Source: Cryomorphaceae bacterium (GTDB taxonomy: Bacteria; Bacteroidota; Bacteroidia; Flavobacteriales; Schleiferiaceae). From it: a DNA stretch of 44,061 bases. The stretch lies in assembly GCA_022565745.1 (NCBI GenBank), contig JAIUMB010000002.1, positions 1 through 44,061 of the forward strand, in the 5' to 3' direction. The notes beneath the pieces were generated by a model, which was not told the DNA's origin, made no database searches, and saw only the letters and a list, made by a program, of their open reading frames with translations. The position numbers and the translations under genes were made by a program. Shown here piece after piece: positions 1-44,061 of this stretch (position 1 is its first letter; each line of letters begins with the position of its first letter).

Positions 1-878
1 CGTCCGCTGGGATATAACCCTGCTTTATTGGGAATAAAGTCAATTCCCCTCAGTGGCATTGAGACTTCACTTGGTGGATTAAAATCGGCTGGTAAGTTGA
101 TTGGTGTTTCATCTATTTCCAAAATTTTCAGTTCCACTCGTCTGTTTTGCAGTTCTTCTTCTGCACTGGTTTCTCTGATTAATGGACGTAAATTTCCGTA
201 TCCCTTGTAGTTCAACCTATTTTTATTGACGCCGTGTTGGATGAGAAATTCGTAAACAAACTGCGCCCGTTCGTCAGAGAGGGGTTTGTCGTTAACACAA
301 CAAACATGCCCGAGAATGTCGGCTTTTAGGGTGGGGTATTTGTGAAAGATGGTGACCATATCGCTCAATACATCAAAGGCATACCACATGGGTACAATTT
401 GGTTGCCCACGAAGTGTAGGTTGGGCATCACGTAGTTTTCGCCCTTTCTTAACTCGAGATCTGTTACGCGGAGTGTACTGAAGAAAGGGATGTTTGGTTG
501 ATGGTAAACGATGATTTCACAGCGTCGATTGAGGTCAAATTTTTCATCGTCAAAATACTTGGGTTGCAACCGGCCATAGTAGTTTGAAACCAGTTGATTT
601 AGTTCAAATCCCCGGCTGATTAAGTAGCGCTTAACGGCTATAACTCTTCGGGAAGACAATTCTAAATTGTATTCGTCAGTGCCCAGACTGTCACAGTGTC
701 CAAAAATATGAATGGAGTCAATTTTCGATTTGGGGATGGAGAAAATTTCTCTATCGAGTTTTTCCTTTTCGCTTTGTCCCAATCGGTCATCGTCGAAGGG
801 AAAGTAGACTTCAAATTCAGCCACTTGCGCTCCGAGGATAAAGGGAAAAAGCAAGAGAAGTATAAGGTGTTTGCTCAT
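1..878 (-). CDS. OmpA-family protein with two OmpA-like domains (C-terminus runs off the window)
   Basis: Reverse-strand translation from ATG at 878: MSKHLILLLLFPFILGAQVAEFEVYFPFDDDRLG...IHIFGHCDSLGTDEYNLELSSRRVIAVKRYL...; second block LKADILGHVCCVNDKPLSDERAQFVYEFLIQHGVNKNRLNYKGYGNLRPL...NRRVELKI. Open to window edge, so absent from ORF track. Confidence 0.85.
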   Translation of the reverse strand, partial: MSKHLILLLLFPFILGAQVAEFEVYFPFDDDRLGQSEKEKLDREIFSIPKSKIDSIHIFGHCDSLGTDEYNLELSSRRVIAVKRYLISRGFELNQLVSNYYGRLQPKYFDDEKFDLNRRCEIIVYHQPNIPFFSTLRVTDLELRKGENYVMPNLHFVGNQIVPMWYAFDVLSDMVTIFHKYPTLKADILGHVCCVNDKPLSDERAQFVYEFLIQHGVNKNRLNYKGYGNLRPLIRETSAEEELQNRRVELKILEIDETPINLPADFNPPSEVSMPLRGIDFIPNKAGLYPSG

Positions 879-921
879 GCTGTTATAACGTGATTTTTGC
901 ACAAAAAGGTATTGGCAAATC

Positions 922-1683
922 TCATTCCGAACGTGCAGCACGTCGCACCTTTTTAAACAATTCTGAGCTGAAGACAAAATCGGCGAGCTCTTGATTGTCG
1001 GTATGAAGTACGTCCTCTTTGCTGCCTTCCCATATTTTTTTGCCACCAACCAAAAAATTGACATGGTCACCAATTTGCAACACGGAGTTCATGTCGTGTG
1101 TATTGATAACGGTGGTAATGTTGAATTCTTGCGTGATTTCCTGAATCAATTCGTCGATGACCATAGCGGTTTTAGGGTCAAGTCCACTATTGGGTTCATC
1201 GCAGAAAAGGTATCTAGGGTTCATAACTATGGCTCTAGCAATAGCAACCCGTTTTTGCATTCCACCACTGATTTCTGCGGGAAATAAATGGTTGGCATTT
1301 TCAATATTCACGCGATTTAAGCAAAAGTTGGTGCGTTCGGCAATCTCTTTTGCGCTTTTTTTGGTAAACATTCGAAGCGGGAAAGAAACATTTTCTTCCA
1401 CCGTCAATGAGTCAAACAATGCGCTTCCTTGAAAAACCATACCAAGCTCTAAGCGAAGTTTGCGCCTGTCTTCAATAGACATTTGCGATATCAGTCGCCC
1501 GTCAAAGTCAACATCTCCTTCGTCAATGTCGTGAATGCCCAGCAAACATTTTAAAAACACCGTTTTACCTGATCCACTCTTGCCAATAATGAGGTTCGTT
1601 TTGCCCTCCATAAAGGTTGCGTCTATGCCTTTAAGTACGTGTAAATCTCCAAATGATTTGTGTATGTTGGTGACGCGAATCAT
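922..1683 (-). CDS. ABC transporter ATP-binding protein, MlaF-like
   Basis: Walker A GKSGSGKT, signature SGGMQKRVAIARAI, Walker B YLFCDEP; adjacent to MlaE-type permease. Confidence 0.92.
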   Translation of the reverse strand: MIRVTNIHKSFGDLHVLKGIDATFMEGKTNLIIGKSGSGKTVFLKCLLGIHDIDEGDVDFDGRLISQMSIEDRRKLRLELGMVFQGSALFDSLTVEENVSFPLRMFTKKSAKEIAERTNFCLNRVNIENANHLFPAEISGGMQKRVAIARAIVMNPRYLFCDEPNSGLDPKTAMVIDELIQEITQEFNITTVINTHDMNSVLQIGDHVNFLVGGKKIWEGSKEDVLHTDNQELADFVFSSELFKKVRRAARSE

Positions 1684-1686
1684 GGC

Positions 1687-2436
1687 TTAACCGAGTAACA
1701 ATTGAGTGAGTAAATAATTGGTCAAAATGAGTACCAAGCTACTGGCTACAACGGCCTTGGTGCTGTTTTCTCCCACTTCAATGGCACCACCTTTAACAAA
1801 AAAGCCGTAATAGGCAGAAATGCTGGTAATCACAAAGGCGAAAACTACTGTTTTGATGAGGGCATAAGCAATGTAAAATGGCGTATAATCCATTTGTAAG
1901 CCCTTAATGAAATCGGTTCCAGTGATCATTCCTGTAGAAGTACCAAATATGTAACCGCCAACGATACCCAAGAACATGGAGATAATTATAAGAATAGGGT
2001 TAAAAATGACACAAGCGGCTATTTTTGGCATAATGAGGAAACTGGCGCTCTTAACCCCCATCACTTCAAGGGCTTCAATTTGTTCACTCACACGCATGGT
2101 TCCAAGTGTTGAAGCAATGTTTGAGCCTACTTTTCCAGCTAAAATCAAGGAAATCATAGTGGGAGAAAACTCCAATATGATGCTTTCGCGAGTCGCAATG
2201 GCAATGTAATATTTGGGAATGATGGGGTTCTCTAAGTTTAGTGCCGTTTGAATGGTAACCACAGCGCCTACAAACAGAGAGATGATGGCAACTAGGCCAA
2301 GTGATTTAACACCTAAATTATATAAGTCACGCACAAATGCATCCCAATACATGCGGTAGTTATCGGGGCGGCGAAATACGAGTTTCATGAGGATGAAATA
2401 CCTGCCAATGTCCTCTAAAATGCGTTTGATAAACAT
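1687..2436 (-). CDS. MlaE-family ABC transporter permease
   Basis: Conserved MlaE features (AGKVGSNIASTLGTMRVSEQIEALEVMGV); 3 bp upstream of the ATPase gene. Confidence 0.92.
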   Translation of the reverse strand: MFIKRILEDIGRYFILMKLVFRRPDNYRMYWDAFVRDLYNLGVKSLGLVAIISLFVGAVVTIQTALNLENPIIPKYYIAIATRESIILEFSPTMISLILAGKVGSNIASTLGTMRVSEQIEALEVMGVKSASFLIMPKIAACVIFNPILIIISMFLGIVGGYIFGTSTGMITGTDFIKGLQMDYTPFYIAYALIKTVVFAFVITSISAYYGFFVKGGAIEVGENSTKAVVASSLVLILTNYLLTQLLLG

Positions 2437-2932
2437 GAGGGCGAAGATAAGGTAATAGTTGCAAATATTGAGGACAGATTTTAATAGGTAGAGAACTAAA
2501 ATACAGATTAGAGTTGGTGCTCTGGAGTTGGGTTAAACGGAACGCAATAGAGGTCAGTATAGGGTAAGCGCTCTGGGTTTGGTTTTTAACGAATGGGTGC
2601 TAGAGGTGTTTGTTTTTGCAGATGTTTTAAATGGAGATGATTGACGATGGCCGAAAAAACGGTCAATGCATTAGGGTAAAATGATTTCACACATATGAGA
2701 ACTTCAAATATTCACGAAAGCCTAAAGACATGATTTCATCAAAAGTGAATAATTGTATCCATCCAATTATCCATCCCACTTTAAATGCTGGGTTGAGGAT
2801 CGTGTTCCCCCTGTTTAAGTACTTTAATATTGATCTTTAAATGTTTTAATAGGCTGTATATCAGGTGTTTTTCCTGGTCAAAAAATTATTTAGAATTTTT
2901 ATAAATAACTTGTTTGGAATAATTCCATATTA

Positions 2933-2940
2933 TACTTTTG
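2933..2940 (+). promoter_or_regulatory. Bacteroidota -7 box TACTTTTG with TTG at 2913-2915 (17-nt spacer)
   Basis: Matches TAnnTTTG; just upstream of the TonB receptor gene. Confidence 0.6.
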
Positions 2941-2968
2941 CCGCATTATTTTAAACCAGTCTAAATAA

Positions 2969-5395
2969 ATGAAGTCAAGAGTTTTCTTCGCATTATTGCT
3001 CATCACACCCATGCTTTCTTGGGGGAGTAGCAACAACAGTAATTCGGCTGATGAAGACCGAAATCGCTACAACGTTACCGGTTTTGTGTTTGACAAAGAC
3101 GCTAATCTTTTGGCGGGTGCAACGGTGCAATTGCTCAAAAGCAACCATACGACCTTGACCGATGCATATGGTGCATTTAAACTTGCTCGGGTGGTTGAGG
3201 GCACCTATACTTTAGAGGTTCGCTATCTTGGCTATGTAACCTTGAGAAAAGAGATTGATGTAAACAGTGATATTAATATGGGCGGCATTGTGTTGAAAGA
3301 GGATCAATACATGTTGATGCAATCGACCGTGATAAGTGAAAGAGACCATCTATTTAGAAATGTGCCGGGAACCGTTCGTATTATGGATAAAGAAGAAATA
3401 GACAGGTTGCAACCATTGAGTGGTAATGAAGTGCTTCGCAGAACGCCGGGGGTTAATCCAGTTGATGAAGATGGCGTTGGCTTGCGCTTGAATATTGGTA
3501 TTCGCGGACTAGACCCCGATCGCTCGAGGAATGTGCTCATTCTTGAAGACGGGGTGCCTATAGCGCTTAACCCATATGGAGAGCCTGAAATGTATTATTC
3601 ACCTTCCATAGACCGTATGGATGGGGTTGAGATTATAAAAGGGAGTGGTCAGATCCTTTATGGCCCTCAGACCTTAGGTGGAGTGATCAACTTTATTACG
3701 GCCGATCCGCCACAAGAGGAGACGTATAAGTTGCGCGTGCAAGCAGGCGAAGGAGGGTTTCGCTCCATTCACGCTCAGTACGGCAATACGTTTGAAAAAA
3801 CCGGTATGCAAATCAGTTATTTGCGCAAAGAAGCCGAGGCCCTCGGGCCACTGAATTTTGCCTTGGATGACGTTAATGCAAAATTCCGAATTCCCATCAA
3901 CGAACGCTCCGTACTTGGGGTCAAGATAAGCGCGTATAATGAACAGTCTAATGCCACTTATTTAGGTATGACTCAGCGTATGTTTGATATGGGAGGAGAT
4001 GATTTTCGCGTGTTGGCGCCAAACGATCACTTGTCGGTAAAGCGATTTGCAGGGTCGGTCAACCACCGCTACAATGCCGGCAACAACGTGATTATTCACA
4101 GTACGTTTTTTGCGAATCAAACAACACGTGATTGGCGCAGACAGGATTTTGCTTACAACCAACACGATGAGAATGGTAATATAACTCCAGAAAATTATAC
4201 GCAAAAATGGGGCGACACTTCTGTTGCTGGAGGTGCCATTTATTTATTTGACCGTACGGGCAGCAGAAATCGGACCTTCCAAGTGGCTGGATGGGAGCAA
4301 AAACTACAGTGGAAGTTCAATACAGGTGAATTGGTGAGTCACGATTTACAAGTGGGATACCGTTACATGTTTGAGCGTGCCTTTGAGCAGCGTATCAATG
4401 GCACATTTGCCGAAGCAAGGTCTGGTGAGTTGGTTAATGATGAAGTACGTACCGGTCACGCTTTCAGTGCCTATATCTTAGACCGGATTAAAATCGGTGA
4501 TAAATTGGAGCTGTCACCAGGTGTTCGCATCGAAAGTTATACCTTTGAGAGAGAGGTATTACGCCAGCGTTCGGTAGACACTTTAATTACAGCCAACAAT
4601 GAGATATTTTCCATTATTCCCGGTGTTGGGGCGAGTTTCAGTCTGTTCGATGAATTGAATGTTTACGGTGGGGTGCACAGGGGGTATGCGCCGCCAAGAG
4701 TGAAGGACGCGTTGGATTTCACCTTTGAAAACCCTGTGCTGGATTTAGATGCCGAGTTGAGTTGGAACTATGAGTTTGGTATGCGTACCCAGTTGACTCG
4801 TGGACTACAAGCTGAAGCCGCGTTGTTTCTTCTCGATTTTGCCAATCAAATCATCCCTGCCTCTGAATCTGCTGGCGACGCTTTTGGGGTAGTCAACGCA
4901 GGTGCTACCGTCAACCGCGGTGTTGAAGCTTCGGTAAACCTCAATACCAGAGATGCTTTTAAGACCAATTGGTTGATGTTGCTTGACGGACAAATGACTT
5001 ATTTGCATGCCGTATTTAACAACGACCGCATGGTCAACGGTGAAAGTGTAAGAGGCAATCGCTTGCCGTACGCCCCAGAGTGGATGTTGTCGGCTGCAGC
5101 TACAGTTGAAGCACCATTTGGTACCGGTGTAAGATTGACATACAGCTATATGGGTGAACAGTTTACCGACGAAGCCAATACAGTAACACCAAGTGCAAAC
5201 GGACGATTTGGTCGAATGGATGCATTCCAAATCATTGACTTAACGGTTTATCACCACATTCCAAAATGGAACACAAGATTCAACGTGGCCATTAAAAACA
5301 TCACCGATGAGCGATATATCGCGACCCGTAGACCACGAGGCATTACTATGGGATTGCCGAGAATGATTACCGCTGGTTTTGACATTCAATTTTAA
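2969..5395 (+). CDS. TonB-dependent receptor, FecA-like, with N-terminal carboxypeptidase-regulatory-like domain
   Basis: Signal peptide; GATVQLLKSNHTTLTDAYGAFKL; plug IRGLDPDRSRNVLILEDGVPIALNPYGEPEMYYSPSIDRMDGVEIIKGSGQILYGPQTLGGVINF; beta-barrel C-terminus. Confidence 0.95.
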   Translation: MKSRVFFALLLITPMLSWGSSNNSNSADEDRNRYNVTGFVFDKDANLLAGATVQLLKSNHTTLTDAYGAFKLARVVEGTYTLEVRYLGYVTLRKEIDVNSDINMGGIVLKEDQYMLMQSTVISERDHLFRNVPGTVRIMDKEEIDRLQPLSGNEVLRRTPGVNPVDEDGVGLRLNIGIRGLDPDRSRNVLILEDGVPIALNPYGEPEMYYSPSIDRMDGVEIIKGSGQILYGPQTLGGVINFITADPPQEETYKLRVQAGEGGFRSIHAQYGNTFEKTGMQISYLRKEAEALGPLNFALDDVNAKFRIPINERSVLGVKISAYNEQSNATYLGMTQRMFDMGGDDFRVLAPNDHLSVKRFAGSVNHRYNAGNNVIIHSTFFANQTTRDWRRQDFAYNQHDENGNITPENYTQKWGDTSVAGGAIYLFDRTGSRNRTFQVAGWEQKLQWKFNTGELVSHDLQVGYRYMFERAFEQRINGTFAEARSGELVNDEVRTGHAFSAYILDRIKIGDKLELSPGVRIESYTFEREVLRQRSVDTLITANNEIFSIIPGVGASFSLFDELNVYGGVHRGYAPPRVKDALDFTFENPVLDLDAELSWNYEFGMRTQLTRGLQAEAALFLLDFANQIIPASESAGDAFGVVNAGATVNRGVEASVNLNTRDAFKTNWLMLLDGQMTYLHAVFNNDRMVNGESVRGNRLPYAPEWMLSAAATVEAPFGTGVRLTYSYMGEQFTDEANTVTPSANGRFGRMDAFQIIDLTVYHHIPKWNTRFNVAIKNITDERYIATRRPRGITMGLPRMITAGFDIQF

Positions 5396-5406
5396 ACACA
5401 GACACT

Positions 5407-5805
5407 ATGAATCAATCGCTTTCACTTCCACAGCGCATCATATTATTATGGTTGGTTATAACCATTGGAATGTTGTTTCACCAATTCTTTAGTTTGCATA
5501 ACCTGCGCTTTGGTGCAGACGTCATAAAGTCGGGGTACGACCAAACACCGCCAATTGAACTCACCAAGCGGTTGGTGCTTTACGTCTTACCATTGATGTA
5601 CGTTGTAGTCAATGCCGTGTGGCAAGTGAAAACGGTTAGGCTTTTAAACGTAGTGGCGGCACCGTTTTATCTGATGTTTCACACCTGGCATTTTGCCCAT
5701 GAATGGGGTAAAATGACCGATCCAGTTCAGTGGGTGCTTCTAACCTTTTTGGTCATTTGGTCCGGTCTGCTGGTCTTTTCCTGCTGGAAATGGCTGAAGT
5801 CGTAG
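5407..5805 (+). CDS. Small multi-pass membrane protein, hypothetical
   Basis: 132 aa with several hydrophobic segments; 11 bp after the TonB receptor. Confidence 0.75.
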   Translation: MNQSLSLPQRIILLWLVITIGMLFHQFFSLHNLRFGADVIKSGYDQTPPIELTKRLVLYVLPLMYVVVNAVWQVKTVRLLNVVAAPFYLMFHTWHFAHEWGKMTDPVQWVLLTFLVIWSGLLVFSCWKWLKS

Positions 5806-5836
5806 GTAAGGGCGTATTCAATATGCCCTTACATAT

Positions 5837-6472
5837 CTAATCAACATCGTATTTATTAAACGTTGAAATCAGTTCTGCAATGTTGTTGACTTTCAGCTTT
5901 TGGAAGATGCGCTGTTTGTAAGTGGAAATGGTGGAGGGTTTTAAATTGAGCTGTTCCATAATCAATAGATTCCCATCCCCAGCAGCGAGAAGGCGCCCAA
6001 CTTCTAATTCTCTTTTTGATAAATGATTCAGTGGATTAATACCTTTTTTAGAGGTTCTGTCTTTGAGTTTGGACTGAAATTGTGGGCTGACATATGTTTT
6101 GCCTTCAAGTGTAGTTTTTATGGCATCTTCAATGTCATTTTCGGGACTTAACTTATTGACATACCCCAAGGCACCAGCCCGAAGAAACGCTTCAGCATAC
6201 ACGTCTTCTTCGTAACTGGTAAACACCAGCACCTTGCAATGAGGAGAAATGCTCATGATTTCCGCCATCATCTTACTGCTGTTGCCTCCCGGTAGATTAA
6301 TGTCCAAAACAACCAAATCAGGCTGCCTTGTTTTTAGTAATTCTATGGTTCTTGGAAAAGTATCGGCTTCTATAACGTCAAAGCTGCTGTCTATGCGCGA
6401 AAACAGCAAGTGGATCCCTCTTCGAACGATGCTGTGGTCATCGGCAACAATGACGCATTTTTTGTTGTTCAT
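5837..6472 (-). CDS. LuxR/NarL-type response regulator
   Basis: Receiver domain (VIVADDHSIVRRGI, VVLDINLPGGNS) plus HTH (LSKRELEVGRLLAAGDGNLLIMEQLNLKPSTISTYKQRIFQKL). Start at MNNKK (6472) preferred over track start 6541. Confidence 0.9.
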   Translation of the reverse strand: MNNKKCVIVADDHSIVRRGIHLLFSRIDSSFDVIEADTFPRTIELLKTRQPDLVVLDINLPGGNSSKMMAEIMSISPHCKVLVFTSYEEDVYAEAFLRAGALGYVNKLSPENDIEDAIKTTLEGKTYVSPQFQSKLKDRTSKKGINPLNHLSKRELEVGRLLAAGDGNLLIMEQLNLKPSTISTYKQRIFQKLKVNNIAELISTFNKYDVD

Positions 6473-6598
6473 TTTTACTAAGTTAAATAAGCAAGTAAAA
6501 TTAGTGTGAAAAGTGTAACGTTGCAAAATTTTGTTTGTCATTAAAGCGCGGTAAGGGGCTACTTGGACTTTTTTGTTGTGCGATAAGATAAAAATGCC

Positions 6599-6606
6599 TA
6601 CATTTG
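6599..6606 (+). promoter_or_regulatory. -7 box TACATTTG with TTG at 6576-6578 (20-nt spacer)
   Basis: Matches TAnnTTTG upstream of the T9SS cargo gene at 6680. Confidence 0.55.
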
Positions 6607-6679
6607 TGGTATTATAACTATTTTTTTTTTTAAATAGACAATAAAAGCCATCATCTTTTTAATCCAAAACATGTGAATT

Positions 6680-8167
6680 ATGAGAATATCTATTATTGTC
6701 TTTATGGCTTTGACTTCGATGACTTCTTTGTGTGCTCAGACAACCACTTCGTGGGAGATGTTATCGTGGGGCAGTACAAGCGCCGCAGATATTTTAGTGG
6801 TGGATAATGGATATATAGCAGGTATTTCGTACGGCACTCAAGATGTGGTGGATGGAGTTCTGACTTTTAACAGATTAGCGTCTTTGGTTAAATTCGATAA
6901 AAGTCTTTCAATCGTTGATAGTGTTAATTTTAGTGCAATCCCAGATCACAATGCATATGTTTACAGCATAAACCTAGTGGGTGATAGTGTGTATGTATTA
7001 ACGTTTCAAATGGAAGTAGACGCGAGCTTTCAATCTTTACAACACTGGAGTATGCATTCATTTGATATTGACTTAAATCGCGGTAATCGGTATGATCTGA
7101 ATACTGATAGTTCAATTGTTTTTACCACCGCCACTCTGCATGCGGATTCATCCTTCTTTTTTGTCGGGAGAGAGAGGAATAACCTAACTGTTGACAGTGT
7201 TTTTGTCTTTAAGCATGTTGATTTAAGTGGTGGGGTATTGTCTGACACAGCATTGCCATTTGTTGTGAGACCTCATGTTCGATCTATTTGGAATGTCCCC
7301 AATACCGATCAGATTTTGATAAATGTAAATACATCTCCACATTCGTTGGTTTATTATGATATGGTAAATTTTCGCTTTGATTCGGTTGCCGCTTCGCCCT
7401 ATAACATTTTCCAAATTAATACGCTGTACGATGGATCACATTTAGGTGTTGATCGAAGAGCCAATGAGTTGACCAGCTATGTTGCCTTTGATGATAATGG
7501 CAATTTGGTTGAGTCTTTTGTCGTTGACACAACATTTTCTCTTAAAAATAGATCCCAAATAGCCAGGCCTTTTGCAAATGCTGTGGATTACGATACTGTT
7601 AATGATGCAATATACATTGCCAATTTGCACCATTATTCTATTGATGGACCAGGTCCTTCATCAAGTAGTGATACGCTCATTGTAGATTTGTATGTGCACA
7701 AGGTAAATCCATCTGATAGGTCTATAATATGGAAGAAAAGCATTGAGATTATTAATGCCACTGGATCAAATGCTAGTAATGCCAGTTTGACCAGCATCCG
7801 CGCAACTTCAGATGGCGGAAGTGTAGTCGTTTTTCAAAGTGCTGCATATTCATTGGGTAGTGGTAATGTTGTTTACATTATAAAGTTAGGGCCTAACGGT
7901 GAGGTTTTAAGTAGAAATGAAATAGAATTGGAAGCACCTACTATGCGGCTTTTTCCAAATCCAGCAACGTCTCACTTAACCATTAAATCAGATGATTTCC
8001 CTGTTTTTACAAGCATTGCTGATTTGAATGGTAAAATATTGTATAATGAGCCATCATTAAAACACAATCACTCTATAAATGTAGAAGGCTGGCCAAAGGG
8101 TGTCTATTTGGTCAATATTCGTGGTGAAAAAGGATTTTCGACGATAAAGAAAGTCATTGTAAAATAA
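6680..8167 (+). CDS. Secreted protein with C-terminal T9SS type A sorting domain
   Basis: Signal peptide; C-terminus MRLFPNPATSHLTIKSDDF...DLNGKILYNE...WPKGVYLVNIRGEKGFSTIKKVIVK. Confidence 0.88.
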   Translation: MRISIIVFMALTSMTSLCAQTTTSWEMLSWGSTSAADILVVDNGYIAGISYGTQDVVDGVLTFNRLASLVKFDKSLSIVDSVNFSAIPDHNAYVYSINLVGDSVYVLTFQMEVDASFQSLQHWSMHSFDIDLNRGNRYDLNTDSSIVFTTATLHADSSFFFVGRERNNLTVDSVFVFKHVDLSGGVLSDTALPFVVRPHVRSIWNVPNTDQILINVNTSPHSLVYYDMVNFRFDSVAASPYNIFQINTLYDGSHLGVDRRANELTSYVAFDDNGNLVESFVVDTTFSLKNRSQIARPFANAVDYDTVNDAIYIANLHHYSIDGPGPSSSSDTLIVDLYVHKVNPSDRSIIWKKSIEIINATGSNASNASLTSIRATSDGGSVVVFQSAAYSLGSGNVVYIIKLGPNGEVLSRNEIELEAPTMRLFPNPATSHLTIKSDDFPVFTSIADLNGKILYNEPSLKHNHSINVEGWPKGVYLVNIRGEKGFSTIKKVIVK

Positions 8168-8646
8168 ATTGAGCTTATTGATAAATTTATAGGCTAGTCT
8201 TAAAAGCGTCAGAACAATCAAGGCCTGAAGCAGTGAGTGGTTATGTGCTAGCTGTAATGCCGTTAACGTATTTTACAAAAAGTGTCAAGTAGTATACATA
8301 TCAATTGCTTGATCCAGTCTACCCTTTTCTTTCCAATCACAACCTTAAAATTTTGTAATAGGTCTTTCTTCTCATTGGCAAAACATTTAAATATGCCAAC
8401 TATAAATGCATGGAATGAATAAATATTCACTCACCCCATTTTTGGTGTTTTCGTTTTCCCGCCCACAAGATCGTTTATATGGAGCTGTTCAGATTTAATC
8501 AGAAAGTTTATTTTTTATTGAGGAAATATGAAATTATCGGGGGTGCCGTTGTTTTAAAGTTATTTTTGTTGATGGTTATTAAAAAAATAGGGGGGTGTTG
8601 TTGAAAAAAAATCATTTTTTTTTAGTTGTCGCTGTCTTTGCATATT

Positions 8647-8654
8647 TACTTTTG
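8647..8654 (+). promoter_or_regulatory. -7 box TACTTTTG with TTG at 8626-8628 (18-nt spacer)
   Basis: Matches TAnnTTTG; lies 17 nt before ATG 8671. Confidence 0.6.
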
Positions 8655-8670
8655 CAAAAAAAATAACGCC

Positions 8671-10857
8671 ATGCCTACAATTCGTTTTGCCGCTTTACAG
8701 GAAAGTTTCAATAGAAAGCCTGTAACACTCAATCTTTCCAATGAGCGTGTGTCTCAGTTTTTTGGAAGCCATGTTTTTAACGAGCATACCATGCGTGAAA
8801 GTCTTACGCCGGAGGCGTATTCCTCCGTTCGAGAAGCCATGGAGAAGGGCAGTAAAATTACCCGCGACGTTGCCGATCAAGTAGCGTCGGCCATGAAAAC
8901 TTGGGCGACCAAGCATGGCGCAACCCACTATACGCACTGGTTTCAACCGCTGACTGGTGCCACTGCAGAAAAGCATGATGCCTTTTTTGAGCCTACGGAG
9001 AATGGACAGGCCATTGAGCGATTTGACGGTAGTTTGTTGGTTCAACAAGAACCGGACGCCTCTTCATTCCCCAGTGGCGGTATTAGAAATACATTTGAAG
9101 CCCGTGGTTATACCGCTTGGGATCCCACTTCACCTGCTTTTGTTATGGGTACAACGCTTTGTATTCCTACGGTTTTTGTAGCTTATACCGGAGAAGCGCT
9201 TGACTATAAAACACCTTTATTGCGCGCATTGCAGTCGATAGATAAAGCCGCTACAGAGGTTTGTCGATACTTTGATAAAAACGTCAATCGCGTGACGGCT
9301 ACATTGGGATGGGAGCAAGAGTACTTCCTTATAGACAAGGCTCTTTTTAATGCGCGTCCAGACTTGGTATTAACCGGTCGTTCTTTGTTGGGACACGCGC
9401 CTGCTAAAGGACAGCAGTTGGAAGACCATTACTTTGGATCTATCCCTGAGCGCGTCATCACCTTTATGCGTGAGTTGGAGCACGAATGCTACCGTTTGGG
9501 CATACCTGTAAAAACCCGTCACAATGAGGTGGCGCCTTCACAGTACGAATTGGCACCTATTTTCTCGGAAGCAAACATCGCTGTTGACCACAACTCATTG
9601 ATCATGGACTTGATGGACAAAATTGCTCGTCGCCATGATTTTAAAGTCTTGTTCCACGAGAAGCCGTTTGCCGGTGTGAATGGAAGTGGTAAGCACAACA
9701 ACTGGTCGTTGAGTACCAATACCGGCAAGAACTTGTTGAGTCCGGGCAAAACACCTAAGAACAACCTGATGTTTTTGACTTTCTTTATCAATACCATCAA
9801 AGCAGTTCATGACAACGCAGACTTACTACGTGCGGCCATTGCATCTGCCAGCAACGACCACCGCTTGGGCGCCAATGAAGCACCACCGGCCATCATCTCG
9901 GTCTTTATTGGAAGTCAGCTCACCCGCGTGCTCAACGAACTCGAGAAGGTAGAGGGCAAGTTGAGTCCTGAATTTAAGAGTGAGTTAAAGCTCAATGTAG
10001 TGGGTAAGATTCCGGAAATCCTCTTAGACAATACCGATAGAAACAGGACATCTCCTTTTGCCTTTACAGGGAATAAGTTTGAATTCCGTGCGGTTGGCTC
10101 TACGGCAAACTGTGCGCAAGCCATGACGGTTCTCAATACCATAATGGCCGACCAATTAAAAGAATTCAAAGTCGAAACCGACGCGCTGATTAAGGGTGGA
10201 ATGAAAAAAGACGATGCTTTGTTTAATGTGTTGCGCAAGTACATCAAGGCATCTAAAAACATCCTCTTTGAAGGCGATGGCTACAGTGATGAGTGGAGAG
10301 ATGAAGCCGAGAAAAGAGGTTTGAGCAATATCCCCAAAACACCAAAAGCCCTCGATGCTTACGTGACCGATAAGACGGTTTCTCTGTTTGAGCGCAACGG
10401 TGTAATGAGTAGAATAGAGGCAGAAGCGCGTCACGAAATTCTCTTGGAAGAGTACTTCAAAAAAATACAAATAGAATCTCGCGTATTGGGCGATATCGCC
10501 GGAAATCACGTGGTGCCCACGGCCATTGCTTATCAAAACACACTGATTGAAAATGTGCGTGGACTGAAATCTGTGCTAGACGAGCCAGTGTTTAAGAAAG
10601 TGGCCAAAGAGCAATTGGAAATGATCACCGAAATAAGTGATCGCATTTCAAGCATGCTGGCGCTAAGAGACAACATGATTGAAGCGCGTAAAAAGGCCAA
10701 TAAAATTGAAGACGCCAGAGACAGAGCCATTGCTTACTGCGAGGAGGTTCAGCCTTTCTTCGATAAGATTCGTTATGAATCGGATAAATTGGAATTGATC
10801 ATTGACGATGAGCGTTGGCCTTTACCTAAGTATCGTGAGATGTTATTTTCAAAATAG
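8671..10857 (+). CDS. glnN: Type III glutamine synthetase
   Basis: GSIII features (TATLGWEQEYFLID, KTRHNEVAPSQYELAPIFSEAN, KPFAGVNGSGKHNNWSL). Start ATG 8671 chosen because the promoter lies inside the track's 5' extension from TTG 8626. Confidence 0.95.
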   Translation: MPTIRFAALQESFNRKPVTLNLSNERVSQFFGSHVFNEHTMRESLTPEAYSSVREAMEKGSKITRDVADQVASAMKTWATKHGATHYTHWFQPLTGATAEKHDAFFEPTENGQAIERFDGSLLVQQEPDASSFPSGGIRNTFEARGYTAWDPTSPAFVMGTTLCIPTVFVAYTGEALDYKTPLLRALQSIDKAATEVCRYFDKNVNRVTATLGWEQEYFLIDKALFNARPDLVLTGRSLLGHAPAKGQQLEDHYFGSIPERVITFMRELEHECYRLGIPVKTRHNEVAPSQYELAPIFSEANIAVDHNSLIMDLMDKIARRHDFKVLFHEKPFAGVNGSGKHNNWSLSTNTGKNLLSPGKTPKNNLMFLTFFINTIKAVHDNADLLRAAIASASNDHRLGANEAPPAIISVFIGSQLTRVLNELEKVEGKLSPEFKSELKLNVVGKIPEILLDNTDRNRTSPFAFTGNKFEFRAVGSTANCAQAMTVLNTIMADQLKEFKVETDALIKGGMKKDDALFNVLRKYIKASKNILFEGDGYSDEWRDEAEKRGLSNIPKTPKALDAYVTDKTVSLFERNGVMSRIEAEARHEILLEEYFKKIQIESRVLGDIAGNHVVPTAIAYQNTLIENVRGLKSVLDEPVFKKVAKEQLEMITEISDRISSMLALRDNMIEARKKANKIEDARDRAIAYCEEVQPFFDKIRYESDKLELIIDDERWPLPKYREMLFSK

Positions 10858-10916
10858 TGGCTGCTCTAAACCAATCACTTTGATTTTACCGTAAACGTTG
10901 ATCATAAGCAAGATTT

Positions 10917-10942
10917 AAGCCCGCGGTTTTATCCGTGGGCTT
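10917..10942 (+). terminator. Rho-independent terminator of the glutamine synthetase gene
   Basis: AAGCCCGCGG ttttat CCGTGGGCTT followed by a T run. Confidence 0.85.
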
Positions 10943-10981
10943 TTTTTTGCGTATGATTAATACGTGCGCCATCTTTGCTTT

Positions 10982-11440
10982 ATGAATAATACAGGAAGCT
11001 TAGAATACAAGACTTTGTTTTTTGATGATTTGCCACTTTTGTCTTACCATAAGCTTTTGGCTTTAAGGGTAGAGGTGTTTGTTGTTGAACAGAATTGTCC
11101 GTATCAAGATGTTGATTTTAGAGATGTGGAAAGTCACCATGTGGTGGGGTATACAAAAGATGGCGAGGTGGCGGCTACCGCGAGAATCGTTCCACCAGGA
11201 TTGCGTTTTGAGGATGTATCCATCGGACGAGTGGTGTTGGCTAAGGACTACCGAGGCACGGGTGAAGGCGATGTGCTTATGAAAGCAACCATTGAGGCGA
11301 CGTATCAGATTTACGGCAATGTACCTATTCGAATATCTGCGCAAGCTTACCTCGAGAATTTTTATTCGCGTCACGGGTTCACGCCAACGGGTAAGCGGTA
11401 CCTGGAAGACGATATTCCGCATTTAGAAATGCTGAGGTGA
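10982..11440 (+). CDS. GNAT family N-acetyltransferase, ElaA-like
   Basis: LLALRVEVFVVEQNCPYQDVDFRD; ATARIVPPGLRFEDVSIGRVVLAKDYRGTGEGDVLM; YLENFYSRHGF. Confidence 0.88.
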   Translation: MNNTGSLEYKTLFFDDLPLLSYHKLLALRVEVFVVEQNCPYQDVDFRDVESHHVVGYTKDGEVAATARIVPPGLRFEDVSIGRVVLAKDYRGTGEGDVLMKATIEATYQIYGNVPIRISAQAYLENFYSRHGFTPTGKRYLEDDIPHLEMLR

Positions 11441-11496
11441 AATCAATCCACTACTTTTTTTATCCTACGCAAATGCTTTTGCTCTTCAAAAGAGTA

Positions 11497-11562
11497 TTAG
11501 CCACGAATTTCACGAATACCCACGAATAAAATTCGTGAAAATTGGTGTTAATTAGTGGCTAA
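11497..11562. repeat. Imperfect palindromic CACGAAT-rich intergenic repeat (REP-like hairpin)
   Basis: TTAGCCACGAATTTCACGAATACCCACGAAT...ATTCGTGAAAATTGGTGTTAATTAGTGGCTAA; outer arms TTAGCCAC/GTGGCTAA perfect, inner ATTCGTG/CACGAAT. Confidence 0.75.
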
Positions 11563-11591
11563 AGAACATTGCGAAGCCATTAAAAGTGGTC

Positions 11592-12668
11592 TTAGCCCTT
11601 CAGAACTTCGCGATAGATGCCGAGCACTTTTCCCCCCATTTTTTCCGTGGTAAAGGACTGTAGATGCGCGTTCGCATTTTTAACCAGTTGTTCTCTCAGT
11701 TCGTCGTTAGAAAGAATACTTGTGATTTGCCGTGACAGGCTTTTGTAGTCACCTATTTCTGAGGTTAATCCGGTTTGTTGGTGGATGACGATTTCCGGTA
11801 TTCCACCGGCACGAGTGGAAACAACAGGCACTTCTGCGGCAAAAGCATCTAGAATAGACGTGCCCAGTCCCTCCGTTTTAGAAGGCATGAAAAACACATC
11901 TAAACATGGTAGCAACATCGTTAAATCGTTGCGAAACCCAGTAAGATGAACGTGGTCTTGAATATTGAGAGATTTAATTTTCGCTTCAATATTTGTGCGC
12001 TCTTCTCCTTCTCCAAATATGACGAAGTGTGCATTTGGTTTTGATTTCAACACTTCTGCCGCTGTTTTTAAAAAGGTGGGGTAATCCTTATGGTCGGCCA
12101 GAGCCGAACTGTTGCCCACCAGTGGTGTGTCAGAAGAAAGGCCCAGTAAGTTATGTAATGCATCACTGGGCTTATCAAAGCGTTTAGGATCAACGCCCGA
12201 GTGAACGGTAACCGCTTTTTCTTGCGCGATAATGCCTTTTTCGACCACCGCCTTAATAAGGTGAGAAACGCAAATGATTTTGGCTATGCTGGGGTGGTTG
12301 TATTTGCGTTTGGAGGATGCACCTTTACTTATCGGAAAATCAACCCGTCGATGTACGACAATGGGGGTGGTGTTTCCTAAGCGTGCGGAAATATACGCTG
12401 CTGTATGAGCGTGAGAATCGTGAACATGTATGAGGTCTACATCTTTGCATAGCCGCTTTAGTCGCCAAGCAAAGCTCAGGTTGAGTGCACTTTTTTTCTT
12501 GTAGGGGATGCAATCGATGAATCCCTGCATTTTTTTGTGTAATTCGCCATTGTGAATGCAAGCCAGTTGCTGATTGACGCCCAATTTACCTAGCGCATGG
12601 ATGAGATAAGCCACTTGTTGTTCACCACCACGCCAAGTTTTGGCCGACGACACGTGTAGTACCCTCAT
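11592..12668 (-). CDS. Glycosyltransferase family 4 protein
   Basis: MRVLHVSSAKTWRGGEQQVAYLI; IHVHDSHAHTAAYI; FFMPSKTEGLGTSILDAFAAEVPVVSTRAGGIPEIV. Confidence 0.92.
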   Translation of the reverse strand: MRVLHVSSAKTWRGGEQQVAYLIHALGKLGVNQQLACIHNGELHKKMQGFIDCIPYKKKSALNLSFAWRLKRLCKDVDLIHVHDSHAHTAAYISARLGNTTPIVVHRRVDFPISKGASSKRKYNHPSIAKIICVSHLIKAVVEKGIIAQEKAVTVHSGVDPKRFDKPSDALHNLLGLSSDTPLVGNSSALADHKDYPTFLKTAAEVLKSKPNAHFVIFGEGEERTNIEAKIKSLNIQDHVHLTGFRNDLTMLLPCLDVFFMPSKTEGLGTSILDAFAAEVPVVSTRAGGIPEIVIHQQTGLTSEIGDYKSLSRQITSILSNDELREQLVKNANAHLQSFTTEKMGGKVLGIYREVLKG

Positions 12669-13462
12669 GACTTCTCAATGGGTTGCTTGGTTTGCGGATC
12701 GGTGAGTGTTTCCCCTTCTTGTATACGCCAAATTTTTACAGCTCGGACGAATTTGCTCCAGCCCGTATGACTGGCAGAGATGAATCCTCTTTTTCCATCC
12801 AGAAATCCCAATTTCAAAACGTAATCGCGAAAAAAGGCAAACCAAGGCTTAATAGTGAAATCCAAACAGCCCACACGGCGTGAATTGGCGCGATCAACCG
12901 CGGCCCAACTGGTGTAACGATCGGTTTTTCTTATCATCTCTGAAAATCCTCGATAGGTGTTGTGACCAATCACTCCATTTAGTTCACCAACAGTGCCGTT
13001 GCACTTTATTTCTGCGTGTACCCGCTTGTCTTCATACCGACATTTGTCGCGTTGAAACAGTCGAATGACCTTATCGTTTTTCCAACCGCCAAACCGCATG
13101 CGTTTGCCCATAAAGTGGTTGTGGCGCGGAATCCAAAACGCCGCTTCATTGGGATTGTTGGTTACGGTTTTTACGATGGTCTTTTGTGTGACCTCATCCA
13201 GCCATTCGTCGGCATCCAAAAGCACAATCCAAGGGTGTTTGGCTTGAGGTATGGCCCAGTTTTTTTGTGAAGCAGAATAGGCGTATTCCCTTTGAATAAT
13301 TCTGGCGCCCATGCGCTTGGCTATGTCAATTGTATTGTCGGAAGAATAGCTGTCCACCACCAATATGTCATCACAAAACTGAACCGACAGCAGCGCGCGT
13401 TCGATGTTGTCTTCTTCATTATAAGTTGGGATGATTGCCGTTATGGCCATTGGTGAATTCAT
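12665..13462 (-). CDS. Glycosyltransferase family 2 protein, WaaE-like
   Basis: ITAIIPTYNEEDNIERALLSVQFCDDILVVDSYSSDNT; WIVLLDADEWL; 4-bp overlap with the GT4 gene. Confidence 0.92.
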   Translation of the reverse strand: MNSPMAITAIIPTYNEEDNIERALLSVQFCDDILVVDSYSSDNTIDIAKRMGARIIQREYAYSASQKNWAIPQAKHPWIVLLDADEWLDEVTQKTIVKTVTNNPNEAAFWIPRHNHFMGKRMRFGGWKNDKVIRLFQRDKCRYEDKRVHAEIKCNGTVGELNGVIGHNTYRGFSEMIRKTDRYTSWAAVDRANSRRVGCLDFTIKPWFAFFRDYVLKLGFLDGKRGFISASHTGWSKFVRAVKIWRIQEGETLTDPQTKQPIEKS

Positions 13463-13496
13463 TTCAGCAAATTTAAGTCATTATGCCGATGTTCAC

Positions 13497-15338
13497 TTAC
13501 ATCAACCGATTAAAAATTAAAAGCAGCGTTTGCAAAGCTTCAATATCTTCTTCTTCGTTTTTCAAATGAAGTCGTTCAATCTGGGCATTAACTTCTTTGA
13601 TTACTGTCTTTTTTTCCTCGGGGTATCGATGAATCCAATCGCATATGACGTCCTCAGGTGCGTGATTCCACTGTGGAGAAGCGTTACAAGGGTCGGTGGG
13701 GAGGTTTACGTCTTTCTTGCCAAGTTTCTCGCGGAGAATATTTGCTGCACGAGTGGCCTCAAAATAGCTGCCATCTTGCACGAATTGGGTTAATCCGCTT
13801 TCTAATCGAGATGACGCAAAAGCGGGGATGGTTTCTGAGGCACTCAAGGCCATGTCTCGTATGGATTGTAATGGGTCGTCTAAGCCAAATGATGCAGCCG
13901 TTGCTCTTGTGTGTGGAGAGGCAGAGTTGAGTAACGAATGCATTGCCCAATATCGCGATAAGGCATCGTTTCGTTCTCTGTATAATTGCCATGCTTGTCC
14001 GTCGTTTTGTGTAAATGAAACTGGTGCATCAATTTTTACAGGTAGATAATACTCAGGTGTTGGTTTGGGAAGTCGCAGCGTTGTGTTTCTTTCAACGGTA
14101 ACAATGGTGTCGCCGTCAGCAAAGTTCAGAATGATGTCAACTTTACCCTTACCTGTATGGGATAATTCTAAAGCGTTTTTTGCACGGTTTCTCCTTACAC
14201 TAATGGTGAAAGGTTCAGCGTTAAAAGCATTGGAAAAAACAGCCTTACCTTGTTCTGAATGGGTGTAAATGCCATTGTGGTAATTGTAAAGTGTTCGAAC
14301 CAAAACTTCGTCGTCGCCGTATTCCATTCGAAACTGTTGTAGGGCAATTTCCCAAAGGTTGTCTTCGCTGGCTTCTTTTAGGGCTTCGATGCGTTCAAAC
14401 AGTCCTTTGTCAACCACGTGAAACAATCCTAAATAGGGGGGCTCAAAACGCTGTTGAAACACCAATGTTTTGAGGTCGGTTTCGCTGGTAATGGGCGATT
14501 CAATGGGCTCAACTTCAAAAGGAAGTGAAATAATTGGATTGAGACGTTTGTCTAAAGGCCGACTCACCAATGGAATAGGACGGAGGTTTACCAGTACGGG
14601 CCGTCTTATCGGACGATCAATGGTTTCTTCTGCATCACTGACGGGTGTTTGTTCTCCTTCAACAGCTTTGTCTTCTTGAACTACTGTTTGATCTTTGCTA
14701 ATAACCTCATCCTGAACGGCTAAAAGTACATCTTGTGTGGTTGTAAAGTAAAAGTCACGTAGATCAACAACGCCAAAGTTAATGGTTAATCGCGCCTCAT
14801 CTTCGACAAGAAACACGGCGTCGTTGCTGCTCATCCACTCAATGCCTTCGGCAATGCGAATGCTTAGATTTAAGCGCTGTATGTTTGAAGGAAACACCTT
14901 AGACCATTTGAATTGTTTGATTTCAAAAGGGTTTAGAGACGGGCATTTTTTGCACTTGATGGGATTGAGCGTTATATCACCGTTTTTTCGCGCTAAGCTA
15001 CCCAACGTTTGAAACGATACGGTGTACTGTAAATCCAAAGCTTGATGCAGCTGATCTTTCCATTGCCGCATGTCGACCTGCCATTTGTCGCCCATTTTTA
15101 TTATCGTCACGTTTTCGCGTTGTCTGAGTTGACGGCGATGGGCCATTATTTCGTTTACGCCCAATAATTCAAATTCAACTTCTGAAAACGTGTTAACCTC
15201 ATTGGTCAATTGAACACGGATCGCACCTTCGGATAAGTCGATGTCGAGCAGTGCTTCCGATTGACCGTGTAAATGTGTAACGATGGAGATAAACAGTAAA
15301 ACAATGAATGTTTTGTGACTGAAAAGAGTGAAGGGCAT
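13497..15338 (-). CDS. Hypothetical secreted protein, no family recognised
   Basis: Start MPFTLFSHKTFIVLLFISIVTHLHGQ (15338) gives a standard signal peptide; track start 15392 would overlap the upstream gene. A TAACTTTG box (complement of 15374-15381) lies just upstream. Confidence 0.75.
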   Translation of the reverse strand: MPFTLFSHKTFIVLLFISIVTHLHGQSEALLDIDLSEGAIRVQLTNEVNTFSEVEFELLGVNEIMAHRRQLRQRENVTIIKMGDKWQVDMRQWKDQLHQALDLQYTVSFQTLGSLARKNGDITLNPIKCKKCPSLNPFEIKQFKWSKVFPSNIQRLNLSIRIAEGIEWMSSNDAVFLVEDEARLTINFGVVDLRDFYFTTTQDVLLAVQDEVISKDQTVVQEDKAVEGEQTPVSDAEETIDRPIRRPVLVNLRPIPLVSRPLDKRLNPIISLPFEVEPIESPITSETDLKTLVFQQRFEPPYLGLFHVVDKGLFERIEALKEASEDNLWEIALQQFRMEYGDDEVLVRTLYNYHNGIYTHSEQGKAVFSNAFNAEPFTISVRRNRAKNALELSHTGKGKVDIILNFADGDTIVTVERNTTLRLPKPTPEYYLPVKIDAPVSFTQNDGQAWQLYRERNDALSRYWAMHSLLNSASPHTRATAASFGLDDPLQSIRDMALSASETIPAFASSRLESGLTQFVQDGSYFEATRAANILREKLGKKDVNLPTDPCNASPQWNHAPEDVICDWIHRYPEEKKTVIKEVNAQIERLHLKNEEEDIEALQTLLLIFNRLM

Positions 15339-15388
15339 CAAAGGTTTTTCGTTAAGACGTTTTTTTATTCGTGCAAAGTTAACGTGCA

Positions 15389-16318
15389 TCAAAAGAAAAA
15401 GCCGACATTAAATCCAGTTCGCCAAGTTCCTGCAGGCATGCCTTCGGGAAGGTCGAGCTGTACGGGTAAATCAGAAAACAACTGAAACATCCAACGACCG
15501 GCATAGAGATCCAAACCAAATTGTACCCAAGTGGTGGTGCCGCCATTTTTCTCGTAGACGGTTCCCTCTGGTCTAAATTGATAAGTATCGGGTTGGAAGT
15601 GTTCGTAGCTTAGTCCAACGGACGGCATCAAAGTTTGTCGGCCAAAATTTTTCCAATAAAACAAGCGGCTCGAACTCAACACTTGATTGCCCCAACGGTA
15701 TAGTCGTTCATTGGTGGTATTGGTGGTGAACATGAAATCGGTTGTGAATCCTACCGACTTATAGCGAATGGTGTACATAAGGTTTCCCGAAAATCCGTAC
15801 CCTCCAGTTCCGATCTGAAAGAGCTCTGGCATGACTTGCAACCTAACGGGGTCTCGTTGCTGGTAAGGGCCGGTGGGTAATTTCACCTCTCCGCCAGCCA
15901 AAAGGGTGTGCTTGAATGTACCTGCTATGCTGTCACCCGTATTAACAATGGTGTAGAGGGCGCGAAAGCGAATATCCCCCACGCCTGACAGTTGTGCGCT
16001 GTGTTCTGTTTCTTGGCGAATATGGGTTTGGTAAGGTACAAAGGTCAAGATTTGTAATCGACTGGACGCGTAGTAGCGCAACCAGAGGTCGGAGCGAAAC
16101 ATTAGATCCTGCTTTACCCGACTGCTTCCGTTGTAATTGAGGTAGGTGTCGGGGTGTTCAAAGCGTTGGTACTGATTGCGAATGCCCACGATATTATCGC
16201 TGAAGTTAGGCATAATACCTAAATAAAATCCTCCAACGCCACAGCCACACATGTCGCAAGCAAAGGCGTTTATTTGAATGATGACCAACAGTATTGTTGG
16301 TGCCCAAATTTTTTTCAT
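15389..16318 (-). CDS. Outer-membrane/transporter-like protein with N-terminal CDMCGCG motif
   Basis: Signal peptide then CDMCGCGVGGFYLGIMPNFSDNIVGIRNQYQRF; beta-rich remainder; 9 bp downstream of the di-heme peroxidase gene. Confidence 0.8.
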   Translation of the reverse strand: MKKIWAPTILLVIIQINAFACDMCGCGVGGFYLGIMPNFSDNIVGIRNQYQRFEHPDTYLNYNGSSRVKQDLMFRSDLWLRYYASSRLQILTFVPYQTHIRQETEHSAQLSGVGDIRFRALYTIVNTGDSIAGTFKHTLLAGGEVKLPTGPYQQRDPVRLQVMPELFQIGTGGYGFSGNLMYTIRYKSVGFTTDFMFTTNTTNERLYRWGNQVLSSSRLFYWKNFGRQTLMPSVGLSYEHFQPDTYQFRPEGTVYEKNGGTTTWVQFGLDLYAGRWMFQLFSDLPVQLDLPEGMPAGTWRTGFNVGFFF

Positions 16319-16327
16319 TTTTGTATT

Positions 16328-17353
16328 CTAGAATGACTGATTAACAAATGTTTGGTCAGACAACTGAAGCAAGAATTGGTAGAGGTCTTCTTTTTGCTGA
16401 GAAGAAAAGTCAAAGCCACCGACTGGTAAGTTGGGGTCAAGATTGGGATGAGCTGCAATAGACGTGCTGTAGGCTTCAATTACATCGTTTAATGTATTGA
16501 GTTGCCCGTGATGCATGTAGGGTGCGGTGTATTCGACGTTCCTGAGTGAAGGTACGCGAAATCGACCTTCGTCTTGAATATTACCGGTCACTTCTGCACG
16601 ACCAATGTCATTTGAGCCCATGTTTAGTCCGTTGTTTTTAAACGAAAAATCGGTCTGTAACACCCCAGAATGACACCCGGCGCAGCTTTCATCGAAAATG
16701 ACTTTACCACGCATGGCCTTTTCTGGAAGCGGTTTGTTGTCGCGGTGAAAGGCATCAATCGGTGCGTTATCTGAAACCAAGGCACCCATAAACTGCGCAA
16801 AGGCCCAGAGGATACGGGCTGCGGTAACACTGTCGGAGTCAAAGGCACGTTCAAACAAACCGGGGTATTCCGGGTGGTTTTGTAGAATACGGACGGCGTT
16901 GGCAATCCCCACGCCCAGTTCCAATGAGTCGTTGATGGGTGCCACCGGCTGAACCTCAATATGGTTGATTCCGCCATCTTGGTTGAAGTGTGGATACCAG
17001 ATGAGATTGGCCAATGCTGGTGTATTGCGTAATCCTGATCTACCGAATACTCCTTTTGAAACGGCAGTGCTTCTTGGGTCGGCAAAGGCTGCTGAGGCTG
17101 CGTGACAAGTGCCACAACTCACTTGTTGGTCTAACGACAAAATCGGATCGAAAAACAATCGTTTACCCAATTCGAATCCGGAGCGGGTAGGTGGATTGTT
17201 GTCAAAGGTGTAAACCGGTTTTGGAAAGTGCGCAGGTTGACGAATATACAGTGGTACATTGGTGTTTTCTTCTTTAGCATCTCTTGCGCACGCAAAAAGT
17301 AAAAGCATCCCCAGCAATATAATTACTGGGGATGGCTTTATATACCCTTTCAT
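16328..17353 (-). CDS. Di-heme cytochrome c peroxidase / MauG family protein (MbnH-like by context)
   Basis: Two CxxCH motifs (CGTCHAASAAFADP; CAGCHSG); GKRLFFDPILSLDQQVSCGTCH; lipoprotein-like N-terminus. Confidence 0.92.
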   Translation of the reverse strand: MKGYIKPSPVIILLGMLLLFACARDAKEENTNVPLYIRQPAHFPKPVYTFDNNPPTRSGFELGKRLFFDPILSLDQQVSCGTCHAASAAFADPRSTAVSKGVFGRSGLRNTPALANLIWYPHFNQDGGINHIEVQPVAPINDSLELGVGIANAVRILQNHPEYPGLFERAFDSDSVTAARILWAFAQFMGALVSDNAPIDAFHRDNKPLPEKAMRGKVIFDESCAGCHSGVLQTDFSFKNNGLNMGSNDIGRAEVTGNIQDEGRFRVPSLRNVEYTAPYMHHGQLNTLNDVIEAYSTSIAAHPNLDPNLPVGGFDFSSQQKEDLYQFLLQLSDQTFVNQSF

Positions 17354-17359
17354 GGATGC

Positions 17360-18148
17360 TTAGTTGTGCAAGTGGTCAAAGCGAAAGGCGCCAATCCAAT
17401 TGTCGGCAATGGTAGTGGCATTAGGTCCGGGCATGTGGATGGAAAACACATCGGCCAGACTGATGCCGCCGTGCCAGAAACGAGCGCTGTTTACCTTTAA
17501 GTGAATGGATGGGTTTGAAGCGGCCACGACGTTTAAGCGCTGTTCACCAAAAGCTATGGTGGTGGTGCGAATGGCATTGTGTGGATCTTCAAATCCTCCA
17601 ATGTGATACATAAACTGTCCATTTGGTGCGGCTGGACTCATGCCTTCAGCCTTGAAAAAGATGTATCCGGTAGACCAGTCCCAGAACATATTTTCTGCCG
17701 GACTAAGGGCGCCTTCTTGCGCACCACTGGTATTTCTGTCCTCATCAACACCTATCATAAACTTTACGGCGCTGTACTCTCCAGGAGGTACGTTTGGTAC
17801 GGTGAGTTCTTGCACAGAGCTGTTCCCTTCTACGGTAACGATGCGGTAGCTTTCGTCTTCCTTCCACACAGTTCCGTCGGCTTTGTGTAGTTCGATGTTG
17901 GTGACGTAGTAACGCAATTTGGTAAAGGTAATTTCCTCCTGCGTTGCGGGGTGCATCAATGCAGTATTGATGGCAAAGGGTAAATGGTTGGGGCCCCAGC
18001 CGTGGTCGAATTTAATGGTAACGGAAGCCGCGGCATCACCGTTGCCATTCCCGTTGTCGTCATCATCTGAGCAAGCGGTTAGTGAAAAAATGAGTATGGC
18101 GGGTAGCATAAACAACCACCCTTTGAAGTTTGAATTGAAACGTTTCAT
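17360..18148 (-). CDS. MbnP-like lipoprotein
   Basis: Lipobox LTACS; VTIKFDHGWGPNHLPFAINTALMHPATQEEITFTKLRYYVTNIELHKADG; YSAVKFMIGVDEDRN; 7 bp upstream of the di-heme peroxidase gene. Confidence 0.85.
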   Translation of the reverse strand: MKRFNSNFKGWLFMLPAILIFSLTACSDDDDNGNGNGDAAASVTIKFDHGWGPNHLPFAINTALMHPATQEEITFTKLRYYVTNIELHKADGTVWKEDESYRIVTVEGNSSVQELTVPNVPPGEYSAVKFMIGVDEDRNTSGAQEGALSPAENMFWDWSTGYIFFKAEGMSPAAPNGQFMYHIGGFEDPHNAIRTTTIAFGEQRLNVVAASNPSIHLKVNSARFWHGGISLADVFSIHMPGPNATTIADNWIGAFRFDHLHN

Positions 18149-18207
18149 GACTAATGTTTTGATTGATTAAAAAAAAAATAAACGAGCAAAAAGCTCAAAA
18201 TTTGGTT

Positions 18208-18579
18208 TTAAATCAAAACATTGGGAGGGGGAGTAGGAACTTCTGAGATATTCTCTTTGACAAATGACTTTTCAAAAGGGACAAGCGTACAATGAATGTC
18301 ATTAAATAAATTTAGTGAAAGAGAAAAAGCCCGTTCATTGAATACAATAATTTCAACCTTCAGAGATTCGGGGATGGATGGAGGCATGGGCGCATCTTTC
18401 TTTTCGGTATGTTCTTTTGCCCATTGACACGTACCATTACATTGCATTTCTGGACGGTCGAAGTTTTCACAAGCAGCCAAGTAAGCGTCGTAAGACAGCA
18501 AATACTTTGCAATATCAGCGGTTTTACTCAAAAATGGCAGAGTAAGCGATAAAAGTAATATGTAGGCTGAAATACGCAT
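18208..18579 (-). CDS. Small exported protein with Cys motif (ACENFDRPEMQCNGTCQWAK)
   Basis: Signal-peptide-like N-terminus; CNGTC motif; 59 bp upstream of the MbnP-like gene. Confidence 0.75.
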   Translation of the reverse strand: MRISAYILLLSLTLPFLSKTADIAKYLLSYDAYLAACENFDRPEMQCNGTCQWAKEHTEKKDAPMPPSIPESLKVEIIVFNERAFSLSLNLFNDIHCTLVPFEKSFVKENISEVPTPPPNVLI

Positions 18580-18602
18580 ACAACAAATATACGTAAAGTT
18601 TA

Positions 18603-19583
18603 TTAATCGGTTACTACCTTAACGCGTTTTGTGACACCACTCACATTAAGGATGTATATACCAGCGGGATAATTTTGCACGTTTATCGTCATCCGGCTAC
18701 CATCTGACGTTCCTTGCCAAAGTACTTTTCCGTTTAAATCAATAAGTTGAATGTCTGATTGAAAGGGCACGCCCTCGAGTACAAATTGATCGGAGGTAGG
18801 ATTGGGGTAAACATTCCACACGACGTCATTGACACGATGAATATGCAGTCCGTCGTTTGTTGAGTCAACAGTAAATAGGGTTGAGAATGTAGCGGTGTCG
18901 ATACCGTTACACGCTAATGGATCATCACTTTGAACCGCGTGAACGGTCAGGTTGTATTGACCGGCAGGGAGTGTACCAAGAGCGAAGGTATCGAGCGTAC
19001 TGTTGGTGTTGGGGATACTGTCGGCGTAATAACACAAGTCGATGGTCACGTCGTTGCCACTTATGTTGACGGCATCAGTCAGCAAGAACCCCAACGCAGG
19101 CAGTTCTATACCAACTTCGGCATGAATATCGGTGGTGTCGTTGGGTAAGGCGGGTATAATGTTTACCCCCAAAATATCGATACAGCATGGTGGAGCAGGC
19201 GGAGGTGTGCCCACTGTAAATGTGGTGGATAGTTGCGATGAGTCTGCCGGAACACACGCATTGGCATCAAAACTAACCAGAGCATTCATATTTACTGTAT
19301 ACACACCTGATGGTAATATACCTAATGAAATCGTATCGTAGTGAAAGTCCACTGCTGGCAGCATACCGCTATAATAGCATCCTTCTATGTCGACAACGGT
19401 TCCGCTAAGCGTATGAGACACGCTGATGGTGTGGCCTTGACTTCCAGTGGTTACGGTTATGGCAACAAAAACAGAGTCGGTTGGTGACGGGTTCGACGGA
19501 ATAGGTGTTAGGCTTGTTACGCCGATGGGTTGAGCGCTGAGGCCACCGATGAAAAGGCTTAAAATAAAAATTATTTGACGCAT
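18603..19583 (-). CDS. T9SS type A sorting-domain protein with two tandem homologous domains
   Basis: C-terminus VWNVYPNPTSDQFVLEG...LIDLNGKVLWQG...YPAGIYILNVSGVTKRVKVVTD; two ~100-aa repeats. Confidence 0.85.
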   Translation of the reverse strand: MRQIIFILSLFIGGLSAQPIGVTSLTPIPSNPSPTDSVFVAITVTTGSQGHTISVSHTLSGTVVDIEGCYYSGMLPAVDFHYDTISLGILPSGVYTVNMNALVSFDANACVPADSSQLSTTFTVGTPPPAPPCCIDILGVNIIPALPNDTTDIHAEVGIELPALGFLLTDAVNISGNDVTIDLCYYADSIPNTNSTLDTFALGTLPAGQYNLTVHAVQSDDPLACNGIDTATFSTLFTVDSTNDGLHIHRVNDVVWNVYPNPTSDQFVLEGVPFQSDIQLIDLNGKVLWQGTSDGSRMTINVQNYPAGIYILNVSGVTKRVKVVTD

Positions 19584-19757
19584 AACTAAACAGGTTTTTG
19601 ATTTGAGGGTGACTCAAATATACAAATGGTTATGCGAGAAGAGAAATGGAATTAGTTAACGATACAGTAAGCTAGTTAGAGGTACAGTATGCTTAGCGCG
19701 CTCATGGACAAGTGTGCATGCAGTAGGCGAACGGTTTAGTTGCGTCCAAAATCATCT

Positions 19758-19794
19758 AAAAAAATCACCTAAATAACCTTATTTTTTTTAGGTG
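19758..19794 (-). terminator. Rho-independent terminator downstream of pheS
   Basis: Minus strand CACCTAAA...TTTAGGTG stem followed by ATTTTTTT. Confidence 0.75.
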
Positions 19795-19815
19795 TTTGAA
19801 TTCTACGTTTCCCGA

Positions 19816-20814
19816 CTAAAACTGCTTAAGGAATCGCATATCATTTTCACTCAACATTCTGATATCCGGAATTTGGTAACGGTTGAGGGCGATGCGTTCA
19901 ACGCCCATGCCAAAGGCAAATCCACTGTACACCTCCGGGTCGATATTGGATGCTTGAAGCACAGCGGGATCGACCATGCCACAGCCCATGATTTCCAGCC
20001 AACCGGTTCCTTTGGTTAGGCGGTAGTCGACCTCATTGTTGAGGCCCCAGTACACATCTACCTCTGCACTTGGCTCGGTAAAGGGAAAGTACGACGGGCG
20101 CATGCGGATTTTACTTTTCCCAAAAAATTGTTCGGCAAAGTAGAGAATGGTTTGTTTTAGATCTGCAAAACTCACCCCCTTGTCGATATAAAGTCCTTCA
20201 ATTTGGTGGAAAAAGCAGTGTGAACGCGCAGAAATGGCTTCGTTACGGTAGACACGCCCTGGAGAAATGGTGCGAATGGGAGGTTTCTCATTTTCCATCA
20301 CACGCACTTGCACAGAAGAAGTATGTGTACGGAGCGCGAAGTCTGGATTTTTTTCCACGAAAAATGTATCTTGCATATCACGAGCTGGGTGCTCTTCTGG
20401 GAAGTTGAGTGCGGAAAAGTTGTGCCAGTCGTCTTCAATTTCTGGACCGTAACTCACATCAAATCCGATACGTGCAAATATGTCGATGATCTCATCGCGA
20501 ATAACCGAGAGTGGGTGCCTGTTGCCGAAGGGTAAGTCTTTAACAGATCTTGTATAATCAACAGACTGCTGCTGTTTTTGCTGTACAGATTGAAGTCCTT
20601 CTTTATAGAGGTCTTCCGCTTGCTGTTTTAAAGCGTTGATGGTTTTTCCATACAAGCGTTTCTCTTCACCAGGAAGCTGTTTGAACTGTTCAAAGAGCGT
20701 GGGAATCTGTCCTTTTCGGCTCAAAAAGCTGAGTCGAAACTGTTCAGCATCTTCTGATGAGCCAATTTTAAATGCTCGAATGGCTTCTTCTATTTTCGCA
20801 ATTTGTTCGTTCAT
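19816..20814 (-). CDS. pheS: Phenylalanine--tRNA ligase alpha subunit
   Basis: HPLSVIRDEIIDIFARIGFDVSYGPEIEDDWHNFSALNFPEEHPARDMQDTFF; GRVYRNEAISARSHCFFHQIEGLYID; FGMGVERIALNRYQIPDIR. Confidence 0.97.
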   Translation of the reverse strand: MNEQIAKIEEAIRAFKIGSSEDAEQFRLSFLSRKGQIPTLFEQFKQLPGEEKRLYGKTINALKQQAEDLYKEGLQSVQQKQQQSVDYTRSVKDLPFGNRHPLSVIRDEIIDIFARIGFDVSYGPEIEDDWHNFSALNFPEEHPARDMQDTFFVEKNPDFALRTHTSSVQVRVMENEKPPIRTISPGRVYRNEAISARSHCFFHQIEGLYIDKGVSFADLKQTILYFAEQFFGKSKIRMRPSYFPFTEPSAEVDVYWGLNNEVDYRLTKGTGWLEIMGCGMVDPAVLQASNIDPEVYSGFAFGMGVERIALNRYQIPDIRMLSENDMRFLKQF

Positions 20815-20834
20815 AACACGGTATTAATACGCAG

Positions 20835-20842
20835 CAAATGTA
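20835..20842 (-). promoter_or_regulatory. pheS -7 box TACATTTG (minus strand) with TTG at 20863-20865 (20-nt spacer)
   Basis: Matches TAnnTTTG. Confidence 0.6.
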
Positions 20843-20950
20843 CGTTGAATTAAGTGTCCGAGCAATTGGCGAATACACATAAAAATCATCGTAAACGAAA
20901 TAAATTATCCCGTTGTCTCGTTTTCTATATTGTTTGGAAATTTTTTGTTG

Positions 20951-20958
20951 TATTTTTG
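20951..20958 (+). promoter_or_regulatory. -7 box TATTTTTG with TTG at 20930-20932 (18-nt spacer)
   Basis: Matches TAnnTTTG upstream of the lipoprotein gene at 21020. Confidence 0.5.
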
Positions 20959-21019
20959 GCAATTGTATTGGGTAATGTTAAATCTACTTAATGCATAAAA
21001 ATTTTAACAATCATTATTT

Positions 21020-21382
21020 ATGCGCCGCATTTTCACTTTATCAGTTGTAGCCGCATTAATTGTAGGACTATCTTCTTGTAGACAGGACGACCGCGATTAC
21101 GAAGTTAGCATTTTGGTTACTGTTCACGATACTGTTCCTGTAAGAAATGCTACAGTTGAGCTTTTTGCTCCAGTTGAAGGAAGTATTGTCAATACACAAA
21201 GAACGACCAATGCTAATGGTATTGCAACATTTAGCTTTAGTAACAAAGCGTTTTTAGAGGTTCACGCTGTGAAAGGTTCATGGAAGAAATGTGACGCCAT
21301 TGAGCTGGAAAAAGGAATGAAGGAGTTTACCATTAATATGTATCCTTTTGGAGATCCTCGCCGAACCTGTTTAGGAGAGTAA
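21020..21382 (+). CDS. Small lipoprotein with Ig-like/carboxypeptidase-regulatory-like fold (paralog of next gene)
   Basis: Lipobox LSSC; ATVELFAPVEGSIVNTQRTTNANGIATFSFSNKAFLEVHAVKG; C-terminal Cys. Confidence 0.75.
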   Translation: MRRIFTLSVVAALIVGLSSCRQDDRDYEVSILVTVHDTVPVRNATVELFAPVEGSIVNTQRTTNANGIATFSFSNKAFLEVHAVKGSWKKCDAIELEKGMKEFTINMYPFGDPRRTCLGE

Positions 21383-21424
21383 TCGATCAACCCCATTGTT
21401 CAAACAACCATTCATTCTTACCAC

Positions 21425-21922
21425 ATGAAAAAATTCATACCCTCTTTCCTTTCTTTGAGTGCAATAGCATTATCGGTATTGCTTACAGCAGTATCATGTA
21501 CTTCAGATGACCCTGAATACCCTTTTAGAATAAGGGTTTTAACGGAGGATTTGGATTATGAAGGCGATGACCCTCGTTTTGTGCCAGTCTTTTTAGCGGA
21601 AGTAAGGGTAGCACCAGACAATCCTCGATCCAATGTATTGTTTGAAGGGTTAACCAATACGAATGGAGAGGTTGCGTTTAGTTATGATCTTGAAGCTTTA
21701 TTTTTGGTAGAGGCCATAGGTGCAACCTACGTTATCGACACCATTTCTTTTATTGATTCAACCGGTTATCCGGCAGTTCCTCCACGTTTTGTTCAACAAT
21801 TTGATACCGTGAGTACAGAGAAGTCTCGCGCTTGTAGTTTTATTAAGTTGGAAGAGAACGAAGAGGTCTACCTTGAAGTGATTCTAGAGCCTTGGGACCC
21901 CAGTGAGGGTTTGTGTTTTTAG
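21425..21922 (+). CDS. Small lipoprotein, paralog of preceding gene
   Basis: Lipobox AVSC; AEVRVAPDNPRSNVLFEGLTNTNGEVAFSYDLEALFLVEAIGA; C-terminal Cys-Phe. Confidence 0.75.
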   Translation: MKKFIPSFLSLSAIALSVLLTAVSCTSDDPEYPFRIRVLTEDLDYEGDDPRFVPVFLAEVRVAPDNPRSNVLFEGLTNTNGEVAFSYDLEALFLVEAIGATYVIDTISFIDSTGYPAVPPRFVQQFDTVSTEKSRACSFIKLEENEEVYLEVILEPWDPSEGLCF

Positions 21923-21930
21923 TATTTTAG

Positions 21931-21959
21931 CAGCCTCTTTTTAGAGGCTGTTTTCTTTT
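21931..21959 (+). terminator. Rho-independent terminator after the lipoprotein pair
   Basis: CAGCCTCT TTTT AGAGGCTG then TTTTCTTTT; stem overlaps the stop codon of the convergent gene. Confidence 0.85.
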
Positions 21960-22318
21960 CTGTACACGCCGTCGGTCGTGTCGTCAAAATATCTTATAAT
22001 GGCTTCCTTCATCATTAAGCTTTGTTCACCAGGTCGTAGATTTGGTAAGGGTTCAATGAGTTTATAGTGTGGCCATCCATCGGAATCAGTACCCTCAAAT
22101 TCATAGTAACCATAGGGTTCCAGTACGCGACATATGGCTATGTGGAGTAAATTAATCTTTTCGTCTTTTTTAAATCGGCGGTGGCCTTTACCCAATTCTT
22201 GTACACCAATTAAAAAAAGAATACCATCTACGTCCACATCGCCTTCCGGTTGAAAGGTGTCTTCAATAAACTTGCAAAGTAAGCGCCACTGTTCTTTTAA
22301 ATGTATGTTCTCGCTCAT
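21941..22318 (-). CDS. Conserved hypothetical protein
   Basis: Full ORF MSENIHLKEQWRLLCKFIEDTFQPEGDVDVDGILFLIGVQELGKG; convergent with lipoprotein pair. Confidence 0.75.
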   Translation of the reverse strand: MSENIHLKEQWRLLCKFIEDTFQPEGDVDVDGILFLIGVQELGKGHRRFKKDEKINLLHIAICRVLEPYGYYEFEGTDSDGWPHYKLIEPLPNLRPGEQSLMMKEAIIRYFDDTTDGVYRKENSL

Positions 22319-22332
22319 GCATTGGTAAGATT

Positions 22333-22372
22333 AAAAAAAGCCTCAGCGGCGATATATTCACTGCTGAAGCTT
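22333..22372 (-). terminator. Rho-independent terminator of the RNase G gene
   Basis: Minus strand AAGCTTCAGC...GCTGAGGCTT followed by a T run. Confidence 0.75.
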
Positions 22373-22403
22373 TGTGGTTTAACATTGGCAATGGCCAATT
22401 TGA

Positions 22404-23948
22404 TTACGTGGTAATGGACTCGCCATCTTTGAAAAAGCGATATTCGAGATACTTGAAGCCATCACGAGAAACGATTTTCAGTTTACAGCCATACTTTTTC
22501 ACCCACTTTCTTCTCAAGCTTTTAAATAAGCCTTTGGTAAGAAACGCAGCAATAAAAGGATGCACGTGTAACTCAAACTTTTCCTTGGGGTTGGTCAAGC
22601 AGAGCGACTCAAACGTTTGCTCTATGTTTTCGAGGATGGCTACCGGTGCTTCGGTTTTGCCATTTCCATCAGGGTCTTCTTCTCGGGTATCGATGTTCAT
22701 TTCTGGTCGAACCCGCTGACGGGTGATTTCTACCAGTCCGAACTTACTAACGGGAAGGATTTTGTGTTTGGCTCTGTCTGTCTTCATGACATCGCGCAAC
22801 TTATCCTGAAGCACACGGCGATTTTCTGGTTTATGCATATCGATAAAATCGACGACAATAATACCTCCCATATCCCTTAGACGTAATTGACGTGCGATTT
22901 CTTCTGCAGCCAATAGGTTTACGGCCAAGGCATTTTCTTCCTGTGTATCACTTTTGCTAGATCGATTGCCGCTATTGACATCGATAACGTGCATGGCCTC
23001 GGTATGCTCGATAATAAGGTACGTCCCTTTTCCAGCGGAAACCGAGCGACCGAACGACGTTTTTATTTGTCTTTCAATACCAAATTTCTCAAACATTGGA
23101 AGTCTACCCGTGTGCATTTTTAGTATGTCAACTTTATCGGGAGCGTTTTCTTCCAAATAGGTTTTAATGGTATCGAATTTTTCTTGCTCATCGACCACGA
23201 TAGAGCTAAACGTATCATTAAGTACATCTCTTAGTAAAGCAGAAGCAGCACCTAATTCGCGAAGTATACGCGCTGGTGGTTTTGCTCTAGGAAGATGTTT
23301 GTGCATGGATTTCCATCGCTGCACAAGGTTTCTTAAGTCGCTTTCAATCAGTTCTCGTTCAACTTCTTGAGCAACAGTTCGTATGATGACACCAAAGCCA
23401 GGAGGCTTGATGTCGTTGAGTAATTTTCTTAAGCGATCACGTTCTTTTCGTTCTCTGATTTTCTGAGAGATAGAAACTTTATCGCTAAAAGGAACCAATA
23501 CCACATAGCGTCCTGCCAGTGATATTTCGGATGTAATACGGGGGCCTTTGGTTGAAATAGGCTCTTTGGCAATTTGCACAATGACATTTTGATTGGCTTT
23601 AAGAACCTGATCAATGGTGCCATTTTTATCGATTTCAGGCTCAAGCTCCAAGTCTGCAAGGTTCCATACTTGCTTTCCCTTAGTGGTTTTGCGATAAAAC
23701 TTATCAAGAGAACGTATGTGAGGACCTAAGTCATGGTAATGCAAAAATGCATCTTTGCTGTAGCCAACATCGACGAAAGCTGCATTTAAACCGGAAGCAA
23801 TTCGCTTCACCTTTCCGAGATAGATATCACCAACAAGAAATTGACGGTTGTCTTCTTCGGTATGCAGCTCAATGAGTTTGCCTTCTTTCAACAGGGCAAT
23901 GGCCAAACCATCGGTATTACGCGAGTGAATATATAGTTCAGCGCTCAC
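22404..23948 (-). CDS. rng: Ribonuclease G/E family protein
   Basis: S1 region (GDIYLGKVKRIASGLNAAFVDVGYSKDAFLHYHDL); VIDVNSGNRS; LRDMGGIIVVDFIDM; LVEITRQRVRP. Confidence 0.95.
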   Translation of the reverse strand: MSAELYIHSRNTDGLAIALLKEGKLIELHTEEDNRQFLVGDIYLGKVKRIASGLNAAFVDVGYSKDAFLHYHDLGPHIRSLDKFYRKTTKGKQVWNLADLELEPEIDKNGTIDQVLKANQNVIVQIAKEPISTKGPRITSEISLAGRYVVLVPFSDKVSISQKIRERKERDRLRKLLNDIKPPGFGVIIRTVAQEVERELIESDLRNLVQRWKSMHKHLPRAKPPARILRELGAASALLRDVLNDTFSSIVVDEQEKFDTIKTYLEENAPDKVDILKMHTGRLPMFEKFGIERQIKTSFGRSVSAGKGTYLIIEHTEAMHVIDVNSGNRSSKSDTQEENALAVNLLAAEEIARQLRLRDMGGIIVVDFIDMHKPENRRVLQDKLRDVMKTDRAKHKILPVSKFGLVEITRQRVRPEMNIDTREEDPDGNGKTEAPVAILENIEQTFESLCLTNPKEKFELHVHPFIAAFLTKGLFKSLRRKWVKKYGCKLKIVSRDGFKYLEYRFFKDGESITT

Positions 23949-24100
23949 CTTAATTTGATTTGTGCCGGGTTGGATGGAAAAAAACCATCACATCCCTGCG
24001 TTAATATTGTAAATAACGTAAAACACGAATAGAGCAATGGGCGCACCCATTGCTCTAATGTTGTTTTCTCATGAAGCTCAGTGGCTAAATGAGAATGGCG

Positions 24101-24190
24101 TTACTTCTTCTTGTGACGGTTCTTGCGAAGACGTTTTTTTCTTTTGTGCGTGGCCATTTTATGGCGTTTGCGTTTTTTTCCACTTGGCAT
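24101..24190 (-). CDS. 29-aa highly basic small protein (not in ORF track)
   Basis: Reverse-strand ATG at 24190 to TAA: MPSGKKRKRHKMATHKRKKRLRKNRHKKK; 20 of 29 residues are K/R/H. Confidence 0.75.
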   Translation of the reverse strand: MPSGKKRKRHKMATHKRKKRLRKNRHKKK

Positions 24191-24201
24191 AATGCAATGT
24201 T

Positions 24202-24702
24202 TTAATGTGTTTTTTCAAGGGAGGAGATGGTCTTTTCTACCCCGATACGTACCTCCTGTTCTATATCAAGGGTCAGCATTTTATTGTACATCTCGAGCGC
24301 CATCGCAGTGTCTCCAACTCCGAGGTATGCGGCGCCTGCTGCATCGAGAATACGCGGGTTTTCATCGTCTTGCAACATCAATCGCTCAAAGCGTTGTACC
24401 GCCTTTTCGTATTGATTGGTTTGCAACGACATCAATCCAAGAGATAAAAGTGCCGCATAGTGGTCTGGATTTTCATCCAATACCTCAGTAATCATGCTTA
24501 TGGCTGTCATAGGAGGCGCTTCGCCCGATTGAAGCAAACGCAACGCCTCCTCAACTTTTTTATCTAATGGGTCTTTATCTCCTTCGTGTTGGTGATTTTC
24601 CTTGATGGTTTTGGCTTCAGGATACCTGTCGGCACGAACTAAGTACGCACCTATTCCCAATACAGCAACCAACGAGATAATTATGATTCGCGAAGAAGAC
24701 AT
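24202..24702 (-). CDS. Tetratricopeptide-repeat protein with N-terminal membrane anchor
   Basis: PDHYAALLSLGLMSLQTNQYEKAVQRFERLMLQDDENPRILDAAGAAYLGVGDTAMALEMYNKML. Confidence 0.85.
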   Translation of the reverse strand: MSSSRIIIISLVAVLGIGAYLVRADRYPEAKTIKENHQHEGDKDPLDKKVEEALRLLQSGEAPPMTAISMITEVLDENPDHYAALLSLGLMSLQTNQYEKAVQRFERLMLQDDENPRILDAAGAAYLGVGDTAMALEMYNKMLTLDIEQEVRIGVEKTISSLEKTH

Positions 24703-24713
24703 GAAGTGATGAA

Positions 24714-25007
24714 TTATTTCTCTACTTTAACGTTGCTCTTAACGTTCTCAAGGAATACCTTAGCTGGTTTAAAAGCAGGAATATTGTGTGCAGGAATAAT
24801 AATGGTGGTGTTTTTGCTGATGTTGCGACCAGTTTTCTCTGCGCGGGTTTTGATAAAGAAGCTACCGAAGCCACGGAGGTAAACATTTTCACCACTTTCA
24901 AGGGAAGTTTTTACTTCTTTCATGAAAAGTTCTACAACTTGTTGAACATCTACGCGTTCCATTCCTGTAGAGTCGGTGATGTTGTTTACGATTTCTGCTT
25001 TAGTCAT
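24714..25007 (-). CDS. HU/IHF-family DNA-binding protein
   Basis: MTKAEIVNNITDSTGM...VYLRGFGSFFIKTRAEKTGRNISKNTTIIIPAHNIPAFKPAK. Confidence 0.95.
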   Translation of the reverse strand: MTKAEIVNNITDSTGMERVDVQQVVELFMKEVKTSLESGENVYLRGFGSFFIKTRAEKTGRNISKNTTIIIPAHNIPAFKPAKVFLENVKSNVKVEK

Positions 25008-25047
25008 TGTATTAAAATTACTGTTAAACTTCTAATTTTGAGGGCTG

Positions 25048-25055
25048 CAAATATA
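25048..25055 (-). promoter_or_regulatory. -7 box TATATTTG upstream of the HU gene
   Basis: Matches TAnnTTTG; no clear -33 TTG seen. Confidence 0.4.
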
Positions 25056-25095
25056 CACAGGATTTTTTGCTCCACCACCTTACTGAAATATTTTA

Positions 25096-26127
25096 ATGAA
25101 GTTTTTTATGATTGAGCAGGTTTTTTCCCAAAATATTGAAAATTGGTATCGAAATAATAAACGCGATTTGCCCTGGAGGCATCATCCTGAACCTTATTTC
25201 GTTTGGCTGGCTGAGATCGTATTTCAGCAAACGCAAATTGCACAGGGCTTGTCTTATTACAAGCGCTTGCTAAAGGCTTTCCCCACTGTAAATGCGCTGG
25301 CCAATGCCCAGCAAGATGAGGTGCTAAAGTTGTGGGAAGGGCTTGGGTACTATAGTCGGGCCAGAAATCTCCACCTAACGGCGCAAATTTTGAACTCCAG
25401 AAAACAATTACCCCAAACCGCTGCCGAGTGGTTGAAGTTGCCAGGGGTGGGTCCATACACTGCAGCAGCCATTACTTCTGTTTGCTTTGGTGAACGCGTT
25501 GCCTGCGTTGATGGCAACGTGTTACGCGTTATTGCTCGTACACATTTCATTACTGATGACATTCGAAAGTCTACGACGGTTAAGACCATACAGGCATTGG
25601 TCAATTCGTTGATCGAGTATGCAGACGATCCTGGAGATTTTAATCAAGGTCTTATGGAGATTGGGGCAACGGTTTGTAAACCAAAAGCACCTCAGTGCAA
25701 TCGCTGTCCATTGCAATATGAATGTGCTTTTTATCGCAGTGAGGCGCTTCCGTCGGCTGTGCCTTTTAAAAGCAAACCCCAAAAGCGAAAAGTGCGCCAT
25801 TTACATTTTTATTATTCCTCAAAGGCCGAAGATGTATTTCTGTTTAAAAGAAACGATAAAGACATTTGGGGCGGCCTTTATGTCTTGCCGTTTGAAGAAT
25901 CAAATGGCAAGGATTGTCCATCGTCTACCATCAACGCAAGCTTAATCAAAAAAAATACGCATTTGTTAACGCATCAACAAATTCATTACTACATTTGGGA
26001 TATGGAAAGTTGGTACCATTCTCCGGTAGAATTAAAGCATTTTTCGCGTTTTGTTAAAGGACGAGATCTGCCAGCGCTACCTAGACCTCTCCAACAATTT
26101 TTTAATGAATCATTTGCAAAAATGTAA
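25096..26127 (+). CDS. mutY: A/G-specific adenine DNA glycosylase
   Basis: WLAEIVFQQTQIAQG; LPGVGPYTAAAITSVCFGERVACVDGNVLRV; Cys cluster CKPKAPQCNRCPLQYEC. Confidence 0.96.
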   Translation: MKFFMIEQVFSQNIENWYRNNKRDLPWRHHPEPYFVWLAEIVFQQTQIAQGLSYYKRLLKAFPTVNALANAQQDEVLKLWEGLGYYSRARNLHLTAQILNSRKQLPQTAAEWLKLPGVGPYTAAAITSVCFGERVACVDGNVLRVIARTHFITDDIRKSTTVKTIQALVNSLIEYADDPGDFNQGLMEIGATVCKPKAPQCNRCPLQYECAFYRSEALPSAVPFKSKPQKRKVRHLHFYYSSKAEDVFLFKRNDKDIWGGLYVLPFEESNGKDCPSSTINASLIKKNTHLLTHQQIHYYIWDMESWYHSPVELKHFSRFVKGRDLPALPRPLQQFFNESFAKM

Positions 26128-26136
26128 TTAAATTAT

Positions 26137-26144
26137 TACATTTG
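26137..26144 (+). promoter_or_regulatory. ssb -7 box TACATTTG with TTG at 26114-26116 (20-nt spacer)
   Basis: Matches TAnnTTTG. Confidence 0.6.
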
Positions 26145-26169
26145 CCCAAACTTTAAAATATACATTATT

Positions 26170-26628
26170 ATGGCAGCTTCACTAAACAAAGTTATGCTCA
26201 TCGGAAATCTTGGAGCGGATCCTGAGGTGAGAAGGTTTGAAGACGGCAACGCCTTGGCGAGAATTTCCCTGGCAACGTCTGAGACATACACCAATAAAGA
26301 GGGACAAAAGATCACGCAAACCGAGTGGCACATGGTCGTGTTTCGTCGTGGGTTAGCCGATGTTGTAGAGCGTTACGTTAAAAAAGGGGATAAGCTTTAT
26401 GTAGAAGGAAAAATAAAGACCCGTAAGTGGGAGGAAAATGGTCAACCCAGATACTCCACAGAGGTTCATGCCGACAATATGACCATGCTCACACCTAAAG
26501 GTGCGGGTGATGAGCGGCAAGCGGAAAACTATACCCAAAGCACACCTGCAAAGGATAAAAGCAATACCTTTGCCAGTGAACCGGCACCTACGCCGGATGA
26601 GATCGATTCAGACGATCTTCCATTTTAA
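26170..26628 (+). CDS. ssb: Single-stranded DNA-binding protein
   Basis: OB-fold MAASLNKVMLIGNLGADPEVR; acidic C-terminal tip DDLPF. Confidence 0.96.
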   Translation: MAASLNKVMLIGNLGADPEVRRFEDGNALARISLATSETYTNKEGQKITQTEWHMVVFRRGLADVVERYVKKGDKLYVEGKIKTRKWEENGQPRYSTEVHADNMTMLTPKGAGDERQAENYTQSTPAKDKSNTFASEPAPTPDEIDSDDLPF

Positions 26629-26646
26629 TAACCAAACTACGCGTTA

Positions 26647-27948
26647 GTGGACCCCGAACCGGAACCTCTTTTACTATTCGCAAATATTGAAGCCATTCAA
26701 GGTGGCCATATTGTTGCCTTGGTTGCTCTTCTAGTATTATTAGTCACTTCTGCACTGATTTCCGGTGCCGAAGTGGCTTTTTTTTCTAAGCATAAGGAAG
26801 CAGAAATCGAAGACAATCCACGCATGGATGAGTTGCTCGAAAATCCAAAAAAATTACTGGCTACGATTTTGGTGAGCAATAATTTTATCAATGTAGGCAT
26901 CGTTATCTTGTCTGCTTTTATGATCGATGGCTTGTTTGATTTTTCAGATAACCCCCTTGCTGGTATCCTCATTCAGTTGGTGGGAATTACCTTCGTCTTG
27001 TTGCTTTTTGGCGAAGTGCTCCCCAAAATTTATGCGAGCAGAAAACCACAGCGCTTTGCGTTATTTGTGCTGCCTGGCGTTTATGTGACTTATCAGCTGC
27101 TGCTGCCACTAAGCCGTCTCTTGGCTAAGAGCTTGGACTTCTTCAAAGAACGAGGCGGCTCTTCAACGTCTATTTCGGTTAATGATTTAAGTCAGGCCTT
27201 AAAACTGGCCAATGCTGAAAAGGAGGGCGACGATAAGATGCTGATTGATATCGTTAAATTTGGGAATACCACCGTCAAGCAAATTATGACGCCAAGACCA
27301 GATATGATTGCCATTGACGATGGTGTCGATTTTGCCGAGGTCTTGGCTCTTATTAGAGATTCGGGGTATTCCAGACTGCCTGTTTATTCAGAAAGTATCG
27401 ACCAAATTTCTGGTTTGCTCTACATCAAAGATTTGTTGGCACACACCCAAAAAGAAAAAGATTTTCGCTGGAAAGAACTCATGCGCCCCGCCTTTTTTGT
27501 TCCGGAAAGTAAAAAAATTGATGACTTGTTACAGGAGTTTCGAGCAAAGAAAATCCACTTAGCCATTGTTGTTGATGAGTTTGGAGGCACGTCAGGATTG
27601 GTAACTCTTGAAGACATCATCGAAGAGGTCGTGGGTGAAATCAATGATGAGTTTGATTTAGAAACAGCAATCTATAATAAGGTCGACGACTACACGTATA
27701 TCTTTGAAGGCAAAACACCATTGCATGAGTTTTTACGCATTTTACACGTTGAAAATACCGATGTGTTTGATCAAGCAAAAGGGGATAGCGATACGCTGGC
27801 AGGTTTTATCATTGAGCAAACTGGTGAGTTGCCACAAATCAATCAATCCTTTGACTTCGAAAATATAAATTTCTCTGTGGAAACCATTGAAAACCGTAGG
27901 ATACAAAGAATAAAGGTCACTTTGCCACCCCATGAAAACGCCAAGTAA
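26647..27948 (+). CDS. gldE: Gliding motility-associated protein GldE (CNNM/CBS/CorC-type)
   Basis: DUF21-like N-terminus, CBS domains, VDEFGGTSGLVTLEDIIEEVVGEINDE; followed by gldD. GTG start. Confidence 0.92.
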   Translation: MDPEPEPLLLFANIEAIQGGHIVALVALLVLLVTSALISGAEVAFFSKHKEAEIEDNPRMDELLENPKKLLATILVSNNFINVGIVILSAFMIDGLFDFSDNPLAGILIQLVGITFVLLLFGEVLPKIYASRKPQRFALFVLPGVYVTYQLLLPLSRLLAKSLDFFKERGGSSTSISVNDLSQALKLANAEKEGDDKMLIDIVKFGNTTVKQIMTPRPDMIAIDDGVDFAEVLALIRDSGYSRLPVYSESIDQISGLLYIKDLLAHTQKEKDFRWKELMRPAFFVPESKKIDDLLQEFRAKKIHLAIVVDEFGGTSGLVTLEDIIEEVVGEINDEFDLETAIYNKVDDYTYIFEGKTPLHEFLRILHVENTDVFDQAKGDSDTLAGFIIEQTGELPQINQSFDFENINFSVETIENRRIQRIKVTLPPHENAK

Positions 27949-28549
27949 GCTGTTGATTATTATGCGATATACGTCTAAGAAATTCTTTTTTAACCATTGC
28001 CGCCAACTGGTAATGCTGATGGTATTACTGGGTCTTTTCTCGTGTGGACAAGATCCTATACCCAAGCCCATAGGCTATTACAGAATAGCCCTACCCCCAG
28101 ATACTTTTAAGGTTTGGGATGGACAATGCGCCTATACATTCGATGTGCATGCTTATTCCATAGCCAAAGAAAAGCGAGAAAAGTGTTGGATAGATATACA
28201 TTATCCACACTTAAAAGCCATGATCCAGTTGACCTATAAACCCGTAAATAACAACATCGATACATTGCTGAATGATATGCATAATCTGGTTTTTCGTCAT
28301 ACGGTAAAAGCCGACGGAATTTCAGAAAAGCAGTTTTTCAACGATGAGGCCAACGCCTACGGAACCCTTTACAAGCTTCATGGATCATCGGCAACACATA
28401 CACAGTTTTTTATTACCGATAGTGTCAATCACTTTTTGCGCGGCGTGGTTTACTTCAACGCAGTTCCCAATGAAGACTCTCTTAAGCCGGTTAACGAGTA
28501 TATGTATCAACAAGTGTCGCGGTTGATGGAGTCTCTCGAATGGCAGTAA
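27932..28549 (+). CDS. gldD: Gliding motility lipoprotein GldD
   Basis: Lipobox LFSC; PKPIGYYRIALPPDTF; downstream of gldE. Alternative start at 27962. Confidence 0.92.
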   Translation: MKTPSKLLIIMRYTSKKFFFNHCRQLVMLMVLLGLFSCGQDPIPKPIGYYRIALPPDTFKVWDGQCAYTFDVHAYSIAKEKREKCWIDIHYPHLKAMIQLTYKPVNNNIDTLLNDMHNLVFRHTVKADGISEKQFFNDEANAYGTLYKLHGSSATHTQFFITDSVNHFLRGVVYFNAVPNEDSLKPVNEYMYQQVSRLMESLEWQ

Positions 28550-28551
28550 TT

Positions 28552-28809
28552 CTACTTATCTAGCAAACGAAAGTCTTCTCTTCCTTTTAGTCCCCACTTT
28601 TGATAAAGCGGTTTTTCTAAGTGGAATTCGCGATACTCATCGGGATTCATTATTGGTAATCCGCGGACAATTGGGTACACCCGCTGGCAGTCTTTACAAG
28701 TGAAATAGCCCTCTATGATGTCGCCTTCGGGGTCACGGGTTACGATGTCTAAATTTAAGTCTGACTTGTCGAATGGACAGCAGAGTTTTTCTATGGTTTC
28801 CGGTTTCAT
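28552..28809 (-). CDS. Trm112-like small zinc-ribbon protein
   Basis: KLCCPFDKSDLNLDIV...GYFTCKDCQRVYPIVRGLPIMNPDEYRE. Confidence 0.85.
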   Translation of the reverse strand: MKPETIEKLCCPFDKSDLNLDIVTRDPEGDIIEGYFTCKDCQRVYPIVRGLPIMNPDEYREFHLEKPLYQKWGLKGREDFRLLDK

Positions 28810-28846
28810 TGTATCTTATTTTTTCAGGGGTTAGTGGTTGGCTTAC

Positions 28847-29458
28847 TTATTTGATGGCTTCTGTATATTCGTTGATGGCCTTCTCTATATCATCGGCATC
28901 CATGATGCCTGATACAACGGCTACACCATTGAAGTCAAGTGTTTTTAGTTTTTGAACGGTTTCTGAATTGATGCCGCCGGCCAAAAAGATTGGCATATTT
29001 GTCATTGCTCGCGCTTGTCGAATACTGTCAAAACTTACCAACTCACAGCTGTTGCTGGTCGACGACGGGAATACCGAACAAAAAGATATGTAGTCAAAGT
29101 GGTTGTCAATAGCCCATGATATAACGCTTAAGTCATTGTTGCAGGTAATGCCTTTAATGCAGTTATCGGGTAATTGGTTGACGACGTCGGGCTTGGGGAT
29201 GTCGTCAAAATGAATCCCATCAAAAGGGTGTGAGTTTAGAAGGTCTACTCGATTGTTGATGATGAATGGTGTGTTGTTTAGACGGGTGATTTCAGAAAGT
29301 TTTACAAATAGCTTGTTCGCATTCTCAACCTGTGATAAATTGTCCCATACTTGTACCGCAGCTAAGCCGGCACTTGTTGCAGCGGTAACTTTTTCAATAA
29401 GCTCATCTCGCTTCATCGAAGGGTCTATTACCAAGTATACGCCATTTGAAATATTCAT
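28847..29458 (-). CDS. ThiE/TenI-like (thiamine phosphate synthase superfamily) protein
   Basis: GLAAVQVWDN...TPFIINNRVDLLNSHPFDGIHF...GITCNNDLSVISWAIDNHFDYISFCSVFPSSTSNSC...MPIFLAGGINSETV. Confidence 0.88.
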   Translation of the reverse strand: MNISNGVYLVIDPSMKRDELIEKVTAATSAGLAAVQVWDNLSQVENANKLFVKLSEITRLNNTPFIINNRVDLLNSHPFDGIHFDDIPKPDVVNQLPDNCIKGITCNNDLSVISWAIDNHFDYISFCSVFPSSTSNSCELVSFDSIRQARAMTNMPIFLAGGINSETVQKLKTLDFNGVAVVSGIMDADDIEKAINEYTEAIK

Positions 29459-29509
29459 TTTTTTGTTTGATTAATTGGTATGAGACAGCACAACACTGAC
29501 GAATAAATT

Positions 29510-30562
29510 TTATTTCCAGCCTTTATTAAGCGCGGTAAAAAACGCTGCCCAATATGGATCTTCATCGCGGTATTGGTATGCTGCTGTGGAACGGTGGGGG
29601 TGGTGTAAGCGCACGCCGACTTCTGCTGAAAAATGACCGACGATTGTGGCGGGGATGTCGTTCTCATTGAGGTGTTGACAAAGCGATTTAGCCGCATTTT
29701 TTTCCACACTCATCAGCATAGATCCAGCGCCAATACATTCGGCAGGGTTGAGTGCAAACAGCTCGCAAATGGCTTGCTGGTCTTCGCCAATAGGCATGAG
29801 TTCAAGATTGATTTCGGCCCCAAGTTCAGATGCGCTTGCCATTTCAAAAATGGCCCCCAATACACCACCTTCGGTTACATCGTGCATGGCGTGTAAGGAT
29901 GTGGAAAAATGCGTTTTTGCCAGTAATGCTTCCTTCAGCGATGAGGTTTTAAAAAACGAGGCTTGTAGTCGGTCGCAGACGTCCTTGCCGAGTTTATCGC
30001 TTACGGTTTTTGGAAAACACCCGGCCAAAATAGCCGATGTGCTCAATGCACATGATTTTGTAACGACAATGGCGTCGCCTTCTTGCGCATGCTTTGCAAC
30101 TAGAATTTCACTCAATGGGGCTATTGTATTGATGGTGACACCCCCGGCAATGGTCGAGTTTTGGCCTTCAATAAAACCGGTATGACCGCCGGTTATCGAT
30201 AAGTTTACGTCTTTGCAAAAACGATGAATATGACCCCAATATTCGGAAAAGTCTTCTGGGCTCATGTGACTCGGCAGGTTGAGCACGAATTGTGCGTATT
30301 GAGGTGCAAATCCAGTGGTGGCCATGTCGTTAACGGCTAGGTGTACCGATAGCCAAGCGGATTTTTCTAACCCCAAAATTGGAATAAGAGAAAGCGGATC
30401 GCTGGTAGACGCCAAGCCCAAGTTGTTGCCTATATCAACGACGGAAACATCTACGCCAAACGCCGGTTCAACCAAAACGTTTTTACGCAAAGCACCCAAT
30501 TGTGTTTGTACGACCGATTGAAGCGTGGTGGCATTGATTTTACCTAGATTGTGATCTGCCAT
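29510..30562 (-). CDS. AIR-synthase-related (PurM/HypE/ThiL superfamily) protein
   Basis: VHLAVNDMATTGFAPQYAQFVLNLP; ITGGHT; MHDVTEGGVLGAIFEMASASELGAEINLELMPI. Confidence 0.85.
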   Translation of the reverse strand: MADHNLGKINATTLQSVVQTQLGALRKNVLVEPAFGVDVSVVDIGNNLGLASTSDPLSLIPILGLEKSAWLSVHLAVNDMATTGFAPQYAQFVLNLPSHMSPEDFSEYWGHIHRFCKDVNLSITGGHTGFIEGQNSTIAGGVTINTIAPLSEILVAKHAQEGDAIVVTKSCALSTSAILAGCFPKTVSDKLGKDVCDRLQASFFKTSSLKEALLAKTHFSTSLHAMHDVTEGGVLGAIFEMASASELGAEINLELMPIGEDQQAICELFALNPAECIGAGSMLMSVEKNAAKSLCQHLNENDIPATIVGHFSAEVGVRLHHPHRSTAAYQYRDEDPYWAAFFTALNKGWK

Positions 30563-30697
30563 GACGTAAATATTTAAAATTACAGCTTGAATTTATGTCT
30601 GTTGTGTATGGGCTGCTTAGTTCGAGAGTAAGGCTTGCGGTAGTTGGTAGCCTTGTGTATTCAAATGCAGCCAACGGATTTTACAGACGGACACTAA

Positions 30698-31408
30698 TTA
30701 GTCTTCTAATTTGACATAAAGACCAAAAAAGTCGCCATAAGGGAGGTTCCATTGTTGGACGGGAAACCACTTTGGCAGCCCGGTACAGGTCCAGTAAATG
30801 GTGTAATTTCGGCCTTGAAGTGCTTCGTGGATGATGCTTTTTAGCATAGACGGTGTGTAGAACGTAGCCGTTACGTAGAAGGGGTTTTTGCCAAAAAGTT
30901 GCTGCACCCGCCTTCTCAGTACTTTGGGTGAGTTTCTATTCATCATGCCCATGGCTATGCCATGACGGGCTACCCGTGCAGCTTCGCGTATTACTTGCAC
31001 GGGATCTTTGTAGTATTCAAACGTGGTGATAAACGCCAATGCATCAAAGGTGTTGTCTTTAAACGGCATATGGTGTGAATCGGCCATCACCAAGTCGCCT
31101 TCAAACAAGTGAATGGCCTGAGAGAGCATCAAGGGAGAGATGTCACCTCCAGTGGCTTTGATGCCTATTTCTTTCCACCACCGGGTAAATCGGGTGGTGC
31201 CACAGCCAAATTCGAGCAGTGTTTCTACCCTTTGGTCGCTTTTTACCAGTTGCTCCATGACTTTTTTCTGCCATATTTCAGCACGCTTGTATCGACCTTC
31301 GTACCACTGTTCGTACGTATCGGTATGTTCGCGGTTAAAAAACCACTCTTCTCTATTTTGCCAGTTTTGTTGATTTTGGGGAATCAGAACGGTATTTTGT
31401 CTTTCCAT
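30698..31408 (-). CDS. Class I SAM-dependent methyltransferase
   Basis: VETLLEFGCGTTRFTRWWKEIGIKATGGDISPLMLSQA; ADSHHMPFKDNTFDALAFITTFEY. Confidence 0.9.
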   Translation of the reverse strand: MERQNTVLIPQNQQNWQNREEWFFNREHTDTYEQWYEGRYKRAEIWQKKVMEQLVKSDQRVETLLEFGCGTTRFTRWWKEIGIKATGGDISPLMLSQAIHLFEGDLVMADSHHMPFKDNTFDALAFITTFEYYKDPVQVIREAARVARHGIAMGMMNRNSPKVLRRRVQQLFGKNPFYVTATFYTPSMLKSIIHEALQGRNYTIYWTCTGLPKWFPVQQWNLPYGDFFGLYVKLED

Positions 31409-31471
31409 TGGTTGGGCTGTGTTTACTGAGTAATGCCAATGAAGACTATGATTTCACCCCTGTGAAGTCCA

Positions 31472-31546
31472 GCATCCCTACGTTGGCATTACCCAAATCA
31501 GGTTAAACGGGTATTTTCTCAGCCAATGCATTTTGGCACCCCGTGC
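31472..31546 (-). promoter_or_regulatory. TPP riboswitch aptamer (THI element)
   Basis: Minus strand GCACGGGGTGCCAAAATGCATTGGCTGAGAAAATACCCGTTTAACCTGATTTGGGTAATGCCAACGTAGGGATGC: contains GGGGTGCC, GGCTGAGAAAATACCC, AACCTGAT, GTAATGCCAACGTAGGGA. Confidence 0.96.
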
Positions 31547-31609
31547 GTTTGCAAATGTAAAATAGAGAGGCAAATCTATTGCCTGAATAGCTGCAAATAA
31601 TGGGTTAAA

Positions 31610-34600
31610 TTAATACTTGACCAAACGCACGGTTTTTTCACTTCCGTTTTCCCAAATGACCCGAAGTAGGTAAACAGCTGCGGGGATATCGCCGGTTTCA
31701 ATTTCCCATTTAGAACCAAAGCCCGACTGAGCGTGCAGTCGTTGACCTTGCATGTTGTAAATGCCAACTTCTTTAATAGGGTCTAGTGATTCGAGCATAA
31801 AGCGTCCTTCGGTAGGGTTGGGGTAAATATGAACCAATGGGTGGGTGTTGCTGTCGGTGGTATTTAAAAAACTGCTGCCTTCAACAGCGATGTTGTTTAT
31901 GTGTATCCTATGTCCGTTGTCGTCTTCCATATTGTCGCCACTAAAACGCAGTCTCACTTTAAAAAACGGATTGTTCGATGCGTCTTGTATCGATGAAAAG
32001 TCAACCTCACACAATCGGTAGTTCTGGTCGATATAAAATGAATCCATTGGCAATCCCCCAGCGCTCCACTGACCATTGGCCCAATATTCCACATGTATGT
32101 AACAACCTTTTGGGAGTTCGGTATTCGCCGCAAAACTAAACATGATATTGCTTTTGCCATCTGTGGGCAGATCAATTTCAATGTGACTGTCTTGATTCTG
32201 GTAGGTAAACGGTTGTCGGAGTTGAATACCGCGCATATCAATGATGTCGTAGGTAAATCCGAAATTTGCCGATGGGCGATAATTGATGGGTGTTCGTTGA
32301 TTTCGGCGCTCCATTGAACCTTTTCTCCAGTTGGGGTGATTGATGGTATATGGGTATCCGCCAAAGCAAGAGTTGAAGCGCATAACGCCATCTTGTCCCG
32401 TGCGTTCAAAGGTAGAAGCCACACTGTCAAGTGGCGTGTTGTTATCAATTCTGCTGTCGAATAACCAAAAATAGATAACCTCTCTAGGGTTATTATCAAC
32501 GGTGAAATTTGCTTGTATGTTTAGGTTGCTGGTTCTTGTAAGTGAAATGGTGTCGTCGTTGCCGGTGACGTCTCCGGACCAATGGGAAAATTCGTAACCA
32601 GGTTTGGCTTTGGCTATAAGCTTAATGGGTATGTTGTTGAAATAAACCCCATCCCATGGATATGGAACTTGAGGTACACCCACGGTGCTTGGTAGAATGT
32701 CTATGGTATTGATTTGGATATATCCGTGGGTTGTGTCGGATACATTTAGCGTTACGTCAAACGTGCCGTTGATATTGAAGTGACTGCGGATTTCATTCCT
32801 TTGACGGGTATGGTGGGCATTGCCCCAGTTGAGAAGTGCTTGTCTTTCAGATTCGAGATAGAAACTACCTCTAGGCGCTCGGTTGCTATCTAAGGCTAAG
32901 TAGGGTTGTACTTCAGCCAAAACGGAGTCGGTAATGGCTTCAAAACGAGTCGGGAGGTAAGCACTGTTGAGCAGGTCGGCAAAGCGATTGATGAAGTCAT
33001 TTTTAAAGTTGTCGTTTTCCAATAAATTTCCAAAAATTGCATCATTGGCATTAAGGAGCCCTGCCCAGTGGGTCAGCCAGTTTCGATCATCGAGAAGCGA
33101 TTGTTCAAAATCTTGCGTATACATGCGCCACTTTCCGTCACCATATTCCGGGTTTTCCTTATCCCGTACTTTCCAAAAGCTTCTTTCGTAATGGGTATCG
33201 CCAGAGTACACTTGCAATACCATGTGGTCGATGAATGACTTCATGCACAGTCTGTCGGCCACGTATTCGAAGTTTGTATCGATAGATAAATCGGTATTGA
33301 TGATGTGATTTCTAAAGCTGTTGTATTCGCTCAAGTCTCCGGGATTTCCAATTTCTAAATGACAAACGGAACGTCGACATTCCACTTCTATAATATTATC
33401 AGCCGAAACATTGTAATTGGTCGACCAGTGAAATTGATCAAATCTATCTCGTATGGCGGTTATGCCCCAATACTCGCCATTGATAAAATGTACCGCTGGT
33501 TTTATCCGAGTTATGCCTTTAAAAAGAGGCTGCATCAATCGATTAAACACCACATCATTGTAAATTGGCCCACCGGCACCATCTCCTCTCAGCATGATGC
33601 GTTTATACTTTGTGTTTTCTGGACGTCGAGAGTCGGTTACTTTTTCATCAAAGAGATCATGATCAAATTCGTTTTTTTCATCGTAGATGTTTCGTGCGTA
33701 AAGTCGAAGATTTTTGATGATGCGATTGCGTGAAAAGTTACCGTGTATACGAAACCCTGCATTTTGACTGATAACTTGGCTAAAATTGTTGGGTTCAAAA
33801 AACTCCACGTGAAGTGGGTATTCCCACGCAGGACCTCTACGCCAATAATTGCCGTACATTGGGCGTTCGGGACGGCCAGCTGTAGGATTGTTGTTTCTCC
33901 AAGTGTCAAATGTAATTCCTGCTGTGTAGATGCCAGTATAGTAGTCAAATAAATAGTTATGTTGAATTTTTAGTGAAATAATCGGGACATCAAAGGGGTT
34001 TCCTTGAGGCCAAACAAAATAAGTGGCTGATACTTCGCTGGACTCTAGATTGTTATTAAAGGCTTTTACTCTAATAACCGTTCCTTTAGGAACTGGATTG
34101 GGCGGAAAGTACATGGGGTGCTGTCGCGGGTTGAAATGCGTGAAGAAGTCGGGCTCAGGTGATCGGTCGTAAATGTGAATGGCGCTGTCGTATACATGTG
34201 AATAATAGGTTGAGTATAATGAATCTCCAACCGGATCACTGGTATAGAACTTATAGTCATTTTTATACATGAAGGTTGTGCCATTCGTATTGTTGATATC
34301 AGGCTCAGAGCCATCAAGGGTGTAGACAATGGTAACCCCTGTGTCTGGATGAGAAAGCGTTAAATAAAAATCTGACGTGTAAAGTCCAGCGGGGTGCGAC
34401 AGTTGAGGTGGGGCAAATAAAGCACTTCTACCATCATCCACATTTGCTGCATCGGGGGTGGGTTGATAGAAATAATGCCAATTGTTGCCACCGTTGGGGT
34501 AGCGACCAAACGACACATTTCTCGTTAAAGTCGTAGGTGGAACAGAGTCAATTCGTATGCCGCCGGGGGCAGAAAGCAGCAGCTCTTCCCCGTCTTGATC

Positions 34601-34936
34601 AATGGAAAAGTTGGTGTGTAGGGGCTGACCTACGATTCGGCGGTTTTTGTTAGACGCCCAAACCAACATGTAGCTTTGAGCAGCCAGTGTGGTGTCGGGA
34701 AACACCCACCGATAGGGCTGTTGGGCGTTATCAGAAAGACCGTAGCCTTCCAAATTAACCGGACTGCTCGTGGGGTTATAAATTTCTATCCAATTGGGAG
34801 AGTCAAAGTCTTCGTCAAATATCCATTCGTGGTTAGACGATGAGAATTCGTTGATGACCAGTTGTTGGGCAATGAGTTGGGCCGAAATCAGCCATAACAA
34901 ACAAAGATATCCAAAATACTTGTAAACCTGCTTCAT
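31610..34936 (-). CDS. Large secreted multidomain protein: lamin-tail domain, chitobiase-like domain, CotH kinase-like domain, InlB-type repeat, T9SS sorting domain
   Basis: LVINEFSSSNHEW...NWIEIYNPTSSPVNLEGYGLSD; IVYTLDGSEP; NGEYWGITAIRDRFDQFH; KAKPGYEFSHWSGDVTGN; C-terminus VHIYPNPTEGRFMLE...YLLRVIWENGSEKTVRLVKY. Start MKQVYKYFGYLCLLWLISAQLIAQ at 34936. Confidence 0.9.
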   Translation of the reverse strand: MKQVYKYFGYLCLLWLISAQLIAQQLVINEFSSSNHEWIFDEDFDSPNWIEIYNPTSSPVNLEGYGLSDNAQQPYRWVFPDTTLAAQSYMLVWASNKNRRIVGQPLHTNFSIDQDGEELLLSAPGGIRIDSVPPTTLTRNVSFGRYPNGGNNWHYFYQPTPDAANVDDGRSALFAPPQLSHPAGLYTSDFYLTLSHPDTGVTIVYTLDGSEPDINNTNGTTFMYKNDYKFYTSDPVGDSLYSTYYSHVYDSAIHIYDRSPEPDFFTHFNPRQHPMYFPPNPVPKGTVIRVKAFNNNLESSEVSATYFVWPQGNPFDVPIISLKIQHNYLFDYYTGIYTAGITFDTWRNNNPTAGRPERPMYGNYWRRGPAWEYPLHVEFFEPNNFSQVISQNAGFRIHGNFSRNRIIKNLRLYARNIYDEKNEFDHDLFDEKVTDSRRPENTKYKRIMLRGDGAGGPIYNDVVFNRLMQPLFKGITRIKPAVHFINGEYWGITAIRDRFDQFHWSTNYNVSADNIIEVECRRSVCHLEIGNPGDLSEYNSFRNHIINTDLSIDTNFEYVADRLCMKSFIDHMVLQVYSGDTHYERSFWKVRDKENPEYGDGKWRMYTQDFEQSLLDDRNWLTHWAGLLNANDAIFGNLLENDNFKNDFINRFADLLNSAYLPTRFEAITDSVLAEVQPYLALDSNRAPRGSFYLESERQALLNWGNAHHTRQRNEIRSHFNINGTFDVTLNVSDTTHGYIQINTIDILPSTVGVPQVPYPWDGVYFNNIPIKLIAKAKPGYEFSHWSGDVTGNDDTISLTRTSNLNIQANFTVDNNPREVIYFWLFDSRIDNNTPLDSVASTFERTGQDGVMRFNSCFGGYPYTINHPNWRKGSMERRNQRTPINYRPSANFGFTYDIIDMRGIQLRQPFTYQNQDSHIEIDLPTDGKSNIMFSFAANTELPKGCYIHVEYWANGQWSAGGLPMDSFYIDQNYRLCEVDFSSIQDASNNPFFKVRLRFSGDNMEDDNGHRIHINNIAVEGSSFLNTTDSNTHPLVHIYPNPTEGRFMLESLDPIKEVGIYNMQGQRLHAQSGFGSKWEIETGDIPAAVYLLRVIWENGSEKTVRLVKY

Positions 34937-35163
34937 GTGTTCATATGATGAACGTACAAAGTTACAAATAAAAGTTTGTCGCATCTTCACTATTCAGCTA
35001 ACTAAGCGTTAGAGACGTGTTGCTGTAAAAACCATTTAGTTCATTTGTAATCACTGAATCAAAGCGTACCTCGGCACTCCAGTACATGTATGCGAAGCTC
35101 TCCATGTCCTGTGCGCGCGTAGTGCAACTGAGCCAGCGACAGTGCTCCTGAGCTTTTTAACCC

Positions 35164-36795
35164 TTAATTTTTCTTGCGCTTTTTATAAACCTTATTCCCC
35201 ACATAAATCAACAACCCCACAACAAAGGCGTACCAGAAATACGACTTGCGCTCTCCGCTGGGGTTTACTAGAGTGAATACGCGATCGGTACGCACCTTAT
35301 CGGCTATATTGCTGGCAAATTTGTCGTAACTCATCCACACAAAAACGGGTTTGCCGAGAATGTGATCTTCGGGTACAAAGCCCCAGAAGCGACTGTCTTC
35401 ACTGTTGTGTCGGTTGTCGCCCATGGCCCAATAGTAGTTTTGCTTAAAGGTATACGTATTGGTGGTTTCGCCATTGATGACAAAGGTGTTATTGCCCTTG
35501 TCTTCAAACTCATTGCCTTCGTAAACCCTAATGATGCGATGATACATATGGATATTGTCATCAGTAAGCGTTACGCTTTTGCCTTTTTCGGGAATCCAAA
35601 TGGGACCGTAATTGTCGCGTGTCCATTTAAACGGCACGCTTTTATGGTCTTGTGGATTGGGGAAAATGGCCGCGCTCGGTGAAGCGTATTGAGCGAGATA
35701 GCGCTTCATCGTATTGGGCAGACTGTCGGCGTAGTCTAACGGGTCACTCAATGCGTTAAGGGCGATGACTTGTTCCACATTGTTTAATTGTCTAAAATCC
35801 TCCACCAAATCTTGAGGAATGGTGATGAGGTATTCGGTCTGACCAATTTGGATAACGTCGCCAAAACTATAGCCCGTCTGCATTTCATCCACAGATCCAT
35901 AGTAAATGTCAAAGCGTTTTTTGAGCGTAGTCTTGTTAAAGTTAATGCCGTTGGTCTGTACATAGTAAGTAAATTGCAGTCTTGTGGCTTGGTCGTAGGC
36001 AGATGGGGCACCATTGATCATCAATTGCTGGTTGATGATTTCTAGGGTATCGCCGGGAACACCTACGCACCGCTTGACGTAATTCATTCGTTTGTCTAAT
36101 GGCAAGTCACTGTCCATAGGATAATTAAACACAAACGGCTCATTTCGCTTAACACTTTGTAAGCCGGGTAGTCTTCCGTAAGGCAATTCAAACCAACGCA
36201 AATAACTTGGCATTTGGGTAAAGGGGATGCGGTCGTGCATCAGAGGTAGTGCCAAAGGGGTGGTAGGCATTCTGGTGCCGTAGTGCATTTTGCTCACAAA
36301 GAGAAAATCACCGACCATCATTGATTTTTCCATGGAAGGCGTAGGGATGGTATAGGCCTCAAAGGTGAAGAAGCGAATAAAGCTGGCCACAACCACGGCA
36401 AAAATCAGTGCCGGAATGGTCTCGCCGAGCCGCTTGCGAATCTCTTTTCCGTCTTTTTCTCCAAAGATGAGTTTTTGGGTAAAGCTCAAATACCCCATGT
36501 ACACACCGAAGGTCAATATGGTAACGACGGTGTGGTAGGTTTTTTTGAAGCCAAATTTATGTAGCAACTCGTAGGCTGCAATGATGGCCATGACGTTGTT
36601 GATCACCGGGATTAAGAACAACGGCAACCACCATACAGGACGGTCGATGAGCTTGAGTAAAACATAAGTTTTGTAAATCGGAATGGCGGCTTCCCACCAT
36701 GCCCTGCCGGCAGCCATGTAGAAGCGGAATGTAAATAGAAAACTCACCAACTGAATGGCGAGTACATAGCCTAAAAATCCTTGTAGTTGTGTCAT
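35164..36795 (-). CDS. lepB: Signal peptidase I
   Basis: YTIPTPSMEKSMMVGDFLFVSK; MNYVKRCVGVPGDTLEI; YWAMGDNRHNSEDSRFWGFVPEDHILGK. Confidence 0.95.
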   Translation of the reverse strand: MTQLQGFLGYVLAIQLVSFLFTFRFYMAAGRAWWEAAIPIYKTYVLLKLIDRPVWWLPLFLIPVINNVMAIIAAYELLHKFGFKKTYHTVVTILTFGVYMGYLSFTQKLIFGEKDGKEIRKRLGETIPALIFAVVVASFIRFFTFEAYTIPTPSMEKSMMVGDFLFVSKMHYGTRMPTTPLALPLMHDRIPFTQMPSYLRWFELPYGRLPGLQSVKRNEPFVFNYPMDSDLPLDKRMNYVKRCVGVPGDTLEIINQQLMINGAPSAYDQATRLQFTYYVQTNGINFNKTTLKKRFDIYYGSVDEMQTGYSFGDVIQIGQTEYLITIPQDLVEDFRQLNNVEQVIALNALSDPLDYADSLPNTMKRYLAQYASPSAAIFPNPQDHKSVPFKWTRDNYGPIWIPEKGKSVTLTDDNIHMYHRIIRVYEGNEFEDKGNNTFVINGETTNTYTFKQNYYWAMGDNRHNSEDSRFWGFVPEDHILGKPVFVWMSYDKFASNIADKVRTDRVFTLVNPSGERKSYFWYAFVVGLLIYVGNKVYKKRKKN

Positions 36796-36798
36796 GTT

Positions 36799-37506
36799 TT
36801 ATATGTCTAATAGATCGTCCATGCCGAGAATTCCCGTTTTACCGGGCAGCCATTCTGCAGCTATTACTGCGCCTAGAGCAAATCCTTCACGACCAAAGGC
36901 TTCGTGGGTGATTTCAATGGCGTCTTGTTCAGATGTGTAGCGAATGGTATGGGTGCCGGGCACTTCTCCTTCGCGGATGTCTTTGATGGGCAAATCGCCT
37001 GCCTTCTCACTGCCTTTGAGCTTCCAATGATTGTACTTGGGGTGCGCTCCGATGATGCCTTCTGCTAAGGTAATGGCGGTGCCGCTGGGCGCGTCTTTCT
37101 TGTGAATGTGGTGAATTTCGGTCATCTCGGCGCCGTATTGCTCGTGCTTGGCCATCATTTTGGCCAGTGTTTTATTCAAGGCAAAAAAGAGGTTGACACC
37201 CAAACTGAAGTTGGAGGCGTAAAACAGCGTGCCGTGCATTTTATTCACCTCCTTGGTCACCACATCCCAGCGGTCGAGCCAGCCAGTGGTGCCGCAGACT
37301 ACAGGAACTCCGGCTTCGGCACAAACCAAAATGTTGTCCACAGCCGCATCCGGCTGGGTAAACTCAATGGCTACGTCTGCGTGTGAAATGGCACTTGCAG
37401 ACATGAGTGGGTCGTTGGAGGCATAGACGATTCGGTGATGGCGCGAGGTGGCAATGCGCTCAATGGTTTTACCCATTTTACCATATCCAATGATGGCGAT
37501 GTTCAT
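36799..37506 (-). CDS. dapB: 4-hydroxy-tetrahydrodipicolinate reductase
   Basis: MNIAIIGYGKMGKTIERI; VVCGTTGW; ASNFSLGVNLFFALN; EIHHIHKKDAPSGTA. Start 37506 preferred over track start 37575. Confidence 0.96.
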   Translation of the reverse strand: MNIAIIGYGKMGKTIERIATSRHHRIVYASNDPLMSASAISHADVAIEFTQPDAAVDNILVCAEAGVPVVCGTTGWLDRWDVVTKEVNKMHGTLFYASNFSLGVNLFFALNKTLAKMMAKHEQYGAEMTEIHHIHKKDAPSGTAITLAEGIIGAHPKYNHWKLKGSEKAGDLPIKDIREGEVPGTHTIRYTSEQDAIEITHEAFGREGFALGAVIAAEWLPGKTGILGMDDLLDI

Positions 37507-38149
37507 GTGGTTGTTTTTTCTTTTGGTCAAAAGTAAGGGATAACCGCAAACCAGCGGTAGGGCTCCTAAACCCAATAAGTGCAGGGTTTACTTGTGGTTC
37601 CCAGCGAAGCGTAAGGTCGTCAGAAATGTCGTATTCAAACAAATGTCCATCGACGTAGGCATCAACCAGAATTAATCCGTAGCTCACCACGGCCAAAATG
37701 ATCATTAAATCGCGGTTTTGCAGGGTCTGGTTTTGTAGAGTGATGAGCTGTTGGGGGGTGAACTGGCCGTTATAAGGGTCTTCAGGGACGCTTTCGACAA
37801 AATCTTCCAGTCCAAAACGTTGGATGAGGTCAATTTCTCTTAAGGTCATAAAGCCATTGTAGTATTCACGGTATTGCCTGTGGTGGACAATTGCGAAGTT
37901 GATCGTTGCTCCAAGCATACCCCAAGCAATAGGCGCTTTCCAGTACTTTCTGTTGTAAATCTGTCCGGCACCAGGTAAGGCCAACGACAGGTATACCGCA
38001 CGCTGCGGAGAGTGGCGCTTTTTGACGGTGTCATTAGGCGCTTTTTTTTTAGATTCGGTTTGGGGAATGGTATCGCTTTGTCCAGGTTCAAATTGCCCCA
38101 GAACACAGTGGCCGGCCAGCAGCATTATGGTCAGCACCAGGATACGCAT
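37478..38149 (-). CDS. DUF5683-type membrane protein
   Basis: RAVYLSLALPGAGQIYNRKYWKAPIAWGMLGATINFAI; between parB and dapB; 29-bp overlap with dapB. Confidence 0.85.
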   Translation of the reverse strand: MRILVLTIMLLAGHCVLGQFEPGQSDTIPQTESKKKAPNDTVKKRHSPQRAVYLSLALPGAGQIYNRKYWKAPIAWGMLGATINFAIVHHRQYREYYNGFMTLREIDLIQRFGLEDFVESVPEDPYNGQFTPQQLITLQNQTLQNRDLMIILAVVSYGLILVDAYVDGHLFEYDISDDLTLRWEPQVNPALIGFRSPTAGLRLSLTFDQKKKQPHEHRHHWIW

Positions 38150-38154
38150 GGTGA

Positions 38155-39045
38155 TTATTTATTGAGAATTTCTACAATTCTACTCAAGTCGTCGTCGCTG
38201 CTAAAGTTGATGGTCAGTTTTCCGCGACCGTTTTTGCTGCGCGTGATGTTGACCTTACTTCCCAAAAAGTTTTCCAATTGCTGACGAAGCTGTTTGTGCT
38301 CTTCGGGCAAATTAGGCGATTTACTCGACGATTTTTTACTGCTTGTTTTACTGCTTTTGGCTTGACGTACGAGCTCCTCCACTTGTCTTACCGACAAATC
38401 ATTGGAGACGATGTCTTTGTAAATATTGAGCTGATCGTCTTCGCTTTCGATGTTGACCAATGCTCTGGCGTGCCCCATGCCAATCATTTGATCGCGGATA
38501 CCGGCTTGAATGATGGGGGGGAGTTTTAGCAAGCGAAGGTAATTGGTTACTGTACTGCGTTTTTTGCCCACACGATCGCTCATTTCCTCTTGGGTAATGT
38601 CGCATTCGTCAATAAGGCGCTTATAACTGATGGCCACTTCTATGGCGTCCAAGTCTTGACGTTGGATGTTTTCAACCAAGGCCATTTCCAGCATGCCTTG
38701 GTCGTCGGCGAGTCTAACATAGGCTGGCACTTCTTCCAGTCCCGCCATTTTAGCAGCGCGCCATCTTCGTTCACCGGAAATCAGTTGAAAGTGGCCGTCT
38801 TCGCTTTTGCGTACAGTAATTGGCTGAATGATGCCCAACTGGGTAATCGAATTGGCCAATTCTTCCAGTTGTTCTCTGGCAAAGTGAATGCGCGGCTGGA
38901 AGGGATTGGGTTCGATGTCGTTGACATCAATCAACATGGTTCGGGAGATGACTTCCTTTGCCCCCGGGTCATTGGCCGATTGTGTGGCCGGGTCTTTGAG
39001 TAATGCCGAGAGACCTTTGCCTAATCCGGATTTTTTTGCGGCCAT
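38155..39045 (-). CDS. parB: Chromosome partitioning protein ParB
   Basis: GLGKGLSALL; IEPNPFQPR; LISGERRWRAAKMAGL; ALVENIQRQDLDAIEVA; MGHARAL. Confidence 0.96.
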   Translation of the reverse strand: MAAKKSGLGKGLSALLKDPATQSANDPGAKEVISRTMLIDVNDIEPNPFQPRIHFAREQLEELANSITQLGIIQPITVRKSEDGHFQLISGERRWRAAKMAGLEEVPAYVRLADDQGMLEMALVENIQRQDLDAIEVAISYKRLIDECDITQEEMSDRVGKKRSTVTNYLRLLKLPPIIQAGIRDQMIGMGHARALVNIESEDDQLNIYKDIVSNDLSVRQVEELVRQAKSSKTSSKKSSSKSPNLPEEHKQLRQQLENFLGSKVNITRSKNGRGKLTINFSSDDDLSRIVEILNK

Positions 39046-39048
39046 ATC

Positions 39049-39831
39049 TTACGCTTGAGGTTGGGTTTGGGGATTTTTTTTCAACAGTTCCTTGGCGAGT
39101 TTGAGGTAGTTAACCGCGCCTTTAGACGCTGCGTCGTACATAACGATACTCTCACCAAAACTGGGGGCTTCGCTCAGTCTTACATTGCGGTAAATCATGG
39201 TGTTAAAAACCATATCGCCAAAGTGATTGCGCACTTCTTCTACCACTTGATTCGACAGTCGCAAACGTTGGTCGTACATCGTCAAAAGCAAGCCTTCGAT
39301 GTCCAAATCCGGGTTGTGGAGGTTTTGTATGCTGCGGATGGTGTTGAGTAACTTTCCGAGACCTTCTAGTGCAAAGTATTCACACTGAATAGGAACCAAT
39401 ACGGAATCTGCCGCAGTAAGGGCATTGACGGTGATGAGTCCCAATGAAGGGGCGCAATCGATGAGAATAAAGTCGTATTCGTCTTTCAGCGGCTTAATCG
39501 CTTTGCGAAGCATGTACTCTCGACGTGGCTTGTCTACCAGTTCAATTTCTACGGCCACTAAGTCTACATGGGCAGCAATAACGTCCACATTGGGTGCAGA
39601 GCTTTTGAGAATAACCTCTTGAGGCTTATTCTCGTGCTCAATTACTTGATAGGTTCCCAAGGTGACGTTGTCGGGGTCTATGCCCAAGTTCGACGTTGCA
39701 TTGGCTTGCGGATCGGCATCGATGATGAGCACCTTTTTTTCCAGTACCCCAAGGCTTGCCGCCAAGTTAACAGAGGTTGTTGTTTTTCCTACACCACCCT
39801 TTTGGTTGGCAATTGCAATAATTTTTCCCAT
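39049..39831 (-). CDS. parA: Chromosome partitioning ATPase ParA
   Basis: MGKIIAIANQKGGVGKTTTSVNLAASL; IDADPQANATSNLG; LIDCAPSLGLITVNAL. Confidence 0.97.
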   Translation of the reverse strand: MGKIIAIANQKGGVGKTTTSVNLAASLGVLEKKVLIIDADPQANATSNLGIDPDNVTLGTYQVIEHENKPQEVILKSSAPNVDVIAAHVDLVAVEIELVDKPRREYMLRKAIKPLKDEYDFILIDCAPSLGLITVNALTAADSVLVPIQCEYFALEGLGKLLNTIRSIQNLHNPDLDIEGLLLTMYDQRLRLSNQVVEEVRNHFGDMVFNTMIYRNVRLSEAPSFGESIVMYDAASKGAVNYLKLAKELLKKNPQTQPQA

Positions 39832-39952
39832 AATGTATCCACGATATCTGTGAGTGACAAAAATAAGGCCTTTGAGGCATCACTTTTGGAAAATTAGAAA
39901 AAAATTCTCAACAGCTAATGGTAGGTTTGTTGGGAAGTGTGTCAGTGTTAAA

Positions 39953-39987
39953 CAAAAAAATCACAGCGAGAAGGTCTTCGCTGTGAT
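39953..39987 (-). terminator. Rho-independent terminator downstream of the PUR-family gene
   Basis: Minus strand ATCACAGCGA...TCGCTGTGAT followed by TTTTTT. Confidence 0.85.
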
Positions 39988-40021
39988 ATAATTTTGGATT
40001 AACGCACGTACGTGGGCTGCG

Positions 40022-40372
40022 TTACAATTCGTCAAATTCCGGTCCGGAAAAATCTGTTGATGGTTCTACCTTTTGGAAATTGGGGTCGTGGCGCTCAGAT
40101 ATGACTTCTTCGCCTTTTTCGTTGATGATAAAGTCGGTGGCATCTTTGAGCATGTCGATAAAGCCTTGGAAATCTTCTTTGTAAAGATAGATTTTGTGCT
40201 TTTTGAAATAAGGTTCACCGTTGTCATTAAAAAACTTTTTACTCTCGGTGATGGTCAAGTAATAGTCGTCGGCTCTGGTGGATCGCACGTCAAAAAAATA
40301 GGTGCGTCTTCCTGCGCGAAGCACATTTGCGTAAATGTCTTCCTGTTCGTGGTTGTTGTCAAATTCGCTCAT
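40022..40372 (-). CDS. PUR family DNA/RNA-binding protein (DUF3276)
   Basis: IYANVLRAGRRTYFFDVRSTRADDYYLTITESKKFF...GEPYFKKHKIYLYKEDFQGFIDML. Confidence 0.9.
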   Translation of the reverse strand: MSEFDNNHEQEDIYANVLRAGRRTYFFDVRSTRADDYYLTITESKKFFNDNGEPYFKKHKIYLYKEDFQGFIDMLKDATDFIINEKGEEVISERHDPNFQKVEPSTDFSGPEFDEL

Positions 40373-40382
40373 ACGTCACAAA

Positions 40383-41041
40383 TCATAAGGTTGGGTCAAT
40401 TGGTAAGGCAAAAATATTACTTAAAGGTTTGTCTGCAAAATATATTTTCGGGGTGAGGGGATGAGGAGGGTTTTTGTTCGCTTCGCTCACGGTTTTGTTA
40501 CACAATAAGGTGCTGTCATATGTGCGAAGTTTGTCGTATTCAAGATGAAGCATTATAATCGGAACTGCCAATTGTGAAGCGATGGTCTCTTTAAAATTGG
40601 GCATAATGCTGTCAATTTCATTGTATATTTTCCCAAGATTAGCGCCTCCTATTTTCGAAAGAAACTGCTTAAAATCATTGGCATTTAATGATATTAACTC
40701 AGCGTTTTCTCCATCGATTAGCGTTAAATTTACATTCCAAACGATGTGATCAAAAATGAATCCCGAAGTACTATGCTGCACCAAAGGCGCAAAAACCGAA
40801 TCAAAACTTGAGTCCGCTCCAAAAAGGATGATTTTATTCAAAATCGACGCGGAGGGGTTTTTTGAACCGGAGCTAACCAGTTGTTAGTGAGGATTCAAAA
40901 ATCTACCGACAAGGAAGATTTTGGCAGAAAGGGACTTTTTGGAGCAGACTCAAACTTGAAATTTCTATAGTATCCATTTGGCCATGAGTTTTTTACAAAA
41001 CTCAATGTGGCCAAGCTGATCAAAAATAAATATTTTTTCAT
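40383..41041 (-). pseudogene. Decayed secreted-protein gene, split by a MITE-like element and a -1/+1 homopolymer frameshift
   Basis: 5' piece ATG 41041 MKKYLFLISLATLSFVK; removal of 40804-40809 plus 40810-40951 joins it to SSFDSVFAPLVQHSTSGFIFDHIVWNVNLTLIDGENAEL...; one A must be removed from A6 tract to join frames. Confidence 0.8.
40810..40951. mobile_element. 142-bp MITE-like element with 17-bp TIRs
   Basis: Left end GAGTCCGCTCCAAAAAG; right end CTTTTTGGAGCAGACTC (16/17 complementary); flanked by direct AAACTT at 40804-40809 and 40952-40957; no transposase ORF. Confidence 0.82.
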
Positions 41042-41060
41042 ATGGTTAAAAGATTAAGAA

Positions 41061-41417
41061 TTAATATTCTATGGTGAACTCTGTAACATCATGAGGCTTA
41101 CAAACTAAAGGCACAAGAACATGATCTCCCTCTCCAGGCCCGTCTCCGGGAGGGTATCTAAAAGTACTTAATTCTATCTCAACATCACCAAACACTGTAA
41201 ATTCATGTACTTCGTCTATATCCTTTCCATATAGCTGAATGCCTGTAGCTAAAGGACTTCCCGGTGGTGTGTTTAAATGAAACCTATCGTAAACCTTATC
41301 AACATTTACTATACGTACTCGTAATGTAGCTTGCGGTAAAAGGAAAATGGTTTCATTGAAATAATCTTCCCTTCTTACGTTTAAATTACACAGAGTAACA
41401 CAGAGGGTTCGTTTTGC
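41061..41417 (-). pseudogene. 5'-truncated hypothetical gene (C-terminal ~110 aa remain)
   Basis: Open frame with no ATG after the in-frame stop at 41418-41420: ...NLNVRREDYFNETIFLLPQATLRVRIVNVDKVYDRFHLNTPPGSPLATGIQLYGKDIDEVHEFTVFGDVEIELSTFRYPPGDGPGEGDHVLVPLVCKPHDVTEFTIEY; upstream end coincides with the ACACAGAG repeat. Confidence 0.65.
41386..41407. repeat. Short ACACAGAG tandem-type intergenic repeat
   Basis: TTACACAGAG TAACACAGAGGG: two near-identical units. Confidence 0.6.
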
Positions 41418-41662
41418 TCATTGGCGAGTGTCAATACATAAGCCGCTCATGTTTATTAGTAGAGTAGCATAAGAGACAACCACGCCAATACACTCTTTTG
41501 TATTGGTAAATAAAATTTAGAGTTGCTCAATTAATTAAGAAACCATGTATGTAAATGAGTGTCTCGATTATTGTTCCCTTGCGTTTATTTTTGCGCTTGA
41601 TTGGTTGTAATTTCTAACGCTGATAAAATTTATAGCTAAAGCCTCGATCATACAGCGATATC

Positions 41663-42910
41663 ATGAATACAGGTCTACTTTCGGAAAATATACGTTTGGC
41701 TTTCTCCTCTTTGCGGAGTCAGCCCTTACGTGCCGTGCTTACCCTGTTGATCATCGCTTTTGGTATTACAGCTCTGGTGGGCATTCTTACCGCGACTTCG
41801 GCCATTGAGTCAACCATTGCCGGACAGTTTTCACAATTGGGCGCCACCACATATTCTATCCAAAACTATTCGTCGGAGGTGCGCATCGGAAGAGGGGGGC
41901 GGAGTTTTAAGATGTATCCGCAAATCACCTACAATCAAGGCGTACGGTTCAAAGAACAATACGCACACCCCGATGTGACGGTGTCGCTGTCCTTTCAGGC
42001 ATCGTCTACCGCAGAAGTAGGCTTTAGAAATAGAAAAACCAATCCCAATACTTCTGTGATGGCCATCGATGAAGATTATTTGTTTAGCAATGGGTACGAA
42101 TTGGTCGAGGGGCGCAACATCACAGAGACGGAGCGAAAGCGTGGATCGGCCGTGTGTATCATTGGCAGTGATGTGGCGGAAAAGCTTTTCCCGGACGGAA
42201 ATGCTCTGGGTAATTACGTAGTCTTGCGCCAAAAGACGTTTCAGGTCATCGGCGTACTGGTGAGTCGTGGCAGCAGTTTTGGCTTTAGCGGTGACCGCTC
42301 GTTAATGATTCCTCTGCGGGCCGGACCGGTGGTCTTTCCAACCAAAACGGCCAGAACACATGCCATCAATGTGCGCGCCGCTACCCCGGAAGCCATGGAG
42401 CTTTCTATTATGGAGGCCGCGGGCGTTATGCGTGCCGTTCGTAAACTTCGTCCAAGCGAGGACAATAACTTTTCCGTGACGCGCAGTGACAACCTCTCGA
42501 GTTCGCTGATCGAACAGTTGAGCTATGTGAGCATCGCCGCCACCGGCATAGGATTGATTACGCTGCTTGGTGCCGCCGTAGCCTTGATGAACATCATGTT
42601 GGTCAGCGTGACCGAGCGCACACGCGAAATAGGCACCCGCAAAGCATTGGGCGCTTCTCCCTTCGTCATCCGCATGCAATTTCTCACCGAAGCCATTGTG
42701 CTTGGACTTACCGGAGGAGTAATAGGGGTTGTACTCGGTATTGGCATTGGAAATATTGTCTCGTTTCAAATTGGCAATGCCTTCATCATGCCTTGGGCAT
42801 GGGTGCTTTTGGGCTTGTCGCTTTGTTTTATAACTGCGTTGATTTCCGGTTTTTATCCGGCGGCCAAGGCATCAAAATTAGACCCTGTAGAAGCCCTGCG
42901 TTATGAATAG
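41663..42910 (+). CDS. MacB/FtsX-type ABC transporter permease
   Basis: AFSSLRSQPLRAVLTLLIIAFGI; GAAVALMNIMLVSVTERTREIGTRKALGAS; GFYPAAKASKLDPVEALRYE. Confidence 0.94.
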   Translation: MNTGLLSENIRLAFSSLRSQPLRAVLTLLIIAFGITALVGILTATSAIESTIAGQFSQLGATTYSIQNYSSEVRIGRGGRSFKMYPQITYNQGVRFKEQYAHPDVTVSLSFQASSTAEVGFRNRKTNPNTSVMAIDEDYLFSNGYELVEGRNITETERKRGSAVCIIGSDVAEKLFPDGNALGNYVVLRQKTFQVIGVLVSRGSSFGFSGDRSLMIPLRAGPVVFPTKTARTHAINVRAATPEAMELSIMEAAGVMRAVRKLRPSEDNNFSVTRSDNLSSSLIEQLSYVSIAATGIGLITLLGAAVALMNIMLVSVTERTREIGTRKALGASPFVIRMQFLTEAIVLGLTGGVIGVVLGIGIGNIVSFQIGNAFIMPWAWVLLGLSLCFITALISGFYPAAKASKLDPVEALRYE

Positions 42911-44051
42911 AATACTGCTGTTTTTGTTTTTCCTGATGCTGTCCACACCGATGTTGGCGGCATCGACTCTTAGTGAAGAGTCAAAGATTTCACTACTCAC
43001 CTGTGGTGCCGGCGATGATTTGTACAGCGTGTTTGGACACAGTGCGCTGCGGGTAACCGACGAGCAGCAAGGGATAGACATTGTGTTTAACTACGGTACT
43101 TTCGATTTCGATGCGCCCAATTTCTATCTCAACTTTGCCCGTGGTAAGCTGAACTACATTCTCAGCGTATCCGGCATCAATGGTTTTATGCGTGGTTATG
43201 TGTACGAAGAGCGCTATGTGTTGGAGCAGGATTTGGACCTGACTTTATCGCAAAGACAAGCGTTGTTTGAGGCGTTAAAAGAAAACAGACTGCCCGAAAA
43301 CAGAGCCTATTTATACGACTTTTTCTACGACAATTGCAGTACCCGCATTCGCGACATGCTTAAAAAAGTATTGGGGGAGTCGCTGGATTACCGCTTTGAT
43401 TTGGCACCGGAAAATGATATGAGTTTCCGCGATTACATTGAAGCATACACCTTCAATGTGCCTTGGGGCGATTTTGGCATCGACCTGGCCTTAGGGCTGC
43501 CCACCGATAAAAAGGTAACGCCGTTTCACCGCATGTTTTTGCCCGAGGAAATGAAACTGGCCTTTGACAGAGCCGTCTTGTTGGACGAGCAAGGCAACGC
43601 CCGTCCATTGGTAGCGGAAGAGCGCATGCTTCTGGACTTGCCGGTTCGCACGCCGCAGTGGCAGTGGGGAACGCCCGTGCAACTGTTTTGGTTACTGGCG
43701 TTGATGTTTGTCTTTTTGTGGTGGAAAAACAAGTTGAGCAACGTGCTTACCCGTATTACCCAAGGCGTCTTCGGACTGGTTGGTTTGGTCATGGTCTTGC
43801 TGTGGTTCGCTACTGACCATACCGCTACGGCCTGGAACTTCAATCTGCTCTGGGCCATGCCTACGTGGTTGCTGTTGGCGGTGATTCCTTCACATAAAAA
43901 AGCAGCCCATACGCTAAGCCGCGTTCATCGCGTGCTGCTTTTAGCCACGTTGTTGGGCTGGTTTTTTTGGCCACAAGATTTGCATCCGGCAGTGGTGGCT
44001 ATTGTGGTGATGCTGGGGGTGACGGTTTTGAGAATGAAAAATGAAGAATGA
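42903..44051 (+). CDS. DUF4105 / Lnb N-terminal periplasmic domain protein with C-terminal TM segments
   Basis: LLTCGAGDDLYSVFGHSALRVTDEQQGIDIVFNYGTFDF; YLYDFFYDNCSTRIRDML; hydrophobic C-terminal region; 8-bp overlap with permease gene. Confidence 0.88.
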   Translation: MNRILLFLFFLMLSTPMLAASTLSEESKISLLTCGAGDDLYSVFGHSALRVTDEQQGIDIVFNYGTFDFDAPNFYLNFARGKLNYILSVSGINGFMRGYVYEERYVLEQDLDLTLSQRQALFEALKENRLPENRAYLYDFFYDNCSTRIRDMLKKVLGESLDYRFDLAPENDMSFRDYIEAYTFNVPWGDFGIDLALGLPTDKKVTPFHRMFLPEEMKLAFDRAVLLDEQGNARPLVAEERMLLDLPVRTPQWQWGTPVQLFWLLALMFVFLWWKNKLSNVLTRITQGVFGLVGLVMVLLWFATDHTATAWNFNLLWAMPTWLLLAVIPSHKKAAHTLSRVHRVLLLATLLGWFFWPQDLHPAVVAIVVMLGVTVLRMKNEE

Positions 44052-44061
44052 AGAATGAAGA

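Follow-up and report, generated by a model that had tools for sequence, protein, structure and literature searches.

A new family of non-coding MITEs with ends shared across Bacteroidota, one copy of which interrupts a hydrolase gene remnant in a Cryomorphaceae bacterium

The window, which is the whole stretch of 44,061 nt that was analysed, contains an intact DUF3276 gene on the minus strand (40022-40372; PF11680, E=1.3e-45). Next to it lies a gene remnant (40503-40809, minus strand), which by homology corresponds to the N-terminal approximately 100 aa of a PGAP1-like alpha/beta-hydrolase that is secreted and carries a T9SS sorting tail. This remnant matches G004 C173 at 41% over 103 aa and C209 at 81% over 74 aa, and the intact homologue on C173 is 1,550 aa long and displays both the PGAP1-like hydrolase region and the T9SS sorting tail in Pfam (PF07819 and PF18962). 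The homology to the hydrolase stops after about 100 residues, and the last approximately 23 codons of the host reading frame originate from the region upstream of the DUF3276 gene. This 3' part (40383-40457, minus strand) is a conserved region with a 78% match to G001:C34, where a DUF3276-like reading frame follows it directly. On the other side of the element described below, at 40958-41041 on the minus strand, a 5' remnant of the hydrolase gene encodes the signal-peptide-like MKKYLFLISLATLSFV; three-frame translation shows that its frame differs from that of GQMDTIEISS. A second remnant fragment of the hydrolase gene is found elsewhere in the same genome (G000:C137:5615-5743, L044; 43 aa, 81% identity). 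Adjacent genes for a ParA-like ATPase and ParB are located near the element (38155-39831, minus strand), and the window also contains a TPP riboswitch at 31458-31553 on the minus strand, which at 71.8 bits is above the Rfam gathering score.

The hydrolase remnants are separated by an element of 142 bp (40810-40951) situated between two exact copies of AAACTT (40804-40809 and 40952-40957). It has 17-bp terminal inverted repeats, GAGTCYGCTCCAAAAAG, which read GAGTCCGCTCCAAAAAG at 40810-40826 on the plus strand and GAGTCTGCTCCAAAAAG at 40935-40951 on the minus strand, with one mismatch between them. The inverted repeats, the 142-bp segment and the abutting hexamers were all found at the positions given in the initial annotation. 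When up to three mismatches are allowed, the inverted repeat occurs at two places in the 44,061-nt window, which are the two ends of the element, while 0.18 occurrences are expected by chance. These ends are found in the own genome (G000), in G003, G004 and G020, and in 26 assemblies. The non-coding core (40827-40934) contains a nested palindrome (minus-strand TTTTTGAATCCTCACTAACAACTGGTTAGCTCCGGTTCAAAAA), as seen both from folding of the element and from the consensus sequence and consensus structure of the 142-bp class, computed from 56 G004 copies. The minus strand of the entire element is predicted to fold as RNA into a single long hairpin with an energy of -51.3 kcal/mol (z -7.1 compared to shuffled sequences).

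On the minus strand the frame flanking the element reads MDTIEISS | FDSVFAPLVQ... It had been proposed that excision of the element restores a broken reading frame, and locally this is the case. GQMDTIEISS joined to FDSVFAP across the insertion site aligns with GQVDTVEISGYDSLFAP of the intact homologue, the proteins being colinear, and also with TDTVNVSSFDSVFAP of L049, a remnant that is not interrupted. The latter locus belongs to a genome of the same genus and represents an empty-site homologue, AATCAAAACTTGAGACATTTACC, of the kind the initial annotation had suggested for sister strains. It is itself a gene remnant, and its flank past the site can be aligned at the protein level only. Functionally the proposal needs qualifying, since the host gene has been truncated and frameshifted and is a relic; a working gene would thus not be regained by excision. 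The gene originally started elsewhere than at the ATG that had been named, and what extends to 40383 is an ORF left over from a much longer gene.

Copies at other sites and with other 6-bp flanks, which had been anticipated, are present both in the own genome and in its relatives. The own genome (a 2.35 Mb draft) contains three more copies or fragments, each at another site: one copy of approximately 130 bp, one 55-bp copy with AGTTTT on both flanks, and one fragment. Five genomes of the genus were compared; G003 has several copies, while G004 (JAFIEY01, 'Cryomorphaceae bacterium coassembly_bin.80', about 4 Mb; contig C77 is JAFIEY010000082.1, L265) has very many. A degenerate 17-mer finds 594 exact ends in the approximately 4 Mb of G004, compared to 0 for the reversed control pattern; of 298 genomes of the order, most have none. 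The 1.67 Mb of G004 examined contain 215 whole elements, mostly of the discrete lengths 142, 136, 131, 125, and 55 bp. Together they fill 25 kb, or about 1.5%, which is not an unbiased genome average since many of the fetched contigs were picked because they carry copies. In the genus of G020 the 142- and 55-bp spacings are kept, while the ends have diverged. Several G004 contigs, for instance C13, C66, C75, and C176, start or finish with approximately 141 bp of the MITE, indicating that the elements break short-read assembly. An identical partial MITE with the identical flank aatatgtt is found at positions 13453 and 15250 of L075, 1.8 kb apart, and at 6831 of L171; this is a larger duplicated unit carrying a MITE fragment.

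Exact 6-bp target duplications surround 105 of the 215 G004 elements, while 3.1 (maximum 10) are expected when the pairing of flanks is shuffled, and duplications of 5 or 7 bp are rare. About half of the elements are without an exact duplication, as expected of older copies. The 105 exact duplications have the consensus AWNNWT, to which AAACTT in the window conforms. A nested insertion was found in L057 (16590-16869), where an inner 142-bp copy lies within an outer copy and AAGTGA is duplicated around the inner one; intact copies of the 125-bp class contain this target once. Insertion is thus shown directly by the nested copy and by the empty-site homologue. Nearly all G004 elements are intergenic, and abutting open frames flank only five of 190, compared to 57% of random points. 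The element belongs to a genuine and new MITE family: it is shorter than 500 bp (classes of 55-142 bp), has no transposase ORF, carries terminal inverted repeats and a constant 6-bp target duplication, and is found at unrelated sites. A search of the literature by the end sequence gave nothing relevant, and no name for the family was found there.

The best explanation for the locus, in which we have high confidence, is that a non-coding MITE inserted here by transposition and that the target was duplicated. The duplication would result from a 6-bp staggered cut at insertion. The element was likely moved in trans by a DDE transposase, which would recognize GAGTCYRCTCYRAAAAG and prefer AWNNWT targets. 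Loss of internal sequence between short repeats of the hairpin probably gave rise to the size classes. Among the 142-, 136-, 131-, and 125-bp classes, differences of 6 bp and 11 bp occur in free combination, and in the 55-bp class TCTTCC is fused to CCTTTTT at a place with short direct repeats. The G004 copies also vary at their ends, with a C-G pair at position 11 in 105 copies and T-A in 76, and with wobbles at positions 6 and 7 (196 T.G and 189 G.T). Subfamilies are set apart by the paired change at position 11, for which the specificity of the enzyme or pairing within the hairpin may be the cause.

This variation could also be read as a sign that the element is maintained for a function as an RNA or DNA hairpin, such as a terminator, an RNase III site or an sRNA, with the transposon-like ends being secondary. 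Roles of this kind have been proposed for Correia or ERIC elements. The strong fold of the whole element (z -5 to -7), the covariation at position 11 together with the wobbles at positions 6 and 7, and the intergenic bias all agree with such a function. However, transposition is shown by target duplications and nested insertions, and terminal inverted repeats will fold whatever the function. The end variants are found at the subfamily level, so that the covariation may stem from a single event. Furthermore, convergent, tandem, and divergent gene arrangements are not markedly preferred beyond random intergenic points, and the element matches no Rfam family. We therefore regard a primary hairpin function as improbable, while the predicted hairpin, when transcribed, could affect the mRNA ends of neighbouring genes. 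REP/RAYT-type elements are also palindromic, intergenic and present in high copy number, but such families are moved by a tyrosine (Y1) transposase without target duplication, and the 6-bp duplications and symmetric 17-bp ends seen here are not among their features; movement by a Y1 instead of a DDE enzyme is accordingly very hard to credit. That an unrelated palindrome came to lie beside a 6-bp repeat by chance, with fortuitous restoration of the frame, is refuted by the hundreds of copies that share their ends and length, and by the matching empty site.

The distribution of the ends was studied by scanning the GTDB species genomes (264 billion bases) with the end variant TGAGTCYGCTCCGAAAAG. 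At least 116 stretches were found, nearly all from Bacteroidota, while for an 18-mer with a single twofold position a database of this size is estimated to give about 15 chance matches. At least 74 MITE-sized elements were identified in 26 assemblies, again nearly all Bacteroidota (80 loci among the matches listed). Among the matches listed, exact 6-bp duplications of the form A....T flank at least 33 of these 74 elements, from 17 assemblies. The lengths are lineage-specific among the matches listed, with 161-180 bp in Saprospiraceae, 129 bp in several Bacteroidales and 142, 125, and 55 bp in the family of the window, and the cores are mostly unrelated between assemblies; the family of the window and one element of Marinilabilia are among the exceptions. 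Exact matches to the ends are found in 12 of 393 sampled genomes of the phylum, so the distribution is patchy. Three loci of the Saprospiraceae assembly JALVCY01 (L218, L222, and L226) contain clusters of MITEs that are apparently nested, each with separate 6-bp duplications.

The Correia/NEMIS elements of Neisseria are approximately 100-160 bp long and occur as size classes with conserved ends in hundreds of copies; their target duplication is TA. Compared by description only, the present family resembles them in size classes, conserved ends and copy number, while the ends and the TA duplication differ. Bacterial MITEs are well known, large bursts in Bacteroidota included (PMC9769881), and 711 ERIC copies have been reported in Photorhabdus (PMC10969869). 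Type II bacterial MITEs, in which homology is confined to the ends, share with this family a length below 500 bp, terminal inverted repeats, target duplications, the hairpin, the intergenic position, the absence of an ORF, and cores that are unrelated between lineages (reviewed in PMC10969869); here, however, no parental IS was found, and the ends are common to families of a whole phylum. MITECca01 of Cardinium, also Bacteroidota, is present in 169 mostly intergenic copies that make up 3.5% of the chromosome, and derives from the IS982 element ISCca4 (PMC9769881). Compared by description, it is likewise a lineage-specific, mostly intergenic burst, but with a known IS982 parent where none was found here. 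BrickBuilt, MITE239, MITE464, and MITE700 of Porphyromonas gingivalis have the ends GAGACCTTCGCA or ACGTCAGTTCGA, which match IS5-family ISPg elements, and their target duplications are irregular (PMC4596501). These are Bacteroidota elements too and some of their ends start with GAG, but the published inverted repeats of BrickBuilt, MITE464, and MITE239 differ from GAGTCYGCTCCAAAAAG (PMC4596501). What is unusual about the present family is the phylum-wide ends on elements with unrelated cores, and the absent parent. The result is one more known MITE family, whose ends have been conserved over much of a phylum; the element accounts for the broken ORF in the window, and the family for numerous breaks in the assemblies of these genomes.

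Searches of 1.67 Mb of G004, of 80 loci elsewhere, and of viral contigs, plasmids, and phages gave no transposase with these ends, the last three having no match to the ends at all. Nor did the DNA searched contain a full-length IS with matching ends. PF01609 (DDE_Tnp_1) matches are present in G004, G571, G568, G378, G620, and G653, but none adjoin located ends. The G004 transposases of this type lack matching ends nearby and are surrounded by inverted repeats unlike the ends, and derivation from an IS4/IS5/IS1634-type element (DDE_Tnp_1, PF01609) was rejected, as no transposase of this family in these genomes was flanked by the ends located there. A PF13612 (IS982) transposase was not found in the own genome. 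A pair of ends spanning 1431 bp in L057 turned out to belong to two partial MITEs, separate from each other, with an ordinary gene in between, and the ends in G571 and G568 pair at 119-169 bp, which again is MITE-sized. Among end pairs 0.5-4.5 kb apart, matching 6-mers were found only in L222; this 777-bp pair has no ORF above 79 aa and is probably a nested MITE cluster. Mobilization in trans, as the initial annotation had suggested for a non-autonomous element, fits with these results since no copy encodes a transposase, and is inferred by exclusion because an autonomous element with these ends was not found. It is conceivable, though we consider it rather unlikely, that the shared ends GAGTCYRCTCYRAAAAG and the 6-bp AWNNWT duplications on Bacteroidota MITEs with unrelated cores mark an undescribed transposase family, whose enzyme may be encoded away from any ends and serve MITEs purely in trans. 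Since the ends and the target preference are now described and genomes rich in copies have been identified, the missing transposase is a concrete target. In G661, from the same phylum, the ends GAGTCTGCTCTAAAAAG and GAGTTCACTCTAAAAAG occur about 49 times, in most cases some 30-50 bp away from the end of a contig, and a single pair lies at MITE distance; this pattern may indicate a long, recently multiplied autonomous parent that breaks the assembly.
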